A DNA stretch of 64,000 nt from Conexivisphaerales archaeon. GTDB lineage: Archaea; Thermoproteota; Nitrososphaeria; Conexivisphaerales; DTJL01. Within the stretch, counting starts at the first letter, position 1, and the number at the start of each line of letters is the position of its first letter. The notes under the pieces were generated by a model, which saw only the letters and a list, made by a program, of their open reading frames with translations, had not been told where the DNA came from and made no database searches. The position numbers were made by a program, and so were the translations under genes. The stretch spans positions 1-64,000 of the forward strand of contig JAVYTR010000002.1 in NCBI GenBank assembly GCA_038728585.1. Reading direction: 5' to 3'. Positions 1 to 64,000 of this stretch are shown here, one piece after another.

Positions 1-329
1 GGAGCAGAAGATATCCCCCTAACCTATGTGGAGCCGAGAAACACGTCGAAAGAGTGTCCTCGGTGTGGAAGCATAGGTATTAGAGAGGGTTCAAGTGTCC
101 GAACGGACACGTTGACCATGCCGATGTAAACGCATCGTTCAACGTTGCGTTGCGTCCTCCTTCAGTGGAAGGCATTGGTCGATTGCATGCAGACAGAGAT
201 GCATGCAAGGGGAGCGCTGATACCCCCAAAGGGGCAACTCCGAGAACGACGGAGACCTCAGAACCCCCGAAGCTTCAGCTAGGGGAGTATGTCAGCCCAG
301 GCATGTTCTCCCATACTTCACGGTTATAA
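1..329 (+). pseudogene. tnpB: 3' end of a degenerate IS200/IS605-family TnpB
   Basis: Reading frame 1 encodes the first zinc knuckle of TnpB (TSKECPRCGSIGIREG, about bases 43-90). The frame then runs into a stop. The rest of the domain (FKCPNGHVDHADVNASFNVA, from base 90) continues in frame 3 to a TAA at 327-329. A one-base frameshift near 83-90 therefore splits the C-terminal zinc ribbon and RuvC-III region. The second knuckle reads CPNGH where CPxCGH is usual, so one ligand codon may also be lost. The gene enters from the left edge, so its full extent is unknown. It is probably an inactive remnant; a sequencing error cannot be excluded. Confidence 0.8.
183..317 (+). ncRNA. hairpin-rich 3' end of tnpB, candidate omega-RNA/right-end scaffold
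   Basis: Several perfect inverted repeats are packed into the last 150 bp of the tnpB remnant: TTGCATGC (183-190) with GCATGCAA (201-208), CCCC-AAA-GGGG (224-234), CTCCG (238-242) with CGGAG (250-254), and AGTATG (286-291) with CATACT (312-317). In IS200/IS605 elements the guide (omega) RNA and the right-end hairpin overlap the tnpB 3' end, so these stems fit that position. Transcription and function are inferred. Confidence 0.35.
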
Positions 330-377
330 CACAGAAGATTCGGGGATGAGCGTCAGTCAGCATATCTGGTGTATACC

Positions 378-2213
378 ATGTTGAGAAAGTTAGTATTCAT
401 CGGTATTGACGGAGGCATGCATGGCTTCGTAAAAAAGTTCGCTGAAGAAGGTTTGATGCCCAATCTTTCTTCGCTTATCGGTAACGGCGCCTTCTTCAAA
501 TCACTGCCTTCTTTGCCTGTAGATACACCGACAAACTGGACCACGCTGATGTCCTCTGCAAACAGTCTGACGCACGGAGTCGTAAGTTTCACAACGCATC
601 TTCCAGGAGAGTCAGCAGAGGAGGGGCAGTACATCAGGAGGACACAGCATTCTTCGTTCATAAAATCTGAAATGTTATGGTCGACTCTGGAGAGAGCGGG
701 GAGAAAAGTTGCTGTACTGAATTATCCTGTAGCATGGCCGAGCCAGCTGGAAAGAGGCACAGTGATAGGAGGCCTGACCCCAGGAGGCGATGTCTGGAGA
801 ATGGCAAAGCCCAAAATCTTTTCCACGGAAGAGCCTCTCAGTATCGCAAACAGTGTAAAGAAGACCAAGCCGAGCTTCATCCGGATTGAAGAAGGCCAGA
901 AGAAGCTCGAGATAGAAACAAGAGAAGGTTCGCAAACTGTAAGCTTGGAATGCGATGGCTCTTCACTTACCCTCATCGGTCCCGATTACAGGGTAAGACT
1001 CTCAGAAGGGGAATGGTCGGACTGGATCTACACAGCCATAGGAAATGGGAAGAAGGGCGTATTCAGGGTTAAGCTGGTCAGGAACAAGGGCTGCAAGAAT
1101 CTTACCATCTACTTTACCCAGCTTTTCAGCGCAGATGGATGGTGCAGCTCAAACGAGATTGAGGAGAAGGTAAAGGCCTTCTCAGGTCCCTACATTGAGG
1201 GTCTTGAGACACCATTTGTTTCAGACGACCCGAAGAGGCCCTATGGTCCTTCAAACCTATCACCTTCTTTTGTGCTGGAGCACGCCAAGATGCAGTCAGG
1301 CTGGTTCTCGAAGACTGGGGCTCTGCTGCTGAAGGAAGAGAGATACGACAGCCTGATAATGCACTACCATCTCATAGATAGTCTGAACCACACCTATCTC
1401 TCCTCGATGTGCAAGAGATTTCCTGCCTACGACGAAAGGGATGCGGAACTGGTTGAAAGGATCTACAGGGATTCCTATCATCTGATAGATGACATGATCG
1501 GAGAGCTCGTTCAAGCTGCAGGTAAAGAGACTTTGTACGTTGTTACTTCAGACCATTCAGCACTTCCCTGCTGGAAGTATGTTTCGGTCGAAGCAGCCTT
1601 GGCAAAGTCTGGGCTGGTCGTTTATGAAGAGAAAGGAGAAGGAAGGCTGGTTGCTGACATGAAGAGAAGCAGAGTCTTTGTCTACCATGACCCATTGCAC
1701 CTATGGGTGAACCTGAAGGGCAGGGAGAAGAATGGAGTAGTAGAGAAATGGGAATACGAGTCTGTCGTTGAAGAAGCTATAGATGTACTCAACTCGATAA
1801 GGGACCCTGATACGAACGAGCGGGTTATGAAGGCTATCCTGAAGAAGAGCAGCTTTGGTAAGGGAAGGTCTGAGGAGAGGTTCGGTGATGCTTTCTTCTT
1901 CTTTAAGCCCGGATACTCAAACTGGGACGGTACTGTCTCCTCTCTCAAGTTCGACGCTATCGATGAAAGCAGGCTGAACGAAGAGGTAAGACTGAGCTAT
2001 GATGTAGGAGGCCATCATACGACCTATCTACCGAATGAGACTTACGAAGGATTCGAAAACCATGCGTTTACAGTCATATCTGGAGAAGGTGTGAGGAACG
2101 AAACCCTTTATTCGATGCCTGAATTGAGAGACATTGCAGTTACTTTATGCCATCTGCTCGGGATAGATGCACCAAAAGATGCAGACGGCAGAGTGATATA
2201 CGAGATACTTTAG
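378..2213 (+). CDS. type I phosphodiesterase/nucleotide pyrophosphatase (alkaline phosphatase superfamily)
   Basis: The protein is 611 aa. It begins with the superfamily metal site FIGIDGG (Asp about 11). It continues with the nucleophile region VDTPTNWTT (Thr about 50-52), a central HLIDSLNH metal site, a VVTSDHS Asp-His pair and a late GGHHTT histidine segment. This is the order of the two-zinc core of NPP-like hydrolases. No signal peptide is seen, so it probably acts in the cytoplasm. The ATG at 378 is preferred over a GTG at 369 because GGTG at 368-371 is then correctly placed as a ribosome binding site. It sits tail-to-tail with an ABC importer, which suggests hydrolysis of an imported phosphodiester or phosphate ester. 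The substrate is not determinable from the sequence. Confidence 0.75.
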   Translation: MLRKLVFIGIDGGMHGFVKKFAEEGLMPNLSSLIGNGAFFKSLPSLPVDTPTNWTTLMSSANSLTHGVVSFTTHLPGESAEEGQYIRRTQHSSFIKSEMLWSTLERAGRKVAVLNYPVAWPSQLERGTVIGGLTPGGDVWRMAKPKIFSTEEPLSIANSVKKTKPSFIRIEEGQKKLEIETREGSQTVSLECDGSSLTLIGPDYRVRLSEGEWSDWIYTAIGNGKKGVFRVKLVRNKGCKNLTIYFTQLFSADGWCSSNEIEEKVKAFSGPYIEGLETPFVSDDPKRPYGPSNLSPSFVLEHAKMQSGWFSKTGALLLKEERYDSLIMHYHLIDSLNHTYLSSMCKRFPAYDERDAELVERIYRDSYHLIDDMIGELVQAAGKETLYVVTSDHSALPCWKYVSVEAALAKSGLVVYEEKGEGRLVADMKRSRVFVYHDPLHLWVNLKGREKNGVVEKWEYESVVEEAIDVLNSIRDPDTNERVMKAILKKSSFGKGRSEERFGDAFFFFKPGYSNWDGTVSSLKFDAIDESRLNEEVRLSYDVGGHHTTYLPNETYEGFENHAFTVISGEGVRNETLYSMPELRDIAVTLCHLLGIDAPKDADGRVIYEIL

Positions 2214-2215
2214 CC

Positions 2216-3088
2216 TCAGCCCTTAACCGCTCCCAGTGTTAGACCCCTTGCAAGGTATTTCTGGGCATACAAACCGAGAATTATGCTTGGAAGCGCTGTG
2301 AAGAGGCCTGCAGCTGCAAGCCCTCCCCAGGCAAAGCTCTTCTCTATCACTACAAAGCTGGAGATGAAGACTGGCACAGTCTGTGCTCCAACTGGAGGAA
2401 AGCTGAAGTTGTAAGGCGAAAAGGTCAGTATTAGAGCATAGAGAAATTCGTTCCAGCAGGTGATGAAACCGAGTATGGATGTTGCTGTCAGGCCTGGGGT
2501 GACCATCTTCATAGCAACGTCGTAGAAGGCTCTCATCCTCGAAACCCCATCGACAAGCGCTGCCTCCTCTACCTCAACAGGCAGGTCATAGAAGTAGCCC
2601 ATCATCATCCATGTTGCGAAAGGAACTGTGAAGCTAAGGTATGATAATGCCAGACCCCACCACGTGTCTATGAGGTGAAGCCTGATGATTATCTGGAAGA
2701 AAGGTATTATGAAAGAAGCTGCAGGCACCATAATCATGAAGAGGATCATTCTGCTGAACGTCTTTCCTCCCTTTGCGAACCTTACGATTGAATATGCTGC
2801 AGGGGCGCCTATCAGGAAGGTTCCAGCAAGAGTTGTTATTATCCCTACGGCGAAAGAGCTGACCATGTAGGGAATGCTGTTAAGCGCAGTGAGGCTGACA
2901 GCGCCGAATTCGCTCGGAGGGGCATAGTAATTCTCGAACGTTGGCCTTGTAGGGAAGAAGACTGGAGGGTACGAAAAGATATCGACGGACTGCTTTATCG
3001 ATGTGATGAAGGTCCAGTAGATAGGGAATAGAAAATACACAAAGAACGCAGCAGCTATCAAAACGATTACTATCCTGCTGACTTTCAT
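2216..3088 (-). CDS. ABC sugar/polyol importer permease, MalG/UgpE type
   Basis: The protein is 290 aa with six predicted membrane helices. The cytoplasmic EAA loop (VEEAALVDGVSRM) lies in the second half, as in carbohydrate-uptake family 1 permeases of the MalG/UgpE kind. Its ATG overlaps the stop of the upstream permease (ATGA), so the two are translationally coupled. It is the last gene of a binding protein-permease-permease operon. No ATPase gene of the MalK/UgpC kind is in the operon, so the complex probably borrows an ATPase encoded elsewhere. Confidence 0.88.
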   Translation of the reverse strand: MKVSRIVIVLIAAAFFVYFLFPIYWTFITSIKQSVDIFSYPPVFFPTRPTFENYYAPPSEFGAVSLTALNSIPYMVSSFAVGIITTLAGTFLIGAPAAYSIVRFAKGGKTFSRMILFMIMVPAASFIIPFFQIIIRLHLIDTWWGLALSYLSFTVPFATWMMMGYFYDLPVEVEEAALVDGVSRMRAFYDVAMKMVTPGLTATSILGFITCWNEFLYALILTFSPYNFSFPPVGAQTVPVFISSFVVIEKSFAWGGLAAAGLFTALPSIILGLYAQKYLARGLTLGAVKG

Positions 3089-3978
3089 TTGTTCTTCTTC
3101 AACCCCAGATATTCCTCAATCCTGGTGAACTTTATCGTGACAGCTACTATCGCAAGCACTATCGCAAGAAAAAGTATGGATAGAGCGGCTGCAACATGAG
3201 GATTGTTGTAGACAAACCCCCATATGTAGATGTAGTAGCTCAGTACAGTCGTTGCAAGACCTGGGCCTCCACCCTCGAGCACATATATCAGATCAAACCC
3301 CTTAAGCACACCTATTGTGTCAAGCAGAAGCGCAACAACCAAAGCAGGTCTTATCATCGGCAGGGTTACATGCCTGAACATCTGCCATCTGGATGGCCCT
3401 TCGAGCATGGCAGCTTCATAGAGATGAGGAGGTACTGACTGAAGGGCTGCGAAGATTATCAGGAATACAAAAGGGGAATACCTCCAGACATCAGCAAGCA
3501 CAACGCTCAGCAGAGCAAGGTTAGTACTTCCAAGCCAGTTCAGGGCAGGAAGTCCTAGCGACCTGAGGAAGAAATCTATAGGGCCGTAGTTGGTGTCGTA
3601 GAGCAGAAGAAACATGAGACCAGCTATTACAGGCGGGACCATGAGCGGAAGGATCGCTATGATTTGGAGAGCTCCCCTTACTCTGCTTGTCAGGCTCTGT
3701 GCAACGATTGCCAATGAAATTCCCGCCAGCATTTCAAGCCCTACAGCCCCGATTACATAGAGCAAGGTGACCCAGAGGACTGTTGGAAGATAGGGGTCCT
3801 TCAGCAGGTAAGAAAAGTTCTGGCCTGTGAGGCTGCCTGACTGAGATGTGAGAGAATTGTAGAAGAGGTTGTAAAGGGGATAGGCAAAAAAGAGCAGAAA
3901 GTATGCTATAGCAGGAAGGAGAAGAAAAAACCAGGTTTTGTCTCTTCCTAGGGTTCTGGAGAAGCCCAAGAGCTTCAC
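3085..3978 (-). CDS. ABC sugar/polyol importer permease, MalF/UgpA type
   Basis: The protein is 297 aa with six predicted helices and an EAA loop, YEAAMLEGPSRWQMFRHV, typical of the MalF/UgpA partner. It lies 10 bp downstream of the solute-binding protein gene and overlaps the second permease by 4 bp. It should form the heterodimeric channel with its neighbour. The transported substrate is unknown. The linked glycerol-3-phosphate-dehydrogenase-like and FGGY kinase genes favour a polyol, sugar or glycerophospho-compound. Confidence 0.88.
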   Translation of the reverse strand: MKLLGFSRTLGRDKTWFFLLLPAIAYFLLFFAYPLYNLFYNSLTSQSGSLTGQNFSYLLKDPYLPTVLWVTLLYVIGAVGLEMLAGISLAIVAQSLTSRVRGALQIIAILPLMVPPVIAGLMFLLLYDTNYGPIDFFLRSLGLPALNWLGSTNLALLSVVLADVWRYSPFVFLIIFAALQSVPPHLYEAAMLEGPSRWQMFRHVTLPMIRPALVVALLLDTIGVLKGFDLIYVLEGGGPGLATTVLSYYIYIWGFVYNNPHVAAALSILFLAIVLAIVAVTIKFTRIEEYLGLKKNK

Positions 3979-3988
3979 TTTTGCCTGT

Positions 3989-5383
3989 TCATGTCTGTGG
4001 AGAAATGCTCGCTATCTGCTGTGCCATTGCGTTTGCTGCCTGCTGAGGGGTCATGGCTCCGTTGTATATTGAGGGAATGGTTGTTCTGAAGATTGTGCTT
4101 ATCTGAGGCCAAGTTGGTATGTTTGCTGAGCCCTCAACGCTGTAAGTCATTGTGCTTGCAACGTTGTTGATCTGAGCGCTTATTGCTGGGTTTGAACTTA
4201 CAACATGGTTGAATACGCTGTACCTGAATGGCATCAGGCTGTCAAGTTTGTTGAAGTAGACCGATTCGTTCGGGCTTGTGGCAAATGCGAGGAATGTAAG
4301 AGCCAGCTGCTTGTTCTGTGTGTTCTTGGCTATTGCCAAGCCTGTCCCTCCGAGCACACTGTAGCCTCCTGGCATCCTTGGTGCAACCATCCAGTCGCCA
4401 ACTATTGTGCTCTTGTTGGGGTTGTTCAGATAGAAGACAGCAGGGTTCCACCAAATCATCATAGGCGCATCCCCTGCAGCGAAGTAGCCTGGGGTGGTTG
4501 AATAGCTGGCACTGAGAGGTGCCTCACTGTACTTAATCAGCTGGACGTAGGTTGTAAGAGCCTGCACACCAATAGAGCTGTTCAGAAGAAGCCTGCCGTT
4601 GCTGTCGAACAATACACCGTAAGGTGCAGTAACAGCACCGTACTGGGATGAAGCGCTCACTCTGAGTCCTGACATTATCGCAAGGTACGTCTGGGATGCA
4701 TCGTCGTCATCAGAACCGCTCATCAGTATTATACCATACTTGTAGAGGCCGTTTGTCTTCGCAAACTTCGCTATATCTGCAACCTGCGAAAGTGTTGTTG
4801 GTACCTGCAGCTGGTAGCCAAACTGCTGCTGGAAGAGCTGCTGGATTGTGGCGTTGTTGAAGAAACTTGGCCTGTAGTAAAAGAGCATAGCTCCTCCTGC
4901 CTGAGGCAGGCCCAGAACTGCCCCCTTGTAGCCGTATAGACTTATCAAAGATGGCAGTACATCTGACATGTTGTACGATGCCGGGAAGTATGCTGTGTTG
5001 TTCAGGTATGGCCTGAGGTCCAGAAGATATGGGTTAAGGGAGCCCATGAACCCTACACTTCCAACAGCTACTATGTCATATGTGGTTAGATTGTTTTGAA
5101 AGACAGAGAGATACTTTGTTATAGCCTGGCCGTATGGTACACCTAGTATGTTAACCGTTACATTCGGATATTTTGCCATGAAATCCTTGGCTATCTGGTT
5201 TAGCGCTGCATCGTCATACCCTGAGAATGCAGCAACGTTAAGTGTACCTGACAGAGCTGTCTGCTGTGGCGCCTTTCCCTGCTGCGTGTAATACAGGTAA
5301 TAGGCTGACCCTGCAACGACCAGCACAAGAACAACGAGACCAACAGCGGCAATCCTCGATATACCTCTTAAACTTCGTTTCAT
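3989..5383 (-). CDS. ABC importer extracellular solute-binding protein, family 1
   Basis: The protein is 464 aa. An N-terminal basic segment and a hydrophobic helix (about residues 8-30, GLVVLVLVVAGSAYYLYY) act as signal or membrane anchor. There is no lipobox cysteine. The body has the family 1 pattern (DDAALNQIAKDFMAKYPNV near the N terminus, then IWWNPAVFYL and YSVLGGTGLAI). Many Asn-X-Ser/Thr sites fit an exported archaeal glycoprotein. The ATG at 5383 has GGCGAT six bases upstream; a TTG at 5410 is a less likely alternative. It is the first gene of the operon with the two permeases. Confidence 0.88.
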   Translation of the reverse strand: MKRSLRGISRIAAVGLVVLVLVVAGSAYYLYYTQQGKAPQQTALSGTLNVAAFSGYDDAALNQIAKDFMAKYPNVTVNILGVPYGQAITKYLSVFQNNLTTYDIVAVGSVGFMGSLNPYLLDLRPYLNNTAYFPASYNMSDVLPSLISLYGYKGAVLGLPQAGGAMLFYYRPSFFNNATIQQLFQQQFGYQLQVPTTLSQVADIAKFAKTNGLYKYGIILMSGSDDDDASQTYLAIMSGLRVSASSQYGAVTAPYGVLFDSNGRLLLNSSIGVQALTTYVQLIKYSEAPLSASYSTTPGYFAAGDAPMMIWWNPAVFYLNNPNKSTIVGDWMVAPRMPGGYSVLGGTGLAIAKNTQNKQLALTFLAFATSPNESVYFNKLDSLMPFRYSVFNHVVSSNPAISAQINNVASTMTYSVEGSANIPTWPQISTIFRTTIPSIYNGAMTPQQAANAMAQQIASISPQT

Positions 5384-5718
5384 ACATATCGCCGCTAACT
5401 GGAAGAGCAAAAAGTGTGGTATTTAAGCATTGAAAATCGAAAACCTGCAATTAAGAGCAGAAGATGGTATGTTATATGGATTGGTCTGAAACGCTTTGAT
5501 TTGTTGCATGCTAGCCTTTCAGAAGAAATGCAGAAACTTGAGTGCCTTTTTCTCTTTGTTATTTACATTAACTGCTTGAAAGATAGGTTAGAAAAGACCA
5601 GTTGAGTTATGTAGATTTACAGTCTTGCTCAAAGAAAGAGAGAAAGAAAACAAAATCGCATGAACCTCATGTGATGAAGATTGGTATGGCTTATTTGCTT
5701 GTATTTGGATGGTTTATC
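5384..5718. promoter_or_regulatory. divergent intergenic region between importer and polyol genes
   Basis: This 335-bp stretch separates the leftward importer operon from the rightward catabolic operon. For the leftward genes a TATA-like element (TTAAATA on the minus strand, 5420-5426) lies about 40 bp before the binding-protein start. For the rightward gene a GGATGG at 5707-5712 is placed as a ribosome binding site. Short ORFs across the region have no convincing start signal or composition, so I see no gene here. Confidence 0.45.
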
Positions 5719-6819
5719 ATGATGAGTAACACTGCTGACTATGACGTCATAATCGTTGGTGCTGGCATAACGGGATTGATGATAGCTTATCATTTGCTTT
5801 CCAAAGGTTTGAGGATTGCTGTAGTGGAAAAGGAAGACTTTGCTGGAAGAGGTGTAACAAGCAGGCAGTCTGAAGTTATTCATGTTATTCAGCTTCCTTT
5901 CAGCTCCCTGAAGAGCAAGCTGGCAAGGAAAGGGAACAAGATGTATGACAACATCTGCAAGGAGCTTTCAGTAGAGCTGAGAAGAACAAAAGCAATACTT
6001 GTAGTAGAAAGCAACTTAAAACTGCTCTTGCTCTTTGTTGGCTATCTTTACCTGAGAGCTGAGCTGGGGAAAGACTTCAGGGTTGAAATCAGGCGAAGTA
6101 AGGGATTGAAGGAGGTAGAACCTCTCATCTCAGATAGAGTCAAAGCAGGGATAGTAGTTGATGGGTATGGAATTCTGGACTCAGCTTCTCTGGTAAGAAA
6201 TATGGTGGAGCATCTGAAAGAGAAGGGAGTGACTTTTTATTTCAATTGCCTAGCAACCGGTGGAGGACTGGATGCAGATCAAGAAAGAACGCTTCATGTT
6301 GATACCACTCTGGGCAGATTCAGAAGCAGAGCTGTTGTGATAGCTGCCGGGCTCTATTCTGATGAAGTTGCTGCCAGGTTTGGAATAGATGTGGAGAAAG
6401 TAACTCCTGGAAAGGGAGTCATTGCAGAATTTGCCGGGCTCGATGTAAGAAATATTATTGCTCCTTTCAGCCTTATTCAGAGAGGAAGGACAAAAGGAGG
6501 AGGTATAATCCCTACAGTAAGAGGTACATGCACTTTCGGCCCCACTCTGAGAATTGCAAAGAGTAAGGAAGACTATGAAGTTGATAGTGAAGACATAGAC
6601 CAGCTGATCAAGAAATTTTCCTGGCTTCTGAGCAGAGAGGGAAAGCTGATTAAAGCTTTTGCAGGGATAAGGCCTCTTTCTCCGTCTGAAGATTTCATCA
6701 TACATTTTCCAGCAAAGTATGAAGGAAGAGTTGCTGTGCAGAACGGTATAGAATCTCCAGGCCTTACAGCAGCTCCAGCTATTGCAGAGATGGTTTGCAG
6801 CAGGCTCAAACATGGGTAG
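5719..6819 (+). CDS. FAD-dependent oxidoreductase, glycerol-3-phosphate dehydrogenase/DAO family
   Basis: The protein is about 366 aa. The N terminus is a Rossmann FAD-binding motif, DYDVIIVGAGITGLMIAYHL, followed by VVEKE at the end of strand 2 and TSRQSEVIH, where FAD-contacting residues lie in the DAO fold. A second dinucleotide strand (AVVIAAGLYSDEV) and a C-terminal GIRPLSPSEDFIIH complete the family pattern of GlpA-, LhgO- and sarcosine-oxidase-like enzymes. Longer in-frame starts exist from 5602. The ATG pair at 5719/5722 is preferred because the motif then begins a few residues in and GGATGG lies just upstream. Its neighbour is an FGGY kinase, so the job is probably oxidation of a polyol phosphate or hydroxy acid. 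Confidence 0.8.
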   Translation: MMSNTADYDVIIVGAGITGLMIAYHLLSKGLRIAVVEKEDFAGRGVTSRQSEVIHVIQLPFSSLKSKLARKGNKMYDNICKELSVELRRTKAILVVESNLKLLLLFVGYLYLRAELGKDFRVEIRRSKGLKEVEPLISDRVKAGIVVDGYGILDSASLVRNMVEHLKEKGVTFYFNCLATGGGLDADQERTLHVDTTLGRFRSRAVVIAAGLYSDEVAARFGIDVEKVTPGKGVIAEFAGLDVRNIIAPFSLIQRGRTKGGGIIPTVRGTCTFGPTLRIAKSKEDYEVDSEDIDQLIKKFSWLLSREGKLIKAFAGIRPLSPSEDFIIHFPAKYEGRVAVQNGIESPGLTAAPAIAEMVCSRLKHG

Positions 6820-6875
6820 ATAGAATAAAAACACCCATGAGAATACTTCTGCAGGAGCAAAGAAGGTTGTTATGC

Positions 6876-8228
6876 ATGTATGCATGCATAGATGTTGGCA
6901 CAAGCAGCTGCAAGCTTGCGATTTATGACGAAAGCATGAAGAGGACATATGAGGAGAATGTGCAACTATCTCTGGCAGAGGATGGTATGCAAGATGCTTC
7001 TTCCATCCTTCAGTGCGTCAAAGGGTTTCTAGCTAGGGCCAGAGATAAAGGGGCGAAGAGCGCAGGGATAGCCTGTTACAGGTCTTCTCTTGTCTCTTGG
7101 GATAGAGATGGCAGGCCGCTTTCAAAAGTGATTACTTGGTTAAGTCATTCGACAGAAGATAGATACAAACAGCTTTCGCTACAGGCGAAGATGCTGAGCA
7201 GGTTCAGCCCTTTTAACCTCGTTATCTCTCCCAACTCTCCTGCACTGAGGTATCTGGTTGCTAGAGATTCTGCAAGATCCTCAGGCAAGGAATTTATGGT
7301 CTGGACTCTTGATTCATTTCTGGCCTACAATTTGGTAAGGAAATTTGTCAGCGACGCTACAAATGCAGCGCTGACAGGGTTGATAGACCCTGCAACGTTC
7401 AAACCGATTAAGCCTGTAATTTCGCTGTTGGGGATAGATGAAGATTTTCCTAGCATTATTGACAACACTGAACCACTTGGAAGCTATGAAGGGGTTGAGA
7501 TAAACTCCATCATCGCTGACCAGCAGGCAGCATGCATAGCTGAGGCGGCTACTGTGCCAGGAGTTTGCAAAGTAACAAACGGAACAGGCACCTTTGTTGA
7601 CATTCCTATTGAAAAGTACAGAAGGGTAGACGGACTGATACCTATAGTTATACTGAGACATAAGAATAAAGCAATATATGGCGCTGAAGGTTACCTTCCC
7701 ACATCTGGCTCTGCGATTCAGCTTCTCTTCAGACTCGGAATCTTGCACAACTGTTCTGAACTAGAGACAATCTCAAGCAGCAAATTATTCTTCATCCCAT
7801 CTCTAGCAGGTCTGCAGCTGCCAAGCATACCTAGGGCAAAGGGTCTTATTGCAGGTCTAGACCTTAACACAGAAAGGACTGCGATAGTTCAGGCGCTTCT
7901 GAAATCAATCGCCTTTCATGTCAGGATGGTGATAGAAGATTCAGGAGAAAGGGTAGGGGTGATAAGAGCTGACGGAAAGCTGTCTTTGAGCAACAGGCTG
8001 CTCAGCCTGATCTCTTCAGCGACTAACCTAGCTGTGGAGAGGCAGAGAGATGTTGAAGCGACTCAGAAAGGCTTGGCCCTGCTTCAGATGTTGTCAAACA
8101 ATAAGATAGGCATTGGTGATATAGAATCACAGAGGAAAGAAGTAGACGTAATTAAGGGCGAAGTGGAACCTGGTATTGAGGAAGAGTATCTGCAATGGAA
8201 GGAGAAGCTCAGATTGTTGAGGAGCTGA
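6876..8228 (+). CDS. FGGY-family carbohydrate kinase
   Basis: The protein is about 450 aa, shorter than the usual 490-510 aa of glycerol kinase or xylulokinase. The phosphate-1 motif CIDVGTSSCKLAIYD starts at residue 3. The middle has a SIIADQQAACIAEA segment with the conserved Asp-Gln, then GTGTFVDIP. The C-terminal RADGKLSLSNRL replaces the usual GGGAxSxxW adenosine motif, so it is a divergent member. The ATG at 6876 puts the phosphate motif at the very N terminus; AAGAAGG lies upstream. The gene overlaps the next one by 34 bp. The substrate is probably a small polyol or ketose. Confidence 0.82.
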   Translation: MYACIDVGTSSCKLAIYDESMKRTYEENVQLSLAEDGMQDASSILQCVKGFLARARDKGAKSAGIACYRSSLVSWDRDGRPLSKVITWLSHSTEDRYKQLSLQAKMLSRFSPFNLVISPNSPALRYLVARDSARSSGKEFMVWTLDSFLAYNLVRKFVSDATNAALTGLIDPATFKPIKPVISLLGIDEDFPSIIDNTEPLGSYEGVEINSIIADQQAACIAEAATVPGVCKVTNGTGTFVDIPIEKYRRVDGLIPIVILRHKNKAIYGAEGYLPTSGSAIQLLFRLGILHNCSELETISSSKLFFIPSLAGLQLPSIPRAKGLIAGLDLNTERTAIVQALLKSIAFHVRMVIEDSGERVGVIRADGKLSLSNRLLSLISSATNLAVERQRDVEATQKGLALLQMLSNNKIGIGDIESQRKEVDVIKGEVEPGIEEEYLQWKEKLRLLRS

Positions 8229-9547
8229 AGAAGATAGTCCAAGTTTTGGAGAATAAGCAGGAGTATGAAGAAGACTGGTGGGTCTACAGCAGGATAGCTG
8301 GCAAAACCGGCAGCTGCATAGCAGCTGTAAGGCCTTTGAACGAGCCTCAGGTTTTGAGTGTGTTAAGATTCTGTTATGACAAGGATATCCCTGTCACATG
8401 CAGAGGGGGAGGAAGCTCTGTTACAGGTGCTTCAGTACCAGAGAGAGGTATAGTGATTGATATGTCTGGAATGAGAAGGATAGTCAGGCTTGATACTGAG
8501 AACAGCTTTGTGGAGGTTGAAGCTGGTATCAGACTCAATGAATTGGAGAGCAGGTTGAATGAGATAGACTACACTCTGGGTCAGTTTCCTCAGTCCTTTG
8601 AGCTTGCGACCGTAGGGGGCTACATATCGACGATGGGAACAGGTGAATTCAGCAGCCTATATGGAGGTATTGAAAACAGCTGCCTTTCTCTCAGGATTGC
8701 TTTGCCAGATGGAGAAGTGATAGAAACAAGATATACTGATTCTCCTAGGTCTTCGGCAGGTCCTAATCTGACTCACCTTTTCATAGGTGCTGAAGGAATG
8801 CTTGGAGTAATATTGGCTGCGAAGTTGAAGATATACAGAAAAGAAAGATACAGCAGGAAACTTGCCTATACTCTTTCAAGGTTTGAGGATTCGGGAATAA
8901 TTGCAAGGGAGCTGTTAAATCTCGACATAAGGCCTGCGCTCTTCAGAGCGTACAACAGCGAAGAATCGATGTTTCTCTTTGGAATTGACAAACCGGTTCT
9001 GCTTTTGGTGTACAACTTCAAAAGCGAAGGAGTGATGAATGAGATAATGAATGAAGTCAAGTCAGCTGTTTCCAAGCATGGAGGAAGAGAAGAGAGCGAA
9101 ACTCTAGTTGATAGGTACCTTTATGCCAGGTACAGATTCAGAGAGCAGCTCGAATTCTTTTCAAAGGCGAATATTGTTGTAGAAACGGCCGAAGTTGCAG
9201 CTGTCTGGAGCAGGCTCTTCAGGCTGTATCAGGATGTTGCTAGCCAGGTGAAGAAGGTGAAGGGAGTAAGCGCTGTAGGCGCTCACATATCACACATTTA
9301 CGAGCAAGGTGCATGTATCTATTTTACTGTACTGTTTGAGCCGAGCAGAGAAACGTATGGCTTGATATGGGAAGCGGTTGACAAAGCATGCAGCAATTAC
9401 TCAGCTACGGTTTCACACCACCACGGGGTAGGAATACTGAAGAAGGATATGGTGAAAAGGGAAATGCCTCTTTCATTACTGCTTAAGATAAAAGATGCAA
9501 TCGATGTAAAAGGAATGATGAACCCAGGTAAGTATCTGCAGCATTAA
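8195..9547 (+). CDS. FAD-binding oxidase, alkyl-DHAP-synthase (AGPS)-like
   Basis: The protein is 450 aa in the VAO/PCMH flavoprotein fold. The FAD-binding half has VTCRGGGSSVTGASVPERG and FELATVGGYISTMGTGEFSS, then LYGGIEN, matching the pattern of alkyldihydroxyacetonephosphate synthase more than glycolate oxidase GlcD. Near residue 407 it has SHHHGVGILKKDM. The His-His-His motif is the AGPS signature, where GlcD-type enzymes carry a different motif. It overlaps the FGGY kinase gene, so the two are coupled. The family's known reaction exchanges acyl for alkyl on DHAP, but archaea build ether lipids by another route. The role here is open: oxidation of a glycerol-like hydroxy acid is as likely. 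Confidence 0.78.
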   Translation: MEGEAQIVEELKKIVQVLENKQEYEEDWWVYSRIAGKTGSCIAAVRPLNEPQVLSVLRFCYDKDIPVTCRGGGSSVTGASVPERGIVIDMSGMRRIVRLDTENSFVEVEAGIRLNELESRLNEIDYTLGQFPQSFELATVGGYISTMGTGEFSSLYGGIENSCLSLRIALPDGEVIETRYTDSPRSSAGPNLTHLFIGAEGMLGVILAAKLKIYRKERYSRKLAYTLSRFEDSGIIARELLNLDIRPALFRAYNSEESMFLFGIDKPVLLLVYNFKSEGVMNEIMNEVKSAVSKHGGREESETLVDRYLYARYRFREQLEFFSKANIVVETAEVAAVWSRLFRLYQDVASQVKKVKGVSAVGAHISHIYEQGACIYFTVLFEPSRETYGLIWEAVDKACSNYSATVSHHHGVGILKKDMVKREMPLSLLLKIKDAIDVKGMMNPGKYLQH

Positions 9548-9558
9548 CATCAGCAACG

Positions 9559-9566
9559 CTTATATC
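9559..9566 (+). promoter_or_regulatory. TATA-like element upstream of the SCP2 gene
   Basis: CTTATATC lies about 23-30 bp before the ATG at 9589, the spacing expected for an archaeal promoter giving a nearly leaderless transcript. It suggests that the SCP2-ADH-ALDH group has its own promoter. Confidence 0.5.
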
Positions 9567-9588
9567 AAATCTCAGGATTTATTGACCC

Positions 9589-9993
9589 ATGGTAAAGTTT
9601 CCCAGTCCAGAATGGGTGGAAGAATACGCAAGGAAATTGAACGAGAACAAGTCATACAAGGATGCAGCTCAGACTTGGGAAGGCGACATAGTGTTCGTTG
9701 TAGAGAAGGACGAAGCTTTTCCCCAGAACAGCTACATATACCTTGACCTTTACCATGGTGAATGCAGAAAAGCAGTTTACGCTGATTCACCAGACAAGAT
9801 ACCGAAGGCTGCATTCACATATCGAGGACCTTATTCAAACTGGAGAAAGCTGATAGACAAGCAGATAGACCCGATACAGGGCATACTGACAGGAAAGTTC
9901 AAGCTGGAAGGTTCGATGATGAAGATAATGAGGTACACAAAGGCTGCAAAAGAGATGGTTAACACTGCAACGCTGGTTCAGACAGAATTCTGA
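9589..9993 (+). CDS. SCP2 sterol-carrier-like protein
   Basis: The protein is 134 aa. The pattern WEGDIVFVVEKDEAFP, AVYADSPDKIPKAAFTYRG and ILTGKFKLEGSMMKIMRY is that of stand-alone SCP2-fold lipid or acyl-carrier proteins; LTGKFKLEGSMMKIM is the conserved helix region. It is soluble, with no signal peptide. It follows the AGPS-like gene and precedes the alcohol and aldehyde dehydrogenase genes. An SCP2 domain is fused or linked to fatty-acyl and ether-lipid enzymes in other organisms, so a lipid-like ligand is plausible but unproven here. Confidence 0.78.
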   Translation: MVKFPSPEWVEEYARKLNENKSYKDAAQTWEGDIVFVVEKDEAFPQNSYIYLDLYHGECRKAVYADSPDKIPKAAFTYRGPYSNWRKLIDKQIDPIQGILTGKFKLEGSMMKIMRYTKAAKEMVNTATLVQTEF

Positions 9994-10013
9994 ATCAGGC
10001 TAGATGAAAGCAG

Positions 10014-11159
10014 ATGTGGTTCTTCAGGTCACCTGAGATAGTGTATGGTGAAGATTCCCTATCCTATCTGGCTTCACTCGACATGAAGAGAGTTGCGATA
10101 GTGACAGACAGATTTCTAAAGAGCAGCAGAGTAATAGATAGAGTGCTGGCTGCCATTCCAAAGGAAGTAAGCAGTATTGTTGTTGCGGATATCAACCCTG
10201 AGCCGACCTTCGAAGAGATGACCTTATCACTTCCTCAGGTAAGGGATTTCTCTCCAGACTGGTTCCTGGCTGTAGGAGGAGGTTCATCGATAGATACCGC
10301 AAAGCTGCTCTTTGCCCTTTATGAGAGGCCAGACATATCCTTCTACGATATAACACCTCTGGTAAAGCTAAACCTGAGACGCAAGAGCAGGCTTGCCGCT
10401 CTGCCCACAACAAGCGGTACAGGCTCAGAATGCAGCTGGGCAGCTGTTGTCACAGAGGAGGCTGATGAAACGGGGAGCAGAAAGGCAAGAAAGGTGGAGC
10501 TTGCATCAAAGGAGATAATGCCAGATATAGCTATACTCGACCCTATTCTGGTTTCAGAGCTGCCGGCTGAGCAGACTAGAAATACCGCGACAGATGCGAT
10601 AGTCCACGCTGTAGAAGCATATGTGAGCAGCTGGAGAAATCCCTACTCTGATGCACTTGCAGAAAAGGCTCTGGAGCTGATAACACCTAATCTGCCTAAG
10701 GTTCTTGCAGAACCTGATGATATAGCAGCTAGGAACGATATTCATATCGGAGCCTCAATGGCTGGACTCTCCTTCTCCAATTCCCAGATAGGTCTGGCGC
10801 ATGCGATGGGCCATGCGCTCGGCTCTCTGTTCAGGATTCCCCATGGACTATGCGTTGGGCTCTTCCTGCCATATGTGGTTGAGTTTAACCAGAGTGAAGT
10901 CGGCGAAAGGTATAGCCTTCTCAACCGGAAGTTCCCTGAAAAGTACAGAAAGAGCGAGCTTTCTCTGACTCTGAAGAGTTATCTTGCAGAGGTAGGAATG
11001 CCATTGACTGCTAGAGAAGCAGGGATCAGTAGAGAAAGATACAAGGAGATGCTGGAAGAGCTTGTCGACCTGGCAAGCGAGTCAACAGGAGTTACAACAA
11101 ATGCTAGAGATGCAAGCAGAGATGACATCAGAAGGATATTTATCCTAGCAGGTGGATAA
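10014..11159 (+). CDS. iron-containing alcohol dehydrogenase
   Basis: The protein is 381 aa, the family's usual size. It has the NAD(P)-binding AVGGGSSIDTAK (residues 86-97) and LPTTSGTGSE (130-139). The metal ligands are Asp194 and His198 in TDAIVHAVEAY, His263 in AHAMGHALG and His277 in RIPHGLC. The pattern fits class III Fe-ADHs acting on short alcohols, polyols or lactaldehyde. It starts 20 bp after the SCP2 gene and stops 5 bp before the aldehyde dehydrogenase, so an alcohol-to-aldehyde-to-acid relay is likely. Confidence 0.88.
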   Translation: MWFFRSPEIVYGEDSLSYLASLDMKRVAIVTDRFLKSSRVIDRVLAAIPKEVSSIVVADINPEPTFEEMTLSLPQVRDFSPDWFLAVGGGSSIDTAKLLFALYERPDISFYDITPLVKLNLRRKSRLAALPTTSGTGSECSWAAVVTEEADETGSRKARKVELASKEIMPDIAILDPILVSELPAEQTRNTATDAIVHAVEAYVSSWRNPYSDALAEKALELITPNLPKVLAEPDDIAARNDIHIGASMAGLSFSNSQIGLAHAMGHALGSLFRIPHGLCVGLFLPYVVEFNQSEVGERYSLLNRKFPEKYRKSELSLTLKSYLAEVGMPLTAREAGISRERYKEMLEELVDLASESTGVTTNARDASRDDIRRIFILAGG

Positions 11160-11164
11160 GTCTC

Positions 11165-12670
11165 TTGGAACCAAAGTTGAAGAAGTATGGCAACCTCATA
11201 GATGGTAGGTATGATTATGAAGGAGAAGAGGAGAAGCTCTTCAGTCCTGCAGATGGGTCAGAGGTAGCTATCATAACCAAGGCAAGCTACGAAAAGGCAA
11301 AAGAAGCTATCGACTCTGCCGAAGATGCCTTCAGAAATGTATGGTCCAAGACCACTGTTGAGCAGAGGCAGAAGATACTACTCAAGCTTGCTGAAATAGT
11401 GCAGGAGAGGGCCGAAGAATATGCAAGGCTCGAATCTCTGAACACTGGCAAAACCCTCAGGCAGAGTACATTCATGGATATACCACTTGGCATAGAGCAC
11501 ATCTCATATTTTGCCAAGATGAAGGAGTTCAGGCCTGAAAGAGAGATAGAGCATCCGGAGTACCCTGGGACAAGAGGTATAGTTCAGTACTTGCCTCTGG
11601 GGGTTGTTGCAGCAATAGCTCCATGGAATGTACCTTTTCTTATGGCTGTCTGGAAGATAGCCCCAGCATTGCTAGCAGGAAACTGTGTTGTTCTGAAGCC
11701 CTCACACTACACCCCTCTGACTGCTCTAGAACTTGCAGAAGACGCGATAAGGGCAGGTCTGCCTGCAGGGGTTCTGAATGTTGTAGTCGGAGAAGCTGAC
11801 AAGGTTGGCAATGCATTGCTGGAGAGCCAGAAGGTCAACCACGTGAGCTTCACTGGATCGACAAAGACAGGGTTAGATGTGATGAGAAAGGCATCGAACA
11901 GCCTAAAGAGAATAACCCTGGAGCTTGGAGGCAAGTCGCCTAACATAGTGTTTGAGGATGCAGATATTGACAGAGCAGCAAAAGGTGTTCTCTTCGGAAT
12001 ATACCTCAACTCAGGTCAGCTGTGTGAATCTGGGAGCAGACTTCTGGTTCATTCGAGCATCAAGGAGAAGCTGCTGAAGAGAATGGTAACGTACCTGGAC
12101 AGGATGAAGGCTGGTAATCCCCTCGATATGGAGACTGACCTGAGCGCAATAACCACAAGGGAGCAGAAGAAGAAGATAGAAGTTATGGTGGAATCAAGTC
12201 TGAGCAGCGGTGCCAAGGTTGTTTACACAAGGGATATAGATGGATTTGTTCCGAGCAAGGGATTGTATTATCCACCAAGCATAATAGGCGATGTAAGCAA
12301 GGATATGCTGGCTGCGAGAGAAGAGATCTTCGGTCCCGTGCTCGCAGTTATGGAATTCCACACAGAAGATGAGGCAATACAGCTTGCGAACGAAACAGAA
12401 TATGGTCTGGCAGCCGGAGTCTGGTCGTCCGACATAAGCAGGGCAAAAAGGGTAGCCCAGAACATTCTTGCGGGGACTGTCTGGATAAATGAGTATCACC
12501 TGTTGAGTGCTGCTGCACCCAGAGGAGGGTTCAAGAAGAGTGGGTTAGGAAGAGAGCTGGGCCTTGAGGGAGTTATGGAACTGACACAGACCAGGCACCT
12601 CTTCATAAACGAAGGGGGAAGTGACCTTAGTGAGGTTGCCTATAACCTGGTTGTTAGAGAAGAAGGATGA
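11165..12670 (+). CDS. NAD(P)-dependent aldehyde dehydrogenase
   Basis: The protein is 501 aa. The catalytic residues are in place: Asn155 in IAPWNVPF, Glu253 in LELGGKSPN and Cys287 in NSGQLCESGSR. FTGSTKTG is the coenzyme loop. The start is a TTG at 11165 with AGGTGG about ten bases upstream; no ATG is available nearby. It resembles the betaine- or hydroxy-aldehyde branch of the ALDH superfamily. It probably oxidises the aldehyde produced by the adjacent Fe-ADH. Confidence 0.9.
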   Translation: MEPKLKKYGNLIDGRYDYEGEEEKLFSPADGSEVAIITKASYEKAKEAIDSAEDAFRNVWSKTTVEQRQKILLKLAEIVQERAEEYARLESLNTGKTLRQSTFMDIPLGIEHISYFAKMKEFRPEREIEHPEYPGTRGIVQYLPLGVVAAIAPWNVPFLMAVWKIAPALLAGNCVVLKPSHYTPLTALELAEDAIRAGLPAGVLNVVVGEADKVGNALLESQKVNHVSFTGSTKTGLDVMRKASNSLKRITLELGGKSPNIVFEDADIDRAAKGVLFGIYLNSGQLCESGSRLLVHSSIKEKLLKRMVTYLDRMKAGNPLDMETDLSAITTREQKKKIEVMVESSLSSGAKVVYTRDIDGFVPSKGLYYPPSIIGDVSKDMLAAREEIFGPVLAVMEFHTEDEAIQLANETEYGLAAGVWSSDISRAKRVAQNILAGTVWINEYHLLSAAAPRGGFKKSGLGRELGLEGVMELTQTRHLFINEGGSDLSEVAYNLVVREEG

Positions 12671-12687
12671 GCAAGCATAAAGATTAT

Positions 12688-12697
12688 GTTTATTTAA
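12688..12697 (+). promoter_or_regulatory. TATA-like element before a methyltransferase gene
   Basis: GTTTATTTAA lies about 22-31 bp upstream of the ATG at 12719, consistent with a leaderless or near-leaderless archaeal transcript. Confidence 0.45.
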
Positions 12698-12718
12698 TCT
12701 GATTCAACCAAGTTTGCT

Positions 12719-13300
12719 ATGCACAGAGACCATTTCGATTCTGAATTTGCACGTATACTTCTTTCAGATGAAAGAAGAAGATGGCAAGACCCTGACAGAA
12801 TCATCTCCCAGCTCAGAATAGAAAAGGATTTCCAGATATGCGATTTAGGCTGCGGACCAGGCTTTTTCACCTTAGCCTTTGCAAGAAAGGTAGGCAGCAA
12901 GGGGAAGGTATTTGCAGTAGATTCCAGCCCAAAGATGCTTGAGGTTCTCAGGGCTGAGCTGATTAAGAATAGGATAAGGAATGTTGAACTTATCTGCTCA
13001 GATGTGACCTCTACAGGCCTTCCTGGCAACTCGATGGATATAGCGTTCTTTGCCAACGTGCTGCATGACATAGATGATAAACCTGCATTTCTGGCAGAGG
13101 TCAGGAGAATATGCAAGAAGGAAGCTCAGGTGGTGAACATAGACTGGAAGAAGGACCAGCAGAGTAATCACGGTCCGCCTGACCATATGAGGCTGGACGA
13201 AGAAGAAGCCTTGAAGATATTCGAGAAAGAGGGTTTCAGGCTGGAAAGAACGATAGATGGAGGATCATATCACTACGGCCTACTGTTCAGGGTTGAATAA
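12719..13300 (+). CDS. class I SAM-dependent methyltransferase
   Basis: The protein is 193 aa. Motif I is ICDLGCGPGFFTLAFA (about residues 40-55), followed by VFAVDSSPKMLEVL and MDIAFFANVLHDIDD, the UbiE/arsenite-methyltransferase-like Rossmann pattern. A C-terminal YHYGLLFRV is typical of small archaeal family members. No substrate-specific motif is recognised. It has its own TATA-like promoter and is convergent with the following LLM gene, from which it is separated by 2 bp. Confidence 0.8.
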   Translation: MHRDHFDSEFARILLSDERRRWQDPDRIISQLRIEKDFQICDLGCGPGFFTLAFARKVGSKGKVFAVDSSPKMLEVLRAELIKNRIRNVELICSDVTSTGLPGNSMDIAFFANVLHDIDDKPAFLAEVRRICKKEAQVVNIDWKKDQQSNHGPPDHMRLDEEEALKIFEKEGFRLERTIDGGSYHYGLLFRVE

Positions 13301-13302
13301 AT

Positions 13303-14211
13303 TTAGACTGATGGCAGCATTTCCTTTGCCAGCAACACTAAGCTTTCTTCAAGAGCATCTAAGCCGATTGAGGGAGGAAGGGCCAAGACATGATAGCTTA
13401 CTCCTAGGGATGAGTAGAGTGCTAGCCTTTCAGCTATCTCTGAGGGGCTTCCTACAAGTGACCACCCTCTCATATCTTCAACTTCAACCCCAAAATCTTT
13501 AGCTACCTGGGCAGCTATTCTTTCTGCAGAACTTCTATCTCTTCCCAGGCTGAGGAGAAGATGCGAAGCAATTTTGAGAGACGAAGCATCCCTGCCTGCC
13601 TTTGCCAGCTCTTTCTGAAGTATTGGCAGGCTGCTCCTGTAATCTTCGACGCTGAAGTCTGTAGGTATCCAGCCGTCACCATAATTTGCCGCCCTCCTCA
13701 TAGCTTTGATGCTGTTACCTCCTATGAGTACCTCAGGCCTCTCCTCCAGCCTGCAGTTCAGGTCGAGCATTTCAGCCGAGAAGAAATCTCCCTTGAAAGA
13801 AAATACATCTTTCTGCCAGGCAAGGTTTAGTATCTGCAGAGCTTCATCAGCCATTCTTCCCCTTGCTTCCCAGTTCACCCCCAGCACGTCATACTCTCCT
13901 TTTCTCCATCCTACCCCTACGCCAAGTGTGAACCTCCTGCCAGAAACCCTCTGTATGCTTGCCACCTGCTTTGCAACGTGAAAAGGGCTTCTCAACGGCA
14001 GCAGGTAAATGCATGTCCCCTGCCTTGCTCTTTCTGTCCTTCCGGCTATGAATGAGAGGAATTCCATCGGTTCAAGGTAAGAGGCAAGCTGGTCTGCCAC
14101 GTATATGCAGTCAAACCCCAGCTCATCCACCTTCGATATAATCTGAATTAAACTATCAAGTGAAAAAGGCTCAGGATACCTTATGTGGATCCCTATCGAT
14201 TCAGGCTTCAT
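13303..14211 (-). CDS. LLM-class F420-dependent oxidoreductase
   Basis: The protein is 302 aa and follows the luciferase-like TIM barrel from start to end. Recognisable segments are GFDCIYVADQL, RVSGRRFTLGVGVGWRKGEY (the glycine-rich coenzyme loop), EVLIGGNSIKAMRRAANYGDGW and VGSPSEIAERLALY. This form usually uses F420 in archaea. It is one of three LLM enzymes in the window. It is convergent with the methyltransferase and is followed upstream by the NnrS-fusion gene in the same direction after 61 bp. Confidence 0.85.
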   Translation of the reverse strand: MKPESIGIHIRYPEPFSLDSLIQIISKVDELGFDCIYVADQLASYLEPMEFLSFIAGRTERARQGTCIYLLPLRSPFHVAKQVASIQRVSGRRFTLGVGVGWRKGEYDVLGVNWEARGRMADEALQILNLAWQKDVFSFKGDFFSAEMLDLNCRLEERPEVLIGGNSIKAMRRAANYGDGWIPTDFSVEDYRSSLPILQKELAKAGRDASSLKIASHLLLSLGRDRSSAERIAAQVAKDFGVEVEDMRGWSLVGSPSEIAERLALYSSLGVSYHVLALPPSIGLDALEESLVLLAKEMLPSV

Positions 14212-14272
14212 TCTTTCTCGCGCATGGTTAAAGAATTCAGGTTAAAAGGATAGAATAAGTTGGTTCGAAGGT

Positions 14273-15967
14273 TCAGCTTGTCTTTAACTGAGTTTCTGAA
14301 GCGTTTAGAACCTCAAGTTCAATCACTTTTTCCACCTGGTTTCCGAAGAAGTCCTTGAAGTTTCTATGGCTATATTTATCCTTAAAGAGTTTTTTGACAA
14401 GCTTTTTCTTCTTTTCATCAGCTAAGATTTGAAAGCTGCATTTAAGCCTCCTTCCCTCTAATTCAACTATAACCTCATTTGAAGCGTTGATGCTTTTTGC
14501 CAGGTCAAAGTTCTTATGCTGCGATGGGATGACGTAAAATTTGCCTTTTTTGAAGGCAAACCAGTATGAAGGAGAGGTTGATGATTGCTGCCCTTCGGAA
14601 GAGTAAATCTTGATCTCTGCAACTCCTTTGAGTCTTCTCTCTCCCAGGAACTCCTGTTCCTGCTTGGCAATCGGCTTTCCCTTTCCTATGTTGTGTATCA
14701 TGTACAGGAACCAGACCATAGACACGAGAATGAGTGGGCCAGATAGCGCCTCCCAGTAGGGAAGATAGCCAGACCTCAGGGAGTAAAAATCTCCTGCTGC
14801 TCTGACGAGCATGCCCAAGTTGAGAAAGATTAGAGGGTAGTAGGAGAGGCCTGTCGTAGGGCCCCTTCTACCGAGAAGGCCTGGCAATAGCATGGGGGCA
14901 TAGCAGAGTATAGTCGAACCGATGAAGCCTATAGCAATCGCATGAATGAAGAGGTCTCTCATGTAGAAGGAATCCGCGATTGCCACGACTGCCGGTGGCA
15001 GTAAGTGAGCAGACATAAAATTGGGTAAGGTAATGATCAATCCTATCGCAGATGCCATGAAAAGCCATATGAACGCTGGAAGCATCGCTGCGTCATTGTA
15101 ATACATAATCCTGTAGTGAACCTGGGTCATAGATGGCCTGTACATCAGAGGGTGATTCATTTCAAACAGTTTCATCGATATACTTGCCGCTACAGCTGCA
15201 AGCAGGAAGAAGAACTCTGCAGAAAAGAGCATCAACGTTGAAGATGTCAATAAAGAAGTAAAGTCGAAGATTATGGCGATTCCTTGGAACAGCCAGGTTA
15301 GGTTTGCCCATCCAGGCCTGTAATCGCTTTGCCTGAAACTCACAGACCTGATTTCTACAGCATAGACCATTGATATGGCGAATCCAAGGAGGGAAAGATA
15401 GATCGATGAATCGGAAAAGATATCAATAGATATGCCTAGGAATCTGTTGTAAGCAAGTAACAGAGCAATTGAAGAGAGTAATGCTGCTAGAGCTGATTCT
15501 GCTATCAATGGATTCGTTTCAGGGAAGCCTCCCTTCTCCTCGAAAGCCAGAGATATAGTCTGCAGTGCAAAGACGAGTGTGCCAAAAAGAAAGAGTGTAG
15601 ATGCTAGTGAACCAATTAGAGAAGAAGCTAAGCTGTCTGATGCTATGAAGAAAATGTCTGATGCAGTTATTGCTGCGTAGCTGAGATATGCTAGGCTGAT
15701 CGACCTTATCCTCTCTGCCTTGAACCTTGGTACCAGAATGTAAGCGACGCCGATGACAAATTCGAATATGAACCCGTATGTCTGAGCGTAGGGATGAGGA
15801 GAGAAAAGAGAGGAAGAAAAAGAGAGTCTGAAACCAGAAAGAACTGCCAGCATGATAGAGCCAATACCTGTACCGTAGAGGCCAAAGAGTGCTCCTGTGG
15901 CTATGAAGAGAAGGGCAAGAGTCCTCTGATGGTTTCTCTGTCTAGTCAATGGCTCCAATCCATTCAC
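14273..15967 (-). CDS. NnrS-like membrane protein fused to a C-terminal split-barrel-like domain
   Basis: The protein is 564 aa. Residues 1-440 hold about twelve hydrophobic helices. Near residues 350-400 they carry the NnrS-like pattern HAIAIGFIGSTILCYAPMLL followed by LGRRGPTTG. NnrS proteins are haem- and copper-containing membrane proteins linked to NO metabolism in denitrifiers. The last 110 residues are soluble (KKGKFYVIPSQHKNFDLAKS, then EVIVELEGRRL) and recall the FMN/F420-binding split barrel of deazaflavin-dependent nitroreductases. I do not know this fusion. The start is a GTG at 15967; a plausible TATA (GAAATATAATTCC on the minus strand) lies 26-37 bp upstream. Confidence 0.65.
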   Translation of the reverse strand: MNGLEPLTRQRNHQRTLALLFIATGALFGLYGTGIGSIMLAVLSGFRLSFSSSLFSPHPYAQTYGFIFEFVIGVAYILVPRFKAERIRSISLAYLSYAAITASDIFFIASDSLASSLIGSLASTLFLFGTLVFALQTISLAFEEKGGFPETNPLIAESALAALLSSIALLLAYNRFLGISIDIFSDSSIYLSLLGFAISMVYAVEIRSVSFRQSDYRPGWANLTWLFQGIAIIFDFTSLLTSSTLMLFSAEFFFLLAAVAASISMKLFEMNHPLMYRPSMTQVHYRIMYYNDAAMLPAFIWLFMASAIGLIITLPNFMSAHLLPPAVVAIADSFYMRDLFIHAIAIGFIGSTILCYAPMLLPGLLGRRGPTTGLSYYPLIFLNLGMLVRAAGDFYSLRSGYLPYWEALSGPLILVSMVWFLYMIHNIGKGKPIAKQEQEFLGERRLKGVAEIKIYSSEGQQSSTSPSYWFAFKKGKFYVIPSQHKNFDLAKSINASNEVIVELEGRRLKCSFQILADEKKKKLVKKLFKDKYSHRNFKDFFGNQVEKVIELEVLNASETQLKTS

Positions 15968-16027
15968 CCTGCTGATTTTGCAGCTAAAAGTAGGAATTAT
16001 ATTTCCTTGATTAAGATTCTTAAAAAA

Positions 16028-16465
16028 TCAGACCTTCTGGCTGCTCTCGAGGTGCCTGGGATTGACAGGACGGTATGCTATCGCAAGTGCAGCACCGATT
16101 ATCCCCAGAATCGCCCCTATGAAGAAGCCTCCCATTGCTAGTAGACTAAGGGCTGATGCCACAAGTGCTATTATTCCCCACTGCGTTGACCGGGATGGGT
16201 TGGCATTGACCATAAGAGCAGCTACTAACACTATCAGCCCAAGCACCAATCCTGATATGCTGACCCAGTAGAAGACAGCAGGTACTACGTTCGGATAGCC
16301 ATACCAGCGCCCCATCATTCCACCCATCCAGCCGTAATAGTAGTAGTTACCCATCATGAATGGATACATGAAGAAAGCAAGGATTGCAGAACCGAGCATT
16401 ATGAATACTCCAGAGAGCAGAAGGAGTATGAAGGCTGCTGTAGGTTTCTCTTCGCTAGCTGTCAT
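16028..16465 (-). CDS. small four-helix membrane protein
   Basis: The protein is 145 aa. It has a short cytoplasmic N terminus, a helix at about 10-35, a Tyr/Gly/Met-rich loop (YYYYGWMGGMMGRWYGY) and three further helices. The general pattern resembles small DUF4064-like membrane proteins, but I do not assign a family. A TATA-like GGATATAAATACC lies about 20-30 bp upstream. It lies between the NnrS-fusion and the hemerythrin gene in the same direction, so a role in the same stress response is possible. Confidence 0.7.
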   Translation of the reverse strand: MTASEEKPTAAFILLLLSGVFIMLGSAILAFFMYPFMMGNYYYYGWMGGMMGRWYGYPNVVPAVFYWVSISGLVLGLIVLVAALMVNANPSRSTQWGIIALVASALSLLAMGGFFIGAILGIIGAALAIAYRPVNPRHLESSQKV

Positions 16466-16592
16466 AGGTGAAGTTCTGGGATGCTGGATATAAATACCCT
16501 AGCACACATCTGCACAGAAAAATGAACAGAAGATTATAAACTATGATTCTGCCTAATGTAATTTAGTCAAATCTAATTCAATTTAATTTGAT

Positions 16593-17045
16593 TTAACCTA
16601 ACTTACTTAACTTTGCTTCATCTCTGTGAAGCTGTGTTATGTACATGCCAAGCACAAAAGCAGCTGGGTAGAGCACCTCTTCTTCAAGAGTGGCGTGGTG
16701 CAGGAGCATGTTCAGCGACTCAGTCACATCTTTGCTCTTCTTTTCTTCGTTCTTGATATTACTTGCTATCTCCGCTATCATCTTGTGCTCCTTCTTCATA
16801 TTTGCATAATCCCTTTTGAACATATCAAAGCATCTGGCAAGCCTTTGCAGCTTCTCTTGAGATGGAAGATGAGCTTTTGTCTTGACAAATTCAGGCAGTG
16901 AATTGAGCAGTGGCATGACGAAGTCTTCTTCCTTGGCAAAGTGTGGTTCGAGTATGGCCAGCAGTCTCTCCTTGGATTCTTCCTTCATAATGAGATTCCT
17001 GATGTTCTGCATCAGTTCTTCATGCTCTTCATCCAAAACTGTCAT
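16593..17045 (-). CDS. hemerythrin-like HHE-domain protein
   Basis: The protein is 150 aa and all helical. It has the HHE cation-binding spacing: an early EEHEELMQN, ILEPHFAKEEDFVMP, KKEHKMIAEI, and LLHHATLEEEVLYP near the C terminus. The His/Glu set could bind a di-iron centre. HHE proteins store or sense O2 and NO, or help repair Fe-S or di-iron sites damaged by NO (ScdA/YtfE). The promoter contains an inverted repeat, CCCTAACATTTATAGGGG, 37 bp before the start; a near-copy sits at the same distance before the DUF2249-cupin gene. It belongs to the NO island. Confidence 0.85.
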   Translation of the reverse strand: MTVLDEEHEELMQNIRNLIMKEESKERLLAILEPHFAKEEDFVMPLLNSLPEFVKTKAHLPSQEKLQRLARCFDMFKRDYANMKKEHKMIAEIASNIKNEEKKSKDVTESLNMLLHHATLEEEVLYPAAFVLGMYITQLHRDEAKLSKLG

Positions 17046-17081
17046 GGGCTGAGATAAGCCTTACATCAGTATATTCGTTAT

Positions 17082-17099
17082 CCCTAACATTTATAGGGG
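17082..17099 (-). promoter_or_regulatory. candidate operator upstream of the hemerythrin gene
   Basis: CCCTAACATTTATAGGGG forms an inverted repeat with arms CCCTA and TAGGG. On the minus strand it contains CTATAAATG, a good TATA box, so a protein bound here would affect TBP access. The left edge is 37 bp upstream of the start at 17045. A near-identical element lies at 19452-19469. Confidence 0.6.
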
Positions 17100-17216
17100 A
17101 TGCTGCAGCGTCTTATCTTTATAGATAGCTCTATTAGCATGTAGATTTGAGATGATACATCAGCTGATCATGAATAGGCATTCCTAACCCTTCTGCACTT
17201 GCTGTTTACCTGAGGA

Positions 17217-18389
17217 TCAAGAGAAGAATATTGTCCTTACAAACAGAAGGACAGCTATAAGTATCAGCCAGCCAGAGATACCTGATACTATTGCAAAGTA
17301 CCCGTTGTAAAAGAAGTCGCCAGAAATTCTAAGAGAATTCGATAATGTCAGTATGACAAGAGGCATAGTAGATGGATTAAGGGGGCTTCTTCTCTTCAGC
17401 AGGGAGGGGAGTATGACAGGCCCATGAGCCAGCAGCATCGTGCCTATGAATCCTACAGCCATCGCATGAATCATGGCATCATAGGCATTGCCTGCAGAGA
17501 AAGCAAAAAAATAGATACCAAAGACTGAAGCTGCAATCAGCCAGAAGTAAGCTACCGCTACATTGGCCATGACATATCTCTGAAGAGGAAATTTTGACTT
17601 GATGATTCTTTTGAAGTTTGAAGACTCATCAGTCAGAATCAGAGCTGCAACAATTATCATGATTGTAAAGGCGGAAGCCATAAGCCAACTCGAATCGGAG
17701 GAAGAGACTGTTGCTGCCAGCGTCAGGATAAAAAGTAGAATACAACCATAGAAGCCTAACCTGAATTTCGATTCAGAATAGCTGGTGGTTGAATACCTTG
17801 TCAACTCTATCCTTTCGCCAAAGATGAATATTGCTGGGAAGAGAAGAAGCATCACAGCCTCAGGAGCGTTTGAAATAAATCCTGAACGATATGTCAGAAT
17901 CGCATAGGCTTCAAGCGGGAAGATAGATAGAATCATGAAGTAGAAAGGGAGCCTGATGCCTGTCTTTTTTGAAAGACTGAACATCAGAAATATGAAGCAA
18001 AGAAGCCCAGCAAATATAAGGAAGGAACCTATCAGAGCAAAGTAGAATATTCCTGCAAAGTCTCCTGCAATCTGCAAAAGCAGGCCAGCCTGAGTTAGCG
18101 GAACCATAAGTCTGCTAGCAAGTATGCTTGACTTCTGAAGGTTCAGTATCGATATCCCAGCATACCTTTCGCTCATGATAATCGGAGCAAGAAAACCAAA
18201 GACCATGATGTTTGGGTGAGCCTCGTACAGAGGGATAAGAAATGACGGATAGACCTGTATCCCGTGCAGGTTCATCAACCTGAAGATGCCTACAAGCAGA
18301 CCAAGAAGCATGAAACCAAGTGATGATACAAGCCTCAGCCTAGAGGAGCGCAGGTAGCTGTTTGTGATGTCTGCACTCCTTTCGGCCAA
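17217..18389 (-). CDS. NnrS-like membrane protein
   Basis: The protein is 390 aa with about twelve hydrophobic segments. The N terminus has LYEAHPNIMVFGFLAPIIM, and a later HAMAVGFIGTMLLAHGPVIL is followed by LKRRSP and LSNSLRISGDFFY. Histidine-bearing helices of this kind are the hallmark of NnrS. It parallels the membrane part of the 564-aa fusion, so the island has two paralogues. The start is a TTG at 18389. It is the third gene of an operon with the DUF2249-cupin and MIP18 genes, 26 bp after the latter. Confidence 0.75.
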   Translation of the reverse strand: MAERSADITNSYLRSSRLRLVSSLGFMLLGLLVGIFRLMNLHGIQVYPSFLIPLYEAHPNIMVFGFLAPIIMSERYAGISILNLQKSSILASRLMVPLTQAGLLLQIAGDFAGIFYFALIGSFLIFAGLLCFIFLMFSLSKKTGIRLPFYFMILSIFPLEAYAILTYRSGFISNAPEAVMLLLFPAIFIFGERIELTRYSTTSYSESKFRLGFYGCILLFILTLAATVSSSDSSWLMASAFTIMIIVAALILTDESSNFKRIIKSKFPLQRYVMANVAVAYFWLIAASVFGIYFFAFSAGNAYDAMIHAMAVGFIGTMLLAHGPVILPSLLKRRSPLNPSTMPLVILTLSNSLRISGDFFYNGYFAIVSGISGWLILIAVLLFVRTIFFS

Positions 18390-18415
18390 GAATCTACAGC
18401 TCCCAGATGAAGTTG

Positions 18416-18736
18416 CTATATCCCAAGAGCTCTATGCGCTTCCTCGCTCATCATCGACGGATTCCATGGTGGGTCGAAGACTATCTGAACGTCAACATCT
18501 CTTACCCCTTTTACTGACATGCAGGCCCTTGTTACTTCATCCATCAACCACGGCCCAACAGGGCAACCTGGAGAAGTAACTGTCATCTTTATGCTCACAT
18601 GGCCAGAATCGTCCACGTTCAGCTCATAAATTAGCCCAAGGTCCACTATGTTGAACGGTATTTCAGGGTCATAGCACGTTTTCAAAGCCTCAAGAAGCTG
18701 GTTTGTTATCTTCTCGTTCGGAGCCGTTGCGATCAA
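18416..18736 (-). CDS. MIP18/DUF59-family Fe-S assembly protein (SufT/PaaD-like)
   Basis: The protein is 106 aa. It matches the DUF59 pattern: CYDPEIPFNIVDLGLIYEL, then MTVTSPGCPVGPWLMDEV with the conserved Cys, and FDPPWNPSMMSEEAHRALG at the C terminus. SufT/PaaD-type members help insert or mature Fe-S clusters. In the NO island, between DUF2249-cupin and NnrS genes, a role in repairing NO-damaged clusters is a reasonable inference. Confidence 0.88.
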   Translation of the reverse strand: MIATAPNEKITNQLLEALKTCYDPEIPFNIVDLGLIYELNVDDSGHVSIKMTVTSPGCPVGPWLMDEVTRACMSVKGVRDVDVQIVFDPPWNPSMMSEEAHRALGI

Positions 18737-18788
18737 ACTGCTATTTCACCTTGAACAATCTTAATCATGCTCATGGCTAAATGTATTC

Positions 18789-19415
18789 TCATTCGAATTT
18801 TCCCTCTGCAAGCTTCTTTGTAACCTCTTCGTGGTCCCTGTCTGATGGAGGTGGAGAAACAAGGTGAAGTGCTTCAACCTCTGTCTCAGCAATCAGTCCT
18901 CTCCTCACGCCTCCAGGAACCACTATAATGCTTCCTGGGAAGACCTTTGCCCTTTCCTTTCCTGCAATGACTTCACCTCTCCCCTTGACAATCAGCAGCA
19001 CAACGTCGTTCGCTGGCGTGTGGACAGGAATGAACTGACCAGACTTTAGGTAGACCAGAAGCACCCTGTAATCATCCCTGCTGAAGACAGGAACAGGCCT
19101 GAAGTACTTCTCGTCATACTGTCTCAGCTTTTCGAATGAAGTTATTATCACCTCATCCTTTCTGGGAAGTTCTTCGCTGACTTCTCTCTTTCTGAACCTA
19201 GCTATCCACTTGCCAGGCTCCACCATCTCTGCAGAATAGGATGAAGGGTCGAAGTCATCCCTTTCGTGCTGCATGAAGTAGAGAAGGTGAAGCGGCTCGT
19301 GGTCGTTTATTATAATGAGTTCCTCTCCAGGTTTCAGACTCTCGAACCTCTCAAGTATCAGCTGATGCCTTTGAAAAGGAGGGATAGCTCTGACATCGAA
19401 TTCTATCACTGGCAT
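18789..19415 (-). CDS. DUF2249 plus cupin fusion protein
   Basis: The protein is 208 aa. The first 75 residues follow DUF2249 (DVRAIPPFQRHQLILERF, then IIINDHEPLHLLYFMQ). DUF2249 is often found with hemerythrin and denitrification genes. The second half is a small cupin: VLLVYLKSGQFIPVHTPAND, VLLIVKGRGEVIAG and FPGSIIVVPGGVRRG. A metal site in the cupin is likely but degenerate, with one clear His. It heads the operon with the MIP18 and NnrS genes and has the shared inverted repeat 37 bp upstream. Confidence 0.82.
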   Translation of the reverse strand: MPVIEFDVRAIPPFQRHQLILERFESLKPGEELIIINDHEPLHLLYFMQHERDDFDPSSYSAEMVEPGKWIARFRKREVSEELPRKDEVIITSFEKLRQYDEKYFRPVPVFSRDDYRVLLVYLKSGQFIPVHTPANDVVLLIVKGRGEVIAGKERAKVFPGSIIVVPGGVRRGLIAETEVEALHLVSPPPSDRDHEEVTKKLAEGKFE

Positions 19416-19451
19416 GCTTTTAATTTCTTAAAGCTGAGCGGATATCGTTTT

Positions 19452-19469
19452 CCCCTAACGTTTTAGGGG
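19452..19469. promoter_or_regulatory. candidate operator between the DUF2249-cupin gene and its divergent regulator
   Basis: CCCCTAACGTTTTAGGGG is an inverted repeat with seven-base arms CCCCTAA and TTAGGGG. It is 37 bp from the DUF2249-cupin start, the same distance as the copy upstream of the hemerythrin gene, and 89 bp before the TTG of the Bat-type regulator. It could serve both directions. Confidence 0.65.
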
Positions 19470-19557
19470 TTGGGGTTAAGTCAGTTTCTTTTCCCTCATA
19501 CACAGAAATGTTTGTAGGAAACGGTATTAAGCAGGAAGATGCCATATCAGAAACAAG

Positions 19558-20205
19558 TTGTTTGAAGTGGTCTTTGAAGTTGATCCACCTGTAGAATGGG
19601 TAAGGACTGTTTTAGCTCATGATGGAGTCGTCCGGATAAGGGACATAAAGACAGCACATGGAGATGAAGTCAGTGATTTTGTAGAGCTTTCAACAAAAAA
19701 GAACGATGCTGAGCTTCTGGTGAAACACCTGAAGGAATCTGTGGAATGGAGCGACCTAAAGAAGGTAGGCAAGGATACTGTAATAGGCACTGTAAGGACC
19801 CATGGCTGTCCGCTATGCAGTGTATTCGAAGGCCTGAATTGCTTTCTTGTATCAGCCAGAACAACATCTTCAGGAACGATGGAGTGGCACTTTTTTGCAA
19901 GTGAGCCTGACCAGCTGAAGGAACTTTACTCTAGGCTTGACAGGAGAGGGATAAGGTACAGAATAGTCAAGGTCAGCAATAAGCTTGGGAAGGTTGACAT
20001 GACTGCGAGACAGGAAGAGATACTGCGCCTAGCTTATCAGCTTGGGTTCTATGAATTCCCGAAGAGGATAACGCTGAAGGGCCTTTCAGAGAGGCTTGGA
20101 GTTGCTCCAGGCACATTATCAGAAATACTTCGCAGAGCTCAGAAGAATCTGCTCTCAAAGTACATTAGCGATGACAGCTTTAGTTCTGAGCATCGCCAGA
20201 CTTGA
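19558..20205 (+). CDS. Bat-type HTH_10 transcriptional regulator with CxxCx7C motif
   Basis: The protein is 215 aa. The C terminus is an HTH_10 domain: LTARQEEILRLAY-like MTARQEEILRLAYQLGFYEF, then LSERLGVAPGTLSEILRRAQ. The N-terminal sensor part has HGCPLCSVFEGLNCF (about residues 82-96), giving Cys-x2-Cys-x7-Cys. Haloarchaeal NarO/DmsR-type regulators of anaerobic respiration carry a similar cysteine set, as I recall. No ATG is possible: an in-frame stop lies at 19528, so the TTG at 19558 is used. An out-of-frame ATG at 19539 is not usable. It is divergent from the DUF2249-cupin operon and probably controls the island, sensing NO or redox through these cysteines. Confidence 0.8.
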   Translation: MFEVVFEVDPPVEWVRTVLAHDGVVRIRDIKTAHGDEVSDFVELSTKKNDAELLVKHLKESVEWSDLKKVGKDTVIGTVRTHGCPLCSVFEGLNCFLVSARTTSSGTMEWHFFASEPDQLKELYSRLDRRGIRYRIVKVSNKLGKVDMTARQEEILRLAYQLGFYEFPKRITLKGLSERLGVAPGTLSEILRRAQKNLLSKYISDDSFSSEHRQT

Positions 20206-20282
20206 CGGAGAAAATCCTGAACATAGAATGAAAGAGGGCTGATACTGACAACGATAATAACAAGTGTAAACGTTTATCTGAT

Positions 20283-21878
20283 TTGCACTGGCAATATTTT
20301 GAGTTGAACAAGTCAGCAGCAATTGCTATTATCGCTGTTCTGGTTGTTGCTGTTCTGGCTGGAGCTGGCCTCTTGCTATCATTCTCTGCAAGACATTCAA
20401 GAAGCTCAGGCAATAACTTTGATGTAATCGCTGACTATCAGAATGCGTCGCCTGGAAGGGGTCTCGTAAGACTGCCTTATCCATTCTTCGGAGCAGGCGG
20501 TGTTGGGTCCTCGAAACTTTCTTCAAACCCCCAGCTTTTGAGCCTTCTTCTTTCCTCAGGAATTGCGTGGACCAGAGTGGAGGCTCAGCTTCCTCTGGTC
20601 TTTCCTACACCGTCATCAATGCGTTCACCTGACTACTCCTCGATTGATGCAGAGCTTCAGGCAGCTACTTCAGCAGGCTTCAGTCACATAATCATTCTGG
20701 TTGATTATACACCACCATGGCTAATCAACGATACAGGCTTTCCATGCCTGACTGCAGCTCATTATCCTCCATCAAACTTCACCGAATGGGGAGAGTTGGC
20801 ATCTATGATAGTCCAGCATATATACTCAAAGTTCAATCTGCCATCTTACTACATCGAAATATGGAACGAACCTGATGCTGCCAAGTTTCTGTGTGTAAAT
20901 CCTTCAGAAAGGGAAGCAACTTACTTCTCAATATTCAAGGCAGCTGCTGTTGCTATATCTAATGAGGTTAACAGCAGCAGGGTGATTCTGGGAGGGCCTG
21001 CCCTCGCAAACCCCGTTAGAGATGCTAAGATGATTTACGATTTTGTTCATGATGAAGAAATAGCAGGCTACATAGGTTTTGTATCATACCACCAGTATTC
21101 ACTTGCAAGTAGCTATGATACATGGTTAGGAAATCAAGAGTCAGTTCTCCAGGCTGAGCAGAGTCCGATAACAGGCTATGCAGCAGTCTACATCAACATT
21201 TCAAACATAGTGCACCATGGCCTGCAGCCCGATCCTGCCAATACACCTGTCTTCATAACAGAATACAACAGCAACGCAGTCCTGCCAGGATGCTGCGGAA
21301 ATTCACCAGTTTATGCTCCTTTGTACAATGCACTGGTAGTTTCCGACCTGTTTCAAACAGTCAGAATGAACGGAAGCGATGGTTCGCTTCCAGCTGGCAT
21401 TATCTATTTCACGCTCAGCTCTCCAACTACTGGTGCATGCATGTTCGGAACATGGGACGCTCAGATGGACTGTTCAACTTCTGGGCCGATACAGCCTTAC
21501 CCGTCTTTCTATCTCTATCAGCTGATCGCCTCATCCAACTACCTAGGAATTGCAGGGAGCAGCTATCTCGCTGCATATTCGACAAAGCTGAGCAATCTGA
21601 CTTTGACTTTCCTTCCTTTGCTAAGCGATAAGTCTTTCAGCCTGGTAATAGTCAACCCATATCAGAACAACGTGAAAAACGTCAGCATACTTTTCAAGAA
21701 TTTGGCTCTTCAAACCTGTCCTGCTAGAGCTTGGGTTTATACAATAGTCAATTCTAGCAGTAATGAGAGCATAGAAAGCAGCCAGTTGCAAACTGCAAGC
21801 AATAGTCAGGGTTGCTCTGTAGTTATGAGCCAAGTGCCTGGCTACAGTGTATTGGCAATATCTCTACCGAGAGGTTGA
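20283..21878 (+). CDS. secreted clan GH-A glycoside hydrolase, GH39-like
   Basis: The protein is 531 aa. A signal or anchor helix (about residues 11-33) is followed by a beta-alpha barrel. The acid/base is probably Glu196 in YIEIWNEPDAAKF and the nucleophile Glu327 in VFITEYNSN; both are at the ends of barrel strands, as in GH39 and related clan GH-A enzymes. The last 120 residues look like a beta-rich accessory domain. The start is TTG at 20283 or, more simply, TTG at 20304, which begins MNKSAAI. Substrate is unknown. Its surface location and many sequons fit a polysaccharide-degrading enzyme. Confidence 0.7.
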   Translation: MHWQYFELNKSAAIAIIAVLVVAVLAGAGLLLSFSARHSRSSGNNFDVIADYQNASPGRGLVRLPYPFFGAGGVGSSKLSSNPQLLSLLLSSGIAWTRVEAQLPLVFPTPSSMRSPDYSSIDAELQAATSAGFSHIIILVDYTPPWLINDTGFPCLTAAHYPPSNFTEWGELASMIVQHIYSKFNLPSYYIEIWNEPDAAKFLCVNPSEREATYFSIFKAAAVAISNEVNSSRVILGGPALANPVRDAKMIYDFVHDEEIAGYIGFVSYHQYSLASSYDTWLGNQESVLQAEQSPITGYAAVYINISNIVHHGLQPDPANTPVFITEYNSNAVLPGCCGNSPVYAPLYNALVVSDLFQTVRMNGSDGSLPAGIIYFTLSSPTTGACMFGTWDAQMDCSTSGPIQPYPSFYLYQLIASSNYLGIAGSSYLAAYSTKLSNLTLTFLPLLSDKSFSLVIVNPYQNNVKNVSILFKNLALQTCPARAWVYTIVNSSSNESIESSQLQTASNSQGCSVVMSQVPGYSVLAISLPRG

Positions 21879-21885
21879 ATGATGC

Positions 21886-22377
21886 TCATCCCTTGTTTTG
21901 CCATTTCGCGTTCTTCTTTCTCACCATGAATGTCCTGTAAAATTCAAGTAGCTTCTCTCCCTTCTGGTTGAATCCTGTAGTGTAGACTTTTACTATCCCC
22001 ATCTCAGGCCTGCTCCTCGATTCCCTGACTTCAGTCACTTCGCATTCTGCATATATAGTATCGCCTGCAAAGACCGGATTCATGAACTTGAGGCCATCAA
22101 GCCCTAGCATGAATCCGTTTGCACTTGTAAATTCTACCAGCAACCCAACGACAGTGGATAGAGTGAAGAAACCGTTCACTACCATTCTCCCTTTGAAAGG
22201 CTCTCCTGGGAAGTATCTTTCTGCATAGTCCTTGTTGAAATGTATCTGGTTTGTGTTGTTGGTCAAGAGAGTAAACCATATGTTGTCAGCATCTGTGACT
22301 GTCCTTCCTTTATCACTCCTGAACTTCATCCCTACTTTGAAATCTTCAAAGAATGGTCCTTCTTCCTTCTCCATCAT
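21886..22377 (-). CDS. MaoC-family (R)-hydratase/dehydratase
   Basis: The protein is 163 aa in a hot-dog fold. It has FFEDFKVGMKFRS at the N terminus, the active-site segment TNNTNQIHFNKDYA (about residues 35-48) and VVNGFFTLSTVVGLLVEF. The usual catalytic pair is Asp and His; here His is kept but the Asp position appears to be Asn, a form seen in mesaconyl-CoA-hydratase-like MaoC proteins. It is divergent from the CoA transferase gene, so a CoA-thioester substrate from an imported organic acid is likely. Confidence 0.82.
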   Translation of the reverse strand: MMEKEEGPFFEDFKVGMKFRSDKGRTVTDADNIWFTLLTNNTNQIHFNKDYAERYFPGEPFKGRMVVNGFFTLSTVVGLLVEFTSANGFMLGLDGLKFMNPVFAGDTIYAECEVTEVRESRSRPEMGIVKVYTTGFNQKGEKLLEFYRTFMVRKKNAKWQNKG

Positions 22378-22454
22378 ATCTTCAGCTTCGATCTGCAGGT
22401 AAATAAGCAGGCTGATTCACAACAGTTTTTACCTAATCTGCAGTTACCTCCTAC

Positions 22455-23621
22455 ATGCAAGATAATGAAGGGCCGCCATTACATGGTCTGAGGGTGCTTG
22501 AAGTCGGTACATATGTCGCCGCACCAGCCCTAGGGATGATGCTTGCCCTTCTCGGGGCTGAAGTCATCAAGGTAGAGCCTCCAGGAGGAGATATCACAAG
22601 GACCCTTACTCCGTGGAGCTGGGTAAACTACAACTTTCTGAAGAAGAGTATAGTGATAGACCTTAAGAAGAAGGAAGGGGTTGATGTGTACAAAAGACTG
22701 GCAGAAAGGTCTGATGTGATAGTTGAAGCGCTTTCACCCGGCACTGCATCAAGGCTAGGAATAGGGTTTGAAGAATTGAGAAGGGTCAATAGCAGGCTGA
22801 TATATTGCTCTCTGAAGGGCTTTTCCTCCAAAAGCATTTACTCGAACAGACCTGCATTTGACACCATAGCTCAGGCTGAAGGAGGACTCATGCACGTAAC
22901 TATGAGTGAATATTCGAGAAGGCCTAGCAGGGTGGGTAATCCGTCAGTCGACCTGACTGCAGCAACTTTTGCACTGGCAAACATACTGGCTCAGGTTATC
23001 AAAGGGCAAAGTGCAAAGTCAGCCATATACGTAGAAGTCCCGTTATATGACGTTGTGGTCTTCTGGAACAGCTATTGGTTTCCCTACATCGATAAGAATG
23101 GTGAGCCAGAATTCCTTGGTTCTATGCACCCTGGTTATTCTCCATACAGCGTCTTCAGCTGCTCTGACGGCTATGTGTTCATCGGGGTGATCAGCGATGG
23201 TCAGTGGAAGTCCCTGACAAGCAGATTAGCCTTGAAGGCAGACGGACTGGATAAGATGAAGGAAAGAATAGCTCAGAGGGATAGGGTAAACAGATTGCTG
23301 CAGAGAAGGTTGAAGAACATGACAAAAAGGGAACTGGTCAGCCTTATAGGTGATGAGGTTCCCTGTGCAGAGGTCAGAAGCCTTGCTGAAGTGATGAAAG
23401 AAAGCGAACTTCTTTCACTGCCAGGGTCTGCAAGAATCGTGAATCATGACGGAGCAAGAGTCCATATCTTCCTTCCGCCTCTTGTAAGAAACGGTATGAC
23501 GATAGCAGATGACAGACTAGTGCCTCCTAGACTTGGTGAGCACACGGAAAATCTTTTGAAGGAATTAGGATATGATTTGAAGGAAGTGGAGAAAATGAAG
23601 GCTTCGGGTGCAATCGGCTAG
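22455..23621 (+). CDS. class III CoA transferase (CaiB/BaiF family)
   Basis: The protein is 388 aa. It has the family N terminus LHGLRVLEVGTYVAAPALG, GAEVIKVEPPGGDITR, and the catalytic Asp166 in GNPSVDLTAATFALA. The C terminus ends PPRLGEHTENLLKELGY, as in most family members. It transfers CoA between carboxylic acids. It is flanked by the MaoC hydratase and the LivKHMGF-type importer, so it probably activates an organic acid that the importer brings in. Confidence 0.9.
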   Translation: MQDNEGPPLHGLRVLEVGTYVAAPALGMMLALLGAEVIKVEPPGGDITRTLTPWSWVNYNFLKKSIVIDLKKKEGVDVYKRLAERSDVIVEALSPGTASRLGIGFEELRRVNSRLIYCSLKGFSSKSIYSNRPAFDTIAQAEGGLMHVTMSEYSRRPSRVGNPSVDLTAATFALANILAQVIKGQSAKSAIYVEVPLYDVVVFWNSYWFPYIDKNGEPEFLGSMHPGYSPYSVFSCSDGYVFIGVISDGQWKSLTSRLALKADGLDKMKERIAQRDRVNRLLQRRLKNMTKRELVSLIGDEVPCAEVRSLAEVMKESELLSLPGSARIVNHDGARVHIFLPPLVRNGMTIADDRLVPPRLGEHTENLLKELGYDLKEVEKMKASGAIG

Positions 23622-23670
23622 GTTTTCAAGCGATTAAAACGTAAATACTCCCTCATCTTATGCCCCTTCG

Positions 23671-25095
23671 ATGACGAGCAGATTTTTCTTCAGAAGAGCT
23701 ATAAGTACAGCAGCTGTCGCTGCGATTGTTGTCGTTCTTGTTATAGTGGTTGTCGCTGGAGTGTATATTTACACAACAAGCAGCAAGCCAAAGACATCAG
23801 GTCCTTCAGTCATTACCATAGGGATGACTATGCCTCTTTCAGGTTCGTTAGCCTCTGACGGACAGATGAGTCTTGACGGATTGAAGATGTGGGCTCAGGA
23901 TGTGAACTCTTCTGGGGGTATACCTGTCAGCAGCCTTGGTAAGAGCCTCCCTGTAAAATTGATATACTACGATGATGGTTCTAATACCCAGACAGTAGCC
24001 ACAGACTACGCACAGCTGGTGACTCAGGGTGTTAATTTCCTGATAGCTCCGTACTCAAGCCCGTTGACTCTGGCTGCTGCACCGATCGCTGAAGCGCATC
24101 ACATACTTCTTCTGAGCCATGGAGGTGCCTCAGACAGCATCTGGGCCAAGGGGTACCAGTATGTGGTAGGTGTCTTGAGCCCTGGAAGTCAGTACATGAT
24201 ACCTGTAATAGATATGTTGAACAGCCTGAACCCCAAGCCGACAAACATAGCATTCTTCTTTGGAAACGACCCGTTTTCACTTTCTGTAATGAAGGCTGTT
24301 GAGCCGTACGCTCTTTCAAAGGGATTCAAGATCGTCTTCAACCAGACTTACCAGGAATCGGCAACAGACTTCACACCTCAGCTCAGCCAGATAGCCTCAA
24401 CCGGTGCTCAGGTACTGATAGGCGGGGCACACTTCGTCGATGGTGAAACGATAATGAGGAACCTTAATTCTCTAGGAGTGAAGCTGGACTTGGTATCTCT
24501 GCTTGTTGCTCCTGACGACCCTCACTTCCTAGCAGACTTGGGTCCTCTTGCAAACGGAGTAACAGTCCCATCTCAGTGGGAGCCTAACCTGGACTTCTCG
24601 AAGTTCAGTCCATACTTCGGAAACATTGCGAACGGACAGCAGTTCTACAACAGGTTCATGAGCCTTTATGGCATTGCTCCCAACTATGAAGCTGCTGAGG
24701 CGTATGCAACAGGCCTGGTTCTCGAAAAGGCGATAATAGACAGTGGCTCGCTCAACTCAACAGTTGTGAGACAGCAGCTGAGCAGTGAGAACTTCTACAC
24801 CTTCTACGGACACTTCCAGATAGATTCCACCGGCAAACAGATTGGCCACACGATGGTTGTGGCGCAGTGGCAGAACGGAACAAAGCAGACGATATGGCCT
24901 AGCAGCGTTGCGACAGCCCAACCACTCTATCCAGCATCTTTACCATCTCAGCCTGTCTCAGTCATGAGCCAGAGCTCCTCTTCAGTATTCAGCCAGCTTT
25001 CAATGAACCCTGTCAGCATACCATACCAGCAGACAGCATCTGCTTTAGTAACCACGTATCAGGTACCAACTGGACAGAGCACAAAGCCAAGCTGA
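23671..25095 (+). CDS. livK: branched-chain-type ABC importer substrate-binding protein (LivK-like)
   Basis: The protein is 474 aa. An N-terminal helix at about 11-35 anchors it outside the cell. The mature part begins VITIGMTMPLSGSLASDGQM, the type I periplasmic-binding fold of LivK/UrtA-like proteins, and has INFAFFFGND-like NIAFFFGNDPF and GVTVPSQWEPNLDF. A Ser/Gln-rich C-terminal tail is unusual for the family. It leads the operon with two permeases and two ATPases. A TATA-like CGTAAATACTCC lies about 30 bp upstream. The ligand may be an amino acid, amide or organic acid. Confidence 0.9.
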   Translation: MTSRFFFRRAISTAAVAAIVVVLVIVVVAGVYIYTTSSKPKTSGPSVITIGMTMPLSGSLASDGQMSLDGLKMWAQDVNSSGGIPVSSLGKSLPVKLIYYDDGSNTQTVATDYAQLVTQGVNFLIAPYSSPLTLAAAPIAEAHHILLLSHGGASDSIWAKGYQYVVGVLSPGSQYMIPVIDMLNSLNPKPTNIAFFFGNDPFSLSVMKAVEPYALSKGFKIVFNQTYQESATDFTPQLSQIASTGAQVLIGGAHFVDGETIMRNLNSLGVKLDLVSLLVAPDDPHFLADLGPLANGVTVPSQWEPNLDFSKFSPYFGNIANGQQFYNRFMSLYGIAPNYEAAEAYATGLVLEKAIIDSGSLNSTVVRQQLSSENFYTFYGHFQIDSTGKQIGHTMVVAQWQNGTKQTIWPSSVATAQPLYPASLPSQPVSVMSQSSSSVFSQLSMNPVSIPYQQTASALVTTYQVPTGQSTKPS

Positions 25096-25124
25096 ACTGA
25101 TGATAGTTAGCTGAATACCTATTT

Positions 25125-25136
25125 TTTATATATCCC
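25125..25136 (+). promoter_or_regulatory. T-rich element with TATA box between LivK and LivH
   Basis: A run TTTTTTATATAT about 22-33 bp before the LivH ATG could serve as an internal promoter. Its T-run could also terminate part of the LivK transcript, which would raise binding-protein mRNA over that of the membrane genes. Confidence 0.35.
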
Positions 25137-25157
25137 CTCTTCCTATGCCAATTCATC

Positions 25158-26021
25158 ATGGTTTCGACCCTGCTGGTTTCTCAGCTTGTTATCCTTGGCT
25201 TGATGTATGGGTTGCTGTATGGAGTGCTTGCGCTCGGCCTGAACATAGTGTGGGGGGTTATGAGGGTTGTCAACATAGCTCATGGAGACTTTGTGATGGT
25301 GGGTTCATACACAAGCTACTGGGCGTTTGTTCTTGCTGGTATAAACCCGATAATCTCTCTATTGCTGACGATACCCTTAGGGTTTGCGCTTGGAACCGCT
25401 ACATATCTATCTCTCGTCAAAAGGGTCCAGGGTTCTGAAGAGCTTATGTCTCTGTTTCTGACGTTTGGACTATCTACTCTCATAGGAGGGCTGCTGCTCT
25501 TCCTGTACAGCCCTACCCAGAGGGCTATACCGATTTACCTTGGAAACCTAGCATATCTTGGACTTTCGATCCCTGTTAACATTCTCATAGCATCCGTCTA
25601 TGCAATCATAGTAGCTTTGGGCTTGAGGATATTCTTTACAAGGACCTTCTGGGGGAAAGCGATCAGAGCAGTGATAGACGACAAAATTTCTGCAATGCTA
25701 GTAGGCATAAACCCGAGCATGGTCAGTCTTCTTACGTTCGGAATCGGGATAGCGATTGCCTGCTCAGTAGGGTCCATAATCATGCTTTTGGAGTCTGTCT
25801 CTCCTGTATCAGGTCCTGACCTCACCCTGATCTCGTTTGTCATCGTAGTTCTTGGGGGTTTGGGAAATCCAGCAGGTGCACTTGTTGGAGGGGTTCTGCT
25901 TGGTGTCGTTGAAAGTGTCTCATCAATAGCTGTAAACGCTGCAGTAACCCCTGCAATAGGATTCATAATACTCTTCATAGTGCTGATAGTGAGGCCGCAG
26001 GGAATAATGGGGAGCAGGTGA
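25158..26021 (+). CDS. livH: branched-chain-type ABC importer permease (LivH)
   Basis: The protein is 287 aa with about eight helices. It has the LivH pattern: LYGVLALGLNIVWGVMRVVN, VNIAHGDFVMVGSY and, near the C terminus, IVVLGGLGNPAGALVGG. It is the first membrane gene after the binding protein. Its stop overlaps the GTG start of LivM (GTGA), so the permeases are coupled. Confidence 0.93.
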   Translation: MVSTLLVSQLVILGLMYGLLYGVLALGLNIVWGVMRVVNIAHGDFVMVGSYTSYWAFVLAGINPIISLLLTIPLGFALGTATYLSLVKRVQGSEELMSLFLTFGLSTLIGGLLLFLYSPTQRAIPIYLGNLAYLGLSIPVNILIASVYAIIVALGLRIFFTRTFWGKAIRAVIDDKISAMLVGINPSMVSLLTFGIGIAIACSVGSIIMLLESVSPVSGPDLTLISFVIVVLGGLGNPAGALVGGVLLGVVESVSSIAVNAAVTPAIGFIILFIVLIVRPQGIMGSR

Positions 26022-27019
26022 GTCAGCTGATGGCCTTAGATGGCAACATGAAGGAAAAAGGAGGTTTGAGCATAGGCAATTTGATCCCATGGATAGCTGT
26101 AGCTGCACTTCTTGCAGTTGCACCCTACATAGTCAACGCTGCACTTGTATCTTTTCTGTTCTTCTTCCTGATGTGGGTGGCGCTAAGTCAGAGCTTCAAC
26201 CTCTTCACAGGTCTAACCGGATACGTCAACTTTGGGTTCGTAGTCTTCTATGGCCTTGGAGGGTACGGAATGACCCTAAGCCTGCTGAGGCTCAATCTGC
26301 CGATATACCTAGCTCTTCTGGTTGGAGGGTTGATAGCAGCAGCGTTTGCCATGGTTGTTTCGCTACCGGTCCTGAGGCTCAGAGGCGCATACTTTGCAAT
26401 AGCTATGCTCAGTCTGGCGCAGGCAGTCTTCGTCATATTCGATAACTGGAACTTCGTGAATTCCGCCACAGGCTATACGATACCTGTGCAGTACTACAAT
26501 CCACAACTTCAGTATTATGCTATGCTTGTTATAGCAGCAGCCACATGCTTGGCTGTATACCTTGTGATGCATTCAAAGCTCGGACTGGCCTTAAGAGCTA
26601 TAAAACAAAATGAAGAAGCTGCAGTTTCGCTTGGAGTCAACAGCACACTTTACAAATCAATAACCCTGGCGATAAGCGGCTTCTTCGCTGGTCTTGCAGG
26701 AGGAGCTGCAATATGGGCGATAACTATCATCGACCCACCTTCTGCATTTGATACGACGGTTACACTTACTGTTATCTCGATGACGATGCTTGGAGGTTTT
26801 GGGACACTGCTCGGTCCTATAATAGGTTCTGCTATATTATATTCTGTAGAATATTACCTTGGACTTACTTATCCATATCTCCACCTAATAATCTTCGGTG
26901 CGATAATAATAGGAACAGTTCTTGCTATGCCACATGGAATAATGGGAGTGCTTAGAGAATATTTCTTGAAGGGTAGAGTTGCGAGGGCAACGGAAGAGGA
27001 GATAAAGGTGAAAGAATGA
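26018..27019 (+). CDS. livM: branched-chain-type ABC importer permease (LivM)
   Basis: The protein is 333 aa with about ten helices. It has FNLFTGLTGYVNFGFVVFYG and RLRGAYFAIAMLSLAQ, then KLGLALRAIKQNEEAAVSLG, which are LivM hallmarks. It starts at a GTG overlapping the LivH stop and ends in an ATGA overlap with LivG. The C-terminal MPHGIMGVLREYF matches the usual GIxG ending. Confidence 0.93.
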   Translation: MSQLMALDGNMKEKGGLSIGNLIPWIAVAALLAVAPYIVNAALVSFLFFFLMWVALSQSFNLFTGLTGYVNFGFVVFYGLGGYGMTLSLLRLNLPIYLALLVGGLIAAAFAMVVSLPVLRLRGAYFAIAMLSLAQAVFVIFDNWNFVNSATGYTIPVQYYNPQLQYYAMLVIAAATCLAVYLVMHSKLGLALRAIKQNEEAAVSLGVNSTLYKSITLAISGFFAGLAGGAAIWAITIIDPPSAFDTTVTLTVISMTMLGGFGTLLGPIIGSAILYSVEYYLGLTYPYLHLIIFGAIIIGTVLAMPHGIMGVLREYFLKGRVARATEEEIKVKE

Positions 27020-27744
27020 GTATTCTGGAAGCAGTTTCGGTAAGAAAGGTTTTTTCAGGGCTGGTGGCGCTCGATAACGTATCTCTTCAGTTGAATAAGA
27101 ATGAAGTGCTCGGCCTGATAGGCCCAAACGGAGCAGGCAAGACAACTCTGTTCAACATCATAGCAGGTTTTATGAAGCCAACTTCAGGAAAAATTATATT
27201 CGAAGGCAGAGAGATAACTGGAAAACCTGCCAACAGGGTCTGCAGGCTGGGTATAGCCAGAACATTTCAGATACCAAGGCCTTTTGGCGATATGACTGTG
27301 CTCGAGAATTTACAGGTGGCCAGACAGTTCAGCCACCATAACAGAAGCGGCTCAAACAGCATAGATACAAAGGTCATATTGGAATTGACTGGCCTCTCTG
27401 AAAGAGCTGGTCTGGAGGCGAAGAAGCTCACCGTTTCGGAGAAGAAGAGGCTTGAAGTCGCGAGAGCGCTAGCAACATCACCGAAGGTACTTCTGCTGGA
27501 TGAAATAGCTGCAGGCCTTACACCCAAGGAGGGTGAATGGGCAGTCAACCTTATGAAACAGCTTTCGGAGCAGTTCTCCATATCGGTCATCTGGGTTGAG
27601 CACATCATGAGGTTGCTGATGAAAGGTGTGCAGAGAGTTGTGGTCCTGGACCACGGGGTTAAGATAGCTGAAGGGAAGCCAGAGCAAGTTGTTAACGACG
27701 AAAGGGTGCAACAGGCTTATCTTGGTGTCAAGGTTGGAGGGTAG
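27016..27744 (+). CDS. livG: branched-chain-type ABC importer ATPase (LivG)
   Basis: The protein is 242 aa. Walker A is GLIGPNGAGKTTLFN, the Q-loop region has GIARTFQIPRPFGDMTVLEN and Walker B is LLLDEIAAGLTPKE. The ABC signature is atypical: LTVSEKKRLEVARAL where most LivG have LSYGxQRxLEIARAL. The switch histidine lies in VIWVEHIM. It is coupled to LivM by ATGA and followed 6 bp later by LivF. Confidence 0.92.
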   Translation: MSILEAVSVRKVFSGLVALDNVSLQLNKNEVLGLIGPNGAGKTTLFNIIAGFMKPTSGKIIFEGREITGKPANRVCRLGIARTFQIPRPFGDMTVLENLQVARQFSHHNRSGSNSIDTKVILELTGLSERAGLEAKKLTVSEKKRLEVARALATSPKVLLLDEIAAGLTPKEGEWAVNLMKQLSEQFSISVIWVEHIMRLLMKGVQRVVVLDHGVKIAEGKPEQVVNDERVQQAYLGVKVGG

Positions 27745-27749
27745 GGAAG

Positions 27750-28535
27750 ATGCAAGGCATTTCTGATTCTGGGTCAAAGACAGAAGAGGTTTCGAGCGGA
27801 ATGGAAATGGATGAAGTAAAGGATGAAATTCAGCTCAAGGTCAATGGGCTATCAGCCTCATACGGAGAAACAAGGGTCTTGTATGATGTTTCACTCGAGG
27901 TAAAGAAGGGAGAGCTGGTTGCCCTAGTTGGACCGAACGGTGCAGGTAAAACAACCACGCTTAGATGCATAAGTGGAGTGCTGAGGCAGCTGCATGGAGA
28001 TATATTGTTCGAAGGAAAGGCCATATCGAAATTGCCGGCAAACGAAATTGCTTCACTCGGCATCAGTTTGGTTCCAGAGGGGAGAGGTCTCTTCACAACC
28101 ATGTCTGTCAAAGAGAACCTTGAGCTGGGGGCTTTCACTGCAAGGGCCAGGGCTGAACTGCATGAAACTTTGCAGGAGGTTTATTCGTTATTCCCAGTTC
28201 TGAAGGACAGAGCTAACCAGCAGGCTGGTTCGCTCAGCGGAGGGGAGCAGCAGATGCTGGCAATAGGCAGAGCACTTATGTCCAGGCCAAAGCTGCTTCT
28301 GCTTGATGAACCGTCTCTAGGGCTTGCTCCGATAGTCACTCAGAAGGTCTTTGACACTCTTCGCTCACTGAAGGATGGTAGGATGAGCATACTTCTTGTG
28401 GAGCAGAACCTGCATGCAGCATTAGAGATATCAGACAGAGCTTACCTGCTTGAGAACGGAAGGATAGTTCTTCACGGCAGCAGCAAGGAATTCAGGGATA
28501 ACCCACAGATAAGAGAATCCTACCTCGGACTCTGA
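27750..28535 (+). CDS. livF: branched-chain-type ABC importer ATPase (LivF)
   Basis: The protein is 261 aa. About 25 extra N-terminal acidic residues precede the core. Walker A is ALVGPNGAGKTTTL, the signature is SLSGGEQQMLAIGRAL and Walker B is LLLLDEPSLGLAPI. VPEGRGLFTTMSVKENLELG is the LivF-specific segment. It pairs with LivG as the nucleotide-binding heterodimer. An MFS transporter follows after 23 bp. Confidence 0.93.
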   Translation: MQGISDSGSKTEEVSSGMEMDEVKDEIQLKVNGLSASYGETRVLYDVSLEVKKGELVALVGPNGAGKTTTLRCISGVLRQLHGDILFEGKAISKLPANEIASLGISLVPEGRGLFTTMSVKENLELGAFTARARAELHETLQEVYSLFPVLKDRANQQAGSLSGGEQQMLAIGRALMSRPKLLLLDEPSLGLAPIVTQKVFDTLRSLKDGRMSILLVEQNLHAALEISDRAYLLENGRIVLHGSSKEFRDNPQIRESYLGL

Positions 28536-28557
28536 TTCGCTAAAAAAGAGATAAGAA

Positions 28558-29727
28558 ATGAAAGATGGACTCAGGATAGCCTTTCTCTTCGGTTACAATT
28601 CATGCCTTGGCATCTTTCTTACCTACGGTGTCTTCTTTAACAAGGTTGCAAGCGAGTTTCACCAGCATGCGGTTTCGACATCAGCTGTCTTCGCTGTCTT
28701 TGCAGTTGCATATAGCATATCTTCTCTGCTTCTAGGTAGGCTGATGATGCAGCAGGGTGCTGCAAAGACTATACTTGCAGGAGGTCTGCTGATGGCTGGC
28801 GGCCTTGCAGCCTCTGGTGCTGCTCAATCTATACCTATGCTTGTGACTACCTATGGCGCAATAGCTGGAGCAGGCTCAGGTTCGATGTGGCTGCCTACAT
28901 CTTATGCTGTCTTCGAAACTTTCGATTACTCAAAGATACGCAGTGTAACAGGAATAGTCAGTGCAGGAACAGCCTTTGGTAGCCTTTTCTTTGCCCCTTT
29001 CGAAGCTTTGGCTATAGTGTATTTTGGCTGGAGGCTTACTTTCGAATTTCTTGCAGCTATAGTCTGCTTCCTAGCAGTCGGTGCCTCAGTAAGCTCCAAG
29101 GGCAGCAGACAGTTACAGAATGAAGTTAAGGAAGAAAGTTCCAGCCCCATCACTTTCAGAGATGCAGTGGCAAAGGTGAGTATGAAGAAGGACTTTCTAG
29201 CGCTGTATCTTTACTACATGCTGGGCAATGCTTTTGCAAGAACTATAGTGATGATCTTTGTGGTGCCGATGCTTGAATCTCGAGGTCTCTCTCTGCTGGT
29301 AAGCTCTCTTGCCACAGCGCTCATAGGTGCGGGGAGCATGGTGGGGAGAGGATTCACTTCACTACAGAGGCTGAGTGAGGAGAGCATAGCGGGATTAAGC
29401 TTCATCATCCAGGGACTTTCATCTTTGGTTCTTCCGTTCACTTCCAACCCTATAATTGCATACATCTTTTCTTTCACATTCGGGATAGGCTATGGAGGAT
29501 ACATTCCTCAATTCGCGCTGATTGTGAGGAAAAGGTACGGCATGGCATTCTACTCAGCTATATTTGGGATTCTCCTGACAAGCTTTGGCATTGGTGCTTT
29601 CTTTGGCCCAATCCTCGGAGGGTATGACCTGATGCTCACAAAGGAATACACACAGATGTTTCTCATCTCATCAGGGATAAGCATAGCTGTTGGATTGCAC
29701 CAGATCCTAACCTCGAGAAGTAAATGA
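28558..29727 (+). CDS. MFS transporter, oxalate/formate-antiporter (OFA)-like
   Basis: The protein is 389 aa with about twelve helices and no N-terminal extension. It begins FLFGYNSCLGIFLTYGVFFN, the start of OFA and monocarboxylate-porter-like MFS proteins; GIGYGGYIPQFALIVRKRYG in the second half matches the second MFS loop. It is the last gene downstream of LivF in the same direction. It may export or import a carboxylate connected with the CoA transferase pathway. Substrate is not predictable. Confidence 0.85.
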   Translation: MKDGLRIAFLFGYNSCLGIFLTYGVFFNKVASEFHQHAVSTSAVFAVFAVAYSISSLLLGRLMMQQGAAKTILAGGLLMAGGLAASGAAQSIPMLVTTYGAIAGAGSGSMWLPTSYAVFETFDYSKIRSVTGIVSAGTAFGSLFFAPFEALAIVYFGWRLTFEFLAAIVCFLAVGASVSSKGSRQLQNEVKEESSSPITFRDAVAKVSMKKDFLALYLYYMLGNAFARTIVMIFVVPMLESRGLSLLVSSLATALIGAGSMVGRGFTSLQRLSEESIAGLSFIIQGLSSLVLPFTSNPIIAYIFSFTFGIGYGGYIPQFALIVRKRYGMAFYSAIFGILLTSFGIGAFFGPILGGYDLMLTKEYTQMFLISSGISIAVGLHQILTSRSK

Positions 29728-29993
29728 ACGGGTTCTGTGCTGAATCTTCCTGATAATTCCCAATGTTGAGATGAGATAAATGCTTGGAGCAAGCACTAGT
29801 TCGATGTAGCGCAGCGAAATATAATGTGTTGCGGTGCAATAAAGCCCATATAAATTCGCGGCTTTGAATTACCTTAGAGAGGCAGGCAGCGCCTTTCTGG
29901 ATGGAAATTGCATCCCTGGTGTTGAGGCTGCTGCCAGAGGGTAGGGTAGAAGACATTGAAATTGGTTCTGGCTTTTTCTTCAAACCAGATGAA
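29728..29993. other. intergenic region between two convergent MFS genes
   Basis: The region holds a perfect hairpin, TGCTTG-GAG-CAAGCA (29781-29795), and a TATA-like CATATAAAT near 29848-29856 flanked by AAAGCC and GGCTTT arms. A possible 74-aa plus-strand ORF starts at 29901 but overlaps the convergent MFS gene by about 130 bp, so I do not call it. Nothing else is convincing. Confidence 0.3.
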
Positions 29994-31187
29994 CTACCTG
30001 ACTCTCTTTCTGTAAACAGAGTATATCGAAACATCGTACAGGATCTTGATAAGAGCGCCGCAAATTATCGGAAGACTAACAAAACCTGCGGAAAGAAGAT
30101 AGCCTGTTACCGGCGCGCCAAATAGATTCGCGAAGCTTCTTGAAGTATTGGTTACTGCGTTTGCAGCTACTCTCTCCTGCTGGTTGAATATTTCTACCAT
30201 GAAAGCCTGCCTCGTAGGTACGTCCATTTGAGAAAGGCTCTGCCTAAGGAATAGTAGCGCTACAGATAATTCGAAAGAACCAGCAAGCGGTATCCCCGCA
30301 AGAAAAGAATTAGATAGAAGATGAGTGTAGACCATCGTCCTTAGATTGCCGATTCTTTCAGCAATGAAAGGAGCTGCAAATGTTGATATTGCCGATATAA
30401 CGTTAGCAACCAGGAAGACTAGGCCAAGCGAGCTGAGCGAAGTTTGGTAGAAGACGTAGAACCAGTATGATAAGAGTGACTGAGTAACAAACCCCCCTCC
30501 AAGTGCATCAGCAAAGTAAAGTGCAGAAAGAGTAGCTACATCAGTTCTTGCTTCCTTTCTTACAGATGAAAAAGTAATTTCCTTTCTATCTTTGCCCTTA
30601 TTACCCTGCAGGTTCAGCCTCATGTAGACAAGCAGCATCATAAGACCTACACAGCCATAAACCAGATAGAGAGTCCGAAATGCTGCTATCGAGTTGTTAA
30701 AATGAGAGGGAAGCGAAGATGCTAATGCTCCAATCGATGAAGCGACGTAACCTATGACGTTATAGGCGCCATAAGCCCTTCCAGTCCTGATTTCTGTCAC
30801 GTAATTGGGTATGACGGCTGTTTCAACCGACTGAAACGGTCCCGCCTCTGTCCCTGTGACGCTTATATTCCCTATCAGAGACGCAAAAACAAATGCCGGA
30901 AGGCTTCGCCCAAAGAAGAAGATGAGTCCGGATATGAACATCAGAGCACTGAAGAGAAGAATCACTGGCTTCACACCCAGTCTGCTGCTGTACCATGTCA
31001 GAATTATGTTTGAAATAATGTTTCCTGAAACGACAGCAGCAAGTGTGAGTCCCACGTAAAAAGGAGAAAACCCCAGAATGCTCAGGTAGACTGGAGTCAT
31101 TATGCTGACCATGCCAAAGACGAATACCCTGATAGCCTTGACAAAATAGATACTGACCAGCTGGTTCATTCCAAGTGCTGCCGGCAT
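29994..31187 (-). CDS. MFS transporter
   Basis: The protein is 397 aa with about twelve helices. The N terminus ALGMNQLVSIYFVKAIRVFV lacks any export signal. Mid-protein segments such as GRAYGAYNVIGYVASSIGAL and SLSQMDVPTRQAFMVEIF match the pattern of drug/solute MFS transporters. It is unlike the OFA-type neighbour. It has no recognisable substrate motif. The gene is oriented away from the 48- and 164-aa small genes and stands alone. Confidence 0.8.
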   Translation of the reverse strand: MPAALGMNQLVSIYFVKAIRVFVFGMVSIMTPVYLSILGFSPFYVGLTLAAVVSGNIISNIILTWYSSRLGVKPVILLFSALMFISGLIFFFGRSLPAFVFASLIGNISVTGTEAGPFQSVETAVIPNYVTEIRTGRAYGAYNVIGYVASSIGALASSLPSHFNNSIAAFRTLYLVYGCVGLMMLLVYMRLNLQGNKGKDRKEITFSSVRKEARTDVATLSALYFADALGGGFVTQSLLSYWFYVFYQTSLSSLGLVFLVANVISAISTFAAPFIAERIGNLRTMVYTHLLSNSFLAGIPLAGSFELSVALLFLRQSLSQMDVPTRQAFMVEIFNQQERVAANAVTNTSRSFANLFGAPVTGYLLSAGFVSLPIICGALIKILYDVSIYSVYRKRVR

Positions 31188-31330
31188 AACGATGGCTTAA
31201 GAGGTTTTGAATGTTACAAATATCAGACTCAAAGATTTGAATTGATGAAAGCCTGGAATAGACTACATACCGCTAAAGCTCAAAGGCTTTCTTGCTACTC
31301 TTCTGAGGCTTGCTTGGCTTGGTCCAGCTG

Positions 31331-31825
31331 CTAACGGGTCATCTCTCCCTTTCTCTTTGCTTCTAGTTTGTTTAGCGAAGCGTAGAGAGACGCTATCTTC
31401 TTCGAATCCTTTGAATCTATTATGGCAACGTTCGTCCTCCAGTCAGAAAGTTTCAGGTCCCTGTGCGTACCTTGATGTGTCCACCATTCAAGGCTACCAT
31501 TCACTATCTCGAGTATGCTTTCACGCAGAACGGAGACATCTATATCCAGGGAAGGACTTTCAAGTATGCAGAGGGCCTTGACTTCTCCAGCTCTTATCTC
31601 CTCCTTCTTTAGCTGCTGAGGAGAGAAAGGCTCTATCTTAATCGTTATCATGTAAGGAGCTCTCAGACCCTGCCTGCCGGGCAAATAGAACTTGATCTCC
31701 CTGTTCGGCCTGAACGAAAGCTTCTCATGTATCATCTCTGCAAGCTTTTCGCTCTGAAAGGAAGAAACTAGGAATTGACCCAGAATATTCTCTAGCTCTC
31801 TATCCCTCTGCTCTTCAGAGGCCAA
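31331..31825 (-). CDS. uncharacterised 164-aa protein
   Basis: The protein is soluble and mixed alpha/beta, with an acidic N terminus (SEEQRDRELENIL) and a basic C terminus. I recognise no family. The start is a TTG two bases after the stop of the 48-aa gene upstream, so the two could be one operon. Codon use and composition resemble the neighbours, and no strong antisense ORF competes. It may contribute to a small conserved locus with the metallophosphoesterase, but that is a guess. Confidence 0.55.
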   Translation of the reverse strand: MASEEQRDRELENILGQFLVSSFQSEKLAEMIHEKLSFRPNREIKFYLPGRQGLRAPYMITIKIEPFSPQQLKKEEIRAGEVKALCILESPSLDIDVSVLRESILEIVNGSLEWWTHQGTHRDLKLSDWRTNVAIIDSKDSKKIASLYASLNKLEAKRKGEMTR

Positions 31826-31827
31826 TT

Positions 31828-31974
31828 CTACGGCGCCTTATCTATCAGCTTCAGTGCTCCAACTGTGAAAACAACATTTCCTGCATAGACATTGGGATGA
31901 GTAACTAGCTGCCTGTTGGCCTCACAGAGAGGTAGTAGAGTGAATACCTCTTCTTCTACCGTTTCCGTACTCAT
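31828..31974 (-). CDS. uncharacterised 48-aa protein
   Basis: The ORF starts with an ATG at 31974 and encodes MSTETVEEEVFTLLPLCEAN followed by a hydrophobic and Asp/Lys-containing tail; it ends at a TAG two bases before the TTG of the 164-aa gene. It has no SD sequence. The close coupling and protein-like composition support it. No family or function is recognised. Confidence 0.35.
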   Translation of the reverse strand: MSTETVEEEVFTLLPLCEANRQLVTHPNVYAGNVVFTVGALKLIDKAP

Positions 31975-32124
31975 TACTGTTCATTGACGAACCACTGGTT
32001 CATAAATATTGTGTTCTGCAATCGAAACATCTGCTGCTCAAAATTACGTAGCTGTAACGCAGAAAAAAGCCCGCTTGAAGATAGAAATACATTTCAAACA
32101 GGTAGATTGGGGGAAGTAGAAGAT

Positions 32125-33072
32125 ATGCACAGAATACTGTTTGTGACTGACATCCATGGTTCGGACAGGCTATTTCTGAAGCTGATGAATGCGGCAAAGG
32201 TGTATGGAGCGGAAACACTGATAATAGGTGGAGATATAGCCGGAAAGACACTTATTCCCGTATTTCAAAGAAATGATGGGTATTCGACAGAATTCAACGG
32301 TGAGAAGAGGATCCTTGGGAGCAAAGATGAGCTTGAAAGACTGGTTAGAGATATAAGGGCTGCAGGTGAATATGCGTACATTACAACAGAAGAAGAATGG
32401 AAGAGTCTTTTGAAGGATGAGAAGAGGCTGAACGAATTGTTTGAAAGGCTGATTGAAGAGAATATAAGAAGCTGGTGTGAGATTGCAGAAGAAAGACTCA
32501 GGCCGATTCACGCTAGGCTGATAATGAATACAGGGAACGACGACCCTCCTGAGCTAGGCAAAGTGATAGAATCATCTGGCTTTGTCGAATACCCAAATGA
32601 GAAGGTTATTGAACTTGACGCTCACCATGAGATGATAAGTCTGGGTTATTCGAACATAACACCATGGAGGCTGCCAGGCGACCTGCCTGAGGATGAGATT
32701 GCAGCCAGAATTCAGAATCTGGTTTCAAAGACAAAGGATATCAGAAACGCTATCTTCAACATCCATGTTCCCCCTTACAACACTCATCTGGACGTTGCTC
32801 CGAAGCTGGATGCTGATTTGAAACCAAAGCTCAGCCCAGGGGGCGAGCCTGAATTCGTTCACGTTGGAAGCACAGCCGTCAGACAGGCTATAGAAAGGTA
32901 CCAGCCTCTTGCTGGCCTTCACGGCCATATCCACGAATCTAGAGGCTACAGCAGAATTGGAAGGACGCATTGCTTTAACCCTGGCAGTGAATACTCGGCA
33001 GGAGTCCTCAAAGGAGTGCTAATCAACCTGGGAGATGATAAGATAGTCAGTCATATCTTTACATCGGGATAG
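32125..33072 (+). CDS. metallophosphoesterase
   Basis: The protein is about 315 aa. It has the calcineurin-like blocks in order: FVTDIHGSDRLF (Asp, His), IIGGDIAG (Asp), GNDDPPE (Asn, Asp), FNIHVPPYN (His) and LHGHIHESRG (His-x-His). The ATG at 32125 is preferred over longer starts because the first block begins seven residues later. It is preceded by GGGGGAAG. Family members hydrolyse phosphomono- or diesters. It is convergent with the APC permease gene. Confidence 0.85.
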   Translation: MHRILFVTDIHGSDRLFLKLMNAAKVYGAETLIIGGDIAGKTLIPVFQRNDGYSTEFNGEKRILGSKDELERLVRDIRAAGEYAYITTEEEWKSLLKDEKRLNELFERLIEENIRSWCEIAEERLRPIHARLIMNTGNDDPPELGKVIESSGFVEYPNEKVIELDAHHEMISLGYSNITPWRLPGDLPEDEIAARIQNLVSKTKDIRNAIFNIHVPPYNTHLDVAPKLDADLKPKLSPGGEPEFVHVGSTAVRQAIERYQPLAGLHGHIHESRGYSRIGRTHCFNPGSEYSAGVLKGVLINLGDDKIVSHIFTSG

Positions 33073-33077
33073 GCTGG

Positions 33078-34706
33078 CTAGGTGGGCGGAAGTTCCTTGG
33101 AGATCAGGTCGAGTGGTAACCCCTTTGCCTTGTGGTAGAAGTGAGATATTGCATATATGATTACTGCTATCAGAAATATGATGAGCATACTAGCTACGTA
33201 GACAGGATTCAGCTCGATACCTGTGAACGAAGGAAGTATTGTAGAGTAAGACACAAAGAGAGATAACAGACCGGCAACTACACCCAGTATAGTTATGAGA
33301 GGTATCCCAGCTAACCTCTTCTTGACGATTGAAGGAGAAGTTTCGAACAGTTCCTTTCTTCTAAACGGGAAGATGGCAGCTGAGAACATGACTATTGCAA
33401 CAGCTAACCACCAGCCAAAGTTAGAATATGCCAGATATCCGAATACAGGGGTGTAGACTGTCAGGTAGAGTGAAATGTAGGCTATTGCTCCGTAGAAGGC
33501 TATCGCCAGATAAGGCACACCGCTCTTTGTGACGTCTGAGAATTTCAGCGGTATGATTCTGTCGAATGCCCATGCGAATATGTTTCTTACAGGTATGAAG
33601 AAGTAAACTATCGCGAAGCCGAAGAACGTTAGGGCAAGGCCTAACGGAACTGCTGCAACAAAGTAAGGATTGTGTGAGATGAAGGAAATCAGGTAGGCTG
33701 GTGATGGAAGAGAATTGGCATAGTTGTACCAGCTACTGCTTCCTGATGTTGCTAGTGAAGATGCAGCAACAAGAAAGTCATGTCCGAATACTCTGTATAT
33801 CTGGGTGTAGAGAATGTATATTATCACAGCGAATACTGCTGTGGAAAGGGGTATTGCTATTCCCTGAGACCTTGCCGGGTTACCCTTCACTTCGCCTGCA
33901 AAGTATGCACTGTTTGCATAGCCTATGTAACTGAGCATTGTGTAAACTATGCCCGTCAGAGTTCCGCCCAAAGTTATAGTCCAGCTGACACCGCTGCCAG
34001 CAGCCTGACTGAGTATATTGTTAACAGTTGTGCCAGAGGCTGAGAAGCCGTTTACAAAATCAGAATGGGAAACAGGCACAAGAGCAGCGATGAACCAGAC
34101 AAATATTATAGCCTGAACTATGAAGAGAGAAACTATGAACCTGAAGAGCCATTTTGTAGGCAGAAGCATCAGCAGTATCACTATTGTGACTATGACTGCT
34201 CCAACTTCAAACTGTCCAGCCTGGCTGGACAGCCAGCTTGAGAGCTGAAGGTAATACTGATTCCCCGTTGCAGAAGCCAGGTTTGCGAACATCATCTGCA
34301 GCCCTTGCGAAGCCATCAGCTGAGGGAAGAGGCCAGCCCAGCTCACCATGATAGCTACAAACATGGCATTTGCCATGAAACCTACAGCTGGATGAATTAT
34401 CCTGCTTACGTATATGTAATCCCCGCCAGTTCTTGGCATGGCTGTAGCGAGCATCCAGTAGACAGATGCGACGAGAAGATTCAGAAGCAATCCGACAAAG
34501 ACTGTTGAAGGCAGGTCAGCGTTTGGATAAAGAGCCGAAGCATATACCACCCAGAAGATGTTTACAAGTATACCCATCCCTATCAGGTTTGAAAGCAGTG
34601 CATCCCTGGCAGAGATGGCCCGGATAAGGCCGGAGCTCTTTCTCACGTAAAGGCTGGGTCTTTCTCCTCCTTGTTCTTCTGTCGTTTTCTCTTCGCTTTC
34701 TGACAT
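33078..34706 (-). CDS. APC-family amino acid/polyamine permease
   Basis: The protein is 542 aa with about twelve helices. The first helix region has ALLSNLIGMGILVNIFWVVY and MLATAMPRTGGDYIYVSR, the glycine-rich and Arg-Thr-Gly-Gly-Asp-Tyr motifs of APC superfamily members. The C terminus is long and ends in a Pro-rich tail. The substrate is probably an amino acid. It is preceded by a TATA-like GATTTTTATCT about 30 bp before the start. Confidence 0.85.
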   Translation of the reverse strand: MSESEEKTTEEQGGERPSLYVRKSSGLIRAISARDALLSNLIGMGILVNIFWVVYASALYPNADLPSTVFVGLLLNLLVASVYWMLATAMPRTGGDYIYVSRIIHPAVGFMANAMFVAIMVSWAGLFPQLMASQGLQMMFANLASATGNQYYLQLSSWLSSQAGQFEVGAVIVTIVILLMLLPTKWLFRFIVSLFIVQAIIFVWFIAALVPVSHSDFVNGFSASGTTVNNILSQAAGSGVSWTITLGGTLTGIVYTMLSYIGYANSAYFAGEVKGNPARSQGIAIPLSTAVFAVIIYILYTQIYRVFGHDFLVAASSLATSGSSSWYNYANSLPSPAYLISFISHNPYFVAAVPLGLALTFFGFAIVYFFIPVRNIFAWAFDRIIPLKFSDVTKSGVPYLAIAFYGAIAYISLYLTVYTPVFGYLAYSNFGWWLAVAIVMFSAAIFPFRRKELFETSPSIVKKRLAGIPLITILGVVAGLLSLFVSYSTILPSFTGIELNPVYVASMLIIFLIAVIIYAISHFYHKAKGLPLDLISKELPPT

Positions 34707-34775
34707 TATACATACTAGTCATACAATCAGATAAAAATCTTTCTATTTTGAAACTGGAATGTGCATTATTTGCAC

Positions 34776-35438
34776 TTATTTTGTTATAATCGCAACAGCT
34801 CTGACAGGGCTGGCGCTACCCTCTGCCAATGGCAAAGGAAGTCCGACGAATATGAAATCCCTTCCCAAAAGTTGTTTGAGGTTGGTCAGATTTTCAAAGA
34901 TTACAATGCCCTTTGGCAGGAGCTTCTTGTGTGCATCAAAAGGGGCTTCATCAGGGCTCGGTGCATCAAGGCCTATGGCGTTGACTTTCAGCCTTATAAT
35001 CTCGTCACACGCGTCTGTCGATATGACGGGATGCTTGAGCCAGTCATCCTTCCCTGCTCTGTCAGTATAGCCTGTATAGAATAGAATTACCCAACCCTTG
35101 CCCAGTTTATCGGCAACCTTGCTTTGCTTTATCTTATCCTTCAGCTCTTGAGCGGTTATCTGATGCTCAGGCTTTGACTTGGAGAAGTCTAGCACTACAC
35201 CCTGTGCTACAAACGTCTCAGGGTTGAGCTTCTCTACTGTTTCAGCCCCTTGGACAAAGTGAGAAGGAGAATCCACATGAGTTGCTGTATGCTCTGCAAA
35301 AGTCCAGATGTTGGAGTAGTAGCCATTGTCCCTGACCGTAGTGTAAGTGGCTTTCAGCGGCATCGGATAGCCTGGATAGACTGGTGTGGCCAGGCTTTTT
35401 ATTGGAAGCGAAAGGTCGATTACTTCTTCAACCTTCAT
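34776..35438 (-). CDS. cyclase-family metal hydrolase (kynurenine formamidase-like)
   Basis: The protein is 220 aa. It has VIDLSLPIKSLATPVYPG at the N terminus and the metal motif HTATHVDSPSHF (usual HxGTHxDxPxH; here Ala for Gly). It ends FVGLPLPLAEGSASPVRAVA, also a family mark. Members hydrolyse formylkynurenine, cyclic amides or isatin. Context gives no clear substrate. It is divergent from ThrB and shares a TATA-like region at 35463-35474 with it. Confidence 0.85.
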   Translation of the reverse strand: MKVEEVIDLSLPIKSLATPVYPGYPMPLKATYTTVRDNGYYSNIWTFAEHTATHVDSPSHFVQGAETVEKLNPETFVAQGVVLDFSKSKPEHQITAQELKDKIKQSKVADKLGKGWVILFYTGYTDRAGKDDWLKHPVISTDACDEIIRLKVNAIGLDAPSPDEAPFDAHKKLLPKGIVIFENLTNLKQLLGRDFIFVGLPLPLAEGSASPVRAVAIITK

Positions 35439-35519
35439 GGCTCAATCAGTAGTACAGAATCGGTAAATAAACGATTTTTTAGCAGTTAGCCATGATGTGT
35501 AGATGATGGAGGGCGATGA

Positions 35520-36464
35520 TTGCTGAAGAGAGTTGTTGCAAGGGCACCTGCTAGCTCTGCAAATCTGGGAGGAGGCTTTGATATAATGGCTGTAGCACTT
35601 GAAGGGTTCTATGATCAGGTGGAGGTTGAAAGGACAGAAGGAGCAGAAATTGAAATTGTGATGAAAGGGAAAAGCGAAGGGATTCCGAGCGATTTCAGGA
35701 AGAATGCTGCAGGTGCAGTTGCGTTTAGCATTCTAAAGAAATTTAACATAGACTCGGGCCTCAGAATCACTGTTAAGAAAGGTGTGCCAGTTGGGGTTGG
35801 GCTTGGAAGCAGCGGGGCCTCCTCAGCAGCAACAGCACTTGCCATGAACAGGCTTTTTGAGTTAGGGCTCGAAAAGGGAGGGCTTGTTGTATATGCCAGC
35901 CAAGGTGAATTAACTGTATCAGGTGCTGCTCACAGAGACAACGTTGCTGCATCTCTCTTAGGAGGGTTTGTACTGCTGGATACAAAGAGTGAAACAGTAT
36001 TCAGCTGGAAGAGATTTCCGAGCGGCCTGAAGGTATGCATAGCCATACCTTCTCTCAAACTTGCAGAGAGGAAGACAGAATATTCCAGGTCTGTCCTTCC
36101 AAAGACGGTTTCGCTCGATGACATGGTCGATGCAACTGCAGCTTCTGCTCTTGTTGCCGCAGGCATTGTTGCTGGCGATATCGAAATAGTTGGTAAGGGA
36201 ATGATGAACAGCATCGTAGATATGGCCAGAAGCAAAATAGTTCAGGGATTCAAGGACGTAAGGGATGCTGCTGTTGAAGAAGGTGCAAACGGTGTCTGCC
36301 TGAGTGGAGCTGGTCCATCAATCATAGCGCTTGTTGATGAGAGGAGAGGTAACGCTGAAAAGGTTGTGAATGCAATGGTTGAAGCATTCAAGAAGAGGGG
36401 AATAGAAGCTAGGGGACTGGTGACAAAGATAGGAAGGGGAGCTAAAGTTGTCTTTGCAGAGTAA
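35520..36464 (+). CDS. thrB: homoserine kinase
   Basis: The protein is 314 aa, a GHMP kinase. Motif 1 is APASSANLGGGFDIMAVAL, motif 2 is VGLGSSGASSAATALAMN, which binds ATP phosphate, and motif 3 is CLSGAGPSIIAL. The start is a TTG at 35520 preceded by GGAGGG. It phosphorylates homoserine in threonine synthesis. It overlaps ThrC by 17 bp, so the two final pathway genes are coupled. Confidence 0.93.
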   Translation: MLKRVVARAPASSANLGGGFDIMAVALEGFYDQVEVERTEGAEIEIVMKGKSEGIPSDFRKNAAGAVAFSILKKFNIDSGLRITVKKGVPVGVGLGSSGASSAATALAMNRLFELGLEKGGLVVYASQGELTVSGAAHRDNVAASLLGGFVLLDTKSETVFSWKRFPSGLKVCIAIPSLKLAERKTEYSRSVLPKTVSLDDMVDATAASALVAAGIVAGDIEIVGKGMMNSIVDMARSKIVQGFKDVRDAAVEEGANGVCLSGAGPSIIALVDERRGNAEKVVNAMVEAFKKRGIEARGLVTKIGRGAKVVFAE

Positions 36465-37668
36465 GTGGTACTTCAAGTGTATAGCCTGTGAATGGGAGGA
36501 GGAGATATCGGCAGGAGACCCCCCAGGATTCCGGTGTAAAAAGTGCAATGACCTTCTGCAGCTCGTCCTGAAAGATGCACATCCGAGCAGGAAGGAGCTT
36601 TTTGAAAACGGAAATGCTATCTCAGTCTGGAAGTATGAGAGGGCTCTACCTGCTAGAAAAAAGGTGAGCCTGGGAGAGGGAGGTACACCGCTGATAAAAT
36701 CGCTCAACCTGTCAAGGGAATTGGAACTGGAGAACCTTTACGTCAAGTTCGAGGGCCTCAACCCCACTGGCTCTTTCAAGGATAGAGGCATGACTGTTGC
36801 AGTTGCTAGGGCCATCGATACAGGAGCTAGAGTGCTAGTCTGCGCCTCTACAGGCAACACTTCAGCATCTCTTGCAGCTTATTCGGCGAGGGCTGCTATG
36901 AAGGCAGTAGTAATTGTTCCGGAGGGAAAAGTGGCAAAGGGGAAGCTGATACAGGCTGTTGTTTACGGGGCAAGGATAGTAAAGGTAGAAGGAAGCTTTG
37001 ACGCTGCCCTTGATATGGTAACCAGACTGGTTGTGAAAGAAAGAAAATATTACCTCATGAATTCCATAAATCCATTCAGGATCGAGGGGCAGAAGACGAT
37101 TGCCTACGAAGTGTTTGAACAGCTGGGAAGAGTTCCGGATTACGTTGTCCTCCCTGTGGGGAATGCAGGGAATATCAGCGCTGTGTGGAAAGGCTTCAAG
37201 GAGCTGAAGGAATGGGGGATAACAGATAAGCTGCCTGCGATGATTGGCGTGCAAGCTGAGGGGGCAGCTCCGATAGCAGAGGCGTTACAGAAAGGGTTTG
37301 ACCAGCCCAGAGTGTGGAAGGAGCCTGAAACAGCAGCGTCTGCGATAAGGATAGGCAATCCAGTTTCGTGGAAGAAGGCAATGAGAGCGATAAAGGAATC
37401 AGATGGGTTTGCAGTGACAGTAAGTGATAGTGAGATACTTGAATCAAGAAGTAAGCTGGCTTCAAGAGAGGGTATATTCGTCGAGGCTGCGAGTGCTTCT
37501 CCTGTCGCTGCCCTGAGAAAGTTAACAGAAAGAATCGGTCAAGGTGCAGATGTTGTGTGCATAGCAACGGGGAACGGTCTGAAGGACCAAGAGCTTGTTG
37601 AGTGGAGCCCAGAAAATGTGGAGACAGTTACCAATGCTGAAATGCTGACAGATATCCTGTCTGACTAG
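36448..37668 (+). CDS. thrC: threonine synthase
   Basis: The protein is 406 aa. An N-terminal zinc ribbon uses Cys11, Cys14, Cys30 and Cys33. The PLP lysine is Lys111 in NPTGSFKDRGMTV, and CASTGNTSASLAAYSARA is the phosphate-binding helix. It converts O-phosphohomoserine to threonine. The start is a TTG inside the ThrB gene; a second TTG two codons later is an alternative. No other threonine or homoserine genes are seen in the window. Confidence 0.93.
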   Translation: MSLQSKWYFKCIACEWEEEISAGDPPGFRCKKCNDLLQLVLKDAHPSRKELFENGNAISVWKYERALPARKKVSLGEGGTPLIKSLNLSRELELENLYVKFEGLNPTGSFKDRGMTVAVARAIDTGARVLVCASTGNTSASLAAYSARAAMKAVVIVPEGKVAKGKLIQAVVYGARIVKVEGSFDAALDMVTRLVVKERKYYLMNSINPFRIEGQKTIAYEVFEQLGRVPDYVVLPVGNAGNISAVWKGFKELKEWGITDKLPAMIGVQAEGAAPIAEALQKGFDQPRVWKEPETAASAIRIGNPVSWKKAMRAIKESDGFAVTVSDSEILESRSKLASREGIFVEAASASPVAALRKLTERIGQGADVVCIATGNGLKDQELVEWSPENVETVTNAEMLTDILSD

Positions 37669-37804
37669 CCTGTGAAAAGTCAAGTGCAACGAGAAGATTG
37701 TTCTAGAGCTGATGCTGATGCTGTTTCAGGCTTTTGAACAGGGTGTTAAATTATGTAGTGTTATCTAACCATGCAGGTATACCTAGGCAGAGGTGATAGG
37801 TTGC

Positions 37805-38083
37805 TTGATATCTGTAGCAGGTCTCGCTGCTGTTGGAGCGATTCTCGGAGCTGGAGCTACGGCTGCTGTAACTGGTGATGCATCGACTGCGGCGCAGATA
37901 GTGTCTAATGCAATACCTCACGGGCTTAACGTAGCACTGGCTCATGTGCCCACATGGACCCATGCGCATCAAGTGCTTACTCAACATCTTCAGATGTATG
38001 CACAGAATAGCTCTGCAGGAGCAGCTTCAGGTACAGGTCTTGGATTCGGTCTGAAGAAGGCACTTCTGCACTTTGGTCACTGA
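37805..38083 (+). CDS. orphan 92-aa small Ala/Gly-rich protein
   Basis: A TTG start at 37805 has GAGGTGAT (37790-37797) seven bases upstream, one of the best ribosome binding sites in the window. The N terminus is an Ala/Gly-rich helix (VAGLAAVGAILGAGATAAV). A His/Trp-containing middle (HVPTWTHAHQVLTQH) and a Gly-rich C terminus with a short FGLKKALLHFGH end complete it. I recognise no family. The pattern could be a small membrane or secreted peptide. The T-rich stretch right after its stop would be a good terminator, which supports an independent gene. Confidence 0.6.
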   Translation: MISVAGLAAVGAILGAGATAAVTGDASTAAQIVSNAIPHGLNVALAHVPTWTHAHQVLTQHLQMYAQNSSAGAASGTGLGFGLKKALLHFGH

Positions 38084-38105
38084 TTGAAGAATAAAATTTT
38101 GAACC

Positions 38106-39056
38106 TCAATTTTTATTATTTTTGAGCAATTCAATCGTCCATCTAGCAGTCGTTGTTATCGCTTCCTCTGCACTGAATCTGGGTCTCCAGCCGAGTGATT
38201 TCAGCCTGCTTATGTCGAGATGAACTATCGGGTTGTCTCCTATCCATCCCCTTTCGCCTCCTGTGTATACCCTTTTTACTTCTTTCAAATTCATCTCCCG
38301 GATCACTATATCAGCCACTTCATCAACAGTCTTGTTATCTTCAACAGCAAGGTTGAATATGTTTACCCTTTTCTTGGCTTTCTTGTAGCCAATAATCATT
38401 CCCTCTACACAATCCTTCACGTAGATGTACTCCTTGCTCTGCTTACCGTTTCCCAGTATTTCAAGCTCCTTGGAGTTCTTCCAGAGCTTGTGGACGAAAT
38501 CCCATATGACACCCCTTCTGCACCTCTCTCCAACCACGTTCGAAAACCTGTAGGCCCAGAAGTTTATGTCGCTGAACTGAGTGTATGCTTCCGTGTATGC
38601 TTCGCATGCAAGCTTCGAAGCCCCGTAAAGAGAAGTCTGTATCGGGGCGTATGTCTCTGGAGTTGGTCTGATTTCTGCTTCGCCATAAAGGGCTGATGTT
38701 GAGGCGAATACGAGGTCGTTTACATCGTTCTTCAGCATCGCTTCAAGCAGATTTAGATGACCCAGCAGGTTGTTCTGAAGGTCACCGTAGTGGTCTTCCA
38801 GACTCTTCCTTATGTTCGCCTGAGCAGCCATGTGGAAGACTACATCATGCCCCTTAACTTCCTTCATCAGAAGCTTGGCATCCCTCATATCACCTTTGAT
38901 GAATCTGAATCTTCTGTCGTTCTTAAGGTGTGCCAAGTTTTCGATCCTACCTTCCGTAAGGTTGTCATAAGCAGTAACCTCATATCCTTCTTCTAGCAAA
39001 CGGTCAACAAGGTGACTGCCTATGAAGCCCGCTCCTCCAGTTACAAACGCTTTCAT
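38106..39056 (-). CDS. NAD-dependent epimerase/dehydratase (UDP-glucose 4-epimerase-like)
   Basis: The protein is 316 aa, an extended short-chain dehydrogenase. NAD binding is VTGGAGFIGSHLVDRL, the catalytic Tyr-x3-Lys is in LYGASKLACEAY, and RFSNVVGERCRRGVIWDFV binds the sugar nucleotide. It probably makes a UDP-sugar for surface glycans. It is transcribed alone, convergent with the orphan 92-aa gene. Confidence 0.88.
   Translation of the reverse strand: MKAFVTGGAGFIGSHLVDRLLEEGYEVTAYDNLTEGRIENLAHLKNDRRFRFIKGDMRDAKLLMKEVKGHDVVFHMAAQANIRKSLEDHYGDLQNNLLGHLNLLEAMLKNDVNDLVFASTSALYGEAEIRPTPETYAPIQTSLYGASKLACEAYTEAYTQFSDINFWAYRFSNVVGERCRRGVIWDFVHKLWKNSKELEILGNGKQSKEYIYVKDCVEGMIIGYKKAKKRVNIFNLAVEDNKTVDEVADIVIREMNLKEVKRVYTGGERGWIGDNPIVHLDISRLKSLGWRPRFSAEEAITTTARWTIELLKNNKN
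38109..38123 (+). terminator. T-run after the orphan 92-aa gene
   Basis: A run of T-rich sequence (ATTTTTATTATTTTT) begins 26 bp after the plus-strand stop. Archaeal terminators are often such T-runs without a hairpin. The same bases encode the C terminus of the convergent epimerase gene. Confidence 0.45.
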
Positions 39057-39117
39057 CTTGGGGGCATCAGAAGAGGCAATAGTTAAGCGTTAAACCGCTT
39101 CTTGTTTACTGACTGTA

Positions 39118-39303
39118 TCAGATGAACCTTTCCAGATGGACCAGCACGGCAAGAAGTGCCACATATGCAAAGGCAAGGAAAGATATCGCAAAAGAAGGAA
39201 CCATATATCCATCTCTAAGCCAGAGGACCATGTCGATAACCCCGGAAAGAGATAATACGAAGATCGAAAAGTAGAGTACGCTCTTCAGCAAAGAATGATT
39301 CAT
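39118..39303 (-). CDS. small two-helix membrane protein
   Basis: The protein is 61 aa with two predicted helices (about residues 8-28 and 38-58) separated by a short charged loop. The ATG at 39303 has GGGTGAT eight bases upstream, a strong ribosome binding site. No family is recognised. It sits alone between the epimerase and the YhfC-like gene, in the same direction as both. Confidence 0.55.
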   Translation of the reverse strand: MNHSLLKSVLYFSIFVLSLSGVIDMVLWLRDGYMVPSFAISFLAFAYVALLAVLVHLERFI

Positions 39304-39513
39304 GGACCAGAATCACCCAGCTCCGGCAAGGCACTTTGCGACTCCGCAGAAGATGAATTGGTATCAGCAGCTGAACCATAATGGCTGCAATCTTTTAACA
39401 ACCCGGAAAATAACAGATAGCATTCCGACATATGCTCAAACAGTAGAACGAAGAGGTATTTGAAATATGCGCTCTGCTCTTGAAGCATTAACTCTGCTAT
39501 ACATATTTTGTAC

Positions 39514-40308
39514 TTATGGTTTGTTGATTTGCATTTTTGCTGAAGACTCCTTTCTGAGCCCGCCTTGGACCAAAAGGAGTCCAGCAGCAAATGTAAGGCA
39601 GGCTATGACGAATACTAAAGCCTCTGTGACTTGAAGGCCTAATATGCCTGAAACTGCTACGAGAAAGTCTTCCAAAAACCCTGATAAGAATATCAGTGCA
39701 AAGAACGATTTCCTCTTGAATACAACTCCAAGCAGAGCCAGTAGCCCCCATGTGAAGTGAACAAGTATTGAAGAAGTCCTCTCGAGAATGTAATAGCCTA
39801 TAAGCGGTAGGGCCTTGCCTATGGGATAAAAGAGAACAGGCTGGGTAGTTGAAAGTATGTTGAAAAGTGTCTGAGCCTGCGAAGTGTTTGATGAAAGGAT
39901 TGCGTAATATGCGAAATAATCAATCAGGGGAAAGATACCCAGCAGAACCCCGTTCTCCCAGAATGAAAGACCAAGCCCATAACCCTCAGAATCCCTCTCT
40001 CCGAGCCTGCCTTGCTTCACAGCAAACATAGCTACCAGAATTGCTATACCTACTTCCAGTATTGCTGTCTGAAGTCCGTAATATACTCCCAGTGCAATCT
40101 TGCTTCCGTTCACAATATGGGTGAAGCTGTTTAGTGTGAGGAATTGTATTATGGCTTTCAAAGCTATTGCTGAGCCATATGCCAGCAGAGAATATGCCAG
40201 AGAATTCAGTGTCAAGGTTCTTTTTCTCCTCCAGTAAACCAGCAGAAATAGGCTCACTATCAGAATCGCTCCAGGCCCTACAGCATAGACAAGGTTGATG
40301 TTCTGCAT
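39514..40308 (-). CDS. YhfC-like multi-pass membrane protein
   Basis: The protein is about 264 aa with eight predicted helices. GYGLGLSFWENGVLLGIFPL and the preceding GERDSEG match a conserved Gly/Glu-containing segment of the YhfC family. YhfC is classed as a possible intramembrane metalloprotease. The first methionine at 40326 is possible; the ATG at 40308 leaves a normal first helix. It is divergent from the HTH regulator at 40365, so that regulator may control it. Confidence 0.6.
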   Translation of the reverse strand: MQNINLVYAVGPGAILIVSLFLLVYWRRKRTLTLNSLAYSLLAYGSAIALKAIIQFLTLNSFTHIVNGSKIALGVYYGLQTAILEVGIAILVAMFAVKQGRLGERDSEGYGLGLSFWENGVLLGIFPLIDYFAYYAILSSNTSQAQTLFNILSTTQPVLFYPIGKALPLIGYYILERTSSILVHFTWGLLALLGVVFKRKSFFALIFLSGFLEDFLVAVSGILGLQVTEALVFVIACLTFAAGLLLVQGGLRKESSAKMQINKP

Positions 40309-40364
40309 TTGAAGGAAGGACTCCAAGCATATACTTATATGCTAGGTGTTAGCGTTTTCAGCAA

Positions 40365-40901
40365 ATGAAAAGAGTTCTGCTCCTGGATGAAAAGGGCTCA
40401 AGGCTCCTCTATGACCCTCTGAACATCAAAATATTAAGAATACTCATTCAGAGTGAGATGTCCGCTTCCGAAGTGTCAAGGAAGGTCTCGATTCCAGTTG
40501 TCAGGGGATGGAGGAGGCTCGAAAGACTGAGAGAAGCAGGAATAGTTGAAGTCAGGAGAATAGTCAAGGTGGGAAACATCGAGAAGAAGATATATGGTGC
40601 ATCAGCGTTGAGATACGTCCCCGCTGAGCTGCTGAACGTATTTCCATCTGACCCAAACTTGAAGTCTGCGTATTCACTCTATCTCCAGCTGCAGAGGAGG
40701 ATGATGGAAGAGCAATTCTCTTTGGAGATGGAGGTGAACAGAACAAAGAATCTGCTTGACCTTTACATCTACACTGACCTCTTGGCCTTTGTGAAGGTTA
40801 TGGAATTGAACGAAACCTCTGATACTCTGAAGAGGATAAGATTTCATCTTGAAGAGTACCTAAAGAGGAACAAGCTGTCTGGTAACTCTCCTAAGGGATA
40901 A
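40365..40901 (+). CDS. winged-helix transcriptional regulator, ArsR-like
   Basis: The protein is 178 aa. A winged helix covers about residues 15-75: LNIKILRILIQSEMSASEVS, RGWRRLERLREAGIVEVRR and a wing ending KKIYGASALRYV. The C-terminal 80 residues are a helical dimerisation or effector part. The gene is divergent from the YhfC-like gene, separated by 56 bp, which contains a TATA-like TATACTTATATG. It is probably a local repressor or activator. Confidence 0.8.
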   Translation: MKRVLLLDEKGSRLLYDPLNIKILRILIQSEMSASEVSRKVSIPVVRGWRRLERLREAGIVEVRRIVKVGNIEKKIYGASALRYVPAELLNVFPSDPNLKSAYSLYLQLQRRMMEEQFSLEMEVNRTKNLLDLYIYTDLLAFVKVMELNETSDTLKRIRFHLEEYLKRNKLSGNSPKG

Positions 40902-41040
40902 ACAGATTCAACTCGCTTCATAAGACATTAGACAGGCGAATTATACATCTGGCGATCGAATACTAGGAAAATAGATTATTGTTTGTTTGAGCTGGTGTGG
41001 TGAAAAACTAAATATATTTTGAAATTGAGATGTCGTCAGA

Positions 41041-42471
41041 TTGTTTGTCTCAGGAAATAGGTCAAAGACTGAGCGCAACAGCAGTTTGCTTATCTTGCTA
41101 TCTATTTCTATGCTGCTAATATCTCTTGGGGCTCTTATAGCCTTGGCAGCTCATCCTGCCCTTGCTGATTCTGGTGGTTCTGGCTTGTCTCTGAGCTATT
41201 TGACAAACGCGACAGACCAAGGGGGGCAGCCTCTTGCCATAACTGCAGTGACCAACGGCTTCACAGCTTCAAAGATAACATGGTATCAGAACGGGTCTGT
41301 TGTGGGTAATGGAGCTAATTACGTACTGCAACCTGACAAAGTTGGCAGGTACAACATAACTGTCGTTGCAACAACAGCATCGGGAGGGAGCTACCTAGCA
41401 ACATCTTTCTTCTTCGTCAACCCGCCCATCTCTATAGCAAGCTTTAATGTTCCCCAGTCGACTTCCAGCGGTAGAATCACTGCAAGCGTATCTGTTTATG
41501 GTGGGACACCTCCTTTCAATTACGTCTGGTCGCTTAACGGTCAGACACAGATTGGATGTGGCTCTTCGACCCAGTGCGCTTTCAACCTGACAAGACAGGG
41601 GATGAACAACATAAGTGTAACTGTGTTCGATAGCGCCAATTCTCAGGTCCAGACGCAGGTTGCTCATGTGCTCTACCAGCAGGCTGCAGCAGGCTCATCA
41701 AATTCGATGCTGCTTTATGGTGGAGCAGCAGGCGGGGTGGTTGTAGCTGGCCTTGTGATCTATCTGTTCGTGGGTAGAAGGAAGACAGGGATAGAAGAAA
41801 AGACAACTGCTTTGCCTGAAACCGGAGAGGCCAGGAAACCTTTCGTGCAACAGCAGCAACAGCGACAGCAACAGCAGAGCAAGGGGTACAGTGATTACAC
41901 TTCAGCTTCTAAAACCTATCAGAAACCCGTTGAGACTCCTGCACCCGTAGTAAAGATAGTCAAGGAACCAGAGCCAGCTGTACCAAAGCAGCAGCCTAGC
42001 CAGACTAGCTACACCCCTTCAACCTATCGCCCTACATACGCTCAACCACAGCCTCAGCCAAAACCGAGCTACACCCCTACACCACAGAGAACTGTCCAGC
42101 CATACACAGCAAGCACATACACTGTAAATAAGCAAGTTGTCGAGAAAAGCGAGCCAACCAAACCTGAGGCTCCTCAGACCACCCAGCCAGTTCAGCAGAA
42201 GGTATACAGTCCTCGGTCCTCAGCAGCTGCAACCTCAAACGACCCCGCAGAATGGATAATGCAGTGTGTGGCTGGGAAAGGTTTCTGGCCTTTGGAAAGA
42301 GGATTGTTGCCAAAGTCTGAGCTGGAGAAAGAATTCAAGAAGAAGTTTCCAGACATAACTCTTGCAACGTTCAATTCAATCTTTTACGACCTTGTCTACA
42401 AGGATAAGATCAGCTCTGAAATAGTTAACGGTCAGGTGATGCTGAAGCTTGGGGGATCAGCTGGAACCTGA
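41041..42471 (+). CDS. signal-anchored protein with Ig-like domains, TM, Q/P-rich linker and C-terminal globular domain
   Basis: The protein is 476 aa. A signal peptide (about 15-42, ending AHPALA) is followed by two Ig/PKD-like beta domains (about 50-220, with TWYQNGSVVGNGANY and NYVWSLNGQTQ). A TM helix lies at about 223-245 with GRRKTG after it. A long linker rich in Gln, Pro, Thr, Tyr and Ser (about 265-395) leads to a 70-residue globular domain with LPKSELEKEFKKKFP and SIFYDLVYKDKIS, which looks like a winged helix. The TTG at 41041 is the start. Topology puts the Ig part outside and the C-terminal domain inside the cell. No family is recognised. Confidence 0.65.
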   Translation: MFVSGNRSKTERNSSLLILLSISMLLISLGALIALAAHPALADSGGSGLSLSYLTNATDQGGQPLAITAVTNGFTASKITWYQNGSVVGNGANYVLQPDKVGRYNITVVATTASGGSYLATSFFFVNPPISIASFNVPQSTSSGRITASVSVYGGTPPFNYVWSLNGQTQIGCGSSTQCAFNLTRQGMNNISVTVFDSANSQVQTQVAHVLYQQAAAGSSNSMLLYGGAAGGVVVAGLVIYLFVGRRKTGIEEKTTALPETGEARKPFVQQQQQRQQQQSKGYSDYTSASKTYQKPVETPAPVVKIVKEPEPAVPKQQPSQTSYTPSTYRPTYAQPQPQPKPSYTPTPQRTVQPYTASTYTVNKQVVEKSEPTKPEAPQTTQPVQQKVYSPRSSAAATSNDPAEWIMQCVAGKGFWPLERGLLPKSELEKEFKKKFPDITLATFNSIFYDLVYKDKISSEIVNGQVMLKLGGSAGT

Positions 42472-42534
42472 CTTCACTTTTAATAAAGGTCAGCTCTGCG
42501 TTATGTGAAGTGCCTCTAATGCAAGGAAGTTTTT

Positions 42535-43533
42535 CTAATAGCTTAGATTTCTTACTGTTTCTGCTAGCATTGAAAATTCTTTTTCTTCATCCTTTATCAT
42601 TACCTGCATAAGAAGGAGTTCGTCCAGCTGACCCAGCAGGTTTTTCAGTCTCTGCACTATTTTTTCTGGATCACCCCTTATGGTTAGTGCATCAGCAAGC
42701 TTTCTGTACGCTGAGGGGTCGCTACTGACATCGTAACCTGCAGTTCTGAACATATTAGCATAGAAGGGCATCCTTGCATACTGTTTCACCCTCTCTTCAG
42801 CAGCAGACAGAGCAGAATCTTCATCATCTGTTACTGCTACCATCATGTGAGCCACAAGGGTGGGAGTTTCTCTTCCTGATCTCTTTGCTCCAGTCTGCAT
42901 AGCCTTCGAGGCCTTTTCGATGAGATATGAAGGAGGACACATCCAAGATATAGCGCCGTCTGAAACTTCGCCAGCTAGTTCAAACGTCTTCAGCCCTAGC
43001 GCTGCCACAAGTATAGGTACCCTTGCTATCTGACCTGTCTTTATGTTTATTTTGAAGTGCTTGCCGTTGAATTCTGAGTAGCCATTGTAAAGGAGGCTTC
43101 TGAGAGAGGCAACATATTCTCTCAGGTATCTTAGAGGCTGCTTCATCTCTATTCCATACTGCTGCTCGATGATAGGTCTGTGACTCACCCCTATACCTAG
43201 TCTGAATCTGTTCGGGGCTACATCGTTTACTGCGAGAACCTGCTGCGCAGTTGCAACCGGATGCCTTGTATATGCCTGCACTATCGAAGTGCCCAGTCTG
43301 ATATCTTTGACCTGGCTGCCTCCAACAGCCAGAAGTGTGAGTGTATCCCTGTACATCGAGCCTGACGAAGTGAACCATACCTGCCTGAGACCAGACTTTG
43401 ACGCCATAGCTATCTTTCTTATACCAACGTTCAAGTCTTCAGCCCTCAGGCTTATTCCTATCCTTTCTGTGTATGGTAATTTTCTGGTAGACAAGGAGGT
43501 GCGGAGTTCATCAACAGTTGCCATATGAAGCAT
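42535..43533 (-). CDS. LLM-class F420-dependent oxidoreductase
   Basis: The protein is about 332 aa. It keeps the TIM-barrel LLM pattern: KSGLRQVWFTSSGSMYRDTL, RLGTSIVQAYTRHPVATAQQ, PNRFRLGIGVSHRPIIEQQ and PILVAALGLKTFELAGEVSD. This matches the Mer/TM-type F420 enzymes more than the other two in the window. A longer start at 43608 exists. The ATG at 43533, or 43524, is closer to a TATA-like TTTATTA at 43558-43564 and leaves a normal N terminus. Confidence 0.85.
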   Translation of the reverse strand: MLHMATVDELRTSLSTRKLPYTERIGISLRAEDLNVGIRKIAMASKSGLRQVWFTSSGSMYRDTLTLLAVGGSQVKDIRLGTSIVQAYTRHPVATAQQVLAVNDVAPNRFRLGIGVSHRPIIEQQYGIEMKQPLRYLREYVASLRSLLYNGYSEFNGKHFKINIKTGQIARVPILVAALGLKTFELAGEVSDGAISWMCPPSYLIEKASKAMQTGAKRSGRETPTLVAHMMVAVTDDEDSALSAAEERVKQYARMPFYANMFRTAGYDVSSDPSAYRKLADALTIRGDPEKIVQRLKNLLGQLDELLLMQVMIKDEEKEFSMLAETVRNLSY

Positions 43534-43687
43534 CTGCAGGGTTCGAGAGCATCTCGTTAATAAATTGAATGATGGAAAACGTTTGAGTATCAGATTCTGC
43601 ATTTGCATGGTTAGGCCCTTGCTGCGAAAAGCGGCAAAAGTTTAAAACAGCACCAAGCAAGGTCTCTGCGAAGGGTGAGAATAAAGG

Positions 43688-44077
43688 ATGACCCCTGAAG
43701 TTAGCGGAAAGGCGAGTTATGTCAGGTTTGAAACACCAAAAGAGCTGGTTGAGGCGGTCTACGAAGCAGTGAGGCAGGCCAGGCAGACAGGGAAAGTCAA
43801 GAAGGGAACTAATGAAACCACAAAGGCGATAGAAAGAGGAGTCGCAAAGCTTGTTGTTGTCGCTGAAGACGTAGAGCCTCCCGAAGTGGTTGCGCATCTA
43901 CCAATACTTGCGGAAGAAAGGAAGATTCCCTACGTATATGTTACGTCAAAGCAGCAGCTTGGGCAGATGATGGGAATAGATGTGGCATCAGCGGCATGCG
44001 CGATAATCGAAACAGGAGAGGCGCAGCCTCTTGTCGAGCAGATACTGGCTTCGTTATCAAAAATTAAGAAAGGCTGA
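43688..44077 (+). CDS. rpl7ae: ribosomal protein L7Ae
   Basis: The protein is 129 aa, the archaeal size. It has [39 protein letters not shown] (the RNA-binding Lys/Asn-Glu region), [14 protein letters not shown] and the C-terminal [10 protein letters not shown]. It binds kink-turns in rRNA, C/D and H/ACA RNAs and RNase P. GGGTGAG seven bases upstream acts as SD. It leads the cluster with S28e and L24e. Confidence 0.96.
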
Positions 44078-44082
44078 GCTGC

Positions 44083-44298
44083 ATGAGCAAGCAGTCTGAA
44101 GAAACCCTGACTCCTGCAGAAGTGATACAGGTGGTTGGCAGGACAGGAGTTGCTGGAGAAATCACTCAAGTGAGAGTAAAGATTCTAGAGGGGAGCGATA
44201 TGGGAAGAATTCTTACCAGAAACGTGAAAGGACCTGTCAGAGTAGGGGATATACTCATGCTGAGAGAGACTGAAAGAGAAGCCAGAAAGATAAAGTAA
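44083..44298 (+). CDS. rps28e: ribosomal protein S28e
   Basis: The protein is 71 aa. [20 protein letters not shown] and [20 protein letters not shown] are the conserved beta-barrel; the C terminus ends [10 protein letters not shown], as in all S28e. It follows L7Ae by 5 bp. Confidence 0.95.
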
Positions 44299-44463
44299 AG
44301 TAAAGAAAGGAAAAATATACTCAAAGAAAGCAAATTAGGATAAGAGTTTCTGCACATGAGCAGCCGAAACAAAAGCTGCAGTATTCGATGTCACCGTCGT
44401 CTTTATATTCACCTCTTCAAAAGCACGGGTGCTAAAGGGGCTATTACAGGCAGGGTGGTTTGA

Positions 44464-44658
44464 TTGCTGAGCTTGAAAAAGTGTACTTTCTGCGGGAAGG
44501 ATATCATGCCGGGCAGAGGGATAATGCTGATAAAGAACGACGGTTCGGTTATGAGCTTCTGTAGTTCAAAGTGCAGGGTCAACCAGCTGAAGCTGAAGAG
44601 AGACCCCAGGAAACTGAAATGGACAGCAAAATATGTCAAGGGTGGAAAGGGACTTTAG
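44464..44658 (+). CDS. rpl24e: ribosomal protein L24e
   Basis: The protein is 64 aa. The zinc ribbon uses Cys residues of KKCTFCGKDIMPGRG and SFCSSKCRVNQLKLKRDPRK. The start is a TTG at 44464 after AGGGTGGT. A TATA-like CTTTATATT (44401-44409) lies about 60 bp upstream, so L24e-Ndk may have its own promoter after the 165-bp gap from S28e. Confidence 0.93.
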   Translation: MLSLKKCTFCGKDIMPGRGIMLIKNDGSVMSFCSSKCRVNQLKLKRDPRKLKWTAKYVKGGKGL

Positions 44659-44661
44659 GAT

Positions 44662-45072
44662 ATGGCCAATGAAGAGAGGACACTTATAGTTGTTAAGCCT
44701 GATGCCGTCAGAAGAGGGTTTGTAGGCGAGATACTTTCAAGGTTCGAAAGAAAGGGTTTCAAAATAGTGCAGATGGAGATGCTGCATGTAAGCAGGGAAA
44801 AGGCTGAAGAGTTCTACTCACCACATTCCTCAAAGCCATTCTTCAAAGAGCTGGTTGCGTTTTTTACATCAGGCCCAGTCGTTGCAGCTATTCTTGAGGG
44901 GAGAGAGGCGATTTCTGTAGTGAGGATGATGATAGGCTCTACCGACTCTGCTAAGGCACAGCCAGGCACGATCAGGGGAGACCTTTCACTGGGTCTGACA
45001 GACAATGCCATACATGCGTCTGATTCAAAGGAGAGCTTCGAAAGGGAGAGCAGGGTTCTTTTCGGTAGATGA
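44662..45072 (+). CDS. ndk: nucleoside diphosphate kinase
   Basis: The protein is 136 aa. The catalytic His is His118 in [17 protein letters not shown]; the N terminus has [19 protein letters not shown]. It makes NTPs from NDPs. It starts 4 bp after L24e, a linkage typical of archaea. Confidence 0.96.
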
Positions 45073-45093
45073 ATGATTTTAAATCATCTGATT
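45073..45093 (+). terminator. inverted repeat and T-run after ndk
   Basis: ATGATTT-T-AAATCAT (45073-45087) begins right after the ndk stop and is followed by CTGATTTTT. The AT-rich stem and T-run could end the upstream transcript before the separate aIF5B promoter. Confidence 0.35.
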
Positions 45094-45118
45094 TTTAAGA
45101 TGGTATAATATAATCTAA

Positions 45119-45130
45119 GCCTATATAACC
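45119..45130 (+). promoter_or_regulatory. TATA box of the aIF5B gene
   Basis: GCCTATATAACC lies 34-45 bp before the ATG at 45164, which would give a short leader of about 10-15 bases. It indicates that aIF5B has its own promoter. Confidence 0.5.
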
Positions 45131-45163
45131 TAGCGGGAGCTGCCACAACGGGGTTGTTCAGAC

Positions 45164-46960
45164 ATGTCAGTCACTCTGGAGAAGAACATCAGACAGCCTA
45201 TCATAGTCGTGCTAGGCCATGTGGACAGTGGAAAAACAAGCCTTCTTGACAAGATGAGGGGAACTGCGGTTCAGGAAAGAGAAGCTGGAGGAATAACACA
45301 GCAGATAGGAGCAAGTTTCTTTCCGCCTGAAGTGCTGCTGAAGGTCTGCGGACCGCTTGTCAAGATATTCGGAGGAAACGTCAGAATACCAGGACTTCTG
45401 GTGATAGACACCCCAGGGCATGAAGCTTTTGCCAACCTCAGGCTAAGGGGAGGTTCAGCAGCTGATATTGCCATACTAGTCGTTGATGCAACAAAGGGGC
45501 TCGAGGCTCAGAGCTTTGAGTCGATCGAGATACTGAAGAGCAGAAAGGTTCCGTTTGTTGTTGCTCTTAACAAGATAGACCTGCTTGCCGGCTGGCTGTC
45601 AGACCCCAGGAGGCTCGTCAAGGACGCTTCAAACTACCTTCAGAAGGCTACCATCGAACTGCTCGATGAAGCAATTTACAAGGTAGTCGGGCAGTTATCA
45701 CAGTTGGGATTTGCGAGCGAGGCATACTACAGGGTCAAGGACTTCGCAAGAGAGGTCGCTATTGTACCTGTTAGCGCCAGGACTGGAGAAGGGATTGCTG
45801 AGCTGCTAGCTGTGCTCGTAGGGCTTTCCCAGCAGTACCTGACAAAGAGGTTGCAGGTATCTGCCAAGCAAACTAGGGGGATAGTGCTGGAGGTAGAAGA
45901 GACACCAGGTCTTGGACCTACGGCCAACGTGATACTGATTGATGGGGTACTAAAAATAGGCTCCACTGTTTTGGTTGCAAAGAGGAATTCTGTCGATGCT
46001 GTTAAGATCAGGGCGCTTTTGCTTCCGAAGCCTCTCGACGAAATGAGAGACCCGAGAGACAGGTTTGAGCCTGTCGAAGAGGTTCATGCCGCTGCAGGGG
46101 TGAAGTTAGCTGCACAAGGTCTTGAAGGAGTCCTAGCCGGGTCTCCCATAATCGGAGTTGCATCTCAAGCTGAGGAAGAGGAGTCAAGGAAGGCGATAAT
46201 GGCAGAGGTCAGAAGTGCTCTTGTCGAGACGGAGCAGGAGGGGTTGATCGTTAAGGCGAATACTCTCGGCTCACTCGAGGCTCTTACCAGCATGCTTAAG
46301 AGGTCCCAGATACCGATAAGGATAGCTGATATTGGCCCTGTTACAAAGAACGACGTCGTCCAGGCAGCTTCCGTTGCTGCAAACGACAGGTATCTGGGAG
46401 TCGTTCTTGCCTTCAGCGTAAAGGTTCTCGAGGATGCTAGGGAAGAAGCTGAAAGGAGAGGGGTGAGAGTGTTTACTGATTCTGTCATCTACAGCCTGAT
46501 AGATAACTACCTGACATGGTCGAGGGAGGAGAAGGAGAAGGAGCAGAGAATCACCTTTTCTTCGATAACCCCCCCATGCAAGTTCTCAGTACTCAGGGGT
46601 TTTGTATTCAGGAGAAGCAACCCTGCGATATTCGGGGTTGAAATACTTGCTGGAAGGCTGAGGCAGAAGGCAAAGGTTATGAATTCGTCGGGTGAAGAAG
46701 TTGGTCAGGTCCAGCAGATACAGAGCGAAGGACAGGAAGTAAGCGAAGCAAGCCAAGGTCTGAAGGTTGCAATTTCCATGAAGGAACCTGTAATTGGCAG
46801 GCAGATAAAGGAGGGAGAGACGCTTTACACACTGCCTGAAAGCGATGAAGCAAGAACGCTTCTCCAGAGGTTCTACGACATGCTGAGCGAAGAGGAAAGA
46901 AGCGTTCTGAATGAAATAATTCAGGTAAGGAGGAAGGTTCAGACTCTCTACGCATTCTGA
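45164..46960 (+). CDS. infB: translation initiation factor aIF5B
   Basis: The protein is 598 aa, the length of archaeal aIF5B without the long eukaryotic N terminus. G1 is VVLGHVDSGKTSLLDKM, switch II is VIDTPGHEAFANLR and the guanine motif is ALNKIDLLAG. Domain IV ends in a conserved KEGETLYTLPES. It joins ribosomal subunits on initiator tRNA. It is separated from the S6e cluster by two unrelated genes, though in many archaea the two clusters are adjacent. Confidence 0.96.
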   Translation: MSVTLEKNIRQPIIVVLGHVDSGKTSLLDKMRGTAVQEREAGGITQQIGASFFPPEVLLKVCGPLVKIFGGNVRIPGLLVIDTPGHEAFANLRLRGGSAADIAILVVDATKGLEAQSFESIEILKSRKVPFVVALNKIDLLAGWLSDPRRLVKDASNYLQKATIELLDEAIYKVVGQLSQLGFASEAYYRVKDFAREVAIVPVSARTGEGIAELLAVLVGLSQQYLTKRLQVSAKQTRGIVLEVEETPGLGPTANVILIDGVLKIGSTVLVAKRNSVDAVKIRALLLPKPLDEMRDPRDRFEPVEEVHAAAGVKLAAQGLEGVLAGSPIIGVASQAEEEESRKAIMAEVRSALVETEQEGLIVKANTLGSLEALTSMLKRSQIPIRIADIGPVTKNDVVQAASVAANDRYLGVVLAFSVKVLEDAREEAERRGVRVFTDSVIYSLIDNYLTWSREEKEKEQRITFSSITPPCKFSVLRGFVFRRSNPAIFGVEILAGRLRQKAKVMNSSGEEVGQVQQIQSEGQEVSEASQGLKVAISMKEPVIGRQIKEGETLYTLPESDEARTLLQRFYDMLSEEERSVLNEIIQVRRKVQTLYAF

Positions 46961-46992
46961 CCTTGCTCTGCTCTCAATGCGAATCCAGATGA

Positions 46993-47922
46993 TCAGACCT
47001 GCTTGAGGCACTCTGAAAGCAGGGTCAGACTTTGTTCATCCTGAGGCTCGAACGTCTGAAAGTAAAATTTCTGAATCCCCCAGCTCAGCCTTTCGTCGAG
47101 TTGCTCGATGAATTCAGCTGGGGTTCCTATCATCGCATTTCTTGACCTGAGCCTCTTCAGGTATTCTTCGACTGAAAGATTTACTTGAAGCAATTTCATT
47201 CTTCTTACCAGCTTCTCTTTCAGCTTAGGTTCATCTTCAGCTATTATGAACGGACCCATCTGGGAAATCGTCAGGTCATGGCTGAAGTGCTTTCTTAACT
47301 CTGTCAGATCTTCTTTTGAAGGCGCGAGAATATTCCATTCATCTGCATATGCGGAAGCAGCCCTGACCAAACTGGGTGACTTGCCTCCTATCACAAGCCT
47401 TGGAGGCCTTGATTCTGGTTGAGCTGTGATGCTGATGGAGAAGTACCTGCCCTTAAAGTCTACTGCTCCATCCCTGAAAAGAGACCTGATTATCTCCAAC
47501 CCTTCGATAAGCTGCTCTCTTCTCATCCTGAAGGATGGAAAATCAAACCCGAATGCTCTGTATTCGTCTTGATACCATCCCATCCCAACTCCCAGCTGGA
47601 GCCTTCCTGCAGACAAGGAGTTGACTGTAGACGCCATCCTTGCCAGCAAAGCAGGGTTTCTGAATCCTATTGGTGAGACTAGAGGCCCAAATCCTATCGT
47701 TTCTGTAGAGGCGGCTATTGCACCAAGTGTAGTCCAGCATTCAGGCGAGCTCAGACCTCTCCTTCCAGAAGTCGGCAGAAGGTGGTCTGAACGAAGAAGG
47801 TAGCCAAACCCTAGCCTTTCTGCAGTCCTGGCAGCCTTGACAACTTCAACTGCTGTGAGACCTTCCTGGGGCTCCAGCATGATTCCACATTGCTCGATCA
47901 ACTTCAACTTCCAACGCAGCAA
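46993..47922 (-). CDS. LLM-class F420-dependent oxidoreductase
   Basis: The protein is at most 309 aa. It has GFGYLLRSDHLLPTSGRRGL, LSAGRLQLGVGMGWYQDEYR, PRLVIGGKSPSLVRAASAYA and MIGTPAEFIEQLDERLSWG. The TTG at 47922 gives an extra N-terminal turn. A TTG at 47901 (starting just before the first strand) is equally possible. It is convergent with aIF5B and divergent from the EamA gene. Confidence 0.85.
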   Translation of the reverse strand: MLRWKLKLIEQCGIMLEPQEGLTAVEVVKAARTAERLGFGYLLRSDHLLPTSGRRGLSSPECWTTLGAIAASTETIGFGPLVSPIGFRNPALLARMASTVNSLSAGRLQLGVGMGWYQDEYRAFGFDFPSFRMRREQLIEGLEIIRSLFRDGAVDFKGRYFSISITAQPESRPPRLVIGGKSPSLVRAASAYADEWNILAPSKEDLTELRKHFSHDLTISQMGPFIIAEDEPKLKEKLVRRMKLLQVNLSVEEYLKRLRSRNAMIGTPAEFIEQLDERLSWGIQKFYFQTFEPQDEQSLTLLSECLKQV

Positions 47923-48053
47923 TAACTCGCACTAAACACTTAAACGCTTTTTGGGTGAGATGGCAATCAGACAGACTTACTTACTTACTTATCCCACTAT
48001 TTTGCCGTCAAATATCTGTGTAGAGTTATGAAGACATAAATCCGTATGGATAT

Positions 48054-48968
48054 ATGAGACTGGTATTGCTGAGCAAGCATTCAGCTGCAATCCTGGCTGC
48101 CAGCTTTGTCACTTTTCTGTGGTCGACTTCTTTCATACTCATAAAGTATGGTCTCTCCCAAATCCCAGCCATCAGTTTTGCTGCGTACAGATACTCTATC
48201 GCTTCAGCAATCCTGATCGCTGCAGCTTCCTTCAGCAAAAAGAGCTCTGCACGTATCAGCAGAAGGGATTTCGCTCTTCTCTTAGCGATGGGCCTGACAG
48301 GCTACTCTCTGGCACAGGGCCTGCAGTTCGTGGGTCTGAGCCTGCTTTCGACAGATACCACTGCATTCCTCCAGAATACTACCCCAGTCTTTGTCCTTGC
48401 ACTATCCTATTCCTTCTCAAGGGAAAGACCCTTGACTATACAAGTCATAGGGCTGCTTGTAACCTTAGCAGGCCTGACTTCATTCTTCTGGGGGAGCCAG
48501 CTTAAATTCGAAGCATCTGGAGTCATGATTGTTCTGATTGGTTCCTTCGCGTGGGCTGTCTACCTGATACTCTTGAGGATCAGCAGAGTTCACGAAAAGA
48601 TGGGCTATCTTCGCTTCACAGCGATAAGCATGAGCCTTGGCAGTCTTCTGATGCTGATTCCTAGCCTGATAAGCGAAGGCATTACCAACCTTAACTCTGA
48701 TGCATGGCTGATTCTTATCTGGCTGGCGGTAATCAACACCGCATTTGCCTTTTATCTCTGGAATCTGTCCTCCAAGGTGCTATCAGCGTTTGAATTGTCA
48801 GTACTCCAGAATACGATGCTGGTGCAGATAGCGTTACTATCTTGGCTCTTCCTGGGCGAAGGGTTGAGCCTACCTATGGTTGTTGGCATGGTTTTGATAC
48901 TTGTTGGGAGCGGGCTGGTCCAGTTGCCTGAGGCAGGCATCATCAGGAAAAGACATTCAACAAAATGA
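48054..48968 (+). CDS. EamA/DMT-superfamily transporter
   Basis: The protein is 304 aa with ten predicted helices in two five-helix EamA repeats. The first has FVTFLWSTSFILIKYGLSQI and the second ends GEGLSLPMVVGMVLILVGSG, with the repeated Glu. Members export metabolites such as amino acids. The gene lies between the LLM and S6e genes. Confidence 0.88.
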   Translation: MRLVLLSKHSAAILAASFVTFLWSTSFILIKYGLSQIPAISFAAYRYSIASAILIAAASFSKKSSARISRRDFALLLAMGLTGYSLAQGLQFVGLSLLSTDTTAFLQNTTPVFVLALSYSFSRERPLTIQVIGLLVTLAGLTSFFWGSQLKFEASGVMIVLIGSFAWAVYLILLRISRVHEKMGYLRFTAISMSLGSLLMLIPSLISEGITNLNSDAWLILIWLAVINTAFAFYLWNLSSKVLSAFELSVLQNTMLVQIALLSWLFLGEGLSLPMVVGMVLILVGSGLVQLPEAGIIRKRHSTK

Positions 48969-49017
48969 TTGCGGAAAACGTTAAATGCACCCATAAGTCG
49001 GGAGAAGGCTACAGCAT

Positions 49018-49422
49018 ATGCCAGAATTTCTTTTGGTCCTGTCAGACCCCAAAACAAGAAAATCCGTGAAGATGAATATTCAGGATCCGAAGTCTCAACT
49101 CTTCCTCGGTCTGAAGATAGGTGACACTGCAGACGCATCTTCGATAGGCATACCTGCAAAGATAAAGATCACTGGTGGCTCTGACAAGTCTGGGATACCT
49201 ATGAGATTCGACGTTTCAGGTACAGGAAAAAGAGCTGTTCTGCTTTCAGAGCCTCCGGGTATAAGGCCTGCTACAAAAGGTTACAGAAAGAGGAAACTGG
49301 TGAGAGGGAATACAATCTCTCCGGAGATATACCAGATAAACGCAGTCGTTGTAGAAGGGAATCTGCCCGAAGTTGCTGCAGAGCAACCGGCTGAAGCCAA
49401 GCAACAAAAGAAGGCAAAGTGA
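49018..49422 (+). CDS. rps6e: ribosomal protein S6e
   Basis: The protein is 134 aa. FLGLKIGDTADASSIGIPAK, KITGGSDKSGIPMRFDVSGT and RPATKGYRKRKLVRGNTISP are the conserved S6e blocks. The Ala/Lys-rich C-terminal tail is short. It leads the cluster with aIF2gamma. Confidence 0.95.
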   Translation: MPEFLLVLSDPKTRKSVKMNIQDPKSQLFLGLKIGDTADASSIGIPAKIKITGGSDKSGIPMRFDVSGTGKRAVLLSEPPGIRPATKGYRKRKLVRGNTISPEIYQINAVVVEGNLPEVAAEQPAEAKQQKKAK

Positions 49423-49486
49423 AAACAAAGAAATCTCTCAAATCTTTATCAATACTATGAATACATACCCTGCCATCTTGTCAGGA

Positions 49487-50728
49487 ATGAAATCTACAAA
49501 GAGAATACCAAAACAGCCTGAGGCCAATGTAGGTACTGTTGGCCACGTGGACCATGGCAAAACAACGATAACAGAGGCCTTGACAGGCAAATGGACATCA
49601 GCCCACAGCGAGGAGCTGAGAAGGGGGATAACGATAAAGGTAGGATATGCTGACGCTGCAGTTTACAAGTGCACAGGCTGTCAACCACCTATGTGTTATA
49701 ACACGGACGGAGAATGTAGCGAATGTGGCGGTGAGGCTCAGCTTCAAAGGGTGATAAGCATAGTTGACAGTCCAGGCCATGAAAGCTTGATGGCGAACAT
49801 GCTGAGCGGCGCAGCGATAATGGATGGAGCTCTTGTCGTTATAGCTGCGAACGAGCCTGTACCTCAGCCTCAGACCAAGGAGCACCTTCAGGCCCTTAAG
49901 ATGATAGGTGTCGATAAGCTTGTGGCTGTGCAGAACAAGGTAGACTTGGTTACTTACCAGCAGGCAAGAGAAAACGCAGACAGGATAGCTGCATTTCTGG
50001 AGTCTTATGGCTTCAAAGATATACCGATCATCCCTGTATCGGCGCAGAGGAGACTGAACATAGATGCTCTTATAATGGCAATCGAACAGTATATTCCGAC
50101 TCCGAAGAGAGACCCCAATGCCCAGCCTCTCATGTACGTGCTGAGGTCGTTTGACGTAAATTTACCAGGAAGCAAGATTGAGGAGCTGAAGGGAGGGGTT
50201 GTAGGAGGTACGCTTTTGAGGGGGACGCTCAAGGTTGGAGATGATATCGAGATAAGGCCAGGAATCTATGATTCAGCAAAGGGGAGGTACCTGCCTGTTA
50301 CTACCAAGATATCGAGCCTTGGTACAAGCGCAGGTTTTGTGGATAGGGTTCACCCCGGGGGTCTTATCGCCATAGGCACTTTGCTCGACCCGTACTATAC
50401 AAAGAGTGACTCTCTTGCTGGTAATGTTGTGGGACTGCCTGGGACACTTCCACCTGAACTTGAAACGCTTACTTTTGAAGCTGACCTCTTTGACGTTGTC
50501 CTTGGAGCCACAGAAAACACAAAGGTCGAGCCTATAAAGATGGGTGAAATACTCAGGCTGAACGTCGGTACAGCCACGACAGCTGGCTCTGTCGTTCAGC
50601 TGAAGGGAAAGAAGGTAACAGTGAAGCTGAGAAAGCCTGTCTGCAGCGAGCCGAATGCCAGGATAGCGATAAGCAGGAGAATAGCTGACAGGTGGAGGCT
50701 GATAGGTTCAGGGCTCTTGTCGGGCTGA
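49487..50728 (+). CDS. eif2g: translation initiation factor aIF2 gamma subunit
   Basis: The protein is about 413 aa. G1 is VGHVDHGKTTITEAL, the switch region has RRGITIKVGYADAAV, a zinc knuckle uses four Cys in YKCTGCQPPMCYNTDGECSE, and VDSPGHESLMANML is switch II. It is the GTPase of the initiator-tRNA complex. The ATG at 49487 gives the normal N-terminal length; an ATG at 49457 is an alternative and a TATA-like CTTTATC lies before both. Confidence 0.95.
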   Translation: MKSTKRIPKQPEANVGTVGHVDHGKTTITEALTGKWTSAHSEELRRGITIKVGYADAAVYKCTGCQPPMCYNTDGECSECGGEAQLQRVISIVDSPGHESLMANMLSGAAIMDGALVVIAANEPVPQPQTKEHLQALKMIGVDKLVAVQNKVDLVTYQQARENADRIAAFLESYGFKDIPIIPVSAQRRLNIDALIMAIEQYIPTPKRDPNAQPLMYVLRSFDVNLPGSKIEELKGGVVGGTLLRGTLKVGDDIEIRPGIYDSAKGRYLPVTTKISSLGTSAGFVDRVHPGGLIAIGTLLDPYYTKSDSLAGNVVGLPGTLPPELETLTFEADLFDVVLGATENTKVEPIKMGEILRLNVGTATTAGSVVQLKGKKVTVKLRKPVCSEPNARIAISRRIADRWRLIGSGLLSG

Positions 50729-50734
50729 AGAGAG

Positions 50735-51103
50735 TTGCTCCTGGTCCTTGACAGCAGCATACTGATGAACCTGAAACCTGGTATGCTCAACTTTGATGAG
50801 CTATCTTCCGAAGTTGGAAGCTTAAGAATAGTTGTGACAAAGGCTATCTTTGAAGAGCTGAATAACCTTGCAAAGGGAAAGGGAATCAAATCGAAGAAGG
50901 CCAGATTTGCACTAGACGTTTTGAGCAGCGCAAAGATTGAAGTTATCGATGGAGAGCTAGGCGAAGGTGATGTTTCGCTCCTGAATATAGCAAGGAGGAG
51001 AGATGTCATTGTGGCAACTCTTGATAGAGAAGTCATATCGGGGCTGAAGAGACAGGGGAAGAAAGTGGTCACGATAAGAAACGAAAGGCTGGCTGTAGTC
51101 TGA
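50735..51103 (+). CDS. PIN-domain RNase, translation-cluster type
   Basis: The protein is 122 aa. The metal-binding acids are Asp6 in LVLDSSIL, Glu40/41, Asp79 and Asp97 in ATLDREV, the PIN pattern. The gene is conserved here between aIF2gamma and RpoE' in many archaea, so it is not a mobile toxin but probably a housekeeping ribonuclease of the Fcf1/Nob1-like kind. Start is a TTG six bases after the aIF2gamma stop. Confidence 0.88.
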   Translation: MLLVLDSSILMNLKPGMLNFDELSSEVGSLRIVVTKAIFEELNNLAKGKGIKSKKARFALDVLSSAKIEVIDGELGEGDVSLLNIARRRDVIVATLDREVISGLKRQGKKVVTIRNERLAVV

Positions 51104-51121
51104 GCTAGAAAAAAGTGCAGC

Positions 51122-51229
51122 ATGGAGAGCAAAGAAATAGCTGATGATATATTGGCATCAGCCTTTTTCGTAAAAAGATTAAAATCAAGGTGGAAAGAGA
51201 GCATGCTGGGAGAGGTATACCCATTCTGA
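51122..51229 (+). CDS. possible 35-aa small protein between PIN and RpoE'
   Basis: An ATG at 51122 opens a 35-codon frame encoding MESKEIADDILASAFFVKRL then a basic and aromatic tail. It fills most of the 142-bp gap before RpoE'. An SD is not obvious. It could be a real conserved small protein, a leader peptide or chance. Confidence 0.25.
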   Translation: MESKEIADDILASAFFVKRLKSRWKESMLGEVYPF

Positions 51230-51245
51230 TTTGTGAGGTATTGGT

Positions 51246-51860
51246 ATGTTTCAGCTTGTAGGATTAACAGATGTAGTCCGTATACCGCCGGACAAGTTTA
51301 ACGGGCCGTTGGGAGAAGTAGCTACTGAGATCTTGAAGAGCAGGTATGAGAGCACACTTACCCCCGAGTTCGGTTACATAATACTCGTGAGCGACGTGAA
51401 GGTTGAACCTGTTGGGAAGATGATACAGGGAGACGGTGCAACATACCACAGGGCATCTTTCAACGTCCTGACTTTTGAGCCGAAGCTGCAGGAGATAGTT
51501 GAAGGAGAGGTTGTGGAGATAACAGAATTTGGAGCGTTTGTCAGAATCGGTCCAGCTGATGCACTTCTTCACATCTCTCAGATAATGGACGATTTCATTT
51601 CAGCCGACCTGAAGCAGGGTATGATAGTCGGAACAAACACTGCGAGAAAGCTTGTAGTGGGTTCAAAGGTGAGGGTAAGGATAACAGCGGTCAGCCTTGG
51701 GAGAGGGACGAGCATGGGTAAGATAGGAGTGACCTGCAGACAGCCCTTCCTAGGGGCTCTTGAATGGATTGAAGAGGATGTGAGAAAGACGGCAGCATCT
51801 CAGCAGCCGGGTCAGGTTGAGGCCAAGGCGAAGAAGAAGCAGGGTGAGAAGAATGCCTAG
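51246..51860 (+). CDS. rpoE1: RNA polymerase subunit E' (Rpb7 homologue)
   Basis: The protein is 204 aa. The N-terminal tip domain is VRIPPDKFNGPLGEVATEIL, and the S1 OB-fold is VEGEVVEITEFGAFVRIG followed by DALLHISQIMDD. It forms the stalk with RpoF and binds nascent RNA. GTGAGGTATT precedes the ATG. The gene ends in an 8-bp overlap with Spt4. Confidence 0.95.
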   Translation: MFQLVGLTDVVRIPPDKFNGPLGEVATEILKSRYESTLTPEFGYIILVSDVKVEPVGKMIQGDGATYHRASFNVLTFEPKLQEIVEGEVVEITEFGAFVRIGPADALLHISQIMDDFISADLKQGMIVGTNTARKLVVGSKVRVRITAVSLGRGTSMGKIGVTCRQPFLGALEWIEEDVRKTAASQQPGQVEAKAKKKQGEKNA

Positions 51861-52041
51861 AGAACTGGCTTGCAGGCAGTGTCATGCGATAACGACAGCA
51901 AAGGTCTGCCCTGTTTGCGGCTCAACAGACCTTACGGAGAACTGGAGAGGCCTTGTGATACTGTTTCAGCCAGAGGGGTCTGATGTTGCTTCTGTCCTTG
52001 GCCTTACAAAGCCCGGAAAGTATGCTCTGCAGGTAAGCTAA
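51853..52041 (+). CDS. spt4: transcription elongation factor Spt4 (RpoE'')
   Basis: The protein is 62 aa. The zinc ribbon uses Cys7, Cys10, Cys19 and Cys22 (ACRQCHAITTAKVCPVCGST). ILFQPEGSDVASVLGLTKPG is the Spt5-binding part. The ATG at 51853 has GGGTGAG just upstream, inside the end of RpoE'. It acts with Spt5 on RNA polymerase. Confidence 0.94.
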   Translation: MPRELACRQCHAITTAKVCPVCGSTDLTENWRGLVILFQPEGSDVASVLGLTKPGKYALQVS

Positions 52042-52067
52042 CTCAGTAAAGAGGATGCAAGCCAGCC

Positions 52068-52589
52068 TTGCAGAGAGATAACACAAAATACATACTTCCC
52101 CCAGAGGTAAGAGAAAGGCTGAAGCAGCCTTTCGGCAGGCTTGTACCGGATGAACAGGTTCTTGCCTTCCTGCAGGAGATGAAGAAAAACCAGCCAGCAA
52201 TGCTTATCACAGTAGGAGACATGACGACAAGAAGATGCGAGGAGGTAGGGCTGGACCCTCTGCTGGAGATAATCGACAACAGGGAGAAGAGAGAGGTAGT
52301 CGCATATCGTTATTCCCCTAGAAGGACAACGGTTGTAGACAACCCGGCTGCAACGATAACCGGCGAAGCTATGAGAGAGATAGAAGCAGCGCTGAAAGCG
52401 CATTCAAGAAGCAGGCTGGTGATATCTGGCGAAGAAGACCTTCTTGTCCTGCCCTGCATTCTGTATGCCCAGGAAGGAGCGATTATACTGTATGGCCAGC
52501 CAAACCAAGGGCTTGTAGCTGTAACTGTTGATGAAAGGGCGAAGTCAGCTGCAAAGGATATCATATCTGCAATGAAGAGGCTGGAGTAG
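52068..52589 (+). CDS. GTP-dependent dephospho-CoA kinase (DUF359)
   Basis: The protein is 173 aa. It has the DUF359 pattern: PPEVRERLKQPFGRLVPD, TVGDMTTRRCEEVGLDP and VDNPAATITGEAMREIEAAL, then ISGEEDLLVLPCIL. The characterised archaeal member is a GTP-dependent dephospho-CoA kinase in CoA synthesis. The start is a TTG at 52068; an in-frame stop at 52047 rules out anything longer. Confidence 0.92.
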   Translation: MQRDNTKYILPPEVRERLKQPFGRLVPDEQVLAFLQEMKKNQPAMLITVGDMTTRRCEEVGLDPLLEIIDNREKREVVAYRYSPRRTTVVDNPAATITGEAMREIEAALKAHSRSRLVISGEEDLLVLPCILYAQEGAIILYGQPNQGLVAVTVDERAKSAAKDIISAMKRLE

Positions 52590-52652
52590 AGTAGCATTAG
52601 CAAGCAAGTTCCACATCTTTTATAAATGGTATGTATGGAGGGATGAAGGAAA

Positions 52653-52994
52653 ATGAAGCGTCTTGACCTGAGGGAGAACCCTATACTGGGAAGAAAGGAA
52701 GCTAAATATCTTTTTGAAGAGAGCGCAGGGAAGCTAACCAGGCTTGAAGCAGCAAAACTTGTCGCTTCTGACCTGAACCTGAAGGAAGAGCAGGTTGTCA
52801 CTCTCTCCCTCAGGAGTAGCCATGGTACAAGAGACCAGATAGGCTATTTCAGGATCTACGACCAGCCTTCTGAAGCCAGACAGCAGCTTCCAAAGTTCGT
52901 CTTTGTCAGGAACCTCCAGAAGGAGGAGAGGAAGAAGTTGCTCGAAGAAGAGAAAAAGAAGAAGGCGCCAAAGGTTGCAGCAAAGGCCAAGTGA
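52653..52994 (+). CDS. rps24e: ribosomal protein S24e
   Basis: The protein is 113 aa. LRENPILGRKEAKYLFEESA and VVTLSLRSSHGTRDQIGYFR are the conserved fold; the tail is Lys/Ala-rich. A TATA-like CTTTTATAAATGG lies about 40 bp upstream. Confidence 0.95.
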   Translation: MKRLDLRENPILGRKEAKYLFEESAGKLTRLEAAKLVASDLNLKEEQVVTLSLRSSHGTRDQIGYFRIYDQPSEARQQLPKFVFVRNLQKEERKKLLEEEKKKKAPKVAAKAK

Positions 52995-53025
52995 TTTTGA
53001 GATGCAGGTTGTGAGGTGATAGATT

Positions 53026-53259
53026 TTGTCAGAAGAACAGGCTGTAGAGGAGGCACCGAAGCCAAGAGCTGCGAGAAAACCCAAGAAACCAAAGGTCAGC
53101 CCAAAGGTGTACAAGTTCTATTCTATCAATCAATCGGGCAAGCTGGAGAAGCTGAGGAGGGAATGCCCGAGATGCGGAAGGGGTGTCTTTATGGCTCAGC
53201 ATAAGGATAGATACCACTGCGGCAGATGCGGCTATACTGAATGGATCAAGAAGAGCTGA
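53026..53259 (+). CDS. rps27ae: ribosomal protein S27ae
   Basis: The protein is 77 aa. An acidic/Lys-Pro-rich N terminus is followed by [18 protein letters not shown] and [11 protein letters not shown], the four-Cys zinc ribbon. The TTG start has GAGGTGAT seven bases upstream. It is the last gene of the cluster. Confidence 0.93.
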
Positions 53260-53274
53260 CCTTATTCTTCAGGT

Positions 53275-54906
53275 TTATTTGAGCTCGAGTAGCCTGTTTC
53301 TTGCAGCCATAAGAGAGTTGGGCTGCACAAGAGCCTGGAAAGGCAGCAGATATTTCTGACTGCTCGCTCCAACGAGAACTCTTGGGTCTCCCTGTTCTAG
53401 GTATCCCTTAACAAAGCTGTCTGCAAGCTTCCAGACATCCTCCTCCCTTACAAGAGTAGAGGTATAATACATGAATTCCGCAACATCCCAGCTGGGGTCT
53501 CCGTTCTCCTCTGCCTGCTCCAGGTCGATTATTGCTATTTCGTTTCCTAGGCAGAGGACGTTCGTAGGCTTTGTATCTCCCATGCTCCCCCCTGTCTGGT
53601 GAAGCTTCCCCAGAGCAGAAGCGAACTTCGAGACGTAGCCAAGTATATCTGCATCAACGCTTCTTGACGTTATCAGGTCTTCGAGCGAATCTCCTTCAAG
53701 ATGCTCCCTTGCCATTATCTTCTCTTCAGGAGCCAGAACGTAGACCCTAGGTGTCTTGATGCCCAGCATTCTGAGGTGAATGAACCCCTTGTATTCGTTT
53801 GCAAGTCTCTGCATCGGTCTTGTCTCGAACGTCCTTGCTGTCAGAGCCACTATGCTAGCAACCATCCACTTCAGAGACCATACATCCTGATAGCGCTTTG
53901 AAACGAATTTGACCACCTTTCCATCGCTGGTAAGTGTGTGAATGTTTGTAGTTGCGAAGAATTCGCCAATAGACTTCGCTTCATGAGTGTAATGCTTATC
54001 GATGCCCAGCTCTTCTGCGCATGCCTCAACCCAGTCGGAGCCGAAGACAAGCCTTCCTTCTGGCAGCGCCAGCTCCCTTCTAGGGTCGACAAGCTCTGCA
54101 GGAGGTTCTGGCCTCTCCTTCACTCTTCCTATCTTTGAGAAGAGCTCCTTGAATGCTGTATCAACTCCTACTCTTCCTGCCAGACCGTGTGTGACATACT
54201 GCTTGACCCCTAACTTTGCCAGCCTGAGAGAAGAGGCTAGGGGGTATGATTTCAGCAGGTTCTCAGCCCTGTTTGATAGCATGTATCCCTTTGAAACCCT
54301 CATCAGCAAGCCTTCATCACAGAGAAGCTCCATCTGCCTTTCAATCTGTCTTGTAGCAAAATCAGTATTCTCGCTGCCAATCTTGCCTGAGTAAGTCTTG
54401 ATGTAGCTGTAGGCTACTGGAGGATAAAGAAAGGCCCTCTTTTTCAGCTTGTTAAAGAGAACGTACTTGGCATTGAAGACTATCTGATCTGCTAGGGGTC
54501 CATACTTTTCTATCAGCTCCTGAACAGTCTCTATAACCACCCTTCTCTTGTACTTGGCCTCGTTTTCGCTTACATACTCCTCCCCAAGAAGTACTTCGAA
54601 CCTGTTCAGAAGTCTGCCGCTGACAAATTCACCCAGGTATCCCTGTTCACAATCTTTCCTGAAAGATTTATCTTCAACCAGAAGAGCAGAGTAGTAGAGA
54701 CCTTCTTCCATACCATAGGAGTACTTTGCCTTTGGCCTGAGCTTTTCGATGACAACTATGAGGTCATAATCGCTATCCTGCCTGGCATAGCCTGACACCC
54801 TAGAGCCATATGCTATCACTGAAACTACGCTTACGCCCTTGGAAATTCTTTCGGCTATTCTGAGAAGTTTGCTTCTCGTTTCTTCATCAAGAACCAAACA
54901 TATCAC
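53275..54906 (-). CDS. nucleotidyltransferase-kinase fusion protein
   Basis: The protein is 543 aa. Residues 25-60 form an NTase core: AYGSRVSGYARQDSDYDLIV has Gly34-Ser35 and Asp46/Asp48. Residues about 130-240 are helical with a winged-helix look. Residues about 310-500 are an atypical protein kinase of the Bud32/RIO/aminoglycoside-kinase type: Lys333 in KVVKF, Glu371, then MGDTKPTNVL (Asp444, Lys446, Asn449) and AIIDLEQAEE (Asp461, with DLE for DFG), and WDVAEFMY. It is convergent with S27ae, 15 bp apart, where Kae1/Bud32 often lie in other archaea. It is translationally coupled to a zincin. I know no described function. Confidence 0.78.
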   Translation of the reverse strand: MICLVLDEETRSKLLRIAERISKGVSVVSVIAYGSRVSGYARQDSDYDLIVVIEKLRPKAKYSYGMEEGLYYSALLVEDKSFRKDCEQGYLGEFVSGRLLNRFEVLLGEEYVSENEAKYKRRVVIETVQELIEKYGPLADQIVFNAKYVLFNKLKKRAFLYPPVAYSYIKTYSGKIGSENTDFATRQIERQMELLCDEGLLMRVSKGYMLSNRAENLLKSYPLASSLRLAKLGVKQYVTHGLAGRVGVDTAFKELFSKIGRVKERPEPPAELVDPRRELALPEGRLVFGSDWVEACAEELGIDKHYTHEAKSIGEFFATTNIHTLTSDGKVVKFVSKRYQDVWSLKWMVASIVALTARTFETRPMQRLANEYKGFIHLRMLGIKTPRVYVLAPEEKIMAREHLEGDSLEDLITSRSVDADILGYVSKFASALGKLHQTGGSMGDTKPTNVLCLGNEIAIIDLEQAEENGDPSWDVAEFMYYTSTLVREEDVWKLADSFVKGYLEQGDPRVLVGASSQKYLLPFQALVQPNSLMAARNRLLELK

Positions 54907-55595
54907 CTCGACGAAGCCAAATGCGCCTTTTCGACAGCCTTCGAATCAAAGTTCGGGTTTGTTATAGATGAAACTGGTATCCTCACAGCATTATCGTCAG
55001 GTCTCACAACAACATAGGGAAGCTTTGACTCCAGCCAGTGCTTTATGACCCTTTTGTTAAGTGGCTCATCAGTGAAACCGTCTGAAAACTTCTTCTTTAT
55101 CGCAGTTACAAGCCTGCTTCTTCTGCCGAATATGTATTCAGGGTCCATAGCCTCCTGCATATCCTTGTATGTTGCTTCAAACATCGTTGAAGGTGATGGC
55201 GAGGAGAAAGGCGATTCTGTAAACCTCCTTATCAGCTCCAAGTAATGAGTGAACTCATGCGCGACAACAGAAAGAAGAGTGTCCTTCGAAGCATAGATCA
55301 GCAAAGGAGCCGTGAATTCGACGAGCAGATTCAGCCTCTGGTCTATCACAGCTGGGACGTTCCTTGCGTAGTATACCCCGTAGACTCCTGTTTCGACTTC
55401 GCTCTTCACGAGTATCAGAAGAGGCATGATATAGTAGGGAGGGTAGCTGACTCCAGAAGTTTCCTCAACCTCCCTGACCATCTCCTGCAGCAAAGGAAGC
55501 CTCTCCGAAACCTTGTTTCCTATCTCTTGGCTTATTTTACCTGCCTTGACAGCCTCCTTTACCTTGCCCAGGGGGTCCAGGTTAAGCCTTTCCAT
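54903..55595 (-). CDS. zincin metallopeptidase-like protein
   Basis: The protein is 230 aa and mainly helical. The zinc motif is VVAHEFTHYLELIRR (His113, Glu114, His117). A third ligand may be Glu140 in STMFEATYKDM, which fits gluzincin spacing. There is no signal peptide or TM helix, so it is cytoplasmic. It precedes the NTase-kinase gene with a 4-bp ATGA overlap. A cytoplasmic protease linked to a kinase/NTase fusion suggests regulated proteolysis; I do not assign a known family. Confidence 0.75.
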   Translation of the reverse strand: MERLNLDPLGKVKEAVKAGKISQEIGNKVSERLPLLQEMVREVEETSGVSYPPYYIMPLLILVKSEVETGVYGVYYARNVPAVIDQRLNLLVEFTAPLLIYASKDTLLSVVAHEFTHYLELIRRFTESPFSSPSPSTMFEATYKDMQEAMDPEYIFGRRSRLVTAIKKKFSDGFTDEPLNKRVIKHWLESKLPYVVVRPDDNAVRIPVSSITNPNFDSKAVEKAHLASSR

Positions 55596-55696
55596 CTTGC
55601 TTAGCTGGCATGCAGGGTAGAGAAAAGGATTTCCTGAAGAATGCTGAAGCGTCTTCGTTTTTATATTCGTAAAAGTCGAGGCTTGGTGACATACAA

Positions 55697-56662
55697 TTGA
55701 GGAAAAGACTTCTCGTCATAGCTCTGGGTGGAAACGCACTCCTTCAGAGAGGTGAAAAGGGTACCTTTGAGGAGCAGTACTCAAACGTCAGGAGGACTGC
55801 TGAGAAGATAGCAGGAATACTTGACGATGGGTACATGCTTGCAGTAACCCATGGAAACGGACCGCAGGTAGGTGCCACTCTTCTGAGGCATGATGCAGGG
55901 AGCAGGCTGTATTCACTTCCAGCATTTCCGATGGATGTCTGCGGAGCGGAAACTCAGGGATTCATAGGATACATGATTCAGCAGGCGCTTGACAGGGAAT
56001 TCATAAGGAAGGGGATTAACAGAAAGGCGGTCACTGTAATAACCAGGGTTCTTGTTGACGAAAACGACCCTGCATTTGCAAACCCGACGAAGCCTGTTGG
56101 ACCTTTTTACACAAAGGAACAGGCTGACGAATTGTCCAGGAAGAATCCCCAGCTGATCTTCAAGGAGGATTCAGGCAGGGGTTACAGAAGGTTTGTACCT
56201 TCTCCAGACCCTAGAGAGATACTCGAAAAGGACCAGATAGAGCAGCTGGTCAAGATGGGTTATGTAGTTATCTCAACAGGAGGAGGAGGCATCCCAGTCG
56301 TTGCCAGAAGAAGTGAAGGGTCTGTCGAATACCATGGTGTTGAAGCTGTCATAGACAAGGACCTTGCAGCCGAAAGGCTGGCGACTCTGCTAGCTGCTGA
56401 GAAGCTTGTGATACTTACTGATGTTGATGCTGTATACCTGAACTATGGCAGACAGGATGCCAAGGCCTTGGATAGAGTCAGGGTTTCTGAAATGAAAGAC
56501 TATATCGGTAGGGGATACTTTGCAACTGGAAGCATGGAGCCGAAGGTGAGGGCAGCCATCAGGTTCGTATCGAACGGAGGAAGAGAAGCGATTATAGCTA
56601 ACCTTAACAGACTTGAGCAGGCACTGGCAGGCAGCTCCGGTACCAGGGTGCTGCCAGACTGA
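55697..56662 (+). CDS. arcC: carbamate kinase
   Basis: The protein is 321 aa. It has LVIALGGNALLQRGEKG, AVTHGNGPQVGATLLRHDAG, ISTGGGGIPVVARR and TGSMEPKVRAAIRFV, the full amino-acid-kinase pattern. It interconverts carbamoyl phosphate and ATP. The start is a TTG with GGTGAC about eight bases upstream. No arginine-deiminase genes are nearby. It is convergent with the Lrp gene, with no gap. Confidence 0.93.
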   Translation: MRKRLLVIALGGNALLQRGEKGTFEEQYSNVRRTAEKIAGILDDGYMLAVTHGNGPQVGATLLRHDAGSRLYSLPAFPMDVCGAETQGFIGYMIQQALDREFIRKGINRKAVTVITRVLVDENDPAFANPTKPVGPFYTKEQADELSRKNPQLIFKEDSGRGYRRFVPSPDPREILEKDQIEQLVKMGYVVISTGGGGIPVVARRSEGSVEYHGVEAVIDKDLAAERLATLLAAEKLVILTDVDAVYLNYGRQDAKALDRVRVSEMKDYIGRGYFATGSMEPKVRAAIRFVSNGGREAIIANLNRLEQALAGSSGTRVLPD

Positions 56663-57115
56663 TCAGACTGCAAACGATGCCTTCTTCTTTCCTGATTTCA
56701 TCGCTATGAACGTTTCTGTATGTTCTACTCCCTGAATATTACCAATCTTGTCGCTTACAATGCTGTGAAGCTCGTCAAGAGTCTTGGCCCTTACTAGAGC
56801 AAGAAAGTCGAACCTTCCCGTGACTTCTGCAACATCCCTTACCTCAGGCATCTCCATCAGAGACTTCAACACCGAATCCCTGAACTTTGCATCAGAGTTT
56901 ATTCCTACGTATGCTTGAACCTTGTATCCAAGTAGGTCCTCATTAACATCTACAGTGAACCTCTTTATCAATCCCCTCCTGACAAGCCTCTTAATTCTGC
57001 TGTAGGTTACTGAAGCGTTGACATCTATCTTCTTGCTCAGTTTGGGGATGGACTGGTTTGCGTCTTCCACCAGCTCGTTAAGAATCTTCATATCTATTTC
57101 ATCAAATTTGTTCAT
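56663..57115 (-). CDS. Lrp/AsnC-family transcriptional regulator
   Basis: The protein is 150 aa. An N-terminal winged helix (FDEIDMKILNELVEDANQS, NASVTYSRIKRLVRRGLIK) is followed by an AsnC ligand-binding domain ending VEHTETFIAMKSG. It binds an amino acid effector. A 16-bp palindrome lies 13 bp upstream of its start, so it probably regulates itself. Confidence 0.92.
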   Translation of the reverse strand: MNKFDEIDMKILNELVEDANQSIPKLSKKIDVNASVTYSRIKRLVRRGLIKRFTVDVNEDLLGYKVQAYVGINSDAKFRDSVLKSLMEMPEVRDVAEVTGRFDFLALVRAKTLDELHSIVSDKIGNIQGVEHTETFIAMKSGKKKASFAV

Positions 57116-57127
57116 TTGTCCCCTTAC

Positions 57128-57143
57128 TCCACCAATTAGTGGA
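57128..57143. promoter_or_regulatory. candidate Lrp autoregulatory operator
   Basis: TCCACCAATTAGTGGA is a near-perfect inverted repeat with arms TCCAC and GTGGA. It lies between the Lrp start at 57115 and a TATA-like GCTTATAAGC at 57153-57162, near the expected transcription start. A bound Lrp dimer there would repress. Confidence 0.5.
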
Positions 57144-57203
57144 ATAAATGTTGCTTATAAGCATAATTTATGATACTTTGCAAGGCTGCTAAGCTAATAT
57201 ACT

Positions 57204-57237
57204 TATGCTTGCGCCTGTGCCCTGCATATGCTTGCGC
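57204..57237. repeat. two direct copies of TATGCTTGCGC
   Basis: The 11-bp TATGCTTGCGC appears at 57204-57214 and 57227-57237, 23 bp apart. The intergenic region separates the Lrp gene from the end of a methyltransferase gene. It may be a second regulator site or chance. Confidence 0.35.
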
Positions 57238-57275
57238 TTACGCATGTAAATGTGAATATGAATATCCGCAAGCTT

Positions 57276-57944
57276 CTACCTTAGATAGCAGACAAGTGTA
57301 AGAAAGGAGTATCTGTTCAGGTCTTCGTCATCAAGCTCCAGATGGTAGGCTTTTTCATTGTAGGCAGGGTCGTATGGAGAGTAGGTCAAAGTGCCGTAGA
57401 CATCTCTGATTGTAAAGCCAGTCTTTTCGAGCGAACTTATGGTTTCTGATAACGTGAAGAACCTGGCCTTTGAATAAAACCTGTGACCTTTTACTCCCTC
57501 CTCTGTGTATTTATTCCCCCAGGCAGAGTCCCTTGTTATCTCACCCAGTATGAATTTTCCATTTTTCTTCATTACCCTGCTTATCTCCCTGAACATTGCC
57601 ACTTCATCCAGAACAAAGCAGACTGTGAACGTAGAAACTACTGTATCGAAACATCTTTCCCTTATGGGCAGTTTTGATGCATCAGCCTGGACAACCTGCA
57701 ATCCCCTTGCTGAACTGATCTTCAGCATCTTTTCTGACAGATCTATCCCAAGTTCGACGTTAAGTCTGGAGGCGAATACCCCTGAACCAACACCAACATC
57801 AAGAATTGAACCATTGGGCTGAGCTGCAATTATCGCGTTGAGCTCTGTCAGAAATACTTCCTTGTTTCTCACGAACCAGGTGTCAAAATCTTCGGCAAAG
57901 GTGTCAAAGACCCTCATTATCTCTTGAATCGAGTCCGTCTTCAT
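57276..57944 (-). CDS. class I SAM-dependent methyltransferase
   Basis: The protein is about 222 aa. Motif I is ILDVGVGSGVFASRLN, then ELGIDLSEKMLKIS and VVSTFTVCFVLDEVAMFREI, the UbiE-like pattern. The C terminus has YGTLTYSPYDPAYNEK, which may contact substrate. A longer frame reaches 58013. The ATG at 57944 gives the family's usual N terminus. A TATA-like CATAAAAATG lies upstream of both. Confidence 0.8.
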   Translation of the reverse strand: MKTDSIQEIMRVFDTFAEDFDTWFVRNKEVFLTELNAIIAAQPNGSILDVGVGSGVFASRLNVELGIDLSEKMLKISSARGLQVVQADASKLPIRERCFDTVVSTFTVCFVLDEVAMFREISRVMKKNGKFILGEITRDSAWGNKYTEEGVKGHRFYSKARFFTLSETISSLEKTGFTIRDVYGTLTYSPYDPAYNEKAYHLELDDEDLNRYSFLTLVCYLR

Positions 57945-58079
57945 ATCTTCTCTGAGATTGGACGAGTTCACATTGACAGGTTGCAATGCCAGAAACAAAA
58001 ACTTTCTTAGCATACATTTTTATGGCATTACAAAGCAAGAAAGGTATTTCAGAGAGGGCCGAAGGGGTGAGATGGGTCA

Positions 58080-59069
58080 ATGGTCAGAATACTGGCAAGG
58101 AACAGCCTGCTGATAATTCTTGCAGTGATAATTGCGCTAATCCTGGCCACAATAGCACCTTTAGCAACACCGAGCAGCCTGTCGATCGCTTCTTTTCAGC
58201 CAAGCCCAAATCCCATGCTCCCTATGACAAACAACCCAGACTTTGAACAGGGGCTTGCCTCCTGGTCAGTATCTCATGGATCAAATTCAACAGTCGAAGT
58301 TGTTAGTGGCGAAGGGTACTCGAGCAGTCACTCTCTCTACATAAACGCCCCTGCGAACGATGTAATGACTGACCTGTTCTACATAGGAAACCAGACTTTG
58401 CCACTTGATATCAACTCTTCAACCTTCTTCTCCTTCGCAATGAAGTATGTCGGGCCATCTCAGTTGAGCGGCTCTGTTCCTTCCTTGCAGGTGATAATTG
58501 TCGTATCATACCTCGATAAATGGACCATACCTGTATTTGTTCTGGTCGGAAATTACTCACTCCCGCAGCAGTACACTCTAGTAAACCAGACCACACTTGG
58601 AATAGCGCTTACCAAATCAGCAACAGTCAACTCCACATGGCAGCAGTACATTCTGCAGCTCGGAAGCGATAGAATGTTAAGCCTTTACCAGCAGTTCCTG
58701 AAGACATATGGCATAACTGTAGCCAACAGCAGGCCGAGCGATTACTTCGTGACAGGTTTCTTCGTTCATCCCAGCAACATAATCTGTTACCTGGATGACA
58801 TAGGCCTCTACAACAGCTACCCCGCTGTTGCGAAGCTTGTTGTTGCAAAGAGCACCCTACTTCCGAGCGATTCCATACTGGCGTCCATATCACTGAACCA
58901 GATGCCTGTATATTACACATTCAGTTACGGTGCTCTCAGGGACACCTACTTCGTTCCTGTGAACATACCTGTTGCAGCAGGAATGACGTTTGATATAAGG
59001 CTCCAGACTGTGACCGGTTTTGTCTTGAGCGAGAACTTCACAGTGAAGAACGGTCCACTTGTCATTTAG
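58080..59069 (+). CDS. secreted or membrane-anchored beta-rich protein
   Basis: The protein is 329 aa. A signal helix (about 6-30) is followed by FEQGLASWSVSHGSNSTVEV, the start of a carbohydrate-binding-module-like or galactose-binding beta-sandwich. The rest is Ser/Thr/Asn-rich with many sequons. No C-terminal anchor is seen. GGTGAG eight bases before the ATG supports the start. Family and function are unknown; a cell-surface role is likely. Confidence 0.65.
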   Translation: MVRILARNSLLIILAVIIALILATIAPLATPSSLSIASFQPSPNPMLPMTNNPDFEQGLASWSVSHGSNSTVEVVSGEGYSSSHSLYINAPANDVMTDLFYIGNQTLPLDINSSTFFSFAMKYVGPSQLSGSVPSLQVIIVVSYLDKWTIPVFVLVGNYSLPQQYTLVNQTTLGIALTKSATVNSTWQQYILQLGSDRMLSLYQQFLKTYGITVANSRPSDYFVTGFFVHPSNIICYLDDIGLYNSYPAVAKLVVAKSTLLPSDSILASISLNQMPVYYTFSYGALRDTYFVPVNIPVAAGMTFDIRLQTVTGFVLSENFTVKNGPLVI

Positions 59070-59203
59070 GCCTAGAAGCAGGCAGAGCTCTCAGCCAAGT
59101 TGCAATGCAGCTTGAGCGTCTGGATGAATAGGCTGGTCGTAATAAAAATGCAAACAGCAAAAATCTAGAAACGCTAAATAGAAGCCACGGGGCACCTTAA
59201 CAT

Positions 59204-60175
59204 GTGATATCGCTGGTAGGAGCTCCGAGAAAGGAAGAACTTCTGCTCCAGAGTAGACCATCATATGCAAACGAACCGGTTAGAGGAAGTGTTCTGGTCA
59301 AGAGAGGGTTTGCACACATGCTTAAGCATGGAGTTATAATGGACGTAACGAATGCAGAACAGGCACAGATAGCTGAGGATGCAGGGGCTGTAGCAGTAAT
59401 GGTCCTTGACAAGCTTCCATACGATGTTAGAAAGGCAGGAGGCGTGGCCAGAACAGCAAGCCTCAAGGTTATTGAAGATGTTCTTAAGTCTGTTACCATA
59501 CCTGTCATGGCAAAGTGCAGAATAGGGCATACATACGAAGCTAGAGTACTGGAAGAGGCAGGGGTTGACATGATAGATGAATCTGAAGTTCTCACTCCTG
59601 CAGATGAAGAAAGGCATATCTGGAAGTGGGACTTTGTTTCTCCCTTCGTCTGCGGAGCAAGGGACCTGGGCGAAGCCCTGAGAAGGATATCCGAAGGAGC
59701 TTCTATGATAAGGACAAAGGGTGAGCCAGGGACAGGAAACGTTGCCGAAGCTGTCAAGCATGTCAGGATAGTGAACAACGAAATAGCCAGAATTAGAGGG
59801 CTGTATCAAAACAACGACAACCAGGAATTGATGAGGGCTGCCAGAGAATTGAGAGTCTCCTATGAGCTGGTCGTAGAGACCGCCAGGCTGGGAAGACTGC
59901 CAGTGGTGAACTTTGCTGCTGGTGGTATAGCGACACCTGCCGATGCTGCACTCATGATGCAGCTGGGATGCGATGGTATTTTTGTGGGGTCCGGAATCTT
60001 CAAGAGCGAAGACCCTGCAGAGAGGGCAAGGGCAATAGTCCTTGCTACAACCTACTGGGATGACCCCAAGGTGGTAGCTGAGGCACAGAAGATGATAGAT
60101 GAAAGGAAGTCGATGCTGGGAATGGATACCAAGCAGCTCGAACTCAGAATGCAGGAGAGAGGTGCTGAAGCGTAG
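59204..60175 (+). CDS. pdxS: pyridoxal 5'-phosphate synthase, PdxS subunit
   Basis: The protein is 323 aa, a TIM barrel. The conserved catalytic Lys are in [10 protein letters not shown] and [31 protein letters not shown] is the ribose-phosphate site. It makes PLP from ribose 5-phosphate, glyceraldehyde 3-phosphate and ammonia. About 30 residues precede the usual start ([16 protein letters not shown]); the frame opens with a GTG at 59204. It is immediately followed by PdxT. Confidence 0.96.
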
Positions 60176-60790
60176 ATGGTCAGAAGGATTGGCGTTCTGG
60201 GAGTACAGGGGGACGTGGAGGAGCATATCAGTGCTGCCAAGAAGGCTATTGAGGAAGAAAGAATAGATGGCGAGGTGAAGGTTGTGAAGACACCTCAGGA
60301 TGTAGATGCTATAGATGCGATAATGCTGCCAGGAGGGGAGAGCACAGCTATAGGTTCTCTATCTGCGCTCAACGGCACGCTGGGCAGACTGACAAGCAGG
60401 CTGAAGGCGGGTCTCCCTGCATTAGGTACTTGTGCTGGTCTGATACTTCTGGCAAGGAGGACTACTGATAGAGTGGTTGGAACGACTAACCAGCCATTGC
60501 TAGGCGTACTTGACGTGGAAGTGAACAGGAATGCGTTCGGAAGGCAGAGGGAATCGTTCGAAACTGAACTAGCAATACCGAAACTGGGTGATAAGCCGTA
60601 TCATGCTGTCTTCATAAGAGCACCTGTGATAACGTCTGTAGGGAATGGAGTTGAGGTTCTTGCGAAGACGGATGAAGGAATTGTTGCAGTTCAGCAGGGA
60701 AACATAATAGGTACCAGCTTTCACCCGGAATTGTCAGGCGACAGCAGACTTCACAGGTATTTCCTCAGACTGATTGACAGCGCTCAGTAG
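60176..60790 (+). CDS. pdxT: pyridoxal 5'-phosphate synthase, glutaminase subunit PdxT
   Basis: The protein is 204 aa. GVLGVQGDVEEHISAAKKAI opens the class I glutamine amidotransferase fold; the nucleophile Cys is in LGTCAGLILLARR, and SFHPELSGDSR holds the His-Glu pair. It feeds ammonia to PdxS. The gene starts directly at the PdxS stop. Confidence 0.96.
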   Translation: MVRRIGVLGVQGDVEEHISAAKKAIEEERIDGEVKVVKTPQDVDAIDAIMLPGGESTAIGSLSALNGTLGRLTSRLKAGLPALGTCAGLILLARRTTDRVVGTTNQPLLGVLDVEVNRNAFGRQRESFETELAIPKLGDKPYHAVFIRAPVITSVGNGVEVLAKTDEGIVAVQQGNIIGTSFHPELSGDSRLHRYFLRLIDSAQ

Positions 60791-60873
60791 GTAGCAATGC
60801 ATATAACAGTTCGACCTTATGGTCAAAAAATCTTCTTCTCTTCCACTAAATAAGACATGTTTGAACATCTCTA

Positions 60874-61116
60874 TTGAGGCGATCACGATTGGGTAGATTT
60901 ACGATACTGTTCGGCTTCTGGATAGTAGGGTACGCTCTTGGCTTCATGGGGTTCCTTCTGCTTTACAAGTCAAACATACTTCAGGCACTGTACTCCCTTC
61001 TGCTGGCGATATTTGGTAATTCGCAGCTGGTCGAAGCTTCTCTTGTCGGTTTCGCTACTTCGTTCCTGACTCTGGCGATGGTAATAGCCTGGAGCTACAC
61101 AACACAGAAGTCGTAG
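60874..61116 (+). CDS. small two-helix membrane protein
   Basis: The protein is up to 80 aa with two helices (about 8-32 and 42-72) and basic ends. The start is TTG at 60874 or 60889. It follows PdxT by 83 bp. No family is recognised. Confidence 0.5.
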   Translation: MRRSRLGRFTILFGFWIVGYALGFMGFLLLYKSNILQALYSLLLAIFGNSQLVEASLVGFATSFLTLAMVIAWSYTTQKS

Positions 61117-61297
61117 TCCGCAGAATCTTTTTTGGTATCAAGACAGAAAATAGACAACTGTTTATTGATGATTGTCAGAGCTTTTCACTGCCGAAACCGT
61201 AGAATCAATGATGACATACGAAAGGAAAAAGTGTGATTAAGTCTTATCAATTGCTGAAATGTATTGGCTATGAAACCTCTTTTACTGCTATGCCAAG

Positions 61298-61897
61298 TCA
61301 CACAAACCTTAGGAGCATGACTATAAAGGAAGCTATGTATCCTATCCCCATGTAGCCCGCTAGAGGCACCCCGTAAGAAACCTTAACCCTGGCGTTCTTT
61401 CCCTCATACTTCTTGAGTGATTCCCAGGCCTCCTCAGGGCTTGCTGAAAGGTCTATCTTCTCTCCATCTGCCTCTATCTCTCTAGGGATCCAGACGTTCT
61501 GCTTTTCTGCCTCTTCTATGCTCATGTACTTCTCTATCCTAAGCGAACCTGCTCTTATTATCAGGTATGAAATGTGCAGAAGTGCAGCTATGCTCATTCC
61601 AAGAAGCTGTGGGAAAGGCGATAAAAGACTTGTACCTATTCCCATGAAGAAGAGAGAGATAGAATCAGCCTGTCCGAAGATTCCAAGAAGAAACGTCGCC
61701 AAGGCTGCAACACCGATTATCCCAAGCTTGACAGCTGTAAGCCAGAGAGACCCACCCGATTCCCATAGAGAGACAGGTACTGCTGCTATAGCTGGAATCC
61801 ACACCCAGTCCGAGACCATTCTCTCTTTGAAGTCTTGATAGCAGACAAGAGCGAATGTGACTGAAGCGAGCGCTTCTGCGAACATACATGTCTGCAT
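61298..61897 (-). CDS. prepilin/preflagellin peptidase, A24B (FlaK/PibD) type
   Basis: The protein is 199 aa with about six helices. The catalytic Asp pair should be in CYQDFKERMVSDWVWIP and GIFGQADSISLFF (usual GxHxD/GGAD). A cytoplasmic insertion (about 115-170) and a C-terminal YGVPLAGYMGIGYI complete the FlaK/PibD pattern. It cleaves class III signal peptides of archaeal pilins and archaellins. No pilin genes are in the window. Confidence 0.85.
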   Translation of the reverse strand: MQTCMFAEALASVTFALVCYQDFKERMVSDWVWIPAIAAVPVSLWESGGSLWLTAVKLGIIGVAALATFLLGIFGQADSISLFFMGIGTSLLSPFPQLLGMSIAALLHISYLIIRAGSLRIEKYMSIEEAEKQNVWIPREIEADGEKIDLSASPEEAWESLKKYEGKNARVKVSYGVPLAGYMGIGYIASFIVMLLRFV

Positions 61898-61984
61898 GTA
61901 TGAGGGATAAAAAAAGAATTTGGCCTGTCGTTATAAGCAGATAGCTTATTCAGTAATGACTTGGCAGACAATCTATCTGTAGCG

Positions 61985-62209
61985 ATGCTTCAGAGGATCA
62001 GCCTCTTGGCTCTAATCATCGCTCTCATGTCAATACCAGCAGCTGTTCTGATGCTTCTCCACATTCACATGAGGGTTGAAGCGATGAACCCGATACCGAT
62101 ACCTTTACCTTTACCCTTGTCTTTGTCCTTGCCTTTACCTGCACCTGTACCTTTACCCTTGCCCTTGCCCTTGCCTCATCCTCCCAACTTCTATCTGGTC
62201 GAAATCTGA
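61985..62209 (+). CDS. tiny membrane protein with (Pro-Leu)n tail
   Basis: The protein is about 74 aa. One TM helix (about 5-27) is followed by a tail made mostly of Pro-Leu, with Pro-Ile, Ser-Leu and Pro-Val variants, encoded by a CCNTTA/CCCTTG hexamer repeat. The ATG at 61985 is preferred over a TTG at 61961. Its 3' end overlaps the DNA ligase gene on the other strand by 19 bp. It may be a real membrane peptide or a low-complexity ORF. Confidence 0.4.
   Translation: MLQRISLLALIIALMSIPAAVLMLLHIHMRVEAMNPIPIPLPLPLSLSLPLPAPVPLPLPLPLPHPPNFYLVEI
62088..62177 (+). repeat. hexanucleotide tandem repeat (CCTTTR-like)
   Basis: About fifteen imperfect copies of a six-base unit run without interruption: CCGATA twice, then CCTTTA/CCCTTG/CCTTTG variants. 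The repeat keeps the Pro-Leu reading frame. Such repeats expand by slippage. Confidence 0.7.
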
Positions 62210-63837
62210 GACCTGTAGATCTCAATCACCCTTTCGATTCTATCCGCATCCCGAGCGCTTTTGTCCCACCTTACTCTCTTTATCCTTGGAAACCTAAGTG
62301 CGTATCCGCTTGAATGCCTTGAACTCTTTTGTATAGAGTCGAAAGCGACCTCGAGCACAACCTGAGGTCTGACTATTAGACCATTCCAGACATTCCTCTC
62401 CGCTATACTCTGAAGCAGTTTGGTCATGTCGATTATCTCCTGATCAGTTAGACCGCTGTAAGCTTTTCCTATAGGCTTCAAAACATCTCCATCCCAAACA
62501 GCGAAGGTGAGGTCAGAGAGGAGGCCAGCTCTCTTTCCGTTGCCGTACTCAGCCTTAACGACGACAACGTCGAGTGTGTCCAGCTCCTCCTTCATCTTCA
62601 CCCATGCCCCTCCCCTCCTCCCTGGGGTGTATTGAGAGTCGGGGTCCTTCAGCACAAGTCCCTCATAACCAAGCTCTCTGCTTCTCCTGAATAGAGAAGC
62701 TATATCTTCCCCCGAGTTAACACTAAATGTCTCTGCCTTCCTTATCGGTGGTTTGAAGTCTATCTTTTCTAAAATTCCCTTCCTCTTCATGAGAGGCGAT
62801 GTTAGCAGCTCAGCATCATCATATTTGAGCAGGTCGAAGACGAAATAGGCTATCGGTATCTCTCTCAATATTGCTTCATCCAGATTCTTCCTGTGAAGCC
62901 TTTTCTGCAGCTGGGTAAAAGGTACAGGCCTATCGTCTTTCCAGGCAACGGCTTCGCCGTCGAATATGCAACCTTTGAACCCACCTGATGAGAGAGATTC
63001 TGCTATCTCGGGCATAGTTAGGGTTACATCCTCCATTCTCCTTGAAAACAGCCTTACTTCCTTTCCATCCACGTGGGCTTGGAGCCTTATCCCATCATAC
63101 TTGTATTCTGCATAGACAGGCTTGCGGAAGTGCTCCCATGCTTCGTCTTCATCGGCTACAGGAAGTGCAAGCATGAAGCTTACTGGCCTCATCAGGAGAG
63201 GCTCAGGCATCTTCTTCTCTCCTGAAGCTGCTCTTTTTGCAACCTCTCCTATGTCCCCTATGACCAGATACCACTGCCTTACATCGTTGACATCGAACGC
63301 TTTAGCGACTGCATCAAGGACTATCCCTTCAGTTGCGCCTATCCTGAGTTCATTTGTCAGTATCCTGACCAGGTATTTTGCCTCCAAAGGCTCTGCTCTA
63401 AGCAGAAGACCTTTCAGTATCTTTTTCTTCATCTCGGAGCTGCCCTTACCCCTGGCAATCGCCATTTCGTCCATCGCCTTCTGAACTTCATCAATCTTGA
63501 GTTTCTCTGAGTAGAGTGAAGATGCCCTCTGCTTCTTCTCGAGGAGTTCTTTCATCACTTCGCCCATGTCGCCATACCTGAGATACATGCTGCTGACCTC
63601 TTCGGGAGTTACTCTGATTATTTCAGTTAGAGAATCCCAGATTACAGAAAAACCTACACCGACATCTCCAGCTTCGCTCTCTTTGCCAAGTATGAACCTG
63701 CAGACTGAAGCTAGGTCATCGCTATTCAGAGATGAAAAGTATTCTGCTAGGATTCTCACCTTTTCGTTCTTGCTGCTGGTTCGGGAAACCTGTTCGAGCT
63801 TCTCCGCAAGCTCTGAAAAGGAACCATCCTGGCTCAA
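62191..63837 (-). CDS. lig: ATP-dependent DNA ligase
   Basis: The protein is 548 aa, the archaeal LigB/Lig I size. The adenylated lysine is Lys246 in VYAEYKYDGIRLQAH. Other motifs are RRMEDVTLTMPE, FDGEAVAW, GYEGLVLKDPDSQ and GRRGGAWVKMK. It seals nicks in replication and repair. The start is a TTG that overlaps the stop of the upstream acetyltransferase gene. Confidence 0.96.
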   Translation of the reverse strand: MSQDGSFSELAEKLEQVSRTSSKNEKVRILAEYFSSLNSDDLASVCRFILGKESEAGDVGVGFSVIWDSLTEIIRVTPEEVSSMYLRYGDMGEVMKELLEKKQRASSLYSEKLKIDEVQKAMDEMAIARGKGSSEMKKKILKGLLLRAEPLEAKYLVRILTNELRIGATEGIVLDAVAKAFDVNDVRQWYLVIGDIGEVAKRAASGEKKMPEPLLMRPVSFMLALPVADEDEAWEHFRKPVYAEYKYDGIRLQAHVDGKEVRLFSRRMEDVTLTMPEIAESLSSGGFKGCIFDGEAVAWKDDRPVPFTQLQKRLHRKNLDEAILREIPIAYFVFDLLKYDDAELLTSPLMKRKGILEKIDFKPPIRKAETFSVNSGEDIASLFRRSRELGYEGLVLKDPDSQYTPGRRGGAWVKMKEELDTLDVVVVKAEYGNGKRAGLLSDLTFAVWDGDVLKPIGKAYSGLTDQEIIDMTKLLQSIAERNVWNGLIVRPQVVLEVAFDSIQKSSRHSSGYALRFPRIKRVRWDKSARDADRIERVIEIYRSQISTR

Positions 63838-64000
63838 TTCAGCGGCCTTGCCATCAGGTAAGCATCTTCTCCATCTCTGTAATACCTGTAAAGCTTCTGC
63901 TTGATTGAGAAGCCCAGGCTCTCGTATAGCCTTATTGCGATCGAATTTGTCACCCTGACTTCAAGGTACATCTCCCTGCATCCCTTCTCCTTCGCAGCCC
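63834..64000 (-). CDS. RimI-like N-acetyltransferase (3' end only)
   Basis: The last 54 residues are inside the window. They contain EMYLEVRVTNSIAIRLYESL and GFSIKQKLYRYYRDGEDAYL, the C-terminal half of a GNAT fold as in RimI/Ard1. The stop TGA overlaps the ligase TTG (TTGA). The N-terminal part lies beyond the window edge. Confidence 0.85.
   Translation of the reverse strand, partial: AAKEKGCREMYLEVRVTNSIAIRLYESLGFSIKQKLYRYYRDGEDAYLMARPLN

Follow-up and report, generated by a model that had tools for sequence, protein, structure and literature searches.

The use of coenzyme F420 outside the Euryarchaeota and Actinobacteria is poorly known, and to our knowledge there is no settled mechanism for the NnrS proteins. 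NnrS (PF05940) is a membrane protein containing haem and copper, and its gene is a member of bacterial nitric oxide (NO) regulons (PMC1274295). Haem-copper oxidase subunit I, as in the cbb3 oxidase and the NO reductase NorB, carries a low-spin-haem histidine in its second transmembrane helix (TM2) together with ligands for CuB/FeB and a high-spin haem. Ddn is a deazaflavin-dependent nitroreductase and F420H2-dependent menaquinone reductase of the FDOR-A kind (PF04075), enzymes which reduce menaquinone (PMC8498797). Its F420 contacts comprise R54, K55, T56 and R60 at the glutamate tail, N91, K79 and M87/W88 at the phosphate and ribityl groups, and A76 and Y133 at the ring (PMC3267046).

The window analysed here, a stretch of 64,000 nucleotides from a Conexivisphaerales archaeon, encodes a protein in which an NnrS-like membrane domain is followed by a split-barrel tail of the Ddn kind (Table 1). 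With NnrS it shares 12 helices, an NO/nitrate context and homology through a paralogue just under the family cut-off, but it differs in lacking a PF05940 match, in carrying the tail and in showing no CuB-type ligands. With haem-copper oxidase subunit I it has in common the predicted fold and the TM2 haem histidine, but not the ligands of CuB/FeB and the high-spin haem. The tail has the fold of Ddn, and sister tails belong to the Ddn sequence family, whereas the window tail is fused to a membrane haem-type protein and is devoid of the F420-contact residues. Its closest relatives are stand-alone thaumarchaeal split barrels of ~120-150 aa (G306, G383, G370 and others); unlike the window tail these are not fused, and G306 retains R54, K55, W88 and N91 at the F420 site. 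The combination of an NnrS-like protein with an F420-reductase-like tail seems not to have been described before, both parts being of known kinds; a search covering part of the literature for NnrS together with F420 returned no paper.

Table 1. Positions in the window of the fusion gene, its parts and its neighbours
Feature	Position	Strand	Basis or remark
Fusion gene, 564 aa, GTG start	14273..15967	minus	ORF reading; six homologues of the same architecture
NnrS-like membrane domain, residues 13-430, 12 predicted transmembrane helices	14678..15931	minus	AlphaFold2 model, Foldseek, VIA, hhalign to COX1
H58, TM2, low-spin-haem histidine position	15794..15796	minus	hhalign; invariant H in COX1 alignment; nearly invariant among NnrS-like proteins
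H342, TM10, putative second low-spin-haem ligand	14942..14944	minus	Invariant in 20 NnrS-like proteins
Linker, residues 431-447	14627..14677	minus	Low pLDDT, weakly conserved
Split-barrel domain, Ddn/PF04075 kind, residues 448-554	14306..14626	minus	Models, fold searches, PF04075/TIGR00026 matches of homologous tails, hhalign
VIPSQHKNFDLAKSI, residues 479-493, former F420 phosphate loop and helix B; Ddn K79, W88, N91 lost	14489..14533	minus	Alignment, PMC3267046
LFKDKYSHRNFKDFFG, residues 527-542, most conserved segment of the tail	14342..14389	minus	Seven-fusion alignment
Hemerythrin-domain protein	16593..17045	minus	PF01814 8e-7
Second NnrS-like protein, tail-less	17217..18389	minus	PF05940 24.2 bits vs cut-off 28
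Iron-sulfur cluster assembly protein	18416..18736	minus	PF01883 1.8e-17
DUF2249 plus cupin protein	18789..19415	minus	PF10006 1.2e-20; cupin match weak
HTH_10 (Bat-type) regulator with CPLCxxxxGLNC segment	19558..20205	plus	PF04967 4e-18

The fused gene and its distribution

The 564 codons of the fusion gene are uninterrupted, with no internal stop, and the membrane part and tail occur in one frame and in the same N-to-C order in six other independently assembled genomes. Three of these belong to the same family and encode proteins with 56% (G001), 51% (G002) and 42% (G003) identity to the window protein, while G308, G398 and G200 represent two other families of the same thaumarchaeal class. 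The architecture is thus found in seven genomes of three families and one class, at loci with a GC content of 41 to 64%. The earlier note had considered that two ORFs might have been joined by an error and had proposed a search for the same fusion in other archaea; the six homologues answer both points, since both halves share one frame in independent genomes and the gene can therefore not be a joining error. The names of several of the genomes mark them as metagenome assemblies, which is nothing specific to this locus, and an assembly or reading-frame artefact repeated at the same join in seven genomes of such different base composition is hardly credible. The joined architecture is real in a few thaumarchaeal lineages. 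A putative mis-binning of the G003 contig was also rejected, its GC content of 0.64 lying within the 0.61-0.67 of the other contigs of that genome.

A pattern scan of GTDB contigs recovered four such loci, all four fused, in the records Thaumarchaeota archaeon Centralia_MAG_53, Nitrososphaeria archaeon DRTY1_bin.15, archaeon Maxine3 and archaeon YF1.bin89. Among the strong matches in a sample of the phylum (398 genomes) the only fusion is that of the window itself and the others stop before the tail, and further fusions may exist elsewhere. A first scan of the genome collection with the single window protein as query gave nothing useful. In the phylogenetic tree the seven fused proteins and one unfused homologue (G162) form a clade (support 99/99). 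One gain of the tail and one loss, in G162, would be the simplest history, while the tree does not establish the fused proteins as a monophyletic group; no remnant of a tail is seen just downstream of the G162 gene.

The membrane domain and its putative haem site

Residues 1-430 of the fusion protein match no Pfam or NCBIfam family, and PF05940 gives nothing at E<=1. The protein does, however, match the tail-less paralogue encoded nearby at 17217-18389 (E 4e-8, 28% identical) and NnrS-like proteins from across the class (to E 1e-19), and NnrS-like relatives occur throughout class and phylum. By these sequence matches, residues 13-430 are homologous to the thaumarchaeal NnrS-like proteins. A search of plasmids for bona fide NnrS led nowhere. 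The full-length AlphaFold2 model, built on eight sequences (pLDDT 80, pTM 0.75), contains 12 long helices, taken as transmembrane. Among the first Foldseek matches to the model are haem-copper oxidase subunit I proteins, including those of cbb3 oxidase and NO reductase (E 1.4e-7), and VIA-align superposes it on them with Z 30-32.5 over 385-398 residues (cbb3: Z 32.5, rmsd 3.3, 394 residues). The membrane domain is accordingly predicted to have the haem-copper oxidase subunit I fold. No claim of newness is made for this fold in NnrS, our search having covered only part of the literature.

In a profile-profile alignment with ten archaeal COX1-family proteins, H58 falls at the position of their invariant low-spin-haem histidine in TM2, and a conserved proline lies 22 residues away in both. 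Of the two histidines in the TM10 HxH motif, H342 would be the counterpart of the second, as judged from the order of the helices and from a proline that lies 20 residues away in both; hhalign did not align it. Histidines that could serve as CuB/FeB ligands are absent from TM6 (186-211) and TM7 (218-241) of the fusion protein, as is the first histidine of the HxH motif, and a CuB/high-spin-haem centre is therefore absent, which leaves the protein without an active site of this oxidase or NO-reductase type. The protein had been described in the earlier note as a haem/copper protein; one low-spin-haem site, resting on the two histidines, is plausible, but there are no CuB ligands to support the copper half of the description. 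A haem-copper oxidase fold that has a single haem site but lacks CuB would provide concrete residues to mutate in the NnrS-like domain. The loops on the N-terminal side carry 11 K+R against three on the opposite side, suggesting that the N and C termini lie together on the cytoplasmic side. The TM2 segment of two haem-copper oxidases from G035 and G033 (L093, L094), TVHPFVGIYG, resembles the HPYAQTYG of NnrS-like proteins, a possible family link.

The split-barrel tail and the residues of the F420 site

In the full-length model the tail (residues 451-553) folds as beta-beta-beta-alpha-beta-beta-alpha-beta, and when modelled separately from five sequences it again forms a split barrel (pLDDT 79, pTM 0.76). 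In the Foldseek search the best match is Ddn (3r5r, E 1.6e-4), followed closely by F420-binding relatives, and the top matches are split barrels throughout, so that the fold check proposed in the earlier note came out in favour of its reading of the C-terminal region. Superposition by VIA gives Z 9.8 over 101 residues for Ddn and Z 8 to 10.6 for F420-, flavin- and haem-binding split barrels alike, and the fold therefore does not tell the cofactor of the tail. One could suppose that flavin or haem has become the cofactor of the tail, which might for example carry electrons or haem to the membrane part, in keeping with the scores of Z 8.9-10.6 for the flavin/haem split barrels 2hti, HutZ (3tgv) and HugZ (3gas). 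These differences from Ddn are, however, within noise, Ddn-type proteins head the Foldseek ranking and no recognised motif for binding flavin or haem turned up in the tail, which makes such a switch quite unlikely.

The window tail itself has no match to PF04075, and sequence searches of the PDB with the tail or the full alignment as query yielded nothing useful. The G003 tail, by contrast with the window tail, matches PF04075 (2e-15) and TIGR00026 over the curated cut-offs, and Ddn at 2e-7; of the 20 proteins in the alignment, 4 match PF04075. When a profile was built from the three diverged tails alone (window, G001 and G002), profile-profile comparison with the stand-alone archaeal members gave a match at E 2e-7. 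The models, the Foldseek ranking, the G003 matches and this profile together uphold the earlier description of an NnrS-like membrane protein joined to a split barrel like those of deazaflavin-dependent nitroreductases. A candidate identity of the window tail with TraJ (TIGR02525, E 0.005) was rejected as far below the family cut-off. Since single-domain split-barrel relatives are common in the class, the tail would most simply have been recruited from a stand-alone Ddn-type (FDOR-A-like, PF04075) protein.

The residues at the F420 site differ among the fusions. When aligned to Ddn, the tails of the window, G001 and G002 are seen to have lost all six of the residues R54, K55, T56, K79, W88 and N91, and both contact segments are deleted in G002. 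The G003 tail retains R54, K55, T56, P63, W88 and N91, with R at position 79, those of G308 and G200 retain R54, T56, W88 and N91, and retention is weaker in G398 (K55, T56, W88). The four fusions which keep the F420 site and the three without it constitute a natural test of the role of the tail. The two motifs cited in the earlier note do fall within the correct elements of the fold, but VIPSQHKNFD occupies the former place of the F420-phosphate loop, and the suggestion of a reductase linked to F420 or flavin finds no support for the window copy. It might still be argued that the window protein is an active F420H2-dependent membrane reductase which binds F420 by altered contacts and passes electrons to haem b or quinone. 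The fold and ancestry of the tail, the partial retention of aromatic residues in its last helix and the F420 pathway of the cell speak for this (cofD, a gene of F420 synthesis, has a match in 8/8 genomes searched, and the cell likely makes F420), but the loss of all six contact side chains in the window and the deletions in its relative G002 render it quite improbable.

The most conserved segment of the tail, LFKDKYSHRNFKDFFG, includes the LFxDKYxxR residues L527, F528, D530, K531, Y532 and R535, which are invariant in 7/7 fusions. Values of pN/pS are 0.47-0.55 for the tail and 0.36-0.40 for the core, with pS near saturation, and the tail evolves under constraint. It is consequently very unlikely that the tail is a functionless passenger, retained merely as the downstream end of a needed membrane domain: its faster evolution relative to the core, the G002 deletions and the presence of unfused G162 in the same clade are compatible with this, but pN/pS stays well below 1 over a deep divergence and the LFxDKYxxR segment is invariant. 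The window protein (G000), G001 and G002 form a clade (support 93/95), and a NarH homologue is found in 3 of 8 genomes, namely those of these three proteins alone; as this concerns one clade and incomplete genomes, the coincidence of NarH with loss of the F420 site is only a lead.

A second split barrel of the PF04075 type is encoded in the genome of the window (L071:1-1138, minus strand; contig C2, ~234000-235140), where it is N-terminal on a methyltransferase-like protein and keeps R54, K55, W88 and N91 of the F420 site. A similar gene may be present in G003 (L072).

Gene neighbourhood and proposed role

Genes for hemerythrin-domain proteins adjoin the fusion in G002, G308, G200 and G398. 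The fusion in G398 is surrounded by hemerythrin, HTH_10, DUF2249-cupin, Fe-S assembly and second NnrS-like genes, as in the window, while hemerythrin and regulator genes flank it in G308 and G200. In G002 the neighbour set of the window adjoins narH-narJ-narI, together with a gene for a TehA-like transporter and genes for the molybdenum cofactor; in G001 the fusion is on a different contig from the accessory cluster, which has nar genes next to it. The genome of the window encodes a complete narGHJI (4/4 over curated cut-offs) on another contig than the fusion, and no canonical copper nitrite reductase over the cut-off was found in it. In haloarchaea, denitrification is accompanied by induction of DUF2249 and Bat-type genes (PMC11218638). 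The neighbours and narGHJI point to nitrate respiration and NO stress, and the NO association suggested in the earlier note fits this context.

The best overall explanation, which we hold tentatively, is that this membrane protein contains haem b, is linked to NO and has its tail in the cytoplasm, and that F420 use was lost in the clade of the window. The ancestral tail, facing the cytoplasm, probably acted like Ddn as a reductase dependent on F420H2; it would have passed reducing equivalents from tail-bound F420H2 to the quinone pool or the membrane haem b, as Ddn does to menaquinone, and this electron transfer may have served against NO or nitrosative stress. In the clade of the window, G001 and G002 the F420 contacts would then have disappeared, while selection continued to act on the fold and the LFxDKYxxR helix, leaving a tail that is most likely F420-independent and might act as a cytoplasmic docking or signal-output domain. 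According to a citation in PMC5710167, NnrS has been proposed as an NO sensor signalling to cytoplasmic partners; the NO binding and signalling we infer here would be of this sort, with an NO-binding haem protein acting through its tail on its neighbours (hemerythrin, Fe-S assembly protein and HTH_10 regulator) during nitrate respiration. This role of the tail is argued from absent residues, and a different mode of binding F420, flavin or haem is possible. A bolder and rather unlikely proposal is that these proteins constitute a new membrane redox family, in which an oxidase scaffold without its catalytic centre bears an F420H2-oxidising tail that reduces haem b or quinone upon NO, and that in the clade of the window they have become NO sensors which work without F420 and are coupled to nitrate respiration. 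Either reading, if true, would tie coenzyme F420 to NO handling in thaumarchaea.

Several further features of these loci may be recorded. The narGHJI operon of the window's genome (contig C3, L097:4211-11763) also comprises a TehA-like transporter, moeA and mobB, and the unfused G162 homologue (L069:3409-6466) directly follows the gene of a multicopper protein that is NirK-like and has a cupredoxin domain. A small membrane protein with a DUF6114 match is encoded between the fusion and hemerythrin genes of the window (16028-16465, minus strand), while no such gene is seen at this place in G002. The gene run at 5602-13300 is syntenic with that beside the fusion in G002 and codes for an FAD oxidoreductase, a carbohydrate-kinase-like protein, an FAD-linked oxidase, an SCP2-like protein, an iron alcohol dehydrogenase, an aldehyde dehydrogenase and a methyltransferase, names which, except for the methyltransferase, were assigned by reading the sequences only.

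Follow-up and report, generated by a model that had tools for sequence, protein, structure and literature searches.

Introduction

Very few regulators of nitrate and N2O metabolism have been described in archaea. The closest described system is a haloarchaeal denitrification motif, CGAAYATDKTYG, published in the promoters of nar, nirK, nor, nos and some DUF2249 genes (PMC11218638) and reported in other haloarchaea by Hattori 2016, as cited in PMC10062603. In Haloferax mediterranei, mutations of the motif reduce nos and nor promoter activity; mutations of the narG motif cause no drop (PMC10062603). According to a 2024 study, NarO is the sole regulator described, and the identity of the factor that binds the haloarchaeal motif is undisclosed (PMC11218638). 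Two further systems invite comparison: Bat of Halobacterium, which by definition has PAS and GAF sensory domains (PMC11218638), and the bacterial NO regulons of NsrR, NnrR/DNR, NorR and HcpR (PMC1274295). The bacterial regulons have target types similar to those reported here (NnrS, hemerythrin), but regulator family, site and promoter layout, the latter archaeal, are all different at the present locus.

Here we describe a 16-bp palindrome, CCCTAA-N4-TTAGGG, found before genes of a putative NO island. It is of a known kind, that of the haloarchaeal denitrification motif, and what is new is the variant in another archaeal phylum; we found no report of such a site in Thermoproteota in the open-access literature. 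The palindromes are probably the sites of a dimeric, cysteine-bearing HTH_10 protein, similar to NarO and DmsR, that regulates N-oxide genes.

Two palindromes in the NO island

The window is a 64,000-nucleotide stretch of the genome of a Conexivisphaerales archaeon. Its island has the following features, the distances to ATG being counted from a 17-bp core (hemerythrin) and a 16-bp core (DUF2249-cupin).

16593-17045, minus strand: hemerythrin-domain protein, 150 aa, putative target (Pfam PF01814, 8.2e-7)
17069-17076, minus strand: TATA-like segment GAATATAC, closely following the palindrome, at about -31 to -24 relative to the hemerythrin start
17082-17099, minus strand: hemerythrin-promoter palindrome, predicted regulatory site, CCCTAACATTTATAGGGG (gene strand CCCCTATAAATGTTAGGG); site end to ATG, 36 bp
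17217-18389, minus strand: NnrS-like membrane protein, 390 aa, in the DUF2249 string (Pfam PF05940, 2.6e-5, just under the gathering score)
18416-18736, minus strand: DUF59/MIP18-type Fe-S assembly protein, 106 aa (Pfam PF01883, 1.8e-17)
18789-19415, minus strand: DUF2249-cupin protein, 208 aa, putative target, first of the string (Pfam PF10006, 1.2e-20)
19440-19447, minus strand: weak TATA-like segment CGATATCC, at about -32 to -25 relative to the DUF2249-cupin start
19452-19469, minus strand: DUF2249-cupin-promoter palindrome, predicted regulatory site, CCCCTAACGTTTTAGGGG (gene strand CCCCTAAAACGTTAGGGG); core end to ATG, 37 bp
19558-20205, plus strand: HTH_10 regulator RegA, with CxxCx7C, divergent, candidate binder of the site (Pfam PF04967, 4.5e-18, C-terminal)

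Both palindromes reported by the first-pass annotation lie where it had placed them, and the minus-strand starts at 17045 (hemerythrin) and 19415 (DUF2249-cupin) are as it gave them. Its distance of 37 bp holds for the DUF2249-cupin gene but is 36 bp for hemerythrin. The CCCTA and TAGGG arms do match, as it had said, but the spacing does not, since the inner spacers are one base apart (CCCTA-N7-TAGGG vs CCCTA-N6-TAGGG). The 16-bp form is near-universal in relatives, with 20 sites of spacer 4 and 0 of spacer 5.

The palindromes had also been thought to sit over a TATA-like segment, which the alignment contradicts. In 20 curated promoters the site ends 33-37 bp before the ATG (mode 36), and the AT-rich peak comes after it, at -30 to -22; the TATA-like letters within the hemerythrin palindrome are absent from orthologous sites. 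An AT-rich zone so placed is the BRE/TATA layout of leaderless archaeal mRNAs, so that the site stands directly upstream of the core promoter, which it adjoins without overlying the TATA box.

The gene content of the island recurs in relatives. The NnrS-like gene keeps the same order within the DUF2249 string of genome G002, and the DUF59 gene is adjacent also in G001, G002 and Sulfolobaceae-like genomes. A 564-aa membrane protein of the window (14273-15967), without a match in Pfam or NCBIfam, is weakly linked to NnrS-like proteins by homologue search; no palindrome was seen upstream of this second NnrS-like gene, so that genes of target type do not all bear the site. A glycoside hydrolase family 39-like protein (20283-21878) adjoins RegA. 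The first 295 positions of the window (1-295) hold an element of about 295 bp with five further near-full copies in the genome (C6:79432, C1:450553, C4:86260, C1:322540 and C2:214135; 92-97% identity) and two partial ones.

Conservation within the family

The family comparison comprised the window genome (G000) and three other genomes, including G001 (Thaumarchaeota archaeon Centralia_MAG_53) and G002 (Nitrososphaeria archaeon DRTY1_bin.15). The DUF2249 proteins of the family are 59-70% identical to that of the window. G001 has the sites CCCTAACATGTTCGGG before DUF2249, CCCTAAGTTGTGAGGG before hemerythrin (L042:9158, 33 bp before the ATG) and CCCTTACCTATTAGGT before narG; its island is split, and each part still has its own site. 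In G002 the sites are TCCGAACATATTAGGG (DUF2249) and CCCTAACAGATTAGGG (narG). A further site of the window genome, at C3:38840 and with one mismatch, lies between narG (TIGR01580) and a second HTH_10 gene, RegB, an arrangement also found in G001 and G002.

The RegA orthologue of G002 (L043:9515-10143, contig C52) is split over two frames by a frameshift, likely a sequencing error, the contig coverage being low (3.57).

The site in other Thermoproteota and in haloarchaea

Orthologues of the DUF2249-cupin gene occur in families f29 and f55, with CCCTAA-N4-TTAGGG or near forms in their promoters. Family f29 is probably Sulfolobaceae, judging from genome make-up and protein content. Around 11 DUF2249-cupin loci of other Thermoproteota (141 kb) we counted 20 sites when allowing up to one mismatch, nearly all of them with the 4-bp spacer; the 59 permuted half-sites gave a mean of 0.29 and never more than 2. 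In the 31 Sulfolobaceae-like genomes the exact palindrome occurs 20 times and the reversed control 4 times. Genes behind the f29 sites encode DUF2249-cupin and NnrS-like proteins, a small membrane-protein family and a radical SAM/SPASM protein.

Among class relatives (family f6), a site precedes NosZ (TIGR04246, 2.5e-231) and another a COX2/COX1 operon, with a Cys-HTH_10 gene directly behind and, in G033, nosD and nosL beside it. From this gene setting the COX2/COX1 pair may be an NO reductase. With narG, NnrS-like, NosZ and COX2/COX1 genes also bearing the site, the predicted regulon is wider than the NO island.

The resemblance to the haloarchaeal motif lies in the palindrome, in the core AAC-N2-GTT and in the position before nar/nir/nor/nos and DUF2249 genes. 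The gene company is likewise of that type, with DUF2249-cupin, hemerythrin and narG here and NosZ and COX2/COX1 in class relatives. The outer half-site, however, is CCCTAA and not CGAA, and the present site occurs outside Halobacteria and also before hemerythrin and NnrS-like genes. The window sites read CCCTAACATTTATAGGG and CCCTAACGTTTTAGGG, which is not the literal haloarchaeal consensus; only the orthologous sites of G001 and G002 are hybrids, with one half of haloarchaeal type (GTTCGG).

The haloarchaeal DUF2249 genes have a counterpart at the matching place. Of 20 such genes, 16 have CGAACNNGTTCG, within two mismatches of CGAACATGTTCG, ending 37-41 bp before the ATG, and at three mismatches 18 have CGAACATGTTCG. 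At DUF2249 genes the 16-mer ends 33-37 bp before the start in Thermoproteota, vs 37-41 bp, by our own measurement, for the haloarchaeal 12-mer, which corresponds to 35-39 bp for a 16-mer. In Haloprofundus an HTH_10 gene is divergent from DUF2249 genes, near nirK, with 36 bp between the end of CCCGAACTTGTTCGGG and the ATG; this pair has the anatomy of the window in another phylum. Loss of the site before orthologous genes, named by the first-pass annotation as the finding that would count against it, is not what we see: the site is kept in two other genera of the family, in Sulfolobaceae-like genomes and, as a variant, in haloarchaea.

Candidate regulators

RegA (19558) is a good candidate for the protein that reads the site, and RegB, beside narG on contig C3 near 38.9 kb, appears about as good. 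In the three family members that possess the island, a site adjoins RegA, and one adjoins RegB likewise. RegA is like NarO and DmsR in being short, with a C-terminal HTH_10 domain, a cysteine cluster and neither PAS nor GAF. The cysteines themselves differ: NarO reportedly has the pattern CXnCXCX7C, while RegA has only CxxCx7C, without the N-terminal cysteine, and RegB has C...CxxC. Relatives from f6 (L024, L026, L033) possess the full four-cysteine set, with CxxC, and where RegA has CxxCx7C, a haloarchaeal protein linked to DMSO reductase has CxCx7C. Near-full-length matches among plasmid-borne haloarchaeal proteins show about 23-29% identity.

The first-pass annotation had called the gene at 19558 Bat-type and the obvious candidate for a single regulator of the island. 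Like Bat it has HTH_10, but a Pfam search found none of the PAS, GAF or Bat-associated domains of a true Bat, and site and targets differ as well. RegA is a plausible candidate; the genome also encodes a second, different HTH_10 protein, RegB, with its own site. That the island shares one regulatory site is strongly supported by conservation, and the protein in question may be either RegA or RegB.

We consider it possible, if somewhat doubtful, that RegB is the main binder and RegA has another target or is a mere modulator. In each of the three family members RegB comes with a site of its own. Around 23 RegB-type genes of f29 (82 kb) we found 14 sites, where a control palindrome gave 0.4, so that in Sulfolobaceae-like genomes it is these genes that are enriched for nearby sites. 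Cross-reading of two result sets gives a strong RegB-type match in all Sulfolobaceae-like genomes with DUF2249-cupin, and the Sulfolobaceae-like relatives of RegA do not have CxxCx7C. On the other hand, RegA is the direct neighbour of a site in each case, that of the island in G000 and G002 and that of hemerythrin in G001, and in class relatives a Cys-HTH_10 gene stands directly behind the site-bearing COX2/COX1 operon. The recognition helices of RegA and RegB types are alike, so both may read the site.

In a regulator tree RegA groups with a widespread HTH_10 clade of f29 that is devoid of CxxCx7C, and RegB forms have no firm place; RegA, RegB and haloarchaeal forms have no supported join in this tree, in which many forks are open and the haloarchaeal rows, none of them authenticated NarO, are long branches. 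A search for related loci with the regulator alone as query found none, and a search of solved structures returned repeat proteins and a design, none of them relevant. Sites and regulators do not co-occur perfectly: genome G430 has well-placed sites and only a weak HTH_10 match.

A possible activation mechanism

Across archaeal lineages the site and its spacing are conserved with N-oxide genes, frequently in proximity to HTH_10 genes. Just upstream of BRE/TATA, about 36 bp before the start of an apparently leaderless promoter, the site is where an archaeal upstream activating sequence would be expected. The activating sequence of Bat lies just upstream of TATA as well. A dimer of the Cys-HTH_10 protein would bind the palindrome; it may sense NO or redox state via its cysteine cluster, the predicted signal being NO, or low oxygen with N-oxides. 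Once bound, it would recruit TBP and TFB at the weak TATA box, and so probably switch on hemerythrin, the DUF2249-cupin/DUF59/NnrS string and, elsewhere, narG.

Repression is the main mechanistic rival to activation. Here the site would be the operator of a repressor, either an HTH_10 or, for example, a MarR/TrmB-like protein, blocking TBP/TFB until released by NO or nitrite. A site abutting the BRE/TATA zone would also suit a repressor, and in G431 an HTH_10 gene starts 4 bp after a site, an arrangement that resembles autorepression. The MarR/TrmB-like gene divergent from DUF2249, in the place of an HTH_10 gene, was observed in one genus only (g60), however, and it is HTH_10 genes that recur near sites; mutations of the related haloarchaeal motif lower, rather than raise, nos and nor activity (PMC10062603). 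We therefore regard repression as unlikely and retain activation by a Cys-HTH_10 dimer as the preferred reading.

Chance expectation

By itself, the pair of palindromes is mildly unusual and gives modest support: the window has 2 sites, against a mean of 0.27 and a maximum of 2 for 59 permuted half-sites. In the 1.93-Mb genome the pattern CCCTAN5-8TAGGG occurs as 4 palindromes, 2 of which are the window pair, and the reversed pattern as 2. If up to one mismatch is allowed, CCCTWACNTNTTAGGG is found at only two places, 19453 in the island and C3:38840 before narG. Matches with two mismatches are mostly intragenic, few being near starts, and at up to three mismatches the genome shows no excess (182 vs 235), which makes a loose consensus useless for target prediction.

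The first-pass annotation had judged the matching pair hard to explain by chance; the window alone lends this modest support, and it is conservation that is decisive. A coincidence of two look-alike palindromes, compatible with the window count and with the nil excess at three mismatches, is hardly credible in view of the same-distance site before orthologues in several genera, families and classes, and we rejected it, barring recent transfer of whole DNA. Recent copying of DNA does not fit the orthologous DUF2249 proteins, whose identity within the family is no more than 59-70%.

A possible shared cis code

All this may reflect one old archaeal cis code: a palindrome of CCCTAA or CCGAAC about 36 bp before leaderless starts, read by Cys-HTH_10 regulators. 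In Nitrososphaeria, Sulfolobaceae-like archaea and Halobacteria alike it would control both the defence against NO and the respiration of nitrate, NO and N2O, the letters of its half-sites having drifted from lineage to lineage. We hold this broader proposal to be evenly balanced between true and false. A fixed-geometry site common to thermophilic, soil-type and halophilic archaea would yield a list of target genes that includes N2O reductase, together with two named candidate regulators, RegA and RegB. Sulfolobaceae and haloarchaea include laboratory strains that can be cultivated, which makes the idea accessible to testing even if the host organism is not grown.

Other genes behind the site

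Some Sulfolobaceae-like sites precede unrelated genes (archaemetzincin, folE). Exact sites before these genes or within genes (L110, L111, L115-L117, L119, L121, L127) were set aside as due to chance or to another function. Four genomes of genus g84 (L115, L116, L117, L119) share a perfectly conserved CCCTAAATATTTAGGG some 38-48 bp upstream of an archaemetzincin-like gene; this gene is possibly an unexpected member of the regulon, or uses another palindrome.

Two protein families (196 aa and about 234-252 aa membrane proteins) are encoded downstream of the site in several Sulfolobaceae-like genomes (L099:5366-5956, L099:4455-5189, L125, L123, L109). They have no Pfam match and are candidates for new NO-related proteins. 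A ferredoxin-type gene has an upstream site in two Sulfolobaceae-like genomes (L175:6240-6612, L108:5077-5449), and in G431 this gene is divergent from an HTH_10 gene.

Follow-up and report, generated by a model that had tools for sequence, protein, structure and literature searches.

Bud32 and the RIO proteins act as ATPases or kinases on RNA machines. Nucleotidyltransferases, for their part, can be controlled by phosphorylation, as exemplified by the toxin TglT, which the kinase TakA phosphorylates (PMC7205606), and they can adenylylate proteins, as MntA does with HepT in HEPN/MNT systems (PMC7641770). We describe here a locus in which a nucleotidyltransferase core and a Bud32/RIO-like kinase core, which usually occur as separate enzymes, are joined in one protein whose gene is coupled to that of a predicted zinc peptidase. 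TglT-TakA and HEPN/MNT are analogies to this protein, not relatives by any test that we ran. The fusion is made of known domain types but constitutes a new, unnamed family with lineage-specific partners. We call the two proteins NTK (nucleotidyltransferase-kinase) and PEP (peptidase); these labels are our own. The window is the whole stretch of 64,000 nucleotides of a Conexivisphaerales archaeon contig that was analysed.

Gene layout and domain content

Both open reading frames of the first-pass annotation lie where it had placed them, on the minus strand (Table 1), and the motifs it had pointed out are all present: the nucleotidyltransferase has YGSRVSGYARQDSDYD, the kinase has DLEQ and the loop HQTGGSMGDTKPTN, and the peptidase has HEFTHY. 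It had also described an ATGA overlap; the overlap stands, but its sequence is GTGA. The TGA stop of PEP sits within the GTG-A start of NTK and within GAGGTGAT, and NTK and PEP therefore look translationally coupled. Overlaps or near-zero gaps between the two genes are found in most relatives. With the PEP stop and the GTG both embedded in GAGGTGAT, the TTG at 54897, three codons on, is an equally good start, giving a protein of 540 residues. The pair is convergent with S27ae, as previously noticed, which closes a facing cluster comprising a PIN-domain gene, Rpb7/RpoE1, Spt4/RpoE2, DPCK (dephospho-CoA kinase) and S24e, all names being assigned by eye. On the other side, a carbamate-kinase-like gene (55697-56662, plus strand) is divergent from the pair, and the same neighbour occurs in only a few related loci. 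An Rfam search of the window gave no match, and neither its NTK nor its PEP has a strongly hydrophobic segment.

Table 1. Positions of the genes and motifs of the locus in the window
Feature	Position	Strand	Description and basis
NTK gene	53275..54906	-	GTG start, 543 aa; nucleotidyltransferase, middle region, Bud32-like kinase
PEP gene	54903..55595	-	Predicted zinc peptidase of 230 aa; directly precedes NTK
GAGGTGAT	54902..54909	-	Shine-Dalgarno-like; contains PEP stop and NTK GTG; from sequence
S27ae	53026..53259	+	Closes the facing translation/transcription cluster; named by eye
Nucleotidyltransferase active-site motif, Y33-GSRVSGYARQDSDY-D48 (G34, S35, D46, D48)	54763..54810	-	PF01909; each residue conserved in 67/67 homologues
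NTK middle region, residues 95-300	54007..54624	-	Family-specific invariants R98, R157, Y161, Y166, S167, Y168, N180
NTK K337	53896..53898	-	Putative beta3 ATP-binding lysine of the kinase; 67/67
Kinase catalytic loop HQTGGSMGDTKPTN (H436...D444.K446..N449)	53560..53601	-	Aligned to the genome's Bud32 HSAGIIHGDPTTSN
DLEQ (D461-Q464)	53515..53526	-	DFG-equivalent metal-binding motif; conservation and alignment to Bud32
PEP HEFTH motif (H113, E114, H117)	55245..55259	-	Zinc-binding/catalytic motif; 59/59 and 34/34 conserved
PEP D145	55161..55163	-	Always acidic: D 57, E 2 of 59; D 30, E 4 of 34

The nucleotidyltransferase core proposed for NTK at first pass is borne out by NTP_transf_2 (PF01909), which matches residues 14-66 with 25.7 bits for a cut-off of 21; with its invariant G-S...D-x-D motif, the domain belongs to the Pol-beta-type nucleotidyltransferases. 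It is nearest to small nucleotidyltransferase, AadA, ANT(9) and MNT/MntA proteins, over about 45 residues only. Given that AadA and ANT(9) are among these and that APH is found among the weak Pfam matches, one could imagine that an AadA-like transferase and an APH-like kinase together modify a small molecule, e.g. in resistance or metabolite activation. We consider this highly improbable, as the scores are far under the cut-offs of resistance families (15.8 of 340 bits for ANT_9), the kinase is nearest to Bud32 and not to APH, and NTK is conserved in translation neighbourhoods and vertically inherited. As for the middle region, searches of Pfam and the PDB returned no convincing homologue. The winged helix that had been read into it is a weak possibility: in one member of the family, the middle matches the winged-helix model HTH_45 at 1e-4.

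The C-terminal part of NTK had been seen as a Bud32/RIO-like kinase core, and the NCBIfam model arch_bud32 indeed matches it in all 67 homologues, with 50.7 bits for the window NTK against a cut-off of 125. The Pfam Pkinase match of the window protein is also below its cut-off, and weak matches to Pfam RIO1 occur in 36 of the 67. Bud32 is the nearest family by NCBIfam, by hhalign and by sequence search of the PDB, in which the nearest structures include Bud32/TP53RK proteins. The ATP lysine, helix C glutamate, catalytic aspartate, asparagine and metal-binding aspartate of the Bud32-like kinase fold are present in the window NTK and in most homologues (E371, N449 and D461 in 66 of 67 each, D444 in 58). 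In a kinase-domain tree of 144 sequences, NTK stands apart from Bud32 (0.95) and from the RIO clade (0.999), and the support for its own grouping is only 0.30.

PEP is a predicted HExxH zincin, in agreement with the HEFTH-type peptidase first noticed upstream of NTK. H113, E114, H117, Y118 and W187 are invariant in the 59 PEPs aligned, and the acidic position D145 is a candidate third zinc ligand, with E140 (55176-55178) as a less conserved alternative. There was no family match above cut-off, the Pfam SprT-like model giving 14.5 bits for a cut-off of 25.6, so that PEP is placed in neither the SprT-like nor the M48 peptidases by these thresholds, and a PDB search found no relative. The first reading of this locus depended on conservation of the nucleotidyltransferase and kinase residues; the former are present throughout the homologues and the latter nearly so. 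The motifs of NTK and PEP are not chance occurrences, since their residues are conserved across 67 homologues and 59 PEPs, respectively.

Pfam and NCBIfam have a name for neither whole protein, and our literature search for the fusion or for the S27ae neighbourhood found no published role or relevant report, in line with the first-pass annotation, which could not name the system.

Distribution of the pair and of its members

PEP lies directly upstream of NTK in all 33 assessable genomes, i.e. those with NTK and enough contig to judge, among 61 genomes around the window's own (hand count). A scan of contigs of all species gave no match with a single-protein query and 80 loci with an alignment query. 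In these best 80 named loci PEP is found upstream of NTK in 74, most overlapping it or a few bases apart; of the remaining six, one is cut by the end of the contig and five belong to Terraquivivens or Bathyarchaeota. The records are titled as archaea of Thermoproteota or simply as 'archaeon', the one exception being a record titled 'bacterium', which has the same ribosomal neighbourhood. The gene coupling noted in the window is thus a feature of its relatives as well. Nitrososphaeria nearly always preserve the pair, although its neighbours rearrange, with at least four kinds of gene upstream: an Lrp-type regulator or carbamate kinase, SUI1, Pus10, and DPCK. S27ae is convergent with the pair in most cases, one family has SUI1 before and S24e after it, and another harbours the pair inside a DPCK operon. 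In Nitrososphaera, Pus10 precedes the pair, which SRP54-Pus10 adjoin; these two genes are also near NTK in Terraquivivens.

Each member also occurs without the other. All 24 sampled Nitrosopumilaceae-like genomes have kept PEP, beside S27ae/S24e where we looked, and contain no NTK match that exceeds the level of Bud32 (lineage names in '-like', i.e. Nitrosopumilaceae, Bathyarchaeia and Sulfolobaceae, were inferred from synteny and named loci, among others). Conversely, NTK without PEP is found across other Thermoproteota, including Bathyarchaeia-like lineages. Among 299 Thermoproteota genomes, 75 have PEP. By hand count, about 103 have an NTK-type match (E value of 1e-44 or better) and a further 42 or so have a kinase-centred one (1e-38 to 1e-24), which makes about 145 in total. 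PEP is best read as a Nitrososphaeria-specific zincin partner of NTK. A gene for an RNase J-family-like beta-CASP metallo-beta-lactamase directly follows NTK on the same strand in 14 of the 21 Bathyarchaeia-like loci. Two further neighbours were observed: a divergent PmbA/TldD metallopeptidase gene in 11 Caldarchaeales- or Thermofilum-like loci, and a paralogous nucleotidyltransferase family (weak PF01909), mostly as convergent pairs, near NTK in Caldarchaeales-/Thermofilum-like genomes.

The two catalytic centres of NTK have different fates. The catalytic aspartate of the kinase (D444) is replaced with Asn in 9 of 9 NTKs titled Nitrososphaera or Nitrososphaeraceae, in a loop of the LGNIKPKN type (LGN-KPKN), and their nucleotidyltransferase motif is intact. 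The latter is mostly degenerate in Bathyarchaeia-like NTKs, with intact kinase residues, it is lost in Thermofilum-like NTKs, and Sulfolobaceae-like genomes encode a kinase-only protein of about 224 residues devoid of the nucleotidyltransferase domain. Such kinase-only proteins (about 224-244 residues), found in Sulfolobaceae-like and other Thermoprotei-like genomes, score far above Bud32 against the NTK profile. As each centre is lost in some lineage that has kept the other, evolution can separate the two activities, and these losses in opposite directions, which include ammonia-oxidising archaea, represent natural experiments. The proposal at first pass that protease, nucleotidyltransferase and kinase form one regulatory or protein-modification system is not supported as stated: with PEP lacking NTK, NTK lacking PEP and separate losses of activity, one indivisible machine is not supported.

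The same data raise the question of whether the kinase is the essential part. According to this explanation, NTK would in essence be a Bud32-like kinase/ATPase, forming a family of its own in Thermoproteota. Its nucleotidyltransferase domain would mainly be a binding module, active in some lineages only, and PEP would be an independent peptidase that just shares the transcript. The retention of the kinase residues where the other domain is degenerate or absent, down to the kinase-only proteins, fits this idea, as does the spread of PEP, narrower than and partly independent of that of NTK. However, within Nitrososphaeria it is the nucleotidyltransferase motif that is better conserved (67 of 67, against 58 for D444), Nitrososphaeraceae keep it and lose the kinase aspartate, and the monophyly of NTK in the tree is poorly supported. 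We regard this explanation as unlikely.

Whether NTK or PEP might stand in for a known protein was considered as well. The genome has a Kae1-Bud32 pair elsewhere (G000:C2, at about 364 kb; Bud32 with 213 bits for arch_bud32), which answers a check suggested at first pass, as well as RIO1- and RIO2-type kinase genes and a CCA-adding enzyme (G000:C5:108672-108992); therefore, NTK replaces none of them. The pair is thus not a Bud32/Kae1 stand-in. Taken singly, NTK is not the Bud32 of KEOPS, given the scores above, nor a RIO kinase, in view of the separate RIO clade, nor a replacement for the archaeal CCA-adding enzyme, as it does not have PF09249, and PEP is not a divergent Kae1 (hhalign probability 0.1). 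NTK is not a type VII antitoxin MntA either, with 23.8 bits for a cut-off of 60 and PEP and S27ae as neighbours instead of HepT.

Searches of plasmids, phages and viral contigs found no relative. Together with the synteny, this indicates that NTK is chromosomal and vertically inherited. A toxin-antitoxin or defence module of the HEPN/MNT, MenAT/TglT-TakA or PADLOC type, suggested by the resemblance of both cores to those of toxin-antitoxin systems and by weak PADLOC matches that reflect shared folds, is largely refuted by this result, by the near-universal presence of the locus around the window's lineage in a syntenic housekeeping context, and by scores that reach no family cut-off. We see hardly any chance for it, and a mobile, defence or toxin-antitoxin module was rejected.

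Possible functions of NTK and PEP

We tentatively favour a housekeeping role for NTK in Thermoproteota, most likely in RNA metabolism or translation, as an enzyme encoded on the chromosome and inherited vertically, with PEP as a co-made peptidase. In the window's lineage, the Pol-beta-type domain at the N-terminus would add a nucleotide to a translation protein or to RNA, possibly at the end of a tRNA or rRNA. The middle region would bind the target of this reaction, and the reaction itself would be gated by the Bud32/RIO-like domain, through ATP binding and hydrolysis or through phosphorylation. PEP, a predicted soluble HExxH zinc peptidase translationally coupled in Nitrososphaeria, may act on the same target, or on an assembly factor, by trimming or removing it. 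The neighbourhoods point to RNA or translation rather than signalling, with S24e/S27ae, PIN-Rpb7-Spt4-DPCK and SRP54-Pus10 on the one hand and, independently, the RNase J-like gene in Bathyarchaeia-like loci on the other. Conserved active sites and two different RNA-related neighbourhoods in different lineages argue for this role, and so do the conservation of the pair while its upstream neighbours change, a kinase part closest to Bud32/TP53RK, and the absence of the family from the plasmids, phages and viral contigs searched. Against it, neighbourhoods are indirect evidence and ribosomal gene clusters also hold unrelated genes, and the contexts with RNase J and with S27ae come from separate lineages and do not make up one conserved module. 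The degeneration or absence of the nucleotidyltransferase in many Bathyarchaeia-like and in Sulfolobaceae-like genomes, the Asp-to-Asn change in all nine Nitrososphaeraceae sequences and the occurrence of each protein without the other also weigh against it.

Alternatively, the locus might encode a self-regulating protein-modification switch, in which the nucleotidyltransferase would AMPylate or nucleotidylate a protein, the kinase would phosphorylate the nucleotidyltransferase or that same protein, and PEP would cleave the product. By analogy, the likeness of the core to MNT/MntA and AadA-type transferases, the existence of nucleotidyltransferase-kinase control pairs (TglT-TakA, PMC7205606; HEPN/MNT, PMC7641770) and the coupling of NTK to a peptidase would all suit such a switch. 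Nevertheless, no toxin-like partner adjoins NTK, the locus is vertical and syntenic rather than mobile, separate losses of the activities are unexpected for a tightly coupled switch, and PEP persists where NTK is gone. We deem such a switch conceivable but rather doubtful.

Returning to the role in RNA metabolism or translation, it is tempting to go one step further. NTK might be the first member of a new enzyme type that modifies RNA or ribosomes and combines nucleotidyl transfer with a Bud32/RIO-type ATPase, served by a dedicated zinc peptidase in Nitrososphaeria and by a dedicated RNase J-like nuclease in Bathyarchaeia, in an unrecognised quality-control or maturation step common to Thermoproteota. 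This extended proposal is speculative, and we would not expect it to hold in full. NTK is conserved across a class, can be traced through the phylum and lies beside a translation cluster, yet is unnamed in Pfam and NCBIfam. It represents a further archaeal Bud32/RIO-like kinase family beside Bud32, RIO1 and RIO2, and bears on the question of how ATPases of this sort were recruited to RNA machines.

Comparison with known systems

PEP shares with SprT-like, M48 and DA1-like zinc peptidases an HExxH motif in a short single-domain protein, and differs from them in its scores, which are under cut-off, and in having no relative in the PDB. TglT-TakA (MenAT1) of Mycobacterium tuberculosis resembles NTK in that a nucleotidyltransferase is functionally coupled to a kinase; there (PMC7205606), these are two genes of a toxin-antitoxin locus, whereas NTK is a single fusion protein, encoded on the chromosome and present across a phylum, and no sequence-family match was recorded. 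MntA, the minimal nucleotidyltransferases and AadA have the GS...DxD Pol-beta core in common with NTK, with no detectable homology beyond it, and NTK differs in architecture, location and vertical inheritance. Like NTK, RIO kinases are atypical archaeal kinases/ATPases, and they are linked to RNA machines; they form a clade of their own, and the genome has RIO1- and RIO2-type genes besides NTK. The closest likeness of the kinase part is to Bud32/PRPK (TP53RK) of KEOPS, with which NTK shares the kinase core, the GDxxxxN loop and a compact C-lobe. Unlike Bud32, NTK has DLEQ in place of DFG, the extra K446 and a hydrophobic stretch containing KW before helix C, and is fused to a nucleotidyltransferase.
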